Assembly: GCF_963675165.1 (NCBI RefSeq)
Contig: NC_087393.1
Location: 1,617,502 to 1,681,501 of the forward strand
Direction of reading: 5' to 3'
Length of the DNA: 64,000 nucleotides
Source of the DNA: Halichondria panicea
Lineage: Eukaryota > Porifera > Demospongiae > Suberitida > Halichondriidae
The position numbers and the translations under genes are program-made. Within the stretch, counting starts at the first letter, position 1; every line of letters starts with the position of its first letter. Below the pieces are notes generated by a model. That model was not told the DNA's origin. It did not search any database and worked only from the letters and a program-made list of their open reading frames with translations. Of the stretch, positions 1 to 64,000 are shown piece by piece.

Positions 1-2291
1 CCAGTATTTTCTTCAAACAGGTTATCTGTGACGATGCTGAAACAGTCGTCTTCACTCTTGCTCCTCATATCGTTCCAACCACCAAGCAAGTATGCCTTAC
101 CGTGTAAGCAAGTTACTCTTAGAGCTGCTCTAGCTGCGGGCAATGATTTAACCTCCACCCAATCCTGGCTGCCTTTACGATATACTTCAACGAGACTGCT
201 GCTTATTTCTTGGTCGGTAGACTCATCAAGAACCCTTCCTCCACAAGCCGCTATACAAGTACTGCTCTCATCCTCTGATTGGCTGATGGCACACACTCTT
301 GCACGAGGGACGGACAAGTTAGGGATCTCGTTTTCACTCCATTTTGCGGTGCCGCTGAGATTATTTTCAAGAACGTACGTTTTGTTCGACAACGTTTTGT
401 CTTCGTGATTTCGGCCTCCAATGACCGCCAGTTTTCCACAGATATTTCCCAGCCCAAAATGTATCAATGGACAATCTGGATCGACTTTTCTAATGGAGGA
501 ATCGCTGCTAGTAACGCTCGTGTCGAGTTCAAATATTGCTTTTTGTTCAGCTTGATTGGTATGATCTGTGTTCCCACCTCCAAAGTAGAGCTTTGACCCG
601 ATTATAATGTATTGTGGTGCTGTCATTGTTGTACTTGCTCCTTGTGGCACGGGCTCCCAAGTCAGCATGGATTGTGCGTGGAGCAAATGAAACTGTAATT
701 TAAATGTAACTGTGTAAATAATTATTGTGTTCATTGACATTAAATTTGTGTACCTTACATCGGTTAATTTTTGTGGGTAAGCTGACCTCATGAAAATCAC
801 CCCGTTCGAGGTAAACTGATTTTTTTTACATGTACTTCACGACAATTATCTGCTATATGCATGGGGTACCATGTACGTACATATACATGTGCACTGTGTA
901 CTGTACATCTGATTGACCATGTGCTGGTGACCAGCATTGACCACACAGGATATGGGGTTTTCAAATGACCTTTCACTTTGATAAGGGCTAACCATAATTA
1001 ACTATAGTTGTACAAACATACTCACCTCGTGCCCTGCACTCAGCTGTTGCCACGCTATATTTCTCTCACGCTCAGCTTGGTCCTTTCGATCCTCTGCTTG
1101 TTGTGCAATTCTCTTTAAATTAGACTCTGTCTGGTCTAGTGTCTGCTTTATCTGCTCTGTTTTCTTTCTTTCTACCTCGATCTCTCTTTCTTTTTGTGCT
1201 ATCAGTTCGTTCTTGATTTGAATCTCGTTAGATCTGATATCAACTGACGTCTCCAGCTCTTGAACATTTTGTATCAGCCTCTCACTTTTTGTCTCTTGCT
1301 CTTCTTTCCCCCGAGTGATGTCCTCTATCTGTGTCGTCAATCGTCTAATCTCACAATCTTTCGTGCGATCGTTTTTGATTCGGCAAAGTCTATGTTCCAA
1401 GTCTTTTCTTTGTTCAATCATTCTCATTCGACTGCCATGATATATTGGAACATTTGCTTTTTCATCTCTGATTAGCTCTAAGACCTGTACTGCATCTGGT
1501 CTACTCGACGGCTTGCTAAGACATTTTATCACCATGTCCTCAACTGCAGGATTCTCAGACTTGATCTTTTCAGTATATTTGCTCCACTTTGGGTCAATTT
1601 TTGATTGAGTATCGCTTGGGTAATCGTAATTCGTTTCCGGCCAATCTCCGTAGAAGATGTGTACCATAAGAACACCAAAAGAAAATATATCTAGGTCTGT
1701 GCCATAAAGGGAACTTTCTGTTCTTGATTCTGGCGGCATGAAAACCGCTGTTCCCGGCACTTGGGTCATGCGATCTTGAGTGTTTTCAATATCTAGCATC
1801 TTTGCAACTCCAAGATCACATAATTTTGCATTCATATTGTCGTCTAAAAGAACATTATTGGCAGACAGATCACGATGGATTATATTCTGACTGTGCAAGA
1901 AACAAATTCCAAGTGCAACATTTTCCAAAATACTGAATGATATTTCTTCTGGCAATGACTTGTACTGCTGTATGGCAGCTGATAGTGTAGTCGGCAGATA
2001 CTCCATTACAATAGTAAGAGAATCACTACCAACTGGTCTGTGTACTCCAATGAACTGTACTATGCAAGGGTGACGCATTTTCATCAGCTTTTCGCACTCT
2101 TCCGTCAGTTTTTTGGTGTAGACACTAGGCTTCAAATAGTCTCGAATCTTCTTTCCAGCAAACCGCATTCCATTCCAAATCAGCTCGTAGACCACCCCAT
2201 ACGCGCCACCTGCTATTTCCTTGCCAATAGTTGCGCCTGGTAGCTCATATTTTTTAAGTGGGTGTTCTATAGCTTCAGAGAAAGTAGCCAT
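1..2291 (-). CDS. TKL-like protein kinase with coiled coil and C-terminal Kelch repeats (partial, continues past window start)
   Basis: Two exons are visible on the minus strand: 1026-2291 (422 codons, ATG at 2291) and 692 down to 1, joined by a phase-0 intron 693-1025 (donor gtgagt, acceptor ttacag). Residues about 20-275 are a kinase domain: glycine loop IAGGAYGVV (26-34), lysine 47, HRDLSANN (139-146), DLG replacing DFG (159-161, metal-binding Asp kept), PPE replacing APE (186-188). The catalytic residues are present, so it is probably active; the HRDLSANN loop fits TKL-type kinases. Residues about 285-420 are a charged heptad-like coiled coil. The second exon stays open for 230 codons and holds Kelch blades: KLYFGGGN, KLAVIGGR, VPRARVCAI, AYLLGGW, with conserved Trp and Gly-Gly pairs. 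No transmembrane segment is visible, so it is likely a cytosolic scaffold kinase. Joining of the two exons is inferred from phase and splice sites. Confidence 0.85.
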
Positions 2292-3317
2292 GATTGATCT
2301 CCTTTTGTTCTATGACATTAATTATAATAATGACATAATGTCTGACTCTCATTGTTAGCAGGAAGTTATTTAGCCACATTCTAATTATTATCTGTTGTTA
2401 AGCTTGTGAACTGCATTGCGATTTAGCTGCTTTATGATTGGCATTTAGGTGCAGCGCACTAAATTCGTTTTTAACTCGCATTACTCTTCTACTCAGCTTC
2501 TTTGCTAGCATTTCATGATCATCATGATAGAGGGTAAGGAATACAAGGGGTAAAAAACTATGTCATGGACAATGCGACTGAAATTTAACTAAACAGTTTG
2601 GTATGCCCCAACTATATAATCTGCATTATTTACAGAGAATCATCGGATACCCTTAGGCTATAGTTGCAGCAAATGAATGTATATATAACCCTATATACCA
2701 TTAGAGTATCAAGTTCCAACAACTGAAGGAGAAGTATATATATAGTGCTGCAGGATCACACTGAACCATACCAATATCATGATCAACCAATAACACAACT
2801 CGGCAGAATTTTCGATGAACTCGTCTACAAACTACATGCATGCACCCTCGACTTTATGTTTTCATTCGTGACATTTTGTTCTCATGCAAGACATTTTATT
2901 CATCTTCATTCATCCAAGGACGTGATTTTCACAGTATAATTAATTATGCTTGATTTAATCAAGCATAATATTAATTATTTTCCCTTCTAGCCCGGAGGCT
3001 AGACTACATGCATGTATAGACTATGACAAAAAGATATCTTTTTGTTACTGCATGTAATTAATTATTTCTTGCAACAATTATAATCTCAGTCAAAGTAAGC
3101 TAGTGAGAACAAACACAATAAGAACAACATCAGTGAGAAAATGAGTACAATGGAGTTATAGTTGGGAAAGTGCCAATAAACATGGAATGAAGTGTAGTCA
3201 TGTATTCAGCCTGAGGACAGAACAGAAACAGAAAAGATAAGTCAGCAGCGTCAGGTTAGAATCATGGCATAAAAAACAGCATGGAATGAGATGTTCAAAG
3301 GATCGAAGTTTTTAGTA
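2292..3317. other. Intergenic region between kinase start and DXO stop
   Basis: No coding exon is seen. It holds the kinase upstream region and the DXO 3' flank. A short near-perfect hairpin lies at about 2939-2977 (TATGCTTGAT facing ATCAAGCATA), and a smaller TAGCC/GGCTA hairpin near 2991. AT-rich otherwise. Confidence 0.5.
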
Positions 3318-6300
3318 CTAGTCCTCGGGAGGTGGTTGTTTGTCGAGGTACCATCTCGGTAGGAAGACGTGCTCACTATCGGGAGGACACTTGGTGGCCG
3401 TGACGGAGGTGTAGGGTGCTCTCCACTCAACTAGGTACACCACACTGTGTGTGTGTGTGTTGTGTGCGTGTGGGAGGGGGAGTAAAGATACAAGGTATTG
3501 TACGTGAAGTACGTCATGCCGAAAGCACAGTCAAAATTATACAAAGATCGAAAACAGTTCAGCTACTTTAAAAACTAGTCATGCATGTGTATTACGCTGC
3601 ACACAGTAACTATTCCTTTATATAGTTATAGGTCAAAGTGGAGATAGATACCGTATAGCGGGTTATTTTTGCTGGTGCAATTTTACGTGCATTGCAGAGC
3701 ATCATCCGAATATTAAAACTGTTCTGCCAATAGAACCTACAGCACTATTCTGAGCTGTATGAATATTTAGAATACGAAATATTGAATTGGGTAGTTCATA
3801 CGAAAGTTTTGACACCCACTATACGGTAAAATGTATAAACAGGGAGACCTGTAGGGTGACTGTATTCTATGAACAGGGAGACCTGTAGGGTGATGAGTGG
3901 TTTTTACAGCACCTTCTCAAGATTCCCTAAGGCAGTGCATAGGCATACCTGGGGTCATCGATGGTAACAGTCTTTCTGATCCAGGTGAGCAGCTCGTCTA
4001 GGAAGTTCATACACACAGCAGGTTGCCACATTGTCAGGTCATTCTGTACAGGATGTGTGTGCGCGCGTGTGTGTGAGTACTGAACATTAGCTGCAAGCCA
4101 TACACATCTATATACATGTAACTATATTCTACACACAAGCATTCAATCCAGCACAGCTTTCTTGAGCAAAACTCATTACAAGGATGAAAGTAGGTAGCAA
4201 GCATGGCAATGAGTAGCTGTGCATGTGCATGTACTTCAACTCTTAAAATCCATATCCATATATCACTTACTTCTAAGCTACGTACATAACACAATAAAAA
4301 AAAACAACTTGCCTTTCACCATCTTGCTGCCCCGTTTTACGTGCAGTAGGCCTAGGACCCTCAGAAAAAGTGACAATTAAAAATGAATGCACTTACAAGG
4401 ACAGTGCGTCTTTTTACTTACACAAAATATAAATATAATGGTGAAAAAGAAAGGACATATTTTAATTTCTCCCACAGTGCCCTTTACTCGCAAGTCTCCC
4501 TGTAGCACCCCCCTCCCTACCTGAGTCTCCCTGGGAATCTCAGATGTCCTGAAGGTCTGCATGGAGCGTACGATGCCCTCATCGTCCCTGAACCCACATA
4601 TGATCCTCGGGATACCCACCAGGAAAGACTGGGCCCACCACTTCATCAGCTTGTGCCTGTACGGGGGGAGTACATGCATGTCAAATATTACATAATTATA
4701 GCCATACATGTACATCAAAATAATTAGTGGTGGGCCCAGTTTTTCCTGGTGGGTATCCCGAGGATCATATGTGGGTTCAGGGATGATGAGGGCATCAATA
4801 AACGTCAAATGCTACTCCTCATACATCAAAATTATTAACTACATGCAATCATTATCACTTTTCAACTATCAATCTATGTGTATAAGCAAATCGAGGTACC
4901 GATATCATAGTATAATGTGAAGCTCCTCTACATTGTTGAACTTACTAGCCTCGATTCCAGGCCCGGAGTCGAGGCTAGGGACTTAATTAAAGTATCTACC
5001 ACGCAAATTGGAAGGAGAACAAACACACTACTGGAAATGTAAGCTCATGAAAGCAGTTCCAGGTGTACTGAACTGACCTCTTGAAGGAGGATTTGTTTCT
5101 ATCAGTGAGGATGACTCGACTGGTCTTGAATTCAATGTAGTTGCGAGGGATCTTATCTATGGATTGCTGCAAGGGGAGGAGGGGGGGAGAGGGATGAGGG
5201 GGAGGAAGGGGGGAGGGGAGGGGGAAGATGATAACAGTACAGTGTGCAGTACAGTACATACATGTACAGCTAAAATATGGACTGTTTATTATAATTCAAT
5301 CTCTTAAGTCTGCTAACCCACTCTGGTATCTGTGGACTCATTGCTAAGTTAGTGTGTAATGTTAGTAGAGTGAGATATTAGGGGATTCACATTCAAGTAC
5401 ATATACAGTGTACACGTACAGTACTTTAGTTCAAAGTCCAATACTATACCACACCCCCCAATTTTCTCTGACAAGTACTCTACACTGTACGAGCTACATG
5501 TGCATGTACATACACAAATGGGGCTACATAAATTAGAGCCCCCTGCTCACATGATCGGCGGCATCCACCTCAGCGGCCATGACGAGGGAGTGAGTGTTCA
5601 TACGTGTCCTCACGACAGTGCAGTAGCCACGGTTGGGATTGATCGTTCCAGGCTTTGTTACTGGCGTGGACGGGTTACTAGGCAACGGAGACGGCTTCAT
5701 AGGAGGGGGAGGATCTGTGGTGGTGGAAATTAATAGACAATTGACTACTGAAATAGACTGCACCTGTAAACAATTACAGATTTGCGTGATCAGAGGCCGC
5801 CGATAATGAATGTTTCATTTTGCTGGCAAAGGAGGGTACAGCTAGAGAGACCACTATTTGAGAGAGGCGTTTATTACTCGCACCCCAACAGATTCACTCT
5901 ACCCTAAATTTAGGTTGCATCATTTACTTGCACAAACTTGATCTCCGCCACAAGAAGCGTTTCTAGCGGCTACCGTAGATACAAAGTATCATGGCTGCAC
6001 GTGCGGAGATGATAGGGTCAAAGTTTACTGAGGCTATTACTTGAGAGCGGCTTCTATTGCACTGAAGAGAGGCTATTATTTGAGTAACCGGTTTTATAAG
6101 AGCGGCCTCTACTTCCAAGTATCTCTATTCTTGTGTAACATTTATCAAACCAACCCAAACCCTTTTAATTAATGTTGAGTTGAAAGAACTGTGATGAGCT
6201 AAGAAAATCTTGTTTACCTTTATTGGTGAGGTAGTCCTCGAACTTGAGTCCCCAATAACACATCAGCTCCATCCGTGGAGTTTGTTTGGCTGACGCTTCT

Positions 6301-7996
6301 TTTGCCTCCTCAGTTTCCACCTCACTCAGGTAGATAGTCCCTCGGTGACGTGTAGCGGCAAATTGCCATGGCTCTGTTTTGTTGTACGGGCTCACCATCA
6401 TCTTGGTGATCATTCCCCTCCATGTGACAAAGTTGGTGAGCAGGTCGTCAGGCCTTAGAGGAAAGATAAAGTCTATTAACATTATGACGTATATATTATG
6501 TACTTCTAATTGGTCTATAGCGTATGCATACAAGTCCCTGAATAATTATTATGAGGAAAGAGACAAGATGTGCTTATAATAGCATAGGTGATTAAGAGTG
6601 CATATAAGATTAGTAGCGAGTAACAAGCAATGGCAGGTCCTCTAAGTGCACGAGGCAAAGCCGAGTGATATTTACATTTTTATGAGTCTTTATTGTACTA
6701 GTAACTTACTATTGATTGCTAAACAGTTTTCGTTGCACTTATTGCGGCGGCATTATTCGAACACAACCCTCATGCAAAGTAATTTGTAGCTTGACAACCA
6801 ATTACAGCTTGACAACGTGCAATTACTATTGATACGCACTCATAGCTTTACTGTGCAAATTCCAGTGCAGTCGTAATAGCATAATCATAAAGTGCTGCTA
6901 TTATACTCGACTTGTATAGAGGAGTGAAGCCATTCCTCAAATACCAGTGACCATGCAAACTTTTAGTATGGTCTACATACATGCATCTACATGTGTAGCT
7001 TTGAGTCAAACTGTTACAAAGGTGATGACAATGTGAAAGCTTAGATAAGAGAGGGGATTCTTAAACTATAGTCTGCAGCCGATGATCTCTCCACACATGG
7101 AAGTGGTAGGTCAGGGAATAACCATTACATCGCTCATTATAGGGAGAGACATTAGTAAAGTGAGAGCTACAAATGGATCACAATCCAACCGCAAGTAGCG
7201 TTCAATCAATACTGAGTGTTACTAGGCCAGCCTTACAATGCAGTGCAACCTCTAATAAAGGAGAAGGGATACTGCATGCCTTAAATAAGGACAGTGTGCT
7301 TGTCCTCAACAAAAAATACATTGTGTAATAGTTTTCACTGACCCATGGGTGTACATACCATTAGTGCATAACATACACACTTCAACATACAGAGTATTAA
7401 GGTGGCACTATACAGACACATCAACATAGGTGGTACTGTACAGACACTTACCTGTCTTTAGGGGACACAGGAGATGCTTCTGCTTCTTCTCCATTCTTGC
7501 CCAAAATACCATTACCCAATGAATTCTGTCTTTTAGGGCCTTCTGTAGGGGATAGTGGTTGCTGGGGCCTGAAACAGTCGCCATAGGAACTGATCCATCT
7601 TAGAATGGGGTTGAGTTTATTTGATGGCACATTTTTGCTTGTGGAGGAAAATTGGGTGAATCCGATATTGAGGTCAAAGTTTGGTCTTGTGGGGTGGGCG
7701 GGGAGGACGTAGTAGCGTAGCTGTGAGCGGTCCAGTTGAGTTTTTCCTTCCTCGTCTAGACTGAAAGCACCCACCTCTACAGGGAGGCGATAAGTTGGGC
7801 AATTCTTGTAGAAATCATCCAAACTTGTGACAGGGAACTCTGCCTTGTCTTTAGTTATAGATCCACTTGAGGGAAAGGGTGGCTTAGAGGGTGGGACTAG
7901 TCTGGTTGAGTTAGAGGGATCTTGAACGTTTGGTCTTGGTCTCTTTGTAGAGGGGGGGAGGAGGTCGAATTTTGTGTTGTGATCCATAGCCAGCAT
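3318..7996 (-). CDS. DXO: Decapping and exoribonuclease protein DXO/Dom3Z (Rai1 family)
   Basis: Seven coding exons in transcript order: 7452-7996, 6218-6453, 5551-5714, 5078-5166, 4521-4656, 3949-4043, 3318-3444; together 1392 bp, 463 residues plus stop, with every junction in phase. Human DXO is about 396 residues; the excess is mainly N-terminal. Known family motifs are present in order: NFDL, WRG (193-195), SEVET (225-229), AEVD with E309 and D311, IEFK with E327 and K329, and WWAQSF with Q354, the family's metal and RNA-binding residues. The family removes incomplete or NAD caps and degrades RNA 5'-3', with divalent metal, mainly in the nucleus. The last exon's acceptor sits directly beside a GT/CA microsatellite (about 3445-3472). 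The intron upstream of exon 4521-4656 carries an inverted copy of part of that exon. A decayed second copy lies at 24.9-26.8 kb. Confidence 0.93.
3651..3826. mobile_element. MITE, TA target site, CCGTATAGCGGGT inverted ends
   Basis: 176 bp between TA dinucleotides (3649-3650 and 3827-3828), in a DXO intron. Ends are CCGTATAGCGGGT and, reverse complemented, CCGTATAGTGGGT. TA duplication fits a Tc1/mariner-type non-autonomous element. The same ends recur across the window. Confidence 0.8.
4725..4796 (+). repeat. Inverted partial copy of DXO exon 4521-4656
   Basis: About 70 bp matches DXO exon positions 4572-4642 in opposite orientation with only a couple of mismatches. It lies 70 bp upstream of that exon in the adjacent intron, so the pre-mRNA could fold into a hairpin that masks the exon acceptor. 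It is not itself coding. Confidence 0.85.
4946..4977. mobile_element. Short palindrome with TAGCCTCGATTCCAGGC ends
   Basis: A 32-bp near-perfect palindrome. Its end sequence matches the ends of the 806-bp element at 17838-18643 and the 46-bp element at 53410-53455, so it is probably a minimal member of that family. No clear target duplication is seen here. Confidence 0.55.
5788..6120. mobile_element. Degenerate MITE related to the element at 62456-62866
   Basis: Starts near TGATCAGAGGCCGC and ends near GCGGCCTCTACTTCC, with internal segments (ATGTTTCATTTTGCTGGC, ACTGAGGCTATTACTTGAG) shared with the 62.5-kb element. The terminal CCGTATATGC is lost. It lies in the DXO intron between exons 5551-5714 and 6218-6453; its right part recurs in the DXO duplicate near 24885-24960. 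Confidence 0.55.
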
Positions 7997-8342
7997 TCAG
8001 TGGAAAAACGCAGTTGATATAAGAGCTTTATAGCACGTATCTTCAGCTTTCTAAATGGAAGGGCCGCACTGTACTGTATATACAGTGTACTTAGCTGTAT
8101 GGGGATCTATGATAGAGCTTTGATTGTAGATAGGAGACCTTGTTTTCCAATTAAAGGGCAGCAAGTTGTTTAGAGTTGAGCCACGCCCATTTTTTTGCTT
8201 TTCTAATTGTGGTTGCTGCATTCAACTATAAATTACTGTATCTATGCTGCATTGAATCAGTTTTGCAGAGCTAGCAGCAAACACACAAGTACAACTGCAC
8301 AGTCTCGACTTGATATCTTAGCGTCAGATTTAATTTTCAGGC
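7997..8342. promoter_or_regulatory. Divergent promoter region between DXO and the 8.3-kb gene
   Basis: 346 bp separate the DXO start (minus) from the ATG at 8343 (plus). If the second gene is real, this is a shared bidirectional promoter. No clear TATA box; nothing else recognised. Confidence 0.4.
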
Positions 8343-11300
8343 ATGAGCTCCTCTAAGGTGAGTAGATCTAGTTGATCTGGTTACATGTTTGCATGGACTG
8401 CACTGCACTGGTAATACAATATTAAATGCAAACTCAAAAATCTATGAGGGGTGAATAGTGCCAAAATGTGTATTTATATTGGAGGCGACGGTGTTTAGTT
8501 GTGATGATGGCTTAGCTTTGAAGTGTGGCGGAGGCTCTTAGTCTCGAATATGCGGTCGTGAATAAGATGAGGTTGGAAGATCATTGGAGGCTATCTGGCT
8601 GTGCTTAGCCTTGAGACCATGAGCTCGAGCAGCCTGATTATTAAGGTTAATTAGTACTAGAGCCAGCAACTTCCTGGTCTAGTATAAATTTGACCACCGT
8701 GACTTATTCACGGCCACAGTAACATATTCGAGGCTAAGCCGTAGTTGGGCGGAGTCCAACCAACGCTGCGCTCTGGGTTGGGTATCAGTACCAGAGGAGT
8801 AGGAAGATGTTTTTGTAAGGGGGTGCTTTACAAATCTGGGGGTCCGGGGGCTTGCCCCAGGAAAATTTTGGCACTCTACATTCCCGGAGATTAATTCTGA
8901 GCAAATTTGGTATAAAATTATCAGTATCAAAATTTTTATGCTATATACTTTAAATCTATAGAATCTGTTAAGTGGGTATGAATATACAATAAAAAAGATT
9001 GCATTGCATGTGTCATTGTACTTCGGAGGAACGTTTCAATCTTCGCAGTGAAGAAAACGAACGTTTTAACTACAGCATGTCTATTTTAGGATCCAATTAC
9101 ACTTGATCTATAGTCTAGCTACCCTCTTTAGTAGCTGTTCATGGCTACCATTAATGTCAAAAATGAGAGGAGACTTGCGCTTGTTGCAGATTCGCAATGT
9201 GCTTGCTCTTTATAAGAGATATCTACGATGTGGTTCATCTAGCTGACCTTTGTACTAGTATAGCTAGCTTAGTAACTAATAGCAGCTGGACTTCTAGCTA
9301 GCTGCTCTGAACTTCATGGAGCAAGTAGGTAAGGTAGCTTGAGATAAGGGGGTGCTCCAGCACCCTGAGCACCCGTGCTTCCTACGCCACTGAGTACACG
9401 TAGCAGTTTTGGTACTTGAGACAGAGTATGAATATTGTTTAATCTTAAGTGGCTGACAACCGCATGGCTCAGGGGTGGGATATAAAGAAATCAATTAACT
9501 ATTTGGATGGCTATTCTAGCTGACTGGATCTAGCTATATAGTTGTTTTGGAATTCAAGAATGACCTCAGACTCTTAGAGAAAGTAGAAGAATACTGTAGC
9601 CTGTAATACAAGATTTAGTACAGGTAGAAATAAACTTTTTCATAATAGTTAGACATCTAGCACAAGGAGAGGTACAGCCAGCTATAAGACTACCCCAAGG
9701 CTTCTGGAGAAGCTTTTCGAAGACCAAAGAAGGCATACATAACACAGGTTTTGTCGAAACTAATGATCTAATCTTATTGATAGCACAACAAAACTTAAAA
9801 CAAAGACAAGTCCTTTTAATTAATTAATACAAATATACTACTGTTCAAGCTTCATTCATAGATGCTAAGATAGACTATGCTTCTTTTCTAGTAGCCTAGA
9901 TATCCAGCAGGAGCTGTTTCTGCATTCTCCAGAGAAATACAGTGTCCCAGCTCGCCTTGTCAGCTAAATTGAGCTGTAAGGTTTCCCACTTGAACGCAGC
10001 AATCTGATTGGGCTGCAAATTTCTTGCAGTTGGAACAAAACTGCTACGTGTACTGATACCCAACCATGAGCGAAGCGTTGGTTGGACTCTGCCCAACTAG
10101 CTAAGCCGCCGCCACAACACCACCTCGAAGGTAAGCCGCCGTCACTGTATTAAACACCGCCGCCACCAACTAAACATCATTTTGGCACTTATTCGCCTCT
10201 CATAGAAATCAGCAGAAAATGTTAATGCTGAGATAGCATTATTTTGCACAATCGTGAAAACGTAGCTGTAAACTCGTCCTTATAGAGCTTTTTAAAGCTT
10301 GTCACGAGCTAGAGACGCAGTTAGCAAAGTTCACCCAGTGTAGCAGGATTGACTCGTAGAGCATACATGCATGTGGATGCATAGCAATCGAAACCTCTCA
10401 ACTAAAACCACCTCTCAGCTAAAATGCCCAAAAGGCTCTTCACCAATGCTGTCCATTTTACGAAGGTTCAACTGCATATTAGTCAATAGATCGTAATACA
10501 GTACAGTTATGTGTTTTAAGATAATAACTGCCTTGGCATCACAGAATTTTCAGGAACGGCTGGCATTTTGAGCTGGTCCTTAGTGTAAGTACTTATACAC
10601 ATAATACTTTCTTAACTATTTGTGGTGCCTTGGAATTCCTGTGGGTATGGTTTCTATAATGCAGCAAATGGTTACAAGGCAACAAAATAGTATATTATGT
10701 GTACAGCTCAAAATAGTGACATAGAACCTATTATTGCGCCTACTAATTAATTTTTTTCATAAATACGTAACATCTGAATATTTCCACCGTACAAAAATAA
10801 CCCGCTATCGATATATATATATAATTATACTGTAACTATCATGTATTCCTAGCTGTTACTATCTCCAATATCATGCATAGCAGTTAGTGTAATCATGCAT
10901 GCATGCTTGGATTTCCCATGTGAAGTCAGTCCCATGACACAACTGCAAGAATGCATATACCTTATTTATTAGGCTCACTATACTTGTAGAGTGAAACTAC
11001 TATGTTGATTCTTTGCTAAATAAACTATGATCATGCCATGCTATGTTAATGGTATGACATGCATGCACTATACCCGTGCAGAGTGCTTAATTAGCTATAA
11101 TTGTGTCCATGCATGCACAATAACTGTATATTACGGCCTAGAATGCCTGTCCCAAACCTACCGTACCGCATTGTGTTCTCCCCGAACCCCAGCTATAGTG
11201 TACTTGAAATTTCAAATAAAGTGGCCATGACAGACTATAGCAGATAGATTATGTAGATGCAAATTTAAGCATTATTTGGCATTCATGCATGCACAATTCA

Positions 11301-14300
11301 ATATAATTATATTACTTCCGAGAATAATTATATATGACTGCATGCATGTATACAGAGCCCAGGATTTCCCTAGTTTATCAAATACTTTAGACTTGTATAC
11401 AGATCCCCAAATTTAATAAGCACATTTACAGGACAGGGAGCCCTGTCCTTAATTTTCAGTGTGAAGGAAACACTATGCTGGTATTCCGTATGTGATGGCA
11501 GCAGCAATTAGCCATTTCTGGGCACGCTTTTTATCACTTATATATATACTTGGCATTTACGTAAAAATTGTTCAATCAACCAGATCACAGTCACGGTAGA
11601 CGTCCACGATCAGCAAATTGACGAAACAAATCCACACAAGTACGAGATATCTGTACCAACAAATGTCAATAAAGAAACACAGGGCCCCTCTGTCACGGTG
11701 GATCCAAGTGATGTCAATACAGCAGCATGTCAGGTATATACAGATCACGTTTATATAACCATATAATTTGTACGTTCACACGGAAATACAGCACATAATA
11801 TTTCGCAGTATAATTATATACAAAAGCATGCAAAATTGTATTCCTGTTAGCTGCATACAATGGTCTCCAATATCCTCGATTGACATGCATATAGCTAGCA
11901 GTGTAATCATGGGCAGCTATAGATTTCCCAGGTAGAGTCCCATGCATGATACAACAATGCATGCATATTATTTTATGGAGCTCACTAAAGTGAAAATATA
12001 CTATGTTGATTCTTTGCTAAATAAACTATGATCATGCATGCCATGCTATATTAATGGTGTGACACCATTGTGAGTACTATAGCTGTATTGTGTACGTCCA
12101 CAATAATATAGTATTTGCTTATAAGTTCACCCGTCCCCATGCATGCAGGCAGCCTATATATACCCTATACCTCAGTGTTCCCTCCAGTGTAAAGTTATAG
12201 CAAAATGGCCAGACTATATGATTGATGTAATGCTTGCCGTTATTTGGCATAATGCATGTATGAATCCAGTAGGCTTTAACTATAGGATTGGCACCACTAT
12301 TGTAGATTTAGCACTTTATACTTCTGAGAATATGTACAGCAGCCCAGTATTTTCCCAATGAAAGCACCGCCGGTGCTGGCTGATGCCTCGGTGGAGACTC
12401 CAAAGCTTTATAGCAATTACAGTACTAGTTACTATAGCAGACTATTATTATGTACAGTAAATCAGTGGTGTAGGCAGAGGGGGGGCTGAGGGGCTAGAGC
12501 CCCCCCCCCTTTGTGCTTTATCAACTCCAACTCAGCTTGAATCACCGCGATCTGTCTATGTATTCTTCACTGTACTGCATGCATAGTTACTAGAATTATG
12601 TCATTGAATGGAAATGTGGGCAGGGCCATCTAATGCACATGCTGACTGCTGAGGAAAAGTGATGACCCAATATGTGTTATGCTCTGGCCCTGCTCAACTG
12701 ATTTGAGCCCTGCCCTTCCCAAAATCCTGGCTACGCCACTGTAAATTACATGCATGCGCAGGGAATCAGGCAGAAAAAAGTGGGAAATGATTGACTTGAT
12801 TATTGCTAAAAAGGATGCTGAAAGCAAGTGGCTTTGCAGCTCTTTTCTCACTCTTGCAGCTAGCGTTCTAGCTATAACTACTAAGTAGAATAGCTAAGTT
12901 GTATATCAACAGATTTTGCTATGCAAAAGTTTTAAGAGTCTCCAACAGCCTTCAAAGTAAGCAAAACTACCCAAAAACGAAGCATTATTTTACATTCCAC
13001 AAATTGCAATCCAAGAAAACGTGACTATAGAGCCTATATAGTATCAAAACTAAAAAACATTTGCAATGTGAACATTGCATGCTAGGATTGCCAGGAAAAG
13101 AAAAGCGCGAAAAAGCGAAGAAACAAGAAAATCGGCGAGTGCATAACTCCAATCCGTTACAAGTCATACATGATAACAACATCACTATATGCACTGCAAT
13201 AATATCACTCTTCTGGTTTCTTTATAATCATGTCACCAGCCGAGGGTTTGCACTTTAGTGCTCTAGTTCAAATATCAATAGTATAATGCATGAGAAATTC
13301 ATAGACTATAATATCACACATTTATAAAAAGGCTAACTAAGCTATCTATCCAGTTAGTTTCTTGATGTGGCTTTTCCCTGCAGAAATAGAGCAGTCTAAA
13401 CACGAGTCAAAATTTATGCAATAATTGAAAACAAACACTATACTGCACTGTCAATCCTATGTACAACCTACTGGTTGTACTAATATAGAAACTTTACTTT
13501 CACTTCATTTAGCACTCTACACACACACACACACACTACCGTATATCTCGGCATTATTTTGCGAAATTCACAATTTGAAATCCAAAAAAATGTGGCTAAA
13601 AGCCTACCGTATAGCGGGTAATTTTCGTGGGGTAAAATATTCGTTATTTTGGTGGGAAAGCTGACCTCCACGAAATTTTAACGTAGGCATGGCTTACCGA
13701 AACGTATGAATGCAGTGCAGGCAATGAGACTAAACTAAATTTTTACTCAACTAAAACCACCGTTTTCGAGTTGAATGAATTTTTTACCCCACGAAAATTA
13801 CCTGCTATAGAAGCTCTTACATTTATCCTTGAGCAACTGTATAGCAGTCGATACACACACAAACACACTACCGATACCTCGCTTGCGCATGCGGGGAGCC
13901 CTGTCCTTTTTTGTGCGAGAAACACTGCTATACCGGTATATCTGCATTCTCTTAGTTTCAGATTATAATGCTCTAAATATGTAAAATACGATAATTTCCA
14001 CCATACGAAAAATATCCCGTTATATACATAATCCTCGTCTATATACAATCTCCAATATCCTTGATGCATAGCAGCTATAATTTATAGTGTATAATCTTGC
14101 TTGGATTCCCCAAGTAGAGTCCCAGGATGAATACAGCTGTCAAGAATGCATATACCATATTAATTTTATGGAGCTCACTTCAGTGAAAATACTATATACC
14201 ACCTCTCTACTCCATGTAACAGGAGCTTTCTAGTCCCCTCTGAGCTACCTCCCAGAATGAACAGCCACACCTATAGAATTAGAGAAAATGATCTGAGATA

Positions 14301-16951
14301 GCACAACTGTGAAAATTTAGCTATAGCTCGTCTCTATATACAGCCTTTTCAAAGCGTGTATATATAAGCTAAAGAAGCAGTTAGCAAAACTCCAAGATTC
14401 ATATGCATCAGAATTGACTCATAGAGCATACAGTGGTTGGCAACCACCACCTCGCCAAAAGGCTGTTCCCCAATGGTGTCCGTTATATCATAGATTAAAG
14501 AGTTAGAGGGATTGGCAACAGAGTGGTGCACGTGATGCTTTTAGATTGAATCTGCAACGGAGCCTCGAAAACTATTGCGTTACACCCTATATGAACGATG
14601 CTATTTTGCCAGGTAACTCCCTCAAAATAAAACAGTTGTGTTTTCTCGAGACATCATGCATCTCTTTCAGCAATTTATAACAGGCCTAGTCTGTGAGCCA
14701 CGTGTAGTTTATTATGCATTGTGTGTAGAAATAGGTATTGTTGTGATGACCTCGATTAAACCAGCAGCGTAGTGCGGATATAACTCGAGGGTACCTTTGT
14801 TTCCAATCCTTTTAACTCTTCAATCATGGAGGTTCCATTGTACTTCCGAGAATATGTACAGCATGCACAGGACCTTCTCAATTATAGCTTATTAAACACT
14901 GTACACGCAAGACTCTTGTACAGGTCCCCAAAGTCAATAAGCTTATTTACAGGACGGCAGGCGCCCTGTCCTTTTTCTGTGTGAGGGAAAGACTGCTATA
15001 ATTACCGTATAATTATAGCGGGTATATTTCGAGGGTATAAATTTTCACGGAAATACCTTTAGAAAGGTTTTTGCCGTTTTAATTTTCATGGAAATAAATT
15101 ATAATAGCAGCCTTTTTGCAGCATGCATGCATTCATGCGAGTTTTAATTTGCGGTACGTGCTTAATCCGCAAAAACCACGAACATTTATACCCTCGAAAT
15201 ACGTATATACCTGCTATACGATATATACGGGAATATCTGCATGTCATTCTGTGTGTGAGCAGCAGCTAGCAATACCCTTACCAGGTACACCTCACTGATT
15301 AAATTACGTACATATCAACCAGATCATCAAGGTCAAGGTAGACGTCCAAGATAAGCAAATTGAAACAAATCCACACAAGGATAAGATATCTGAACCAACA
15401 GATGTCACTATAGAAATCCAAACACAGGGCCCCTCTGTCACGGTGGATCCAAGTAATGTCAATACAGCAGCGTGTCAGGTACAGATCACGTTCATAACCA
15501 TACTATACTGTACATTAACGATAGCTTTTAGTGATAATTATAAAGAGATTGTCCTAATCCATAATTGTAGACTCTGACAGATCAAGCAAGTACTCATGAT
15601 CAGACTGTAGCACATTGGTTTGGACCAGCTGGACAAATAAAGTATTGGAAGTCACAAGTACGTATAAACAGCGACACATTATTTATTTTGATGTGCTCGA
15701 GTTTTCATTTCTTCTTTTATTCATAGAAGAATGGAATACGCATATCCAATAAGAAGAGTAAAACTGCTCAGAGAAATATTAAGAAATGTGAAAAGAAGAA
15801 AAAAGGTAGGTCGTCTAAGATATGCATACTGTCTGATAATGGCAAGTATATTAATGGTCATTGTGGTCAGACATTAAGACTGTACTATACTGTTGTAACT
15901 AGAGCACTATACTGAAGTGCAAACCCTCGATCGACGTTAATTTGAAGTTTAGTGTAGTCTATACAGCCTTGAGTCGAAGTCATGTGTACATCTATAGGTC
16001 AACATGCAGGCATTGTTGTGTTGAGGCTGGCTATCCATGGTACGAACACAGCGCTATCGCATATCCAGGTGAACAGACTCAGAATAAACAAACACAGCCG
16101 CGATAGAAAATTCAGTTTCCCATGCAAAGCCCACAATTTATGTCGCTTTGACCGTGTCCTACTCTATCTAGTCAGTAGTATACAATTATATTGGTATCAA
16201 GAACTATATAGAGATGAGCAGTAAAAGATCCGGAATCACCTGTACACGCCAGACTCAACTTCTTTTCAGTACCCGCTAGAGAATTTCACCATCTTTAAAT
16301 GACAGACTGCACAGCAACGTCACAATAATTATAAGATGTGCGTGGCTATGTATATGACACACTGTATTAGATCGGTGAGTGCTACTAAAAACTGTCTTCT
16401 TCAACTCTCCATTCTCAAGTAATATATGTTATATAGTTATAACACGGGCAAGAGGGATGTATGGAATACCGTATAGCGCGAAATTTTCGAGGCACTTATA
16501 TTTCGTGGATTGGCCTCTAAAAACCATTTCGTTGCACAATGTTCGCGGAATTACTGCTTACCGAAAGCCACGCCTTTAAATCTTTGCGATAGCAGGTAAT
16601 TCTAATTAAAGAACACTTTTTGTGGACTTAATTTTCGTGTAGAATTCTAACCCACGAAATCCGCGAAAATTAAGCCCCTCGAAAATTTCGCGCTATACGG
16701 TATATTGCACTGAAGCACGAGGGCTGAGAGCAATATATTCCATGCATCCCGAGTGCACGTGTTTATATCCCGAGGGCATAGCAACATAAAACTGTCTCAG
16801 TAACACAATATAAACTGCACAAAAAGATGACAAAGACAACTCTAGACACAGCTCCATCTCTTCTCTCTTCTAGACGCCAGTATATGCAGTGTATAAGATT
16901 GGCATGACCGACGAATGGCTTGACATAAAATTGTTGGAGTTCCAACGCTGA
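8343..16951 (+). CDS. Uncharacterised protein with a tandemly duplicated exon
   Basis: Seven-exon model: 8343-8357 (MSSSK, donor gtgagt), 11584-11733, 15323-15478, 15571-15657, 15727-15805, 15998-16068, 16874-16951; 636 bp, 211 residues plus stop, all phases consistent. Exons 2 and 3 are paralogous (50 and 52 codons), sharing VDV.D.QI, TNPHK, TQGPSVTVDPS and VNTAACQ. Exon 5 is Lys-rich and could be a nuclear localisation signal. No signal peptide, membrane segment or known domain is recognised. Splice consensus is good for exons 2-5; the last two exons are weaker, and exon 1 rests on a short ATG plus donor. The large introns carry several MITEs. Function unknown. Alternatively only exons 2-5 are real, with other ends. 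Confidence 0.5.
8441..10206. mobile_element. Large inverted-repeat element, itself hit by a MITE
   Basis: Sequence from TCTATGAGGGGTGAATAG onward (GTGCCAAAATG, GGCGACGGTGTTTAGTTG, GGCGGAGTCCAACCAACGC) reappears in reverse complement near 10045-10206. The arms are imperfect and about 100-350 bp long. No target duplication recognised and no transposase frame seen. Outer boundary is approximate. Confidence 0.6.
8792..9392. mobile_element. 601-bp MITE with 5-bp target duplication AGTAC
   Basis: Flanked by AGTAC (8787-8791, 9393-9397). Imperfect ends: CAGAGGAGTAGGAAG and, reverse complemented, CAGTGGCGTAGGAAG. Nearly identical over its length to 35059-35684, whose 5-bp duplication is confirmed by an empty paralogous site. 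Superfamily not assigned; the ends resemble hAT termini but the duplication is 5 bp rather than 8. Confidence 0.85.
12463..12741. mobile_element. 279-bp MITE with 5-bp target duplication TAAAT
   Basis: Flanked by TAAAT (12458-12462, 12742-12746). Ends CAGTGGTGTAGGCAG and, reverse complemented, CAGTGGCGTAGCCAGG. It shares terminal motif and duplication length with the 8792 and 35059 elements, but the interior differs. Confidence 0.8.
13607..13809. mobile_element. MITE of the CCGTATAGCGGGTAATTTTCG family
   Basis: Begins CCGTATAGCGGGTAATTTTC after a TA. The far end reads as the reverse complement TATAGCAGGTAATTTTCGTG; the outermost bases are decayed. Confidence 0.65.
15005..15230. mobile_element. 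Decayed MITE, CCGTATA family
   Basis: Inverted arms share GCGGGTATATTTCGAGGG and its counterpart around 15187-15213. Left end CCGTATAATTATAGCGGG, right end GATATATACGG. It lies just upstream of the duplicated exon at 15323. Confidence 0.6.
16469..16700. mobile_element. 232-bp MITE, TA target site, 24-bp perfect inverted ends
   Basis: Flanked by TA (16467-16468, 16701-16702). Both ends read CCGTATAGCGCGAAATTTTC followed by GAGG. Internal sequence matches 19173-19389 in reverse orientation, so the two are copies of one subfamily. Confidence 0.88.
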
Positions 16952-17504
16952 AACCACTGCAAAACAGCCCCACCCCACTACTGCTGCAAAGAAACAGCCC
17001 CACCCTACTTACTACTGCTGCGAAGAAACAGCCCCACCCCACTACTCAGCTGCTCGAACAGCCCTCCACTATCTCGGCATCACAACCAAGCCAAAGAAGC
17101 TCGCCTCTACACTGTTGCAAAACAGCTCAAGCCCCCAGCAAAAAGAGCCGCTTCTAGTGCTATGGTGAAGCAGAATTGACATGCATCACGAAGTTGGGGA
17201 CTAGACTAGGTCTAGGAACACAGAATCTTCCACAAAATGAGCCTTGGACAATTTTAAAACTTGCATGGTTGCAAAGAAGAAACTCCAGCAGTGCTGAACA
17301 TTCCTGCATGGCTGGACTTACTTTGATACTTGTTATTTCTCATCATACAATATTTAATTTAATTGTCTGTCTAATGCCAGAGGGGCGTTTTGTGGTTAGT
17401 GCATTATGACTTTCAGCAGTGCATTATGCTGCATATTGCACTTGGCAACGTAGCTTGCTATATATATCTACCATGATTATATAGGCACAGGCCTCCTGCT
17501 CTAA
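16952..17504. other. Gap after the 8.3-kb gene
   Basis: 16972-17070 holds three imperfect copies of a roughly 32-bp unit (AAACAGCCCCACC...CTGCTGC). The stretch to about 17175 is open in more than one frame and could be untranslated or alternative coding sequence of the upstream gene. Nothing is recognised from there to 17504. Confidence 0.35.
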
Positions 17505-18905
17505 TTATGCCTCGGTGCGCATACGCAAGCGAGGTATACGGTAGTGTGTTTGTGTGTGTATCTGTCCGTCTGTGTGTCTGTGTGTGTGTGTGTGTCTGTG
17601 TGTGTGTAGACTGCTACAGCTCAAGTAAGAGTTTCTATAGGCTTCTATAGTCATGCTTCTAGTCATGGATTTTAATTCGTTGATTTGCAAAGTAATGCTT
17701 GGTTCTCAGAGTTATGCCTAGTTTTACTTGGAATGCCATTGCAGCCTTTCAGAAGAGTGCGTAGAAAAACTTGTCCATGGAGTGTTGCTACTCTACTTAG
17801 TATAGGCAGCTCTGCACTGGAACGCTATAGCTATTGGTAGCCTCGTTTCCAGGCCTTACTATATTGTCATTGTTCATCCAAATAGAAGGTACATAAATAA
17901 TAGACTAAATGAGGCAGCAAAGAAAGAAATGGGCGTACAGTTAAGAAAAAGTAAAGCCTGGTTTGGAAAATCGCGTGATCCACAAGGATTTTTATGAACG
18001 TGGGTGATATGTAGCCCACAATCGTGACGTAAGGTATTCTCCCACGCATTCAGAGTTGAAACGCGTACACACACACTGCATGCCAGGCCCATGCAAGGGT
18101 ATACCAAGCTACTGCAAGTCTAGCCAGGGAACCAGCGTAGCCAGCTCTGGTGACAGTAGCTACCTGCTAGATGATAATGATGACTAAGCTAATACTAGAC
18201 TCTAGCATTTAGAAAGACACAAGAAAAATGTATTAAAAAGATATATATTCTGTATGGTAAACTTAACACACGATCTAGACTATAGCTAGGTATAGCTAGC
18301 TATAGCTTGTATAAACAGCTTGCAAACTTCCAGTTCCAAGTCCATGTCCAGCCTATAGCCTAGCTTGCTGAGTTTTATTAGTTATAGATATCTACGTTAT
18401 AAAACGTTACGTGGGCAGTTCAATATCTCTAGCACTGCATGTCCACGCTCATTTTCATCCTTCTACCACTCTTCTACCCTCATGCGACTTCCCGATACAG
18501 GTTCTTCTTTTTTCTAACTCTATACCTCTATTTCTTTCTTTATTCCTCCAATTAATACCGTATTTTATCTTATTGATACAGTGTTTTATCTTATTGAATG
18601 AATGTGATAAAGAACAGAAAAAGGAGAGCCTGTGTAGAGGCTAAGCTATTGGTAGTTGCAAGAGTGAGAAGATAGCTGCAAGGCTCTGTTGATGCAGCCA
18701 TTATAATTTTAGACTTGGACTTTTGGCATCGATTGATTTACCCACTTCCCTGATTCAGGCTCTGATTCTGGCCTGCATGCATGCAGAAAAATGATGCAAA
18801 AATGTTCATCATGACATCTATGTGTATAAAAAGCTATTAGTATAGCTTTATGTTATGTAGCGTTGGCACTCCACTGAGGCATCAGCACCCGCGGTGCTTT
18901 TATTG
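17505..18905. repeat. Dispersed repeat with GT-rich core, split by a later insertion
   Basis: The left part (17505-17837) contains GCGCATACGCAAGCGAGG, a GTGTGTG core, and blocks such as CTTGTCCATGGAGTGTTGC. The right part (18644-18905) ends GCATCAGCACCCGCGGTGC. Intact relatives occur at 32098-32612, 49155-49612 (reverse) and 58430-58922. The 806-bp element at 17838-18643 separates the halves. Confidence 0.7.
17838..18643. mobile_element. 806-bp MITE with 9-bp target duplication, TAGCCTCG ends
   Basis: Direct repeats AGCTATTGG lie at 17829-17837 and 18644-18652. Ends are TAGCCTCGTTTCCAGGC and, reverse complemented, TAGCCTCTACACAGGC, with imperfect homology further in. A 9-bp duplication fits Mutator-like elements. 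No transposase frame. It interrupts a dispersed repeat, so it is younger than that repeat. Confidence 0.8.
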
Positions 18906-19172
18906 CAACACCTGTACTTCAAACACATCTACGGATTGCTAGCTTCTCATTACTACAAAACTCGCCCTGAAATGGGGTCACTTGCTTTACTGTATACTGC
19001 CTTAAATTTTGTACGTTTATTACGACCAGATATGATATTTTGGGTGTGGTTTGGCAGATCTAATTAAATAGAGAGCATATAATGACTCGATCATTATCCT
19101 CGAGACAGAACCGAAAATTAGCCAAACTGCACTGTCCCAAAGGTGACCCGATTAACGAGAATGTACTTCATA

Positions 19173-19389
19173 CCGTATAGCGCGAAATTTTCGCGGATTT
19201 CGTGGGTTAGCAATCCTACGAAAATTAAGTCCACGAAAATTGTTCTTTAATTAAAACTATCTGCTATAACGTGCAAATATTTAAAGGGGTAGCTTCGGGT
19301 AAGCAGTCATTCCACGAACATTGTGCAACGAAATGCTTTTAGAGGCCAATCACGAAATATAAGTGCTTCGAAAATTGTGCACTATACGG
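19173..19389. mobile_element. 217-bp MITE, TA target site, CCGTATAG ends
   Basis: Flanked by TA (19171-19172, 19390-19391). Left end CCGTATAGCGCGAAATTTTC, right end reverse complement CCGTATAGTGCACAATTTTC. Interior matches 16469-16700 in inverse orientation. Confidence 0.85.
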
Positions 19390-19415
19390 TATCTGTCTTT
19401 TCTTCTTGACGTTAA

Positions 19416-20187
19416 CCCTTTCCCCGTTTTCAAATTTCTTAAAAAATTCATATATCATAAACCATACATTGAAATGACTTGTAACTACAGGTAGCGCAGA
19501 CTTAGAGGTATCTTGACACCATCTTCGTTACTTAGCAACTGACCACCCCCACTAATTAGCGATTGTTTACAAACATACTCAATTATGTACACAAACAATA
19601 TTGTATGAAGGCACAAAGTGGCTAAAGACACTAAATAAGTGTTCTCAATGTTCTCACGGTGACATGGTTCAATCAGGAGCAAAAAGTTATCTGCAGACGC
19701 CCTTTTCCGGGAAATGTTTCTTCACCTACACACAGGTTTACAAGTTCAATGGTGGCTCATGATGTCCACTGCTGTACTAACTAGCCTAAATACAGTTATA
19801 CTGAAGCTATCAAGACTACTACCAGATCCAAGAAGTTGGTCCATCGCAAAAGGTTCTTCCTCAGGCCTTCAGGCTCTAAATTGAGGTAGCTTCTTATCTA
19901 GATCTGATCCCAGTCACTGTCCTCTCACTCAATAAGGCCATAAGCATTGATATTATCACTGTCTAGCTACTCTAAAACCTCACTGAGGTTGTACTACGAA
20001 AATCTTGAAACATTATCGAACGGTCACTTTTCTTTCGATATTACTGTACAAAGCGTACCCCAAGGCCGTACCCCAAGGCAGCATATTAAAGATACCACGT
20101 GAAAGAGCAGCTCAATGCGCATGTGCTGGTACTTACAAAAATGACCACTAGAGTGGCCGTCATATGACGGCTTCAATGGGGAAAGGG
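19416..20187. mobile_element. 772-bp piggyBac-like MITE with TTAA duplication
   Basis: Flanked by TTAA (19412-19415, 20188-20191). Ends CCCTTTCCCCGTTTTC and, reverse complemented, CCCTTTCCCCATTGAAG. TTAA duplication plus CCCTTT ends is characteristic of piggyBac-type elements. No transposase open frame inside. Confidence 0.8.
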
Positions 20188-20540
20188 TTAATTATTGAAA
20201 CGTCATCTGTACTGAACAAAAAAGGAATGTTCCGGCCAGACAAACGTTGCAATGAACACATTTAAAAAGACCTGGAAGTTTAATTTGCACAGCTATAATT
20301 ATGTAACACGAGTGGTGCAAAGCATGTGAAATACGTTGCAACGGATAGGAGTTGCTCTTGCTGGATTTATTGTTTCCACGCTGTTTGCCAATCCTAGCAA
20401 CTTTTCACATTGGAAATAGTATCTAATCTTCAGACATAATTGCATAGATTGGTATGAGTTATATAATTAAAATTGTTCTGTACATGTATATAAATTGCAC
20501 TGTATAATGTTAATCCTTATTTACACATGTCACGTTACAG

Positions 20541-23500
20541 AGTTGACAAAAAAATTCAACATAGCAATGAAAAAGGGCCTTGTGACTGTGAAAAGCAGAA
20601 GTGTGTTGATTGTCGGACTAGCTGGAGTGGGAAAGACTGGTGTCAAGCATTTAATTTTAGATTTACCACCTCCCGAGATTCGCAATAGCACCGGCACTCT
20701 AGAAGGAGAACCGGCGATTCGACTTGTTCGAGATATCGACAATGAACTAGCTCAGGTGGATGGAGGTGAATGGAAGGTACAAGAGAGAGGAGTTAAAAAT
20801 GAAAATGCTGCCAAATCCGTTTCCATATGTAGCAATGAGATCTCCAAAAAGACCAACCGTGAAAGAAAGAAATCTCAAGAAAAAGTTGCACAATTTAGCA
20901 CTGATCCTCAAAACCCAATCTGCCCTACTGTTTTTATACTCAAGTGAATTAAGGACTGGGTCCTTCAATTATTGCTGATTCAGCTAAAACGAAGCTCCGC
21001 CCACGCTTTTTACCAGCAATTGTGCATAAAAATGGATCTCAAACTGCTTAAATCTTTAGCTCTAATTCCGGAGTCCTAAACGCTCCTTGAAGCACTTACT
21101 TTTTAGTGTAGTAGCTAGTTCTAAGGCTAGTACACACAGTAATATTCGGAAGGAGCTGTTCCTTCAACTAAAGGTGAGATATTCTATAAAACATAGTTTT
21201 CTAGCTTAATTTTTTACATGTAAAAGCTAATAACTTACTCTACGTAGTGCAGACGGCTCCTTCCGAATATTACTGTGTGTACTAGCCTTAGAACTAACTA
21301 CTACACTAAAAAGTAAGTGCTTCAAGGAGCGTTTAGGACTCCGGAATTAGAGCTAAAGATTTAAGCAGTTTGAGATCAATTTTTATGCACAATTGCTGGT
21401 AAAAAGCGTGGGCGGAGCTTCGTTTTAGCTGAATCAGCAATAATTAAAGGACCCAGTCCTTAATTCACCTGAGATACTTCCTCACCTACTAGCCCTCAAG
21501 GCCTGAATCCAACCTCTTCCCAGCTCCCACAGTTTCTCGTTGAGGACATAAAAGAATATGTTACTGACATGATGGAAACTGACAGCAGTTTTGCACAAGA
21601 AACAATGAAAGTGCTCGGCCGTGACTGGATCTATTTGATTGACAGCGGTGGACAGCCGCAATTCCACAACCTTTTGCCACACTTCATTGAAGGTTTATCT
21701 ACCATCTTGATTGTCATCCGCCTTTCCGAAAAGCTTGACAATAGTCCAACAGTTGAGTACTATGAAAATGGAGCATCAACTGGATCTCATCAGTCGCCTT
21801 TATCGATCATAGACACCCTCAAGTGCTTAATTCGCTCTTTGCAGTCTTACAAAATCAGTGATCAGAAATCAAAACTCGTGTTTATTGGCACTTTCTATGA
21901 TCAGATTACAGATACTGATTCACTCACCGAAAAAAATCAACAGCTATATGATTTGTTTTCAGAAGAGTGCCTAGATCAACTGGTGTTCAGAAACTCAGCT
22001 AAAAACGAGCTTATTTTCCCTATTAACGGGAAGCTTCCTTGTGAACCTGAGAAAGAAATTGCTCGTCAGATACGGTCACTTATCGAATCGATTCCTGCTC
22101 AGTTTGAAAGTGAAATTCCAAGTCGCTGGAACATGTTAGAAGTTTTCATGGAGTACACATCAACCTGCCTCCAGAGAAAAGTGCTAAGCAGAGCGGAATG
22201 CTTGGAATTAGCCCAAAAGCTGAAATTTAAAATCAGCGACTCAGAAGATGAACTCACAAATGCCTTGAGGCATTTTCACAACATGCATCTTCTGCACTAC
22301 TATCCCCAAATCCTACCTGACGTGGTGTTCACGAGCCCTCAAGTTATTCTGGACGAAATAACAGCACTTGTCAAAGAAGTTTATCGTGTGAGGGATTCTA
22401 GTGGTGCTACCATTGTAGTAGATTATCAACTTCGACGTGGCATCATCACCACTGCATCACTTTCCAAATTTCAGAGACACATTGTAGAAGGGATCTTTGG
22501 TCCAACAGAGCTTCAAAAGTTATTCATTGGGCTCCTGATCGTCACACCCATCTCCTCATCACAAGACAAAAACGACCATTCAAACAAGAAATTCTTCATG
22601 CCAGCTCTTCTTCACATGATTCCCTCTGCTGATTTAGAAATGTACCGAGTATTTGAGCCAATACAGCCGTTACTTATCTCTTTTGAAAGTGGCCTGCCTC
22701 GTTCTGGAGTTTTCTGCTGTCTTCAGGTCTACTTAATGAAAGAGCTAAAGTGGAAACTCGTTTACACAAACACAGAACCAAAAATAATTGCACAAAACTG
22801 TGTAATGTTAGCACACCCCCGAGAGCCTTGCACGATCACCATAATCGATTCTTTTTCCTACATTGAAGCGTATGTTTCTTCAAAACCCGAGAATTACCGA
22901 AGAGTTCTGCCACTGATAAGGGAATCTATTCTTGACGGGATTAAAGCAGCAAACCAAGCACTTCAATATACCTGTCATGATGAAGATCAGCCCCGATTGA
23001 CATTCTTTTGCCCATGCAATCAAGAGGTTTCAGCCAACCCTCCACAGCGACACATTGGTAAAGTGAAAGAGGGAAATGAGATTCAATGTTCAGTTCAGCA
23101 ACAAAGCTATTTCGATCTCAATGAGAAGTATACCAAATGGCTTGGGCCCGTCATTTCAGGTAACTTTCTTTACAAACATGCAGTACTATAAGTGTAGAGG
23201 TAACGTGTGTGTGCAGTGCTGTTTAATAACTTTTCTACAGGTAAACTATTGCAGGCATTATTCTCGAGAGAGAACACCTGTGGCATATACATGAAGCAGT
23301 ATTCGATGCAAGATCTCAGTGGAAAAATATTGGTCGTGCTCTTGGAGTTGAGTCATCCCACCTCGATAGCATTCATGCAGGTAATACTTCTTCCAATCAG
23401 GACAATGGCGAGTGTTTGTATCAAGTTTTGGAGAGATGGATCCGGTCTGGTGAAGCTACAGTAACTATGAATAGGCTTCTTGAAGTGCTAGAAGGTAAAG

Positions 23501-23577
23501 TGATTGGAAAAAGACATCTAGTTAATGAAATTCGAGCATATGAACCCGAACAGAAGTCGAAAATTGGACTTGATTAA
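20541..23577 (+). CDS. Roc-COR GTPase-like protein with C-terminal Death domain
   Basis: Main exon 21533-23159 joins exon 23255-23577 in phase 1. An upstream exon starts at 20541 (acceptor acgttacag) and carries the P-loop GLAGVGKT after a beta strand (SVLIVG). The main exon gives WIYLIDSGGQPQF (Roc G3/switch II DxGGQ), LVFIGTFYD near the G4 position, then a COR-like region. The last exon encodes a six-helix Death domain (LWHIHEAV, WKNIGRALGV, YQVLERWI, LLEVLEG). Such proteins are expected to link nucleotide binding to Death-domain signalling. The 3' end of the P-loop exon is unclear: 20776 (AAG then gtacaa) keeps phase 0, but one frame over, past a GA run at about 20781-20789, the sequence (EELKMKMLPNP) looks more family-like, so a small frameshift is possible. 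No start exon found upstream. Confidence 0.78.
20939..21473. mobile_element. Long palindromic element in the Roc-COR-Death gene
   Basis: Left arm about 20939-21175 and right arm about 21250-21473 are near-perfect reverse complements, beginning CTCAAGTGAATTAAGGACTG and CTCAGGTGAATTAAGGACTG. The roughly 75-bp loop has no coding capacity. It lies in the intron before the acceptor at 21531-21532 and overlaps the end of the open frame of the preceding exon. Target duplication not clear. Confidence 0.85.
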
Positions 23578-23599
23578 TAATAGTTTGGTGATGAGACTT

Positions 23600-24055
23600 G
23601 TTATTTTGTGTGTTTGTTTTGGCTTCAAGATTGTTACTCTTGATATAACTTTGAAACAAGTAATATACGTAGTCTATATACTGTAAAATCATACGTACTG
23701 CACTAGACTAGTCTTGTAATTGTTGTGACGCTTATGCTATATAGCATATAAAAAATATCTTATCATACAATCACTGTAATTTTTATTGGTTGTAAATGTT
23801 CGTATGAACAATGTAATTATATTCGTACAGCTTATATAGAATAGTGACAATTTTAATTTTGGTCTAATACAATATACAAACATTTCCACCATACGAAAAT
23901 AACCACCTTTTATTGACTATATACCCATTGAAGAAGTGTACAAAAGACATGTACAAGCCAAAATTAAGAAAAAATGCAAGTTAGAAAGTATTACTGGTTA
24001 TATCTATCATGATCATACGCATGTTTATGCAAGTGCATGCATAGTCGTAATATAT
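23600..24055. repeat. Copy of the NAGLU-A 3' flank
   Basis: Resembles 26915-27382 (blocks TGTTTTGGCTTCAA, CTCTTGATATAA, GCATATAAAAAATATC, CCATACGAAAATAACC, CAAGTTAGAAAGTATTAC). It is therefore duplicated NAGLU-A 3' flank, containing a decayed CCGTATA-family MITE remnant, rather than Roc-COR-Death sequence. Confidence 0.75.
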
Positions 24056-24057
24056 AG

Positions 24058-24740
24058 TTATTGTTTCACATAGAGCATTCGTCCCTTTTCAACGGTAATT
24101 CCACTGGCTTTGGTCTTGAAGGACACCATTTTGGGATTCTTGTTGACATAACTGAAACTGAAACCCACACAGCTGGGATTCATCTCACACAACACCACGT
24201 ACTGTTTGGTGGTATTAGCCCACAAATTCACAGCACCCCCGTAAAGATCGTCACTCGGTATATCGGCATCCATTTTTGACACAGTTTGCATTTACATAGT
24301 CCATATTATGATAGTACTTTTGCATTAGTTTATTATAGAAATTGTATCGTATCTCCGGTAGGGGTGGGGTGGGGTATGGTTCAATCTTTCCCCCCCAGCT
24401 TCTCGAGAGTAAACCATGTTCTCATTATATAGCAGTTTTGGTGAAAGTCTTATTGTTCATAATTATTTATAAAGAGCTTCCATTGTTGTAAAGTATAGCT
24501 GCTCACTAAGCCTGACCACTCACTCCTTAGCCATAAATGTTCTCGTCGGGTCCCGATCTCAATTCTGTCCACAGCAGATGAGGAGGATCCTGGCTGGGCT
24601 AATTTACGAGCGTCATCGTTCCAAGTATATACCAAGTAAGAAGTTGGCGTTAGAGCCGAGAAGAAAATCTAAATCTTTGAACATTGTCGTCCATAAATTT
24701 GCGAGGAGGTCTTTCATTATAATTATAGGCCTTAATGTTC
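24058..24740 (-). pseudogene. NAGLU 3'-end fragment (pseudogene)
   Basis: Homologous to the last NAGLU-A exon (27383 to about 28090). The C-terminal 77 codons from the stop at 24058 remain open, including GFSFSYVNKNP and EKGRMLYVKQ. Upstream, homology continues but is broken by deletions and frame changes (about 24300-24480) and stops near 24740. No other NAGLU exons accompany it. Confidence 0.85.
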
Positions 24741-24879
24741 CAAAAACCAAACAACGTAAATGTTAGCTATCAGATTAGAACAAGACACTCATGGCTAAAT
24801 GCATACACAACTGCAACTATACATGTAGGCATACGTGACAATTGCATGAAAGATTACAAAACAAAAATGTCCCGCTATA

Positions 24880-26783
24880 TACGGTATATACTTGAGAGAG
24901 GCTTCATTGCACTGAAGAGAGCTTTTATATAAATGCGGCCTCTCATTTCCAAGTACCTCTATATCCTTGTCTTAAGCCATGGAACATCTATCAAACCACC
25001 CCAATCCCTTTTGAGTTGAAATAACTATAATGAGCTATGAAAATCTTATTGGTGAGGCATAGTCCTCGAACTTGAGTCACATCAGCTCCATCCGTTTGGC
25101 TGACGCTTTTTTGCCTCAGTCTCTACCTCACTCATACAGGTAGATAGTACCTCGGTGACGGGTAGCGGTGAGTTGTCATGGCTCTGTCTTGTTGTACGGG
25201 CTTACCATCATCTTGGTGATCATTCCCCTCCATGTGACAAAGTTGGTGAGCAGGTCGTCGGGCCTGAGAAGAAATACAGTGTTTACTGTACATAGTAAAT
25301 ATACTACCGGTATTTATTGTTAAACATTATAATGCAGTTTTTGTTGCACTTTATATTGCGGCGGCATTATTCGAACACAACCCCCATGCAAAATAATTTA
25401 TGGCTTGACAGCTTGACAATGTGCAATTACTGGTCCTAACTTGATTTGCTATCAATACTGTGAAAATTCCAGTGCAGTACGTAATAGCACAAGTATACAT
25501 AGATTCTTATAACATGCACGATACAGTATAGCTGGCAGTGGGGAAATGACTACATTCATATATAATTATAGTGGCTCGACAAAAGAGAGTGATGAATTAT
25601 ATAGTACTTCTATTGTACTGATATGTACTATGTGCTTGAAGAACTCTTCAATCTATGGTGAAATACAGTACATGAATATGATACTAAATCATCAAGTATA
25701 CTCGACTTGTATAGAGTGGTGAAGCCATTCCTAGTGATCATGCATGAAACAATTTTAGTATGTCTACATGCGCAATACTATGCACATACATGTAGCTTCA
25801 GTTAATCTGTTACAAAAGTAATGACAATGTGAAAGCTTATAGATAAGAGAAGATTCTTAAACTATAGTCTGCAGCCGATGATCTCTCCACACATGGAAGT
25901 GGTAGGTCAGGGAATAACCATTACATCGCTCTTATAGGGAGAGACATTAGTAAAGTGAGAGCTACAAAGGGATCACAATCCAACCGTACATAGCGTTCAA
26001 TCAATACTGAGTGTTACTAGGCCAGCCTTACAATGCAGTGCAATCTCTACTGCATGCCTGGACAGTGCGTTTGTCCTCAATACATTGTGTACATATAGGT
26101 TTCATTGACCTACGGGTGTATACACCATTAGTGCATTACATACAACACACACACACATCAACATACCGAGTATTAAGGTGGTACTGTACAGACACATCAA
26201 CGTACAGACTGTAAAGACACTCACCAGTCTTTAGGGGACACGGGAGATGCTTCTTCTCCATTCTAGCCCAAAACACCATTACCCAAATGAATTCTGTCTT
26301 TTGGAGCCTTCTGTAGGGGATAGTGATTGCTGGGGCCTGAAACAGTCGCCATAGGAACTGATCCATGTCAGGATGGGGTTTAGTTTATTTGATGGCACAT
26401 TTTTGCTTGTGGAGGAAAATTAGGTAAATCCGATATTGAGGTCAAAGTTTGGTCTTGTGGGGTGGGCAGGGAGGACATAATAGCGTAGCTGTGAGCGGTC
26501 CAGTTGAGTTTTTCCCTCCTTGTCTAGGCTGAAAGCACCCACCTCTAGCTCTACAGGAAGGAGATAAGTTGGGGAATTTTTGTAGAAATCATCCAAACTC
26601 GTGACAGGAAACTCTGCCTTGTCTTTAGTGATAGATCTACTTGAGGGAAAGGATGGTTTAGAGGGTGGGACTATAGTCTGGTTGAGTTAGAGGGACAAGG
26701 GATCTTGAACATTAATATTGGTCTGGTCTCTTTGTGGAGGGCTAGGGGGGGAGGAGGTCGAATTTCGTGTTGTGATCCATAGC
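24880..26783 (-). pseudogene. Duplicated DXO first two exons and intron (pseudogene)
   Basis: Collinear with about 6035-7996 in the same orientation: exon-2-like part about 25040-25262, intron-like part to about 26223, exon-1-like part about 26224-26783. On the coding strand the first exon is disrupted by an in-frame TAG at 26264-26266 (a Lys codon in the intact gene) and an inserted base at about 26284-26286 giving a further stop. The exon-2-like part has small deletions. The five 3' exons are absent. Confidence 0.88.
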
Positions 26784-27382
26784 CAGCATTCAGTAGGAAC
26801 ACTAGTTTGACCTAGGTTAGAGTAAAATGTGCTTTTTAGAAGGTCCCCTATTGCAAAAAGGGACAGAATCTTCATAAGCTAAATTTATAAGGAGATAAAC
26901 TTCAATTAAGGTGTTGTGTTTTGGCTTCAACTCTTGATATAAGCAATTAGTACACGGTCTACATATATAGTCTTATATGTTAGTTTTAATGACACTGCAC
27001 TAGTCTTGTAAATTTATGCTAGCATATAAAAAATATCATTGTCTTTACAATCACTGTTGGTGTAAATGTTCGTGCAAACTTCCTCAATATTGTAATTATA
27101 TTCATACAGCTCAGAATGGTGTCAGAATAATCTATTGTATTTTGGATGACACTCTACAAAGACTACAATACGAACATTTCACCATACGAAAATAACCAAC
27201 TTATTTACGAACTTTTATTGACTATACCCATTGAAATGTTTACATGTAATACAAATTTTAAATCAAGACATGTACAAGCCAAACACAAAAAAGAAATGCA
27301 AGTTAGAAAGTATTACGGGTTATACCTATCATGATCATATGCATGTTTATGCTTACAATAAGTGCATGCATAGTCGTAATAG

Positions 27383-30300
27383 TTATTGTTTCACATAGAG
27401 CATTCGTCCCTTTTCAACAGTCATTCCACTGGCTTTGGTCTTGAAGGACACCATCTTGGGATTCTTGTTGACATAACTGAAACTGAAACCCACACAGCTG
27501 GGATTCATCTCACACAACACCACGTACTGTTCAGTGGTATTAGCCCACAAGTTCACAGTACCCCCGTAAAGATCGTCACTCGGTATATCGGCATCCATTT
27601 TCGACATATACTTCGCATTTACATAGTCCATATTGTGATAGTACTTTTGCATTAGTTTATTAGACAATTCTATTGTATCTCCGGTAGGGGTGGTGGGGTA
27701 TGCTTCAATCTTTTCCCCCCAGTTCTTCTCGAAAGTAAACAACATGCTCTCATAAGCAATTTTGTTGAAAGCCTTATCGTTCATAATCGATTCATCAATC
27801 GTGTTTATAAAGAGCTTCCATCGCTGTGCATAGTAGCTGCTCACTAAGCCTGACCACTCCTTAGCAGCGTAATCCTCAATGTTCTCGATGGGTCCCCACA
27901 TTGTGATTTGGTTCCGAGCGTTATATTCAATTTTGTCCACAGCAGATGAGGAGGATCCTGGCTGGGCTGACGTACGAGCGTCATCGATCCAAGTACCGAG
28001 TAAGAAGTTAGCATTAGAGCCGAGAAGCATATCTAAATCTTCGAACATTGTCGTCCATGACTTTGCGAGGTCTTTCATTGCAGTGTAGACATTACTGTCC
28101 TTCTTGATCATGTAAGCAGAGTAAGCATTTGTGTAAATTGTGTAGACATCAGCAAACGTATTGACAATTACTTGTCGACCAATATCAACAATGTCGTACA
28201 GCAGAGGTCCAACTTCCGGGTCGTTACCGTTCACAGCGTCTGTAACCAGGTAGCTCCAAGCTGTGGCTATATTGTATGTTGCGAATCGCTTGTCAAAGGC
28301 CATGTTAAATTCAGGGTGGCGAACAAGTAGTGATTTGATTTGGCCAGACCAATGGAATTGGTAGGCTCCATTTAAGAGTAGTGTCCATGCATTACGTATG
28401 TTGTCTGTCATGGTCCCGTAGCGTCTCCTGGCGTAGTCCTCCACCCAGGGCATAACCGCCTCCACCTTTTCGCTCCTCCAGCTCATCTCTCCCTGCACAG
28501 GTGAAATGGCAGTCATTATACTATAGAATGATTTATTCTCTAGACATGTACTCACCATTAAATCATACATGATGGGGTTGTGCTCTATAGCTTCAGGGGT
28601 CATTCCAACACCGACCATAGTGCTACCATTCGTTAGTCGAGCATCAATAGGATCATTGCCGATAGTTGTTAGGTTGCCATAGATACCTCTAATGCCACCA
28701 TAGTTGTGGAGCATACACCAAATGAATGGTTTACCGAAAAATGATTGCGTGTTGGACCAAACAGGAGCTTGTTCGCTGCTAAGGTCCAGAATGATCATAT
28801 CGTCATTGGGCACTCCTGATAGGTAGGCTTTGATTCTTTCATTCGTCCAAAAACCTGCATAGAAAACAACAAAGGGTAAATTAAAACATAACACTCATGC
28901 ATGACCAGACGCATACACAACTCAGCCTGCAACTGCATGCATACACTATCCTATAGGTTAAACTCTAGTATTAAATGTTGCTACACAGCTCAAAATACTT
29001 ACGTCCATCTCTAAACAGCCACCCTTGCATCAGGTACGTAGCATTGGGGTCAGACTTTTTCATAGCATTATAGATTGCTGCATTCGATTCCTTGAGGAAA
29101 TTCAAGTCAGTATTGGAAGGTTCCATTTCATTATAAGTATCAGCGTTGTAAACATGATCAGTCCCATACTGAGAGATAAGGATATCATAAAACTTATTTC
29201 CTAGTTTAACGAACAGAGGATCCGTCGGTTCAAGAAGATAGTCTTCAGAATATTCAGGTCCAAAGGTAATCCACTGTGCTGATTGAGTGTAGTTAGCATT
29301 AGGGTATAACCTCTTCAGTCCTTTTGGTACGTGACCTGCGAATCCAGGCAAAACATTAATCATCCCAAACATTCGTATCTGCACGACAATCTGCTTCTGT
29401 AGTATAGCCTGTTCTGTCACCCAATCATCATCCAGAGGTCCAGCCCAACCGTGAATATTGCCCATTCGCTGCCAAGCAAGAAAAGCAGGCCCAGAAAAAA
29501 AATTACTCATTTCATCATCAGTTAATCCGAGTGAAGAGTAGAAGATTTTCCAGACAAATTCTTGTCCAGTAAACGAGAGGATAAGGTTGAGTCCGTTCAT
29601 GGCCATCCAGTCTATCTCCCTCTCCCATCTGTTCCAATCCCACCAGGCCATCGAGTACGACACTGTACACACATTTTGGTAGTACCTGCAATAAAGGATA
29701 ATGAGAAATTCACAGAGTGGTCATAGTACATTGGTTTGTTACAACAAAATTAACTAATGGTACACCCATTACTATATATTCTTTTATGCTCAAGGAATCC
29801 CATTATGGTTCCCATTATGCTCATACATTTTGATTTGGTACAAAAATAACTTCATCTGAGCCATAAATTGGAACCTAAAAATCAAAAGTTCAAGTCTAGT
29901 CTATATATAGATCTCTCGCTAGATCTAGATCAGATCTAGGTAACATAATGTTACTACACGTGTTACGTACGCTTCAAAATAACTTATGTTATAATCTGCT
30001 AATGGAGAGCCCATCCAGATAGTACTTCACAGGACTGGTGCAATATTACAAAAGCCCTATTTTACACTCTCTCGTAATCTTTGTGGTTTGGAATAAATGT
30101 ATTTAACACAATGGCGCCCACTAGGGGGGGGGGGGTAAATTATGTGTTTTTTTCAGAGCACTTTTAGCTAAAGCCCATTCCATTCAGTCAGAAAACCATT
30201 GACAGTGTACTTTTAGCTAACCATTCAATTGACAAAAAGGACTATAGGGTGGGCGCTGGGGGTGGGTACATTATGTTATAATTTGTGGGCACAATTCATT

Positions 30301-30798
30301 CAACAGCATTGCCAAATGATGTCAGTTACATTCTGCATGGTTGAAAAGATGGGTATTTTTAAGACAGGACTGTATCTACTATTAGAGTAGTAGATATATT
30401 CACCTGTATCGGTTGGGGAATATGACTCTTTTTCCCTCGCTGGGTAGTGGTAGTGTGCTGGGCAACTTTAACTGGTCCCCTGTACCGTTGAGACCCCAAC
30501 TAACAGAGCAATAGCAGTAGTACTTGAGATAATAGTTGAAAGCAGCCGCTAAAGCAACTCCATTGTTACCGCGAAAAACAGGTCTTTTTGTTTTGTCGTC
30601 TGTATCAACCTCAAACACATCAAATCCATCAGAGGTGGCTGGTATGACCTCATAGCTGAACTTGTCCACCCATTCTTGACTCAAGATTCTCCCCACAAGG
30701 CCCTGGATGGCTTTGACAGGGTCTCCCTTGGGTGCTACAGGGAGGGAGGCAGCTGTACCTAGCAGCAGGGCAGTGATCAAGAAATAGAAAAGCTTCAT
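27383..30798 (-). CDS. NAGLU: Alpha-N-acetylglucosaminidase (GH89), copy A
   Basis: Exons 30404-30798, 29003-29685, 28556-28854 and 27383-28492 give 828 residues plus stop, all phases consistent; human NAGLU is 743. A hydrophobic signal peptide (residues 1-20, ending TAASLP) fits lysosomal or secreted targeting. GH89 features include NRYRYYQNVCTVSYS, WWDWNRWEREIDWMA, NGLNL, and the catalytic glutamates E318 (in NEMEP) and E447 (in MTPEA), close to human E316 and E446. The family cleaves terminal alpha-N-acetylglucosamine from heparan sulfate. The third intron is only 63 bp (28493-28555) and has no stop, so retention would add 21 in-frame codons; in copies B and C the same intron exceeds 900 bp. 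Start chosen by the signal peptide and by match to copy B; an in-frame ATG at 30912 would precede it without a signal. Confidence 0.93.
29686..30403. other. NAGLU-A first intron
   Basis: 718-bp intron, far longer than the 53-bp equivalent in copy B, so it contains inserted sequence. It holds a poly-G tract near 30125-30137. No inverted-repeat element could be delimited. Confidence 0.5.
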
Positions 30799-30947
30799 TG
30801 CAATTATTGTGTCTACAGTTTCTGCATCTACCAGCCCCTCCCATCCCAACCTACCGATAAGGGTCACACTCCGGGTTTTATCTAATTGAACGCTTCCTGC
30901 TGAAGAGGTCAAATCTGCAGATGATCCAGCTATCCAGCTAAATTGCC
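30799..30947. promoter_or_regulatory. Bidirectional promoter between NAGLU A and B
   Basis: Only 149 bp separate the two divergent start codons, so both 5' untranslated regions and core promoters must lie here or overlap the genes. No TATA box recognised. Confidence 0.6.
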
Positions 30948-33900
30948 ATGAAGTTTCTCTACTTTGTTAGCATTGCCCTGCTGCTAGGTACAGCTGCCTC
31001 CCTCCCTGTAGCACCCAAGGGAGACCCTGTCAAAGCCATCCAGGGCCTTGTGGGGAGAATCTTGAGTCAAGAATGGGTGGACAAGTTCAGCTATGAGGTC
31101 ATACCAGCCACTTCTGATGGATTTGATGTGTTTGAGGTTGATACAGACAACAAAGCAAATAGGCCTGTTTTTCGTGGTAACAATGGAGTTGCTTTAGCGT
31201 CTGCTTTCAACTATTATCTCAAGTACTACTGCTATTGCTCTGTTAGTTGGGGTCTCAACAGTACAGGGGACCAGTTAAAGTTGCCCAGCACACTACCACT
31301 ACCTAGCAAGGGGAAAAGAGTCATATTCCCCAACCGATACAGGTGAATGCAGTACTTTGCTTTGTGAGTTGCTCATTGTCCTTCATGCATTGCAGATACT
31401 ACCAGAATGTGTGTACAGTGTCGTACTCGATGGCCTGGTGGGACTGGAACAGATGGGAGAGGGAGATAGACTGGATGGCCATGAACGGGCTAAACCTTAT
31501 CCTCTCATTTACGGGACAAGAGGTGGCCTGGTATTTCTCGTACACCCTTATTGGCTTAACTGATGAAGAACTTGACCAGTACTTCTCTGGACCAGCTTTT
31601 CTTGCATGGCAACGTATGGGCAATATTCGTGGATGGGCTGGACCTCTGGATAAGGGGTGGATATATGTGCAATACTATTTGCAAAAGACTATTTTTGAAC
31701 AGACTCGAACATTTGGTATGATTAATGTTTTCCCTGGGTTTTCTGGTCATGTGCCCAAAGGTCTCTTAAGATTATATCCTGATTCTAACTTCACTCGAGC
31801 CACACAGTGGGGTCATTTTGGAACAGAATATTCAGAGGACTATCTTCTTGAACCGACCGATTCTCAATTTTTAGGAGTTGCACAAACCTACTACAAGCTG
31901 CTCATATTTTATTTTGGTGGAACTGATCATGTTTACAACGCTGACACTTACAATGAAATGCAACCTTCCAGCACTGACTTGAATTTCCTCAAAGAATCGA
32001 ATGCAGCAATCTACAATGCTATGAAAAGTGTAGACCCTAATGCTACGTTCTTGATGCAAGGGTGGCTATTTAGAAATGAAGCAGGTATGTCAATTATAAC
32101 CTCGTGTGCGCATGCGCAGTGAGGTATACGGACCTAATATGGTTGTGTGTGTGCGTGTATGTGTCTGTCAGTGCAGTTGTTCAATGCTTAATGAAGTTCA
32201 AGCAAGAGTTCTATAGGCTTCTAGTTACAGATTGCAATTTGTTTTGTTCTCGAGTTAGATTGGTCTTACAGTAGCCTTTTCAGAACAGTGCGTATATATA
32301 TAGCAAAACTTGTCCATGGAGTGTTGCTACTTTACTTAGTAGTTATAGCTCTGCACTTAGACCTCTATAGCTGCAATAGTGAGAAAAGAGCTGCAAAGCT
32401 GCACTTAGCTGTTTCATTCTGCAGCCATTAATTTTATGAACTTTTAACTTTTTGGTAACAACCATGGTCAATCATTTCCCACTTTTTCCACCAATGTAGT
32501 AAGTATAGCTAATTGGTACCTCCACGAGGCATCCATGGTCAATTATTTCCGCACCAATGTAGTACGCATATAGCTTTGGAGGTATCAGCACCCGCAGTGC
32601 TTTCATTATAATATATCTTTTACAGGTTTTTGGACAAATGAAAGAATCAAGGCCTACCTATCAGGAGTGCCCAATGACGATATGATCATTCTGGACCTCA
32701 GCAGCGAACAAGTTCCTATTTGGTCAAAGACAGAGTCCTTTTTCGGTAAACCATTCATTTGGTGTATGCTCCACAACTATGGTGGCATTAGAGGTATTTA
32801 TGGCAACCTGACGACTATCGGCAATGATCCTATTGATGCTCGACTCGTGAATGGTAGCACTATGGTCGGTGTTGGAATGACCCCTGAAGCTATAGAGCAC
32901 AACCCCATCATGTATGATTTAATGGTGAGTACATGACAATCTATGCCTCGCGTAGCTGCACAAGGTAAACCCATTGTAAAGCTGTCTGTGTAGGTCTGTG
33001 TATTTCTGCTGTAACTGTAACTGCTCAACAGTTGTAATGCGAGTACATTTAACAGCTGGCTTCTAGCGACGTTTTCTTGGATTTTGACTCGTGGATTTGC
33101 TAAGTAAAGCTTTGTTCTTGATTTATGGCTTCTTCAGAATCGTGTGTAGCATCATCTGCTCGCATAACATTTCTATTCAACTTATTAGTTACTTGCACTA
33201 AAGCGCTTAGCCTAGCTATTTGTCAGAAAAGAGCTGTACTTGCCAGAAGCATCAGCCATTGTGAACTTTAACCTTTTCAGATCCACCCCTTTTATTATTT
33301 TGTTGTTAGGAAATGCACATAATACTAAACATAGACCAGATGAGGCACGGTCAAAAAGTCACGTGGGCTTATAGGCTTATCATTTACTTGTGAAACTGAG
33401 TTCACCCTTGCATGCACCTTTGGATTTATACACCACCACTCTTAAAACAGAACCTATTGCGCCCCAGAACCCGCTTGAGAGAAGAGATTCAATGCCTTTT
33501 ATTGTATTCTTTGATATACCACGTACAAAGATATGGAAAATTAGCCTTCTGTCGCTAGTTTATACATTTTTAATGTACTGGTTTGCTGCACTGGGTAGAT
33601 CTACGTAGGTGTATATAGCAATTTTTCCAAGCAGACAAATAAACAAACAAAAAGCGTTGGCTGTTAGATGAAAAAATACGGTGCAATCGTCAATAACTCA
33701 AGAAAAAACTGTTTAATTTCTTCATTAAAAGTGACCCTCATTGCTGACCCTGTTTAACGTACTCGTCTGATCATAGATACTATCAAGACGAGTGCATGAA
33801 TGATACAGTATGATTTATTCTAAAGATATTCATATTCTAGTAATGACTGCCATTTCACCTGTGCAGGGAGAGATGAGCTGGAGGAGCGAAAAGGTGGAGG

Positions 33901-34979
33901 CGGTTATGTCCTGGGTGGAGGACTACGCCAGGAGACGCTACGGGACCATGACAAACAACATACGCAATGCATGGACACTACTCTTAAATGGAGCTTACCA
34001 ATTCCATTGGTCCTGGCAAATCAAATCACTACTTGTTCGCCACCCTGAATTTAACATGGCCTTTGACAAGCGATTCGCAACTTTTAATATAGCCACAGCT
34101 TGGAGCTACCTGGTTACAGACGCTGTGAACGATAACGCTGACCCAAAAGTTGGACCTCTGCTGTACGACATTGTTGATATTGGTCGACAAGTGATTGTCA
34201 ATACGTTTGCTGATGTCTACACAATTTACACAAATGCTTACTCTTCATACATGAGCAAAAAGAACAGTAATGTCTACACTGCAATGAAAGACCTCGCAAA
34301 GTCATGGACGACAATGTTCGAAGATTTAGATGGTCTTCTCGGCTCTAACGCTAACTTTTTACTCGGTACTTGGATCAATGACGCTCGTAAATCAGCCCAG
34401 CCTGGAACCTCCTCATCTGCTGTGGACAGAATCGAGTTCAATGCTCGGAACCAAATCACAATGTGGGGACCCAACGAGAACATTGAGGATTACGCTGCTA
34501 AGGAGTGGTCAGGCTTAGTGAGCAGCTACTATGCACAGCGATGGAAGCTCTTTATAAACACGATTGATGAATCGATTATGAACGATAAGGCTTTCAACAA
34601 AACTGCTTATGAGAGCATGTTGTTTACTCTCGAGAAGAACTGGGGGGAAAAGATTGAAGCATACCCCACCACCCCTACCGGAGATACAATAGAATTGTCT
34701 AATAAACTAATGCAAAAGTACTATCACAATATAGACTATGTAAATGCGAAGTATATGTCGAAAATGGATGCCGATATACCGAGTGACGATCTTTACGGGG
34801 GTGCTGTGAACTTGTGGGCTAATACCACTGAACAGTACGTGGTGTTGTGTGAGATGAATCCCAGCTGTGTGGGTTTCAGTTTCAGTTATGTCAACAAGAA
34901 TCCCAAGATGGTGTCCTTCAAGACCAAAGTCAGTGGAATCACCGTTGAAAAGGGACGAATGCTCTATGTGAAGCACTAA
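30948..34979 (+). CDS. NAGLU: Alpha-N-acetylglucosaminidase (GH89), copy B
   Basis: Exons 30948-31342, 31396-32084, 32626-32924 and 33867-34979 give 831 residues plus stop with all phases consistent. Signal peptide residues 1-20 (ending TAASLP). The same GH89 motifs and both catalytic glutamates (NEMQP, MTPEA) are kept. Exon 1 is nearly identical to copy A although the genes point in opposite directions; exon 2 differs more (RNEAG here, RDGR in A), which hints at gene conversion near the shared promoter. Introns 2 and 3 carry dispersed repeats absent from copy A. It is tail to tail with the ABCC gene and the parent or sister of pseudogene copy C. Confidence 0.94.
32098..32612. repeat. Dispersed GT-core repeat in NAGLU-B intron 2
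   Basis: Runs from CGTGTGCGCATGCGCAGTGA through a GTGTGTG core to GTATCAGCACCCGCAGTGC. It is shared with copy C (58430-58922), so it predates that duplication. Relatives at 17505-18905 and 49155-49612. A related segment follows in intron 3 at about 32941-33190. Confidence 0.7.
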
Positions 34980-35058
34980 CCATTAAACGTACTAGATTTA
35001 ATACATTTTATTGTATGTATATGTAGGGGTACATAATACTTGACTGTTAGTGTATGTG

Positions 35059-35684
35059 CAGAGGAGTAGGAAGATGTTTTTGTAAGGGGTTGCTTTACAA
35101 ATCTGGGGGTCCAGGGGCTTGCCCCAGGAAAATTTTGGCACTCTACATTCCCGGAGATTAATTCTGAGCAAATTTGGTATAAAATTATCAGTATCAAAAT
35201 TTTTATGCTATATACTTTAAATCTATAGAATCTGTTAAGTGGGTATGAATATACAATAAAAAAGATTGCATTGCATGTGTCACTGTACTTCGGAGGAACG
35301 TTTCAATCTTCGCAGTGAAGAAAACGAACGTTTTAACTACAGCATGTCTATTTTAGGATCCAATTACACTTGATCTATAGTCTAGCTACCCTCTTTAGTA
35401 GCTGTTCATGGCTACCATTAATGTCAAAAATGAGAGGAGACTTGTGCTTGTTGCAGATTCGCAATGTGCTTGCTCTTTATAAGAGATATCTACGATGTGG
35501 TTCATCTAGCTGACCTTTGTACTGTGTACGTAACTATGCTAGTATAGCTAGCTTAGTAACTAATAGCTAGCTACTAGCTGGACTTCTAGCTAGCTGCTCT
35601 GAACTTCATGGAGCAAGTAGGTAAGGTAGCTTGAGATAAGGGGGTGCTCCAGCACCCTGAGCACCCGTGCTTCCTACGCCACTG
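35059..35684. mobile_element. 626-bp MITE with 5-bp target duplication ATGTG
   Basis: Flanked by ATGTG (35054-35058, 35685-35689). The paralogous site at about 61365-61375, downstream of NAGLU copy C, reads GTATGTGTTGCGCACC with a single ATGTG and no insert. Nearly identical to 8792-9392. Confidence 0.95.
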
Positions 35685-35773
35685 ATGTGTTGCGCACCAG
35701 AAACTATATATTTACTTGACTTCCTAACCCTAGATTGAGTATGTACATGGATTGGTTTTATTGTACGGGTATA

Positions 35774-36287
35774 GAGTAAACAATGGAACTTCGCACGACA
35801 CGTATTTTTGAACGATTTAGCACTACGGTAAGCAAAAACAAACAGCGATATGCAGAATCTGACCCTACACTGCTGTACACAACCATCCACGTGGGTGCTA
35901 AAAGTGCTGATTCAGCACTTACTGTTCGAAAGTTTATTGTTTGTTTTGAGTAGCAGTGAAGTAATTTTAGTGTTGCTTATGTTCACTACATACTAAATAG
36001 GACGTACTAAAGCTGATGGGAAGCTCGATATTAGCTAATTAAAGCGGCAAGTACCTCGTTCGGGGATACATTACTTTTTCGAAATTCCAACTATCGCACA
36101 CTTTTGTTTTCTGGATTATTACGTCATCATTGCAAGAGCTACGACGTTGCTATTCAACCCAGCTTGTTCCTAAGGCATGTAAGTCGGCTTGTGTAGGGTC
36201 AGATTCTGCATATCGCTTTTTGTTTTTGCTTACCGTGGTGCTAAATCGTTCGAAAATACGTGTCATGCGAAGTTCCATTGTTTACTC
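35774..36287. mobile_element. 514-bp TIR element, TA target site, about 97-bp inverted ends
   Basis: Both ends read GAGTAAACAATGGAACTTCG (reverse complement on the right) and the arms match for about 97 bp with few mismatches. Flanked by TA (35772-35773, 36288-36289). The copy-C paralogous site near 61456 reads GGGTATAGCTATAATT with no insert. No transposase frame. Confidence 0.93.
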
Positions 36288-36539
36288 TAGCTATAATTAT
36301 ATGGATATAGTCTGTTGTGATGATGAAATATTTTTAATCTGTCACAACAGTTAAGATTTGTCATGACTTCAAAACAGGGGGGGGTGCACTAATTCAAGAG
36401 CTTGATATTAATACGAAGCTAACTAGTGTTCAAGCTGGCGCTGTGCTAATGCCTCTCGCCATGATTTGCTTTCGCTCAACAGTATAGAAGAGAAAGTATA
36501 GAAGAGGAAAAAGTGTATAAAATAATCTGTCTAAAACTG

Positions 36540-37294
36540 ACTTGCAATTGTATAATTATGGTATCATTGTTGTGTTTTGTGGCTGCTTATACCAGGACCT
36601 CAAGGATCTAGGAAGCAACAAAGAAGAAGATTTTGTTTTCAATTAATTATAAGCGGAAGTGCATAATTATTTCATAAAGTTAGCTTATCTATATAAAGCC
36701 ACTGAGAAGAAAAGACTTATTACATGCATCTATTGTTGTATTATGTGGCTCTAATACCAGGACCTCAAGAAAGAAGAAAATTGGATCTGTAGTTCATGCA
36801 GTGTATAATTATAATATTTAAGAAGAAAAGACTTGTGTACATGCATATTGTTATCTATAGTAGTGTTTTGTGGCTTACCAGGCCCTCAAGAAAAATATGA
36901 TTCTGGTCTGGGGAATGAGCGCGCATGCGCATTACATCCATAGGAATAATTAAAGGGTGTGTCCAAAGAGATCAATTTCACAAATGGCTACTGCTAGCTA
37001 GCTGTTTTAACAGGTATTTTCTGAGTCTTGTAGCTAACAAAAAGCTAGCGCTTTAGTGCAAGGCTAACTCATATGTTGAATAGAAAGTTTGTGCGGACAG
37101 ATGATGCTATGAAAGATTCTGAAGAGACTGCAACAGCCTTCAATGTGAGTCAAACTAGCCATAACTCGAGAAAGAAGCTTTAGTTTGCTAATCCACGAAT
37201 CAAAATCCAAGAGAACGTGGCTAGAAGCCTATAGAAGCTGTTAGTTTTCGTCGCATTGCAACCGTTGAGCAGTTACAGCTGGAACAGACACACA

Positions 37295-37330
<36 letters not shown>

Positions 37331-37376
37331 CAGCTTTACCGTATCCCTCGTGCGGCTACGCCTCGAGGCATAATTA
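36540..37376. repeat. Insertion with degenerate tandem units and a GT/CA-core repeat
   Basis: About 36425-37376 is absent from the paralogous flank of copy C. It contains about three units of roughly 130-150 bp (36555-36905; motifs TGTTTTGTGGCT, ACCAGGACCTCAAG, AGAAGAAAAGACTT), then a reversed member of the dispersed GT-core family (37010-37376) with a CA run at about 37292-37328. Confidence 0.65.
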
Positions 37377-37396
37377 ACTCAACAAATTGAAAAACT

Positions 37397-40300
37397 GGTT
37401 GGTACTTGATATAAGACTCACGAATATAGCTGAATCAGCAATAAACTACAATATAATTACAGTAGTTCCTACAGTTCCACAGTTCCACAATTCCATGGTT
37501 CCACCGTTCCATGGTTCCACCGTTCCATGGTTCCATGGTTCCATAGTTCCATGGTTCCACCGTTCCATGGTTCCATAGTTCCATGGTTCCACCGTTCCAT
37601 GGTTCCACGGTTCCATGGTTCCACCGTTCCATGGTTCCATGGTTCCACAGTTCCATGGTTCCACAGTTTCATGGTTCCACCGTTCCATGGTTCCACAGTT
37701 CCATGGTTCCACAGTTCCACGGTTCCACCGTTCCATGGTTCCATAGTTCCATGGTTCCACAGTTCCATGGTTCCACCGTTCCATGGTTCCATAGTTCCAT
37801 GGTTCCATGGTTCCACCGTTCCATGGTTCCATGGTTCCACAGTTCCATGGTTCCACAGTTCCATGGTTCCACCGTTCCATGGTTCCATGGTTCCACCGTT
37901 CCATGGTTTCATGGTTCCACAGTTCCATGGTTCCACCGTTCCATGGTTCCATGGTTCCACGGTTCCATGGTTTCACAGTTCCACGGTTCCACAGTTCCAC
38001 CGTTCCACCGTTCCATGGTTCCATGGTTCCATAGTTCCACGGTTCCACAGTTCCATGGTTCCACAGTTCCATGGTTCCACCGTTCCATGGTTCCACCGTT
38101 CCATAGTTCCATGGTTCCATGGTTCCATGGTTCCATGGTTCCATAGTTCCATGGTTCCACAGTTCCATGGTTCCACCGTTCCATGGTTCCACAGTTCCAT
38201 GGTTCCACAGTTCCATGGTTCCACCGTTCCATGGTTCCACAGTTCCATGGTTCCACCGTTCCATTGTTCCATAGTTCCATGGTTCCATGGTTCCACAGTT
38301 CCACAGTTCCATGGTTCCACAGTTTTATGGTTCCACCGTTCCACCGTTCCATAGTTCCATGGTTCCACAGTTCCATGGTTCCACGGTTCCATGGTTCCAC
38401 AGTTCCATGGTTCCACAGTTCCATGGTTCCACCGTTCCACAGTTCCATGGTTCCACCGTCCACCGTTCCATGGTTCCATAGTTCCATGGTTCCACAGTTC
38501 CATGGTTCCATGGTTCCACAGTTCCATGGTTCCACAGTTCCATGGTTCCACCGTTCCATAGTTCCATGGTTCCATGGTTCCATAGTTCCATGGTTCCACA
38601 GTTCCATGGTTCCATTGTTCCATGGTTCCACAGTTCCATGGTTCCACAGTTCCATGGTTCCATCGTTCCATGGTTCCACAGTTCCATGGTTTCACCGTTC
38701 CACCGTTCCATGGTTCCATAGTTCCATGGTTCCATGGTTCCACAGTTCCACAGTTCCATGGTTCCACAGTTTTATGGTTTCACTGTTCCACCGTTCCATA
38801 GTTCCATGGTTCCACAGTTCCATGGTTCCACCGTTCCATGGTTCCATGGTTCCACAGTTCCATGGTTCCACAGTTCCATGGTTCCACCGTTCCATGGTTC
38901 CACCGTCCACCGTTCCATGGTTCCATAGTTCCACAGTTCCACAGTTCCATAGTTCCATGGTTCCACAGTTCCATGGTTCCACAGTTCCATGGTTCCACCG
39001 TTCCATAGTTCCATGGTTCCACAGTTCCATGGTTCCACAGTTCCATGATTCTACCGTTCCATGGTTCCATAGTTCCATGGTTCCATGGTTCCACAGTTCC
39101 ATGGTTCCACCGTTCCACCGTTCCATGGTTCCACAGTTCCATGGTTCCACAGTTCCATGGTTCCACAGTTCCATGGTTCCACCGTTCCATGGTTCCATAG
39201 TTCCATGGTTCCACAGTTCCATGGTTCCACCGTTCCACCGTTCCATGGTTCCATAGTTCCATGGTTCCACAGTTCCATGGTTCCACAGTTCCATGGTTCC
39301 ACAGTTCCATGGTTCCACCGTTCCACCGTTCCATGGTTCCATAGTTCCATGGTTCCACAGTTCCATGGTTCCATAGTTCCATGGTTCCACAGTTCCATGG
39401 TTCCACAGTTCCATGGTTCCATCGTTCCATAGTTCCATGGTTCCACAGTTCCATGGTTCCACAGTTCCATGGTTCCATCGTTCCACCGTTCCATGGTTCC
39501 ATAGTTCCATGGTTCCACAGTTCCATGGTTCCATCGTTCCATCGTTCCATGGTTCCACAGTTCTATGGTTCCACCGTTCCATGGTTCCATGGTTCTACAG
39601 TTCCATGGTTCCACCGTTCCACCGTTCCATGGTTCCATAGTTCCATAGTTCCATAGTTCCTACAGTTCCATCGTTCCACAGTTCCATGGTTCCACGGTTC
39701 CATAGTTCCATGGTTCCACAGTTCCATGGTTCCACCGTTCCATGGTTCCATGGTTCCACCGTTCCACGGTTCCATGGTTCCATGATTCCACAGTTCCATG
39801 GTTCCACCGTTCCATGGTTCTATGGTTCCACCGTTCCACCGTTCCATAGTTCCACAGTTCCATGGTTCCACCGTTTCATGGTTCCCTGGTTCCACCGTTC
39901 CAAGCGTTCCATGATTTCACGGTTCCATAGTTTCATGGTTCCACAGTTCCACCGTTCCAAGCGTTCCATGGTTCCATAGTTCCATGGTTCCACAGTTCCA
40001 AGGTTCCATGGTTCCATAGTTTCAAGGGTTCCATGGTTCCATAGTTCCAAGTATTCCAAGCGTTCCAAGGTTCCATGGTTCCATAGTTCCATGGTTCCAA
40101 GCGTTCCATAGTTCCTGCTGTTCCATGGTTCCTACTGTTCCTAGGTTCTAAGTGTTCTATGGGTCCAACTTTTCACTTTTCTTCCATGGTTCCATGGTTC
40201 CTACTGTTCCGTGCATGGTTTCTATACTGTTCCTTGTTCCCAGCATTCCATGGTTCCCACTGTTCCTTTAAAAATGTTCAACAATCATGGAACACTTGGA

Positions 40301-42700
40301 ACAATGGAATGCTTGGAACTATGGAACACTTGGAATCATGGAACAGTAGGAACTATGGAACGCTTGGAACCATGGAACAGTAGGAACCATGGAACGCTTG
40401 GAATCATGGAACAGTAGGAATCATGGAACGCTTGGAACTATGGAACCATGGAACGCTTGGAACCATGGAACAGTAGGAATCACGGAATGCTTGGAACTAT
40501 GGAACCATGGAACGCTTGGAACCATGGAACGCTTGGAACTATGGAACTATGGAACCATAAAACCATGGAACTGTGGAACAATGGAACCATGAAACTGTGG
40601 AACCATGGAACGCTTGGAACCATGGAACCGTGGAACTGTGGAACTGTGGAACCATGGAACCATGGAACTGTGGAACAGTGGAACCATGGAACCGTGGAAC
40701 AATGGAACCGTGGAACCATGGATGTGGAACCATGGACGCTTGGAACCATGGAACGCTTGGAACCATGGAACGCTTGGAACTATGGAACTATGAATTGTGG
40801 AACCATGGAACTGTGGAACCATGGAACGCTTGGAATCATGGAACCGTGGAACCATGGAACTGTGGAACGGTGGAACCATGGAACTATGGAACGCTTGGAA
40901 CCATGGAACCATGGAACGCTTGGAACTATGGAACCATAGAACCATGGAACTATGGAACCATGGAACCGTGGAACTGTGGAACCGTGGAACCATGAAACTG
41001 TGGAACCGTGGAACTGTGGAACCGTGGAACTGTGGAACCGTGGAACCATGAAACTGTGGAACGGTGGAACCATGGAACTGTGGAACTATGGAACGCTTGG
41101 AACCATGGAACGCTTGGAACCATTAAATCTTGGAACCGTGAACGGTGGAACCATGGAACGCTTGGAACGATGGAACTGTGGAACCATGAAACTATGGAAC
41201 CGTGGAACCATGGAACGCTTGGAACGGTGGAACCATGGAACTGTTGAACCATGGAACTATGGAACCATGAACTATGGAACCATGGAACGGTGGAACCATG
41301 GAACTGTGGAACCATGGAACTGTGGAACCATGGAACTGTAGGAACTATGGAACTACGGAACCATGGAACCATAGAACGGTGGAAAGGTGGAAAGGTGGAA
41401 CGGTGGAACGGTGGAACGGTGGAACCATGGAACTGTGGAACCATGGAACTGTGGAACCATGAACCATGGAACCATGGAACCATGGAACCGTGGAACGGTG
41501 GAACCGTGGAACTGTGGAACTGTGGAACCATGGAACGGTGGAACCATGGAACTGTGGAACCATGGAACGGTGGAACGGTGGAACGGTGGAACGGTGGAGC
41601 GGTGGAACTGTGGAACCATGGAACTGTGGAACCATGAACCATGGAACTATGGAACGGTGGAACCATGGAACTGTGGAACCATGGAACGGTGGAACCATGG
41701 AACTGTGGAACCATGGAACCATGGAACGGTGGAACCATGGAACTGTGGAACCATGGAACCATGGAACGGTGGAACCATGGAACTGTGGAACCATGGAACG
41801 GTGGAACCATGGAACTGTGGAACCATGGAACTGTGGAACCATGGAACTATGGAACGGTGGAGCGGTGGAACCATGGAACTGTGGAACCATGGAACTGTGG
41901 AACCATGGAACTATGGAACGGTGGAACGGTGGAACCATGGAACTGTGGAACCATGGAACTGTGGAACCATGGAACTGTGGAACCATGGAACGGTGGAACC
42001 ATGGAACCATGGAACGGTGGAACGGTGGAACCATGGAACTATAAAACCATGGAACCATGGAACGGTGGAACCATGGAACCATGGAACGGTGGAACGGTGG
42101 AACCATGGAACTGTGGAACCATGGAACCGTGGAACCATGGAACCATGGAACGGTGGAACGGTGGAACCATGGAACTGTGGAACCATGGAACGGTGGAACT
42201 ATGGAACCATGGAACGGTGGAACGGTGGAACCATGGAACTTTGGAACCATGGAACCATGGAACTATGGAACCATGGAACGGTGGAACCATGGAACTGTGG
42301 AATCATGGAACCATGGAACGGTGGAACCATGGAACCATGGAACGGTGGAACCATGGAACTGTGGAACCATGGAACTGTGGAACCATGGAACCATGGAACG
42401 GTGGAACCATGGAACTGTGGAACCATGGAACGGTGGAACCATGGAACCATGGAACGGTGGAACCATGGAACTGTGGAACCATGGAACTGTGGAACCATGG
42501 AACCATGGAACGGTGGAACCATGGAACTGTGGAACCATGGAACCATGGAACGGTGGAACCATGGAACTGTGGAACCATGGAACCATGGAACGGTGGAACC
42601 ATGGAATTGTGGAACCGTGGAACTGTAGGAACTACTGTAATTATATTGTAGTTTATTGCTGATTCAGCTATATTCGTGAGTCTTATATCAAGTACCAACC
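37397..42700. mobile_element. 5.3-kb foldback element built from an 8-bp satellite, 8-bp target duplication
   Basis: Flanked by direct repeats GAAAAACT (37389-37396, 42701-42708). The paralogous flank of copy C (61610-61617) has one GAAAAACT and no insert. Unique ends of about 80 bp (37397-37478 and 42622-42700) are near-identical reverse complements starting GGTTGGTACTTGATATAAGA. The rest is an 8-bp unit GTTCCAYN: GTTCCATG, GTTCCACC, GTTCCACA, GTTCCATA and rarer forms on the left arm (to about 40230), their reverse complements on the right arm (from about 40280). Near the centre 9-bp variants (GTTCCAAGC) and GTTCCTACT dominate. A short non-repeat loop lies at about 40262-40300. No transposase; long open frames in all six frames are repeat artefacts. 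Confidence 0.95.
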
Positions 42701-42768
42701 GAAAAACTGTTCTATAAGTAATTAATAAAATTAATATGAAGCCACAAATTGAAAAACTGTTCTATAAG

Positions 42769-52811
<10,043 letters not shown>

Positions 52812-53100
52812 GAATCTCCTGGCTATTTTGGTAGACTAGACAGCTACAGGAGCACCCCCATTGACTGAATCCTGGGATCGCCCCTGTATACTGCAAACGT
52901 TTATGAACAGTATAGCTTATCCATAGCATGAAGCCATTCTATGTAGCACTTAGATACATAATAACCAAGTCAAGCAATGTACTTTGCTGTTTTGACTGTA
53001 CTCCACAGCAGGGAAAGAGAAAAGTTGACATAGAGTAATTCAAGCTTAATTAATTCATCTATTTTAGGTAGACTTCTACAATTAAAATAAATAACACTTA
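52812..53100. promoter_or_regulatory. ABCC copy 1 upstream region up to the duplication junction
   Basis: 289 bp between the ABCC start and the point where NAGLU exon 1 homology begins (about 53101). It should contain the ABCC promoter; no specific motif recognised. Confidence 0.4.
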
Positions 53101-53409
53101 CTAGCACTGCCCTGCTGCTAGGTACAGCTGCCTCCCTCCCTGTTAGCACCCAAGGGAGATCCTGTCAAAGCCATCCAGGGCCTTGTGGGGAGAATCTTGA
53201 GTCAAGAATGTGTGGACAAGTTCAGCTATGAGGTCATGCCAGCCACCTCTGATGGATTCACTTGTGGATTGATTTGGGTAGATCGAATATTAAGAACAAA
53301 AAATGCAACTGTTGCATGTGTTGCACCTGTTGCAGCCCCCAGGCCCAAGGAAGGGCGGCTGATTTATACTATGGGCGTGGTTTCCAGTCTAGCAACACTG
53401 CACTGTACT

Positions 53410-53455
53410 TAGCCTCGACTCCAGCCCCTTGAACAACGGCTTGGAATCGAGGCTA
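53410..53455. mobile_element. 46-bp minimal MITE with perfect 9-bp target duplication
   Basis: Flanked by CACTGTACT (53401-53409 and 53456-53464). The element is little more than two inverted ends, TAGCCTCGACTCCAGCC and, reverse complemented, TAGCCTCGATTCCAAGCC. Same end sequence as the 806-bp element at 17838. Confidence 0.85.
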
Positions 53456-53872
53456 CACTGTACTGTGCAGGCAAATCCAACCCGTATGCAAAGGCGCTAT
53501 ATATAGCAGCTCGGAGTTTAATACTAACCTAGATTCCTTGCTCTAGACTAGTTAATAATAGAAAGTCAATCTGGCCAGCTATCCCACTAAAATGTGAATC
53601 GGATCCTGTGCTCTATGTCAGTATCAGTATCAGAGTTCTCTGCCGGTAATACTGAATGTTTACCATGCAGATAAAGAGTGACCGGCTGAACGATGGTGAC
53701 AACGGATTATAATAATTATAATGCCACAAATCAAACATATTATGCATGTAATTATGACCATAACTGGGTAAATAGATAATAATAGTATATACCGTACAAT
53801 TAGTTTTGGCATTATTCAGTTAATCACGGATAACTTTCCAGCTGGTGGATGACAGCTTGGACATATCCAAAC

Positions 53873-55482
53873 TTAGCTCTCGAAAGGCAGCTCCTTCAAA
53901 CCTACACAGGTGTAGTGATACCATCGCCAGCATGAGTCAGCCTCACACCCGACCCACATGCGTTTTCCCTTCTTCGTAAATTTCCCTCCACATTAATTTT
54001 GCTGGCAGTGTTTCTCGTCTTCTGTATAATTATATACAGTAGTACAAAATATTAATGGGCATGGTGACGTGTGCATGAATAAAATGTTGCTGTTGAGAAA
54101 ACAAATTACTGTGTGCATGACAGTGCATGCATGCATGTGTGCATGATTTTTACTTTCACGCTTGAAAGCAGAGGTACGTTTGCAAAAACCATTTTTTAGA
54201 TGCTGCTGTCTTGACCAAACCACATGATGGGTGGAGTTGGCTGAAAAACGCTCTATGAAAAATGCGCCTCTCTACAAAATGCATCTCTCTACAAAATTCA
54301 CCTCTCTAAAAAACGCACCTCTGTACAAAACGTCTCTCTACAAAATTCACCTCTCTAAAAAACGCACCTCTGTGCAAAATGTCGTTCTCTGAAAAATGTA
54401 CCTCTCCAAAAATTGCACCACCTATTTTTTAAAACGCACCTCTCATAAAAAGCAGCACCAAAATGCACTAATGCATGCTGGTGGTATAATCATGCATGCA
54501 TCCTCACATAATTTATATGGACTATGCCGGAAAAGTTACCTGGTATTTTCTTGAGTTTGATGACCGAGTCAACCACTTCAATAGCTATGATCTGTTGTTC
54601 TGCATGCATAATTTATAATAATGCATTCGAGCTCAACATTGACATACTATAATTATTATAGTCCGGTCACCCTATATAATGTACATAATGTATGCATGTA
54701 TGTACATGTATTATTATAAGAATTATAAAATATAGGGACAGTGTCGCATGCAGTGGCCGCAATAGCAAGGTGGCTGCTTTAACAGCCTGCATGCATGCCA
54801 ATTAATTCGTGCCTAGCGAAACAAAAGGTATAATTATATATATAGAGAGGTGACCGTAATTCAAAGAGCCGAGAGTCTATACCGTATAGCGCGAAACACA
54901 TTCTACAAAACGTCCACAAAATGGAACCTCCATTAAAAAATTATTGCTGTTATTTTGCACAATCGTGAAAACCTATAATTTATATAGATGCATGCATAAT
55001 TATAGCTGGTCCCGGCCGACCTATCTCACTTACCAGGGGAGACTTTTTGCTGCAATTCAAGCATTGGGGGATCCTGATGTGGCCTTTGAGTAATGGATGA
55101 AATGGAGGTCTTTTCATCTGCATCATGACGACTGCCCTCAAAATGTTTTTGTAGCTTTCTCGGTTTAATCTTGTGGCAGATTGGAGAAATTGATTGATTG
55201 AGAGCAGCCACAGAATGTTTGTTAATTGGAGTGCTAGTAAAAACTCCTCTTGGTGTCGGCAGAGCTCTCTCTTTTCTCTTCTTTTGAGGATTAAGTAGTG
55301 AGGAATGCTCAATAACGTCGGACCGTGTAGTAAACTCAACTTCATCATTGTCCGATGTAATTGGTGTGATCTGTTGAGAGGTGATCTGTTGAGAGGTGTG
55401 TAATTCTGCCTCAGAACTTGAAGGTGATCCATTCAAAGAAAGTGAGAGGTGTGGTCTCGTGCATCGCTTCTTCTTGGGAGAC
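53873..55482 (-). CDS. Putative gene fragment with PHD-finger-like C-terminus
   Basis: Three exons, phase-consistent: 55034-55482 (low-complexity, Ser/Lys/Gln-rich, KKKR and KKRKER stretches), 54540-54599 (EQQIIAIEVVDSVIKLKKIP), and 53873-53985 ending at a TAA. The last exon encodes WVGCEADSC, then WRWYHYTCVGL, matching the second half of a PHD zinc finger (Cys-Cys, Trp, His-x-x-Cys). The final CxxC pair is absent because of the stop, and the N-terminal Cys pairs are not visible here. The acceptor of the last exon is poor. Immediately upstream is a 24-bp tandem repeat (55570-55641) coding PASSSQQT. It lies wholly inside the 4.2-kb insertion in NAGLU copy C, so it may be a captured gene fragment rather than a working gene. 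Confidence 0.4.
54240..54470. repeat. Degenerate tandem repeat, about 17-19-bp unit
   Basis: Repeated blocks of the form ACCTCTCTACAAAATGC / CACCTCTCTAAAAAACG across about 230 bp, roughly a dozen units. AT-rich, noncoding, within the insertion in NAGLU copy C. Confidence 0.75.
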
Positions 55483-55569
55483 CTACACAACTTGGCAGGA
55501 GAATACAATTATTTCTTCAATGTAACTGCAGCTGTTTGCCTCACATTCCTGCTCTGGTGAGCCTCACGT

Positions 55570-55641
55570 GCAGGAGTTTGTTGAGAGGAGGATGCAGGAA
55601 TTTGTTGAGAGGAGGATGCAGGAGTTTGTTTCAGTTCAGAG
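55570..55641. repeat. Three 24-bp tandem units
   Basis: Units of the form GCAGGAGTTTGTTGAGAGGA plus GGAT; in reverse they read as an eight-residue repeat PASSSQQ(T/I). Followed by an AT microsatellite at about 55648-55668. Confidence 0.7.
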
Positions 55642-55810
55642 GAGGCTATATATATATATAATAATAATGATGACTGCCATGAATTAATTGCACATTAAAA
55701 ATCATGTACGAACAGACTGTCAGACAACTTACCATCCTTCCAAGGTTCGAGAATTGAACCCTCTACTTAACCTCATGACAGCAGAGCAAACATTTGCTTG
55801 GATTTCCAGA

Positions 55811-57080
55811 TGCAACGGTGCAACAGATGCAACGGTGCAACAGATGCAACAGATGCAACAGATGCAACGGTGCAACAGATGCAACGGTGCAACAGATGCA
55901 ACAGATGCAACGGTGCAACAGATGCAACGGTGCAACAGATGCAACGATGCAACAGATGCAGCGGTGCAACAGATGCAACAGATGCAACAGATGCAACGGT
56001 GCAACAGATGCAACAGATGCAACGGTGCAACAGATGCAACGGTGCAACAGATGCAACAGATGCAACAGATGCAATGGTGCAACAGATGCAACAGATGCAA
56101 CAGATGCAACAGATGCAACGGTGCAACGGTGCAACAGATGCAACAGATGCAACGGTGCAACAGGTGCAACGGTGCAACAGATGCAACCGTGGAAAAGATG
56201 CAACAGATGCAACGGTGCAACAGATGCAACAGATGCAACGGTGCAACAGATGCAACGGTGCAACAGGTGCAACGGTGCAACAGATGCAACGGTGCAACAG
56301 GTGCAACGGTGCAACAGATGCAACGGTGCAACAGATGCAACAGATGCAACAGATGCAACGGTGCAACAGATGCAACGGTGCAACAGATGCAACGGTGCAA
56401 CAGATGCAACAGATGCAACAGATGCAACGGTGCAACAGATGCAACAGATGCAACGGTGCAACAGATGCAACAGATGCAACAGATGCAACGGTGCAACAGG
56501 TGCAACGGTGCAACAGATGCAACCGTGGAAAAGATGCAACAGATGCAACGGTGCAACAGATGCAACAGATGCAACAGATGCAACGGTGCAACAGATGCAA
56601 CGGTGCAACAGATGCAACAGATGCAACGGTGCAACAGATGCAACAGATGCAACGGTGCAACAGATGCAACAGATGCAACGGTGCAACAGATGCAATGGTG
56701 CAACAGATGCAACAGATGCAACAGATGCAACGGTGCAACAGATGCAACAGATGCAACGGTGCAACAGATGCAACGGTGCAACAGATGCAACGATGCAACA
56801 GATGCAACGGTGCAACAGATGCAACAGATGCAACAGATGCAACGGTGCAACAGATGCAACAGATGCAACAGATGCAACGGTGCAACAGATGCAACGGTGC
56901 AACAGATGCAACGGTGCAACAGATGCAACAGATGCAACGGTGCAACAGATGCAACAGATGCAACAGTGCAACAGATGCAACGGTGCAACAGATGCAACGG
57001 TGCAACAGATGCAACGGTGCAACAGATGCAACGGTGCAACAGATGCAACGGTGCAACAGATGCAACAGATGCAACGGTGC
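55811..57080. repeat. Satellite array of ATGCAACAG and TGCAACGG-type units
   Basis: About 1.27 kb of alternating 9-bp ATGCAACAG / ATGCAACGG and 8-bp TGCAACAG units, with higher-order blocks; for example an ATGCAACCGTGGAAAAG block occurs at about 56180 and again at 56517. Long open frames occur in five frames because the units lack stops there; they are not genes. Confidence 0.9.
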
Positions 57081-57106
57081 ATGCAATGCAAGTGATCATG
57101 CGTGGA

Positions 57107-57241
57107 CAGAGGAGGCGCGGTGCAGCTCAGGCAATTAGCCTTTGAATAATTATCCGTCCACGTCGTATGTTTTTGCTGAGAGTAATCAAAGGGCTAATTA
57201 CTTGAGCTGCACCGCGCCTGTCGCCTGTCGGACCTCCTCTG
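57107..57241. mobile_element. 135-bp palindromic MITE with 9-bp target duplication
   Basis: Flanked by ATGCGTGGA (57098-57106, 57242-57250). Ends CAGAGGAGG and CCTCCTCTG, then GCGCGGTGCAGCTCA facing its near reverse complement TGAGCTGCACCGCGC. It sits just after the satellite array. Confidence 0.8.
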
Positions 57242-57455
57242 ATGCGTGGACTTAGGCTAAGTCTTAGCCTTGATTCCATACACTCTAAGTAATCGAGGCT
57301 ACTTAAGTACCTCGATTACCAGGCCGCACTAGCTAGTGGGATGGATAGCCTCGAATCCTTGATTATACAGCCACAGTAATGGCGATCCCATGCAACGTGC
57401 TACTGTTGCATTTATGTGCGTACATAATTCGTGTGCCCATATCACGCCATATCTA
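57242..57455. other. Right end of the insertion in NAGLU copy C
   Basis: Contains two more TAGCCTCGA-type ends (about 57265-57301, palindromic, and about 57347-57360), but no gene. The NAGLU exon 1 remainder begins immediately afterwards. Confidence 0.5.
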
Positions 57456-58429
57456 GATGGATTTGATGTGTTTGAGGTTGATACAGACAACAAAGCAAAT
57501 AGGCCTGTTTTTCGTGGTAACAATGGAGTTGCTTTAGCGTCTGCTTTCAACTATTATCTCAAGTACTACTGCTATTGCTCTGTTAGTTGGGGTCTCAACG
57601 GTACAGGGGACCAGTTAAAGTTGCCCAGCACACTACCACTACCTAGCAAGGGGAAAAGAGTCATATTCCCCAACGGATACAGGTGAATGCAGTACTTTGC
57701 TTTGTGAGTTGCTCATTGTCCCTCATGCATTGCAGATACTACCAGAATGTGTGTACAGTGTCGTACTCGATGGCCTGGTGGGACTGGAACAGATGGGAGA
57801 GGGAGATAGACTGGATGGCCATGAACGGACTCAACCTTATCCTCTCGTTTACTGGACAAGAGGTGGCCTGGTATTTCTCATACACTCTTATTGGCTTAAC
57901 TGACGAAGAACTTGACCAGTACTTCTCTGGACCAGCTTTTCTTGCATGGCAACGTATGGGCAATATTCGTGGATGGGCTGGACCTCTGGATAAGGGGTGG
58001 ATATATGTGCAATACTATTTGCAAAAGACTATTTTTGAACAGACTCGAACATTTGGTATGATTAATGTTTTCCCTGGGTTTTCTGGTCATGTGCCCAAAG
58101 GTCTCTTAAGATTATATCCTGATTCTAACTTCACTCGAGCCACACAGTGGGGTCATTTTGGAACAGAATATTCAGAGGACTATCTTCTTGAGTTGCACAA
58201 ACCTACTACAGGCTGCTCATATTTTATTTTGGTGGAACTGATCATGTTTACAACGCTGACACTTACAATGAAATGCAACCTTCCAGCACTGACTTGAATT
58301 TCCTCAAAGAATCGAATGCAGCAATCTACAATGCTATGAAAAGTGTAGACCCTAATGCTACGTTCTTGATGCAAGGGTGGCTATTTAGAAATGAAGCAGG
58401 TATGTCAATTATAACCTTGTGTGCGCATG

Positions 58430-58922
58430 TGCAGTGAGGTATAAGGACCTAATACGGTTGTGTGTGTGCGTGTATGTGTCTGTCAATGCAGTTGTTCAAT
58501 GCTTAATGAAGTTCAAGCAAGAGTTTTATAGGCTTCTAGTCACAGATTGCAATTTGTTTTGTTCTCGAGTTAGATTGGTTTGCCATTCTTACAGTAGCCT
58601 TTTCAGAACAGTGCGTATATATAGCAAAACTTGTCCATGGAGTGTTGCTACTCTACTTAGTAGTTATAGCTCTGCACTTAGACCTCTATAGCTGCAATAG
58701 TGAGAAAAGAGCTGCAAAGCTGCACTTAGCTGTTTCATTCTGCAGCCATTAATTTTATGAACTTTTAACTTTTTGGTAACAACCATGGTCAATCATTTCC
58801 CACTTTTTGCACCAATGTAGTAAGTATAGCTAATTGGTACCTCCACGAGGCATCCATGGTCAATTATTTCCGCACCAATGTAGTACGCATATAGCTTTGG
58901 AGGTATCAGCACCCGCAGTGCT
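58430..58922. repeat. Dispersed GT-core repeat in NAGLU copy C intron 2
   Basis: Orthologous to 32098-32612 in copy B, with scattered substitutions and small indels. Confidence 0.7.
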
Positions 58923-61681
58923 TTCATTATAATATATCTTTTACAGGTTTTTGGACGAATGAAAGAATCAAGGCCTACCTATCAGGAGTGCCCAATGACG
59001 ATATGATCATTCTGGACCTCAGCAGCGAACAAGTTCCTATTTGGTCAAAGACAGAGTCCTTTTTCGGTAAACCATTCATTTGGTGTATGCTCCACAACTA
59101 TGGTGGCATTAGAGGTATTTATGGCAACCTGACGACTATCGGCAATGATCCTATTGATGCTCGACTCGCGAATGGTAGCACTATGGTCGGTGTTGGAATG
59201 ACCCCTGAAGCTATAGAGCACAACCCCATCATGTATGGTTTAATGGTGAGTACATGACAATCTATGCCTCGCGTAGCTGCACAAGGTAAACCCATTGTAA
59301 AGCTGTCTGTGTAGGTGTGTGTATTTCAGCTGTAACTGTAACTGCTCAACGGTTGTAATGCGAGTACATTTAACAGCTGGCTTCTAGTGACGTTTTCTTG
59401 GATTTGGACTCGTGGATTTGCTAAGTAAAGCTTCGTTCTTGATTTATGGCTTCTTCAGAATCGTGTGTAGCATCATCTGCTCGCATAACATTTCTATTCA
59501 ACTTATTAGTTACTTGCACTAAAGCGCTTAGCCTAGCTATTTGTCAGAAAAGAGCTGTACTTGCCAGAAGCATCAGCCATTGTGAACTTTAACCTTTTCA
59601 GATCCACCCCTTTTATTATTTTGTTGTCACAGGAAATGCACATAATACTAAACATAGACCAGAGGAGGCACGGTCAAAAAGTCACGTGGGCTTATAGGCT
59701 TATCATTTACTTGTGAAACTGAGTTCACCCTTGCATGCACCTTTGGATTTATACACCACCACTCTTAAAACAGAACCTATTGCGCCCCAGAACCCGCTTG
59801 AGAGAAGAGATTCAATGCCTTTTATTGCATTCTTTGATATACCACGTACAAAGATATGGAAAATTAGCCTTCTGTCGCTAGTTTATACATTTTTAATGTA
59901 CTGGTTTGCTGCACTGGGTAGATCTACGTAGCAAGTTTTCCAAGCAGACAAATAAACAAATAAAAAGCGTTAGCTGTTAGATGAAAAAATACGGTGCAAT
60001 CGTCAATAACGCAAGACAAAACTGTTTAATTTCTTCATTAAAAGTGACCCTCATTGCTGACCCTGTTTAACGTACTCCTCTGATCATAGATACTATCAAG
60101 ACGAGTGCATGAATGATACAGTATGATTTATTCTAAAGATATTCATGTTCTAGTAATGACTGCCATTTCACCTGTGCAGGGAGAGATGAGCTGGAGGAGC
60201 GAAAAGGTGGAGGCGGTTATGCCCTGGGTGGAGGACTACACCAGGAGACGCTACGGGACCATGACAGACAACATACGCAATGCATGGACACTACTCTTAA
60301 ATGGAGCCTACCAATTCCATTGGTCCTGGCAAATCAAATCACTACTTGTTCGCCACCCTAAATTTAACATGGCTTTTGACAAGCGATTCGCAATTTTTAA
60401 TATAGCCACAGCTTGGAGCTACCTGGTTACAGACACTGTGAACGGTAACGCTGACCCAAAAGTTGGACCTCTGCTGTACGACATTGTTGATATTGGTCGA
60501 CAAGTGATTGTCAATACGTTTGCTGATGTCTACACACTTTACACAAGTGCTCACTCTTCATACATGATCAAGAAGGACAGTAATGTCTACACTGCAATGA
60601 AAGACCTCGCAAAGTCATGGACGACAATGTTCGAAGATTTAGATATGCTTCTCGGCTCTAATGCTAACTTCTTACTCGGTACTTGGATCGATGACGCTCG
60701 TACGTCAGCCCAGCCAGGATCCTCCTCATCTGCTGTGGACAAGATTGAATATAATGCTCGGAACCAAATCACAATGTGGGGACCCAACGAGAACATTGAG
60801 GATTACGCTGCTAAGGAGTGGTCAGGCTTAGTGAGCAGCTACTATGCACAGCGATGGAAGCTCTTTATAAACACGATTGATGAATCGATTATGAACGATA
60901 AGGCTTTCAACAAAACTGCTTACGAGAGCATGTTGTTTACTCTCAAGAAGAACTGGGGGGAAAAGATTGAAGCATACCCCACCACCCCTACCGGAGATAC
61001 AATAGAATTGTCTAATAAACTAATGCAAAAGTACTATCACAATATGGACTATGTAAATGCAAAGTATATGTCGAAAATGGATGCCGATATACCGAGTGAC
61101 GATCTTTACGGGGGTGCTGTGAACTTGTGGGCTAATACCACTGAACAGTACGTGGTGTTGTGTGAGATGAATCCCAGCTGTGTGGGTTTCAGTTTCAGTT
61201 ACGTCAACAAGAATCCCAAGATGGTGTCCTTCAAGACCAAAGTCAGTGGAATCACCCTTGAAAAGGGACGCATGCTCTATGTGAAGCACTAACCATTAAA
61301 CGTACTAGACTTAATACATTTTTTTGTATGTATATGTAGGGGTACATATATACTTGACTGTTAGTGTATGTGTTGCGCACCAGAAACTATACATTTTACT
61401 TGACTTCCTAACCCTAGATTGAGTATGTACATGGATTGATTTTATTGTACGGGTATAGCTATAATTATATGGATATAGTCTGTTGTGATGATGAAATATT
61501 TTTAATCTGTCACAACAGTTAAGATTTGTCATGACTTGTGAAATACAAAACAGGGGGGTGCACTAATTCAAGAGCTTGATAAATACGAAGCTAATTAACT
61601 CAACAAATTGAAAAACTGTTCTATAAGTTAATAAATAAATACGAAGCCAATTACATATAACTGAAAAAACTGTTCTATAAG

Positions 61682-64000
<2,319 letters not shown>

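Follow-up and report, generated by a model that had tools for sequence, protein, structure and literature searches.

A palindromic element with arms of 8-bp units in the sponge Halichondria panicea, probably a foldback-type copy of a MULE-related transposon

In a 64,000-nucleotide stretch of the Halichondria panicea genome (NC_087393.1, positions 1,617,502 to 1,681,501; hereafter the window), a palindromic insertion of 5,304 bp (37397-42700) consists largely of short tandem units, which raises the question of what kind of element is built in this manner and how it came to its present location. A sequence-only reading had described an insertion of 5.3 kb with unique inverted ends of about 80 bp, otherwise made up entirely of GTTCCAYN units that are reversed in its second half. 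The inverted ends were confirmed, their outer 84 bp being identical, and GGTTGGTACTTGATATAAGA is present at two window positions (37397 on the + strand, 42700 on the - strand) as compared to a mean of 0.01 in shuffled sequences. The longest ungapped inverted pair in the window joins 37397-38636 with 41461-42700 at 85% complementarity. Within these ends lie arms of 2.6 kb and 2.3 kb, represented by a period-8 array of 329.5 copies on the left and, on the right, one of approximately 289-290 copies that is its reverse complement, as the reading had stated. The unit, GTTCCANN, comprises six conserved and two variable bases and describes the arrays better than GTTCCAYN; the claim that the insertion holds nothing else was slightly too strong, because 9-bp GTTCCAAGC units and degenerate units are present near the centre. 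The element therefore displays the long inverted ends, internal tandem repeats and fold-back ability by which foldback elements are recognized. An RNA gene was discarded as identity of the feature, as no Rfam model reached its gathering score in the window and no tRNA was detected there.

Table 1 Features of the palindromic element and its target sites (window positions).
Feature	Position	Strand	Basis
Target site duplication GAAAAACT, left copy, 8 bp	37389..37396	+	sequence
Terminal inverted repeat, left, unique part	37397..37480	+	84 bp identical to other end; among 26 genome end matches
Left arm, ~329 units of GTTCCANN	37491..40132	+	period-8 array
Degenerate centre between arms	40133..40285		no core match; similarity to C5 copy
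Right arm, ~290 units (TGGAAC on + strand)	40286..42623	-	reverse complement of left arm
Terminal inverted repeat, right, unique part	42617..42700	-	84 bp identical to left end
Target site duplication GAAAAACT, right copy	42701..42708	+	sequence
Unfilled target copy near element (GAAAAACTGTTCTATAAG)	42751..42768	+	matches joined flank
Second unfilled target copy, adjoining NAGLU-like gene copy	61610..61627	+	matches joined flank

The proposed 8-bp target duplication flanks both ends of the insertion, and its flanks, when joined, match two unfilled target copies within the window, at ~42751 and ~61610, which corroborates the empty paralogous site. A genome search for the ends of the element retrieved at least 26 matches at at least 18 loci; 10 of 18 loci contain long arrays, one contains a few units and seven contain none, the ends of these seven being divergent or truncated. 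Ten of these loci, including the window, are two-ended: the direct duplication is perfect (8/8) at three (the window, C1:4676580-4690570 and C1:12104, the left end of which lacks 4 bp), matches at 7/8 positions at three, and is absent at four (C13:2045, C4:4147, C2 and C14). Dispersed copies with the same ends and a target duplication, as expected of foldback elements, are thus found for this set (family 1), and the earlier interpretation as a mobile element is upheld. Because of the inverted unique ends, the duplication, the unfilled sites and the further copies, chance or a simple microsatellite was rejected as explanation. A captured free satellite was also ruled out for family 1, as 1,404 of the 1,459 strict four-unit stretches of the GTTCCANN repeat in the genome (96%) are located within the fetched element loci.

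Palindromic chimeras are a known artefact of long reads, and the inversion could in principle derive from such fold-back reads. One locus, C13:2045, where flank (988 bp) and arm (983 bp) are repeated in inverted orientation with a single mismatch, could be an example. For the window element this origin is highly improbable, since several other loci with target duplications also display inverted arms; in addition, the window copy has unfilled sites, and its arms, compared in register, are ~85-88% alike rather than identical. A 500-bp stretch around its centre aligns in opposite orientation with the C5 copy at 96.9%; whole-length global alignment of these two copies gives 85-86% in either orientation and is uninformative, so that the centre alone is informative.

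The search for a full-length relative encoding a transposase, as advised by the sequence-only reading, led to a family-1 member of 13,991 bp (C1:4676580-4690570), bounded by a perfect 8-bp duplication, in which arms of the GTTCCANN repeat enclose a core of 8.4 kb. This core contains a stop-free, DDE-like frame of 903 aa and a P-loop gene. The left arm is irregular (7 strict four-unit stretches versus 134 in the right arm). The most fitting reading of the window copy is a non-autonomous, core-less derivative of such a larger element. The centres of the window copy and of seven other core-less copies yielded no core sequence, and window positions 39700-40700 do not match that of the 13,991-bp element; derivation by core loss therefore rests on the shared ends and unit. 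Overall, we consider it probable, with fairly high confidence, that the window element represents a palindromic (foldback-type), non-autonomous copy of a DNA transposon of the cut-and-paste type that is likely to be related to Mutator-like elements (MULEs). A full element would consist of short unique ends starting with GGTTGG, opposed arms of tandem units, and a core with genes for a DDE-like transposase and a P-loop protein; the window copy, retaining ends and arms, would have been moved by the transposase in trans, generating the 8-bp duplication.

The affiliation of the 903-aa protein, the putative transposase, was assessed by domain, profile and structure comparisons. MULE transposases are characterized by an RNase H fold, a D-D-E triad and a C/DxxH motif. 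Between the 903-aa protein and a relative of 38% identity the elements DHTFK, a D with CC, DxFH and N-x-E are conserved. PF10551, used here to recognize MULEs, does not match the 903-aa protein, either in a genome scan (35 places) or in a Pfam search, and no Pfam transposase catalytic model matches it (to E 1) or the tested relatives (to E 5), the sole transposase-type Pfam signal among them being a weak ISL3-type helix-turn-helix match (E 0.0036). The protein has a weak OTU match, and a relative has a CXC match. Profile comparison in local mode with nine pooled local MULEs gave E-values, each for a single comparison, of 1.5e-4 to 1.5e-3 with any reference row, as against 0.76 for the reversed and 0.27-0.97 for 12 column-shuffled controls; the match has a probability of 16-51% and mostly covers ~80 columns around the second aspartate and DLFH. 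Three MULE sub-profiles taken separately gave E 0.17-0.37, near their reversed controls (0.55-0.73), and a run apparently forced into a global-type alignment gave E 1.9e-4 for the pooled profile and end-to-end scraps for the sub-profiles; weight is given here to the local comparisons. Among solved structures, one marginal OTU chain was retrieved with the 903-aa protein (E 0.29), four carboxylesterase chains with a two-row profile (E 2.9) and none with the P-loop pieces. Short peptide patterns, which detect close relatives only, confirmed no relatives in viral_contigs or genome_contigs. Kinship of the protein with MULEs thus has weak support.

Three further sets of elements in this genome carry inverted arms of other 9-bp units. 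In family 2, the protein of 38% identity is encoded in a 29-kb locus, with arrays of the 9-bp unit TTACCNNNN in inverted orientation on either side of it; the left end of this locus is damaged, its duplication similarity is 6/8, and our reading covers all but a 16-kb stretch. Two C3 loci (L058 and L061) with inverted GGTAA/TTACC arrays were set aside, as at least their outermost 37 bp differ from the family-2 end and no duplication was seen. Family 4 represents true MULEs, since all seven end pairs enclose PF10551 and P-loop matches (5 of 19 end matches, being unpaired, were set aside); in the single copy inspected for arms, GAGTCNNNN arrays lie in inverted orientation and the duplication measures 9 bp, as against 8 bp in a second copy. 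Together with the 8-bp duplications of families 1 and 3, these fall within the 8-10 bp used as a mark of MULEs. The P-loop partner gene is common to the 13,991-bp member and the PF10551 MULEs of family 4, while 26 of the 35 PF10551 matches in the genome have no P-loop match nearby. The occurrence of one partner gene both with typical MULEs and with a strongly diverged transposase-like protein merits further study.

Membership of these foldback elements in a different superfamily that generates 8-bp duplications, be it P/Galileo, hAT, Zisupton/KDZ or one as yet unnamed, is unlikely in our estimate. P and hAT elements generate 8-bp duplications, and Pfam includes KDZ-type transposase models. The duplication of family 1 has the length expected of Zisupton/KDZ, as reported for Zisupton (PMC12730594). 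The missing PF10551 match is likewise compatible with such an assignment. So is a gene in the 29-kb family-2 locus with a PF21787 domain (E 3e-24), which we take to be a P-element-type RNase H domain. Against it, the lack of catalytic models extends to these superfamilies: neither THAP nor P-type RNase H was detected in the 903-aa protein to E 1, no hAT or KDZ model is among the Pfam matches of this protein or its relatives, and no P-type frame was recognized by eye among the ORFs of the family-1 core, a minority of which was also scanned. The P-loop partner shared with PF10551 MULEs also argues for the MULE-related reading.

The suggestion of a possible new family has to be softened, because Aedes is already known to harbour foldback-type MULEs that combine subterminal tandem repeats of 9-15 bp with duplications of 8-9 bp (PMC5225508). 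The A. aegypti MULEs Muta1 and Muta5, the former termed a 'type2 Foldback TE', resemble the sponge elements in their 8-9-bp duplications and non-autonomous derivatives, but have nine copies of a 12-bp or 15-bp repeat in ends of 145-151 bp (PMC5225508); the larger sponge copies have ~100-400 units of 8-9 bp in arms of ~1-3 kb, and a 903-aa transposase-like protein with OTU-like and CXC-like regions accompanied by a P-loop partner gene. Galileo of Drosophila (P superfamily) is a foldback element whose very long inverted ends carry tandem repeats harbouring further transposase-binding sites, but its transposase is of the THAP-domain P type (PMC3688188), and neither domain type is found by Pfam in the 903-aa protein. 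Tetris of Drosophila virilis, also a foldback element, has a satellite-like repeat in its inverted ends and 8-10-bp duplications; its repeat, however, is of 220 bp and also forms longer satellite arrays, and no autonomous partner is reported for it (PMC4079207), whereas in the sponge 96% of strict four-unit stretches lie in the fetched element loci and a coding element with arms exists. Rehavkus and Phantom (MULE or MULE-related) contain a minisatellite, located before the 3' inverted repeat in Rehavkus, which possesses a PHD finger and generates 9-bp duplications, and after the transposase ORF in aphid Phantom (PMC6446971). The cnidarian MULE MuDR-6_HM, compared by description, is listed with 'Ovarian Tumour Gene', with no duplication or inverted repeat given in its table entry (PMC6446971); an OTU domain in MULE elements is therefore not new. 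Tm1, a Mutator/Foldback element of root-knot nematodes, shares composite inverted ends, a redundant motif of ~14 bp and non-autonomous derivatives, but has a 9-bp duplication and a Phantom-like transposase, many elements being below 1 kb (PMC3169594). Among the matches listed, literature titles and abstract openings contained no such element, the queries being phrased by terms other than the 8-bp unit or GGTTGG. The novel features are the arm scale, the 8-bp unit, and the occurrence together of a P-loop gene and an unusual transposase-like protein.

Considering that satellite-like arrays serve as transposon arms with at least four different units in one genome, it is now testable whether long repetitive foldback arms are binding-site arrays or passengers, and whether a binding-site code co-evolves with its transposase. 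Each of the four distinct units of 8-9 bp has a contiguous, better-conserved core, called as the best run of five bases so that part of the contrast with the variable bases is built in. This contrast was reached in none of 120 neutral runs for each of four arrays of families 1 and 2 (0/480), under a simple model without founder polymorphism. The less probable, though by no means negligible, alternative is that the arms are functionless arrays of short units made by slippage and carried along, their inversion arising from copying of one arm onto the other. It would accommodate the family-3 contrast, reached in 13 of 120 neutral runs, and the wide variation in arm length among copies, that at C5:6442444 being almost one-armed; it is at odds with the better-conserved core seen in each of the four units, with the neutral runs of families 1 and 2, and with the presence of arrays at all 10 family-1 loci with well-preserved ends. 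On the binding-site interpretation, which we prefer, the conserved 5-6 bp would be bound by an element-encoded protein, and the arms would likely act as high-avidity, end-marking arrays of transposase-binding sites, as suggested for Galileo, that may grow and shrink through unequal exchange or slippage. The palindrome probably also promotes fold-back rearrangements, of which the inverted flank and arm at C13 may be one. Rather doubtful, and put forward tentatively, is the wider proposal of a clade of eukaryotic DNA transposons, undescribed in the literature consulted, with an OTU-like/CXC-like transposase and a P-loop partner, in which the arms would be family-specific, spacing-constrained binding-site arrays, each family having its own code (a core of 5-6 bases plus 2-4 variable ones), specificity and array would co-diverge within one genome, and core-less giant palindromes would drive fold-back rearrangements.

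The palindromic insertion of the window is a real, mobile element of 5,304 bp, bearing out the 5.3-kb insertion with unique inverted ends, reversed 8-bp unit arrays, an 8-bp target duplication and an empty site proposed in the sequence-only reading. Its inverted ends are identical over the outer 84 bp, and both window occurrences of a 20-bp end motif correspond to these two ends (mean in shuffled sequence 0.01). Two unit arrays of opposite orientation (Table) are separated by a degenerate centre of approximately 150 bp. The insertion target, duplicated on both sides, is part of a short repeated sequence, unfilled copies of which are located at window positions ≈42751 and ≈61610.

The proposed mobility is further borne out by copies elsewhere: a search of the genome, taken as eukaryotic at 131 Mb in 39 contigs, with a 73-bp end query returned at least 26 matches, grouped into 18 loci (family 1, with ends starting GGTTGG), all of which were examined as the window itself or as fetched sequence. 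Two ends are present at ten of the 18 loci; the target duplication is 8/8 at three of these (Table) and 7/8 at three others (C5:6281438, C13:2062705 and C5:6442444), and no direct duplication was found at C13:2045382, C4:4147, C2:2027 and C14:2619. Long arrays occur at ten of the 18 loci, a few units at one (on C2) and no array at seven, the ends of which are divergent or truncated. A free satellite was considered as the nature of the repeat and rejected, since 1,404 (692 + 712) of the 1,459 four-unit stretches present genome-wide (726 + 733) lie within the fetched loci, making the repeat an element component. A stretch of 500 bp around the centre is 96.9% identical, in opposite orientation, between the window copy and that at C5:6281438, so that the palindrome itself seems to have been mobilised as such. 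The copy at C5:6442444-6444533 is nearly one-armed (6 GTTCCA versus 204 TGGAAC) and has kept both ends.

At C13:2045382-2048312, the two arms differ by a single mismatch in 983 bp, and the right side carries, inverted and at 100% identity, a second copy of 988 bp of the left flank. That flank recurs at C13:2062705-2064394 (1,500 bp at 98.5%), there in direct orientation together with the element's initial 515 bp. Judging from these alignments, the first of these loci gives the appearance of an insertion whose left half has been duplicated in inverted orientation, an outcome that a palindrome folding back during break repair would yield, or it may represent an assembly error.

A larger relative with a candidate transposase, as envisaged in the sequence-only reading, was located on C1, this being a 13,991-bp element with the same ends as the window element. 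Its TTCCA/TGGAA arrays occupy the outer 200-bp bins inward from both sides and, in the coordinates of the joined slices, end at about 2700 and 11100, leaving ≈8.4 kb between them, the left arm being less regular (7 strict four-unit stretches versus 134 in the right arm). The minus strand carries P0001, a putative DDE-like open frame of 903 residues with 28 genome matches, including itself and fragments. Pfam returned for P0001 only weak OTU-type matches below curated cut-offs (PF10275, E 0.002; PF02338, E 0.11), and a 41% identical relative on C23 gave a match to the MSL2-type CXC domain (E 3.6e-5, 2.4 bits under the cut-off). P0001 and its 38% relative, a homologue in a 29-kb family-2 locus, share as conserved motifs DHTFK, an aspartate with CC after it, DLFH/DVFH, and N-x-E together with HxHIN; we take this set to be what a DDE transposase of the C/DxxH type would show. 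Several plus-strand open frames appear to be exons of one gene (the P-loop gene), which bears the Walker A motif GPSETGKST and whose single frames and guessed join gave marginal, unrelated Pfam matches only and matched no solved structure. This coding side is unusual, though not without parallel, because PMC6446971 already lists an OTU-type gene in the Mutator-like element (MULE) MuDR-6_HM.

Table. Locations of arrays, elements and genes
Feature	Location	Remarks
8-bp unit array, arm 1	window 37491-40132	one orientation
8-bp unit array, arm 2	window 40286-42623	opposite orientation to arm 1
Window element	window 37397-42700	duplication GAAAAACT, left and right, 8/8
13,991-bp element	C1:4676580-4690570	duplication GGAAATTT, 8/8
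Family-1 copy	C1:12104	duplication AGGATCTC, 8/8; left end without four bases
Family 2	C1:5224618-5253747	houses 38% relative of P0001
P-loop gene	L014:5043-5390 and 17 further genome places	without Pfam or PDB relative at thresholds used

A genome search with the MULE transposase profile PF10551 identified 35 places, P0001 not being among them. When compared in local mode with a profile pooled from nine local MULEs, the P0001 family gave single-comparison E-values of 1.5e-4 to 1.5e-3 (probability 16-51%), a range that holds with each of the nine as reference row, over mostly ≈80 columns (range 78-121) that take in the second aspartate as well as DLFH; with the profile reversed, E was 0.76, and 12 column shuffles gave E 0.27-0.97. 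This profile comparison is no more than suggestive of kinship between P0001 and MULEs. Three MULE sub-profiles, taken singly, remained weak in local mode (E 0.17-0.37; reversed 0.55-0.73), which adds a little weight to the reading, unlikely in our estimate, that window-type elements are foldback members of another superfamily, and takes a little from the main explanation. Independent support for MULE kinship is provided by the P-loop gene, as nine of the 18 genome matches to its Walker A exon lie ≈2-8 kb from a PF10551 match, with four adjoining P0001 or its relatives and five elsewhere; a neighbouring Walker A exon match is missing at 26 of the 35 PF10551 places. The window element is of foldback type and probably related to MULEs, and we regard this explanation as a whole, including a core-less copy and the proposed transposase and arm roles, as quite likely. 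The possible new family of the sequence-only reading is new as far as checked, but of a kind already known; its arms are far longer and its units shorter than in the published cases consulted.

Inverted arms, here of 9-bp units, also characterize families 2 to 4. The family-2 locus comprises a GGTAANNNN array in its left part (2.5 kb read) and a 1.8-kb TTACCNNNN array in its right part, with right end ...GAAACAACC; its left end is damaged, its 6/8 duplication is unconvincing, and 16 kb falls outside the read part. A TNP-like RNase H gene (PF21787, E 3e-24; L055:2051-3082, minus strand), possibly nested, is also present there. Family 3 shares its outer 40 bp with the family-2 end and has GCTACNNNN arms, which are short in the C4 copy of only 456 bp; among four places inspected, the duplication is perfect at C4:3547779 (CAGAGGAG) and C5:3320494 (GAACAAAC), and none was found at C5:6044429 and C1:5093309. 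Family 4, a MULE by its PF10551 match, has paired ends at seven loci, all enclosing both a MULE and a P-loop match; at C2:973549-982509, the one locus inspected for arms, inverted GAGTCNNNN arrays flank the genes, and the two loci checked for duplications have GTGTTTTAG (C2, 9/9) and TACAAGAT (C10, 8/8). Inverted GGTAA/TTACC arrays with outermost ends unlike that of family 2 occur at C3:3784700-3786900 and C3:1126300-1131600, perhaps representing further subfamilies.

In nine arms analysed, a conserved run of five positions has a mean entropy of 0.04-0.61 bits, versus 0.93-1.24 for the remainder. Because this run was selected by script as the five positions of lowest entropy, a neutral model of duplication and mutation, set to the same mean entropy (120 runs per array), was applied to five of the nine arms, the four omitted including family 4 (21 units). 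The observed contrast was reached in 0/120 runs for each of four arrays from families 1 and 2, and in 13/120 for a family-3 array. Such a core/variable pattern is what would be expected of arrays of a spaced protein-binding site. The long ends of Galileo contain repeated binding sites for the THAP domain of its own transposase (PMC3688188), and in Aedes, 9-15-bp subterminal repeats occur in 10 of the 12 MULE families with long TIRs, transposition of Muta1 having been demonstrated in yeast (both from PMC5225508). On these grounds we favour, by analogy, the arms as an end-marking, high-avidity array of putative binding sites.

Elsewhere in the window, Pfam assigned NAGLU, ABC-transporter and kinase domains to open frames. 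NAGLU-like gene copies lie in both orientations at 27386-34976 and 57647-61292 (two frames by Pfam; the latter copy judged by eye). A 1.3-kb array at 55807-57075, flanked by no inverted ends visible by eye, consists of mixed 9-bp and 8-bp units (CAGATGCAA, CGGTGCAA) in a single orientation, similar in size to the transposon arm units.
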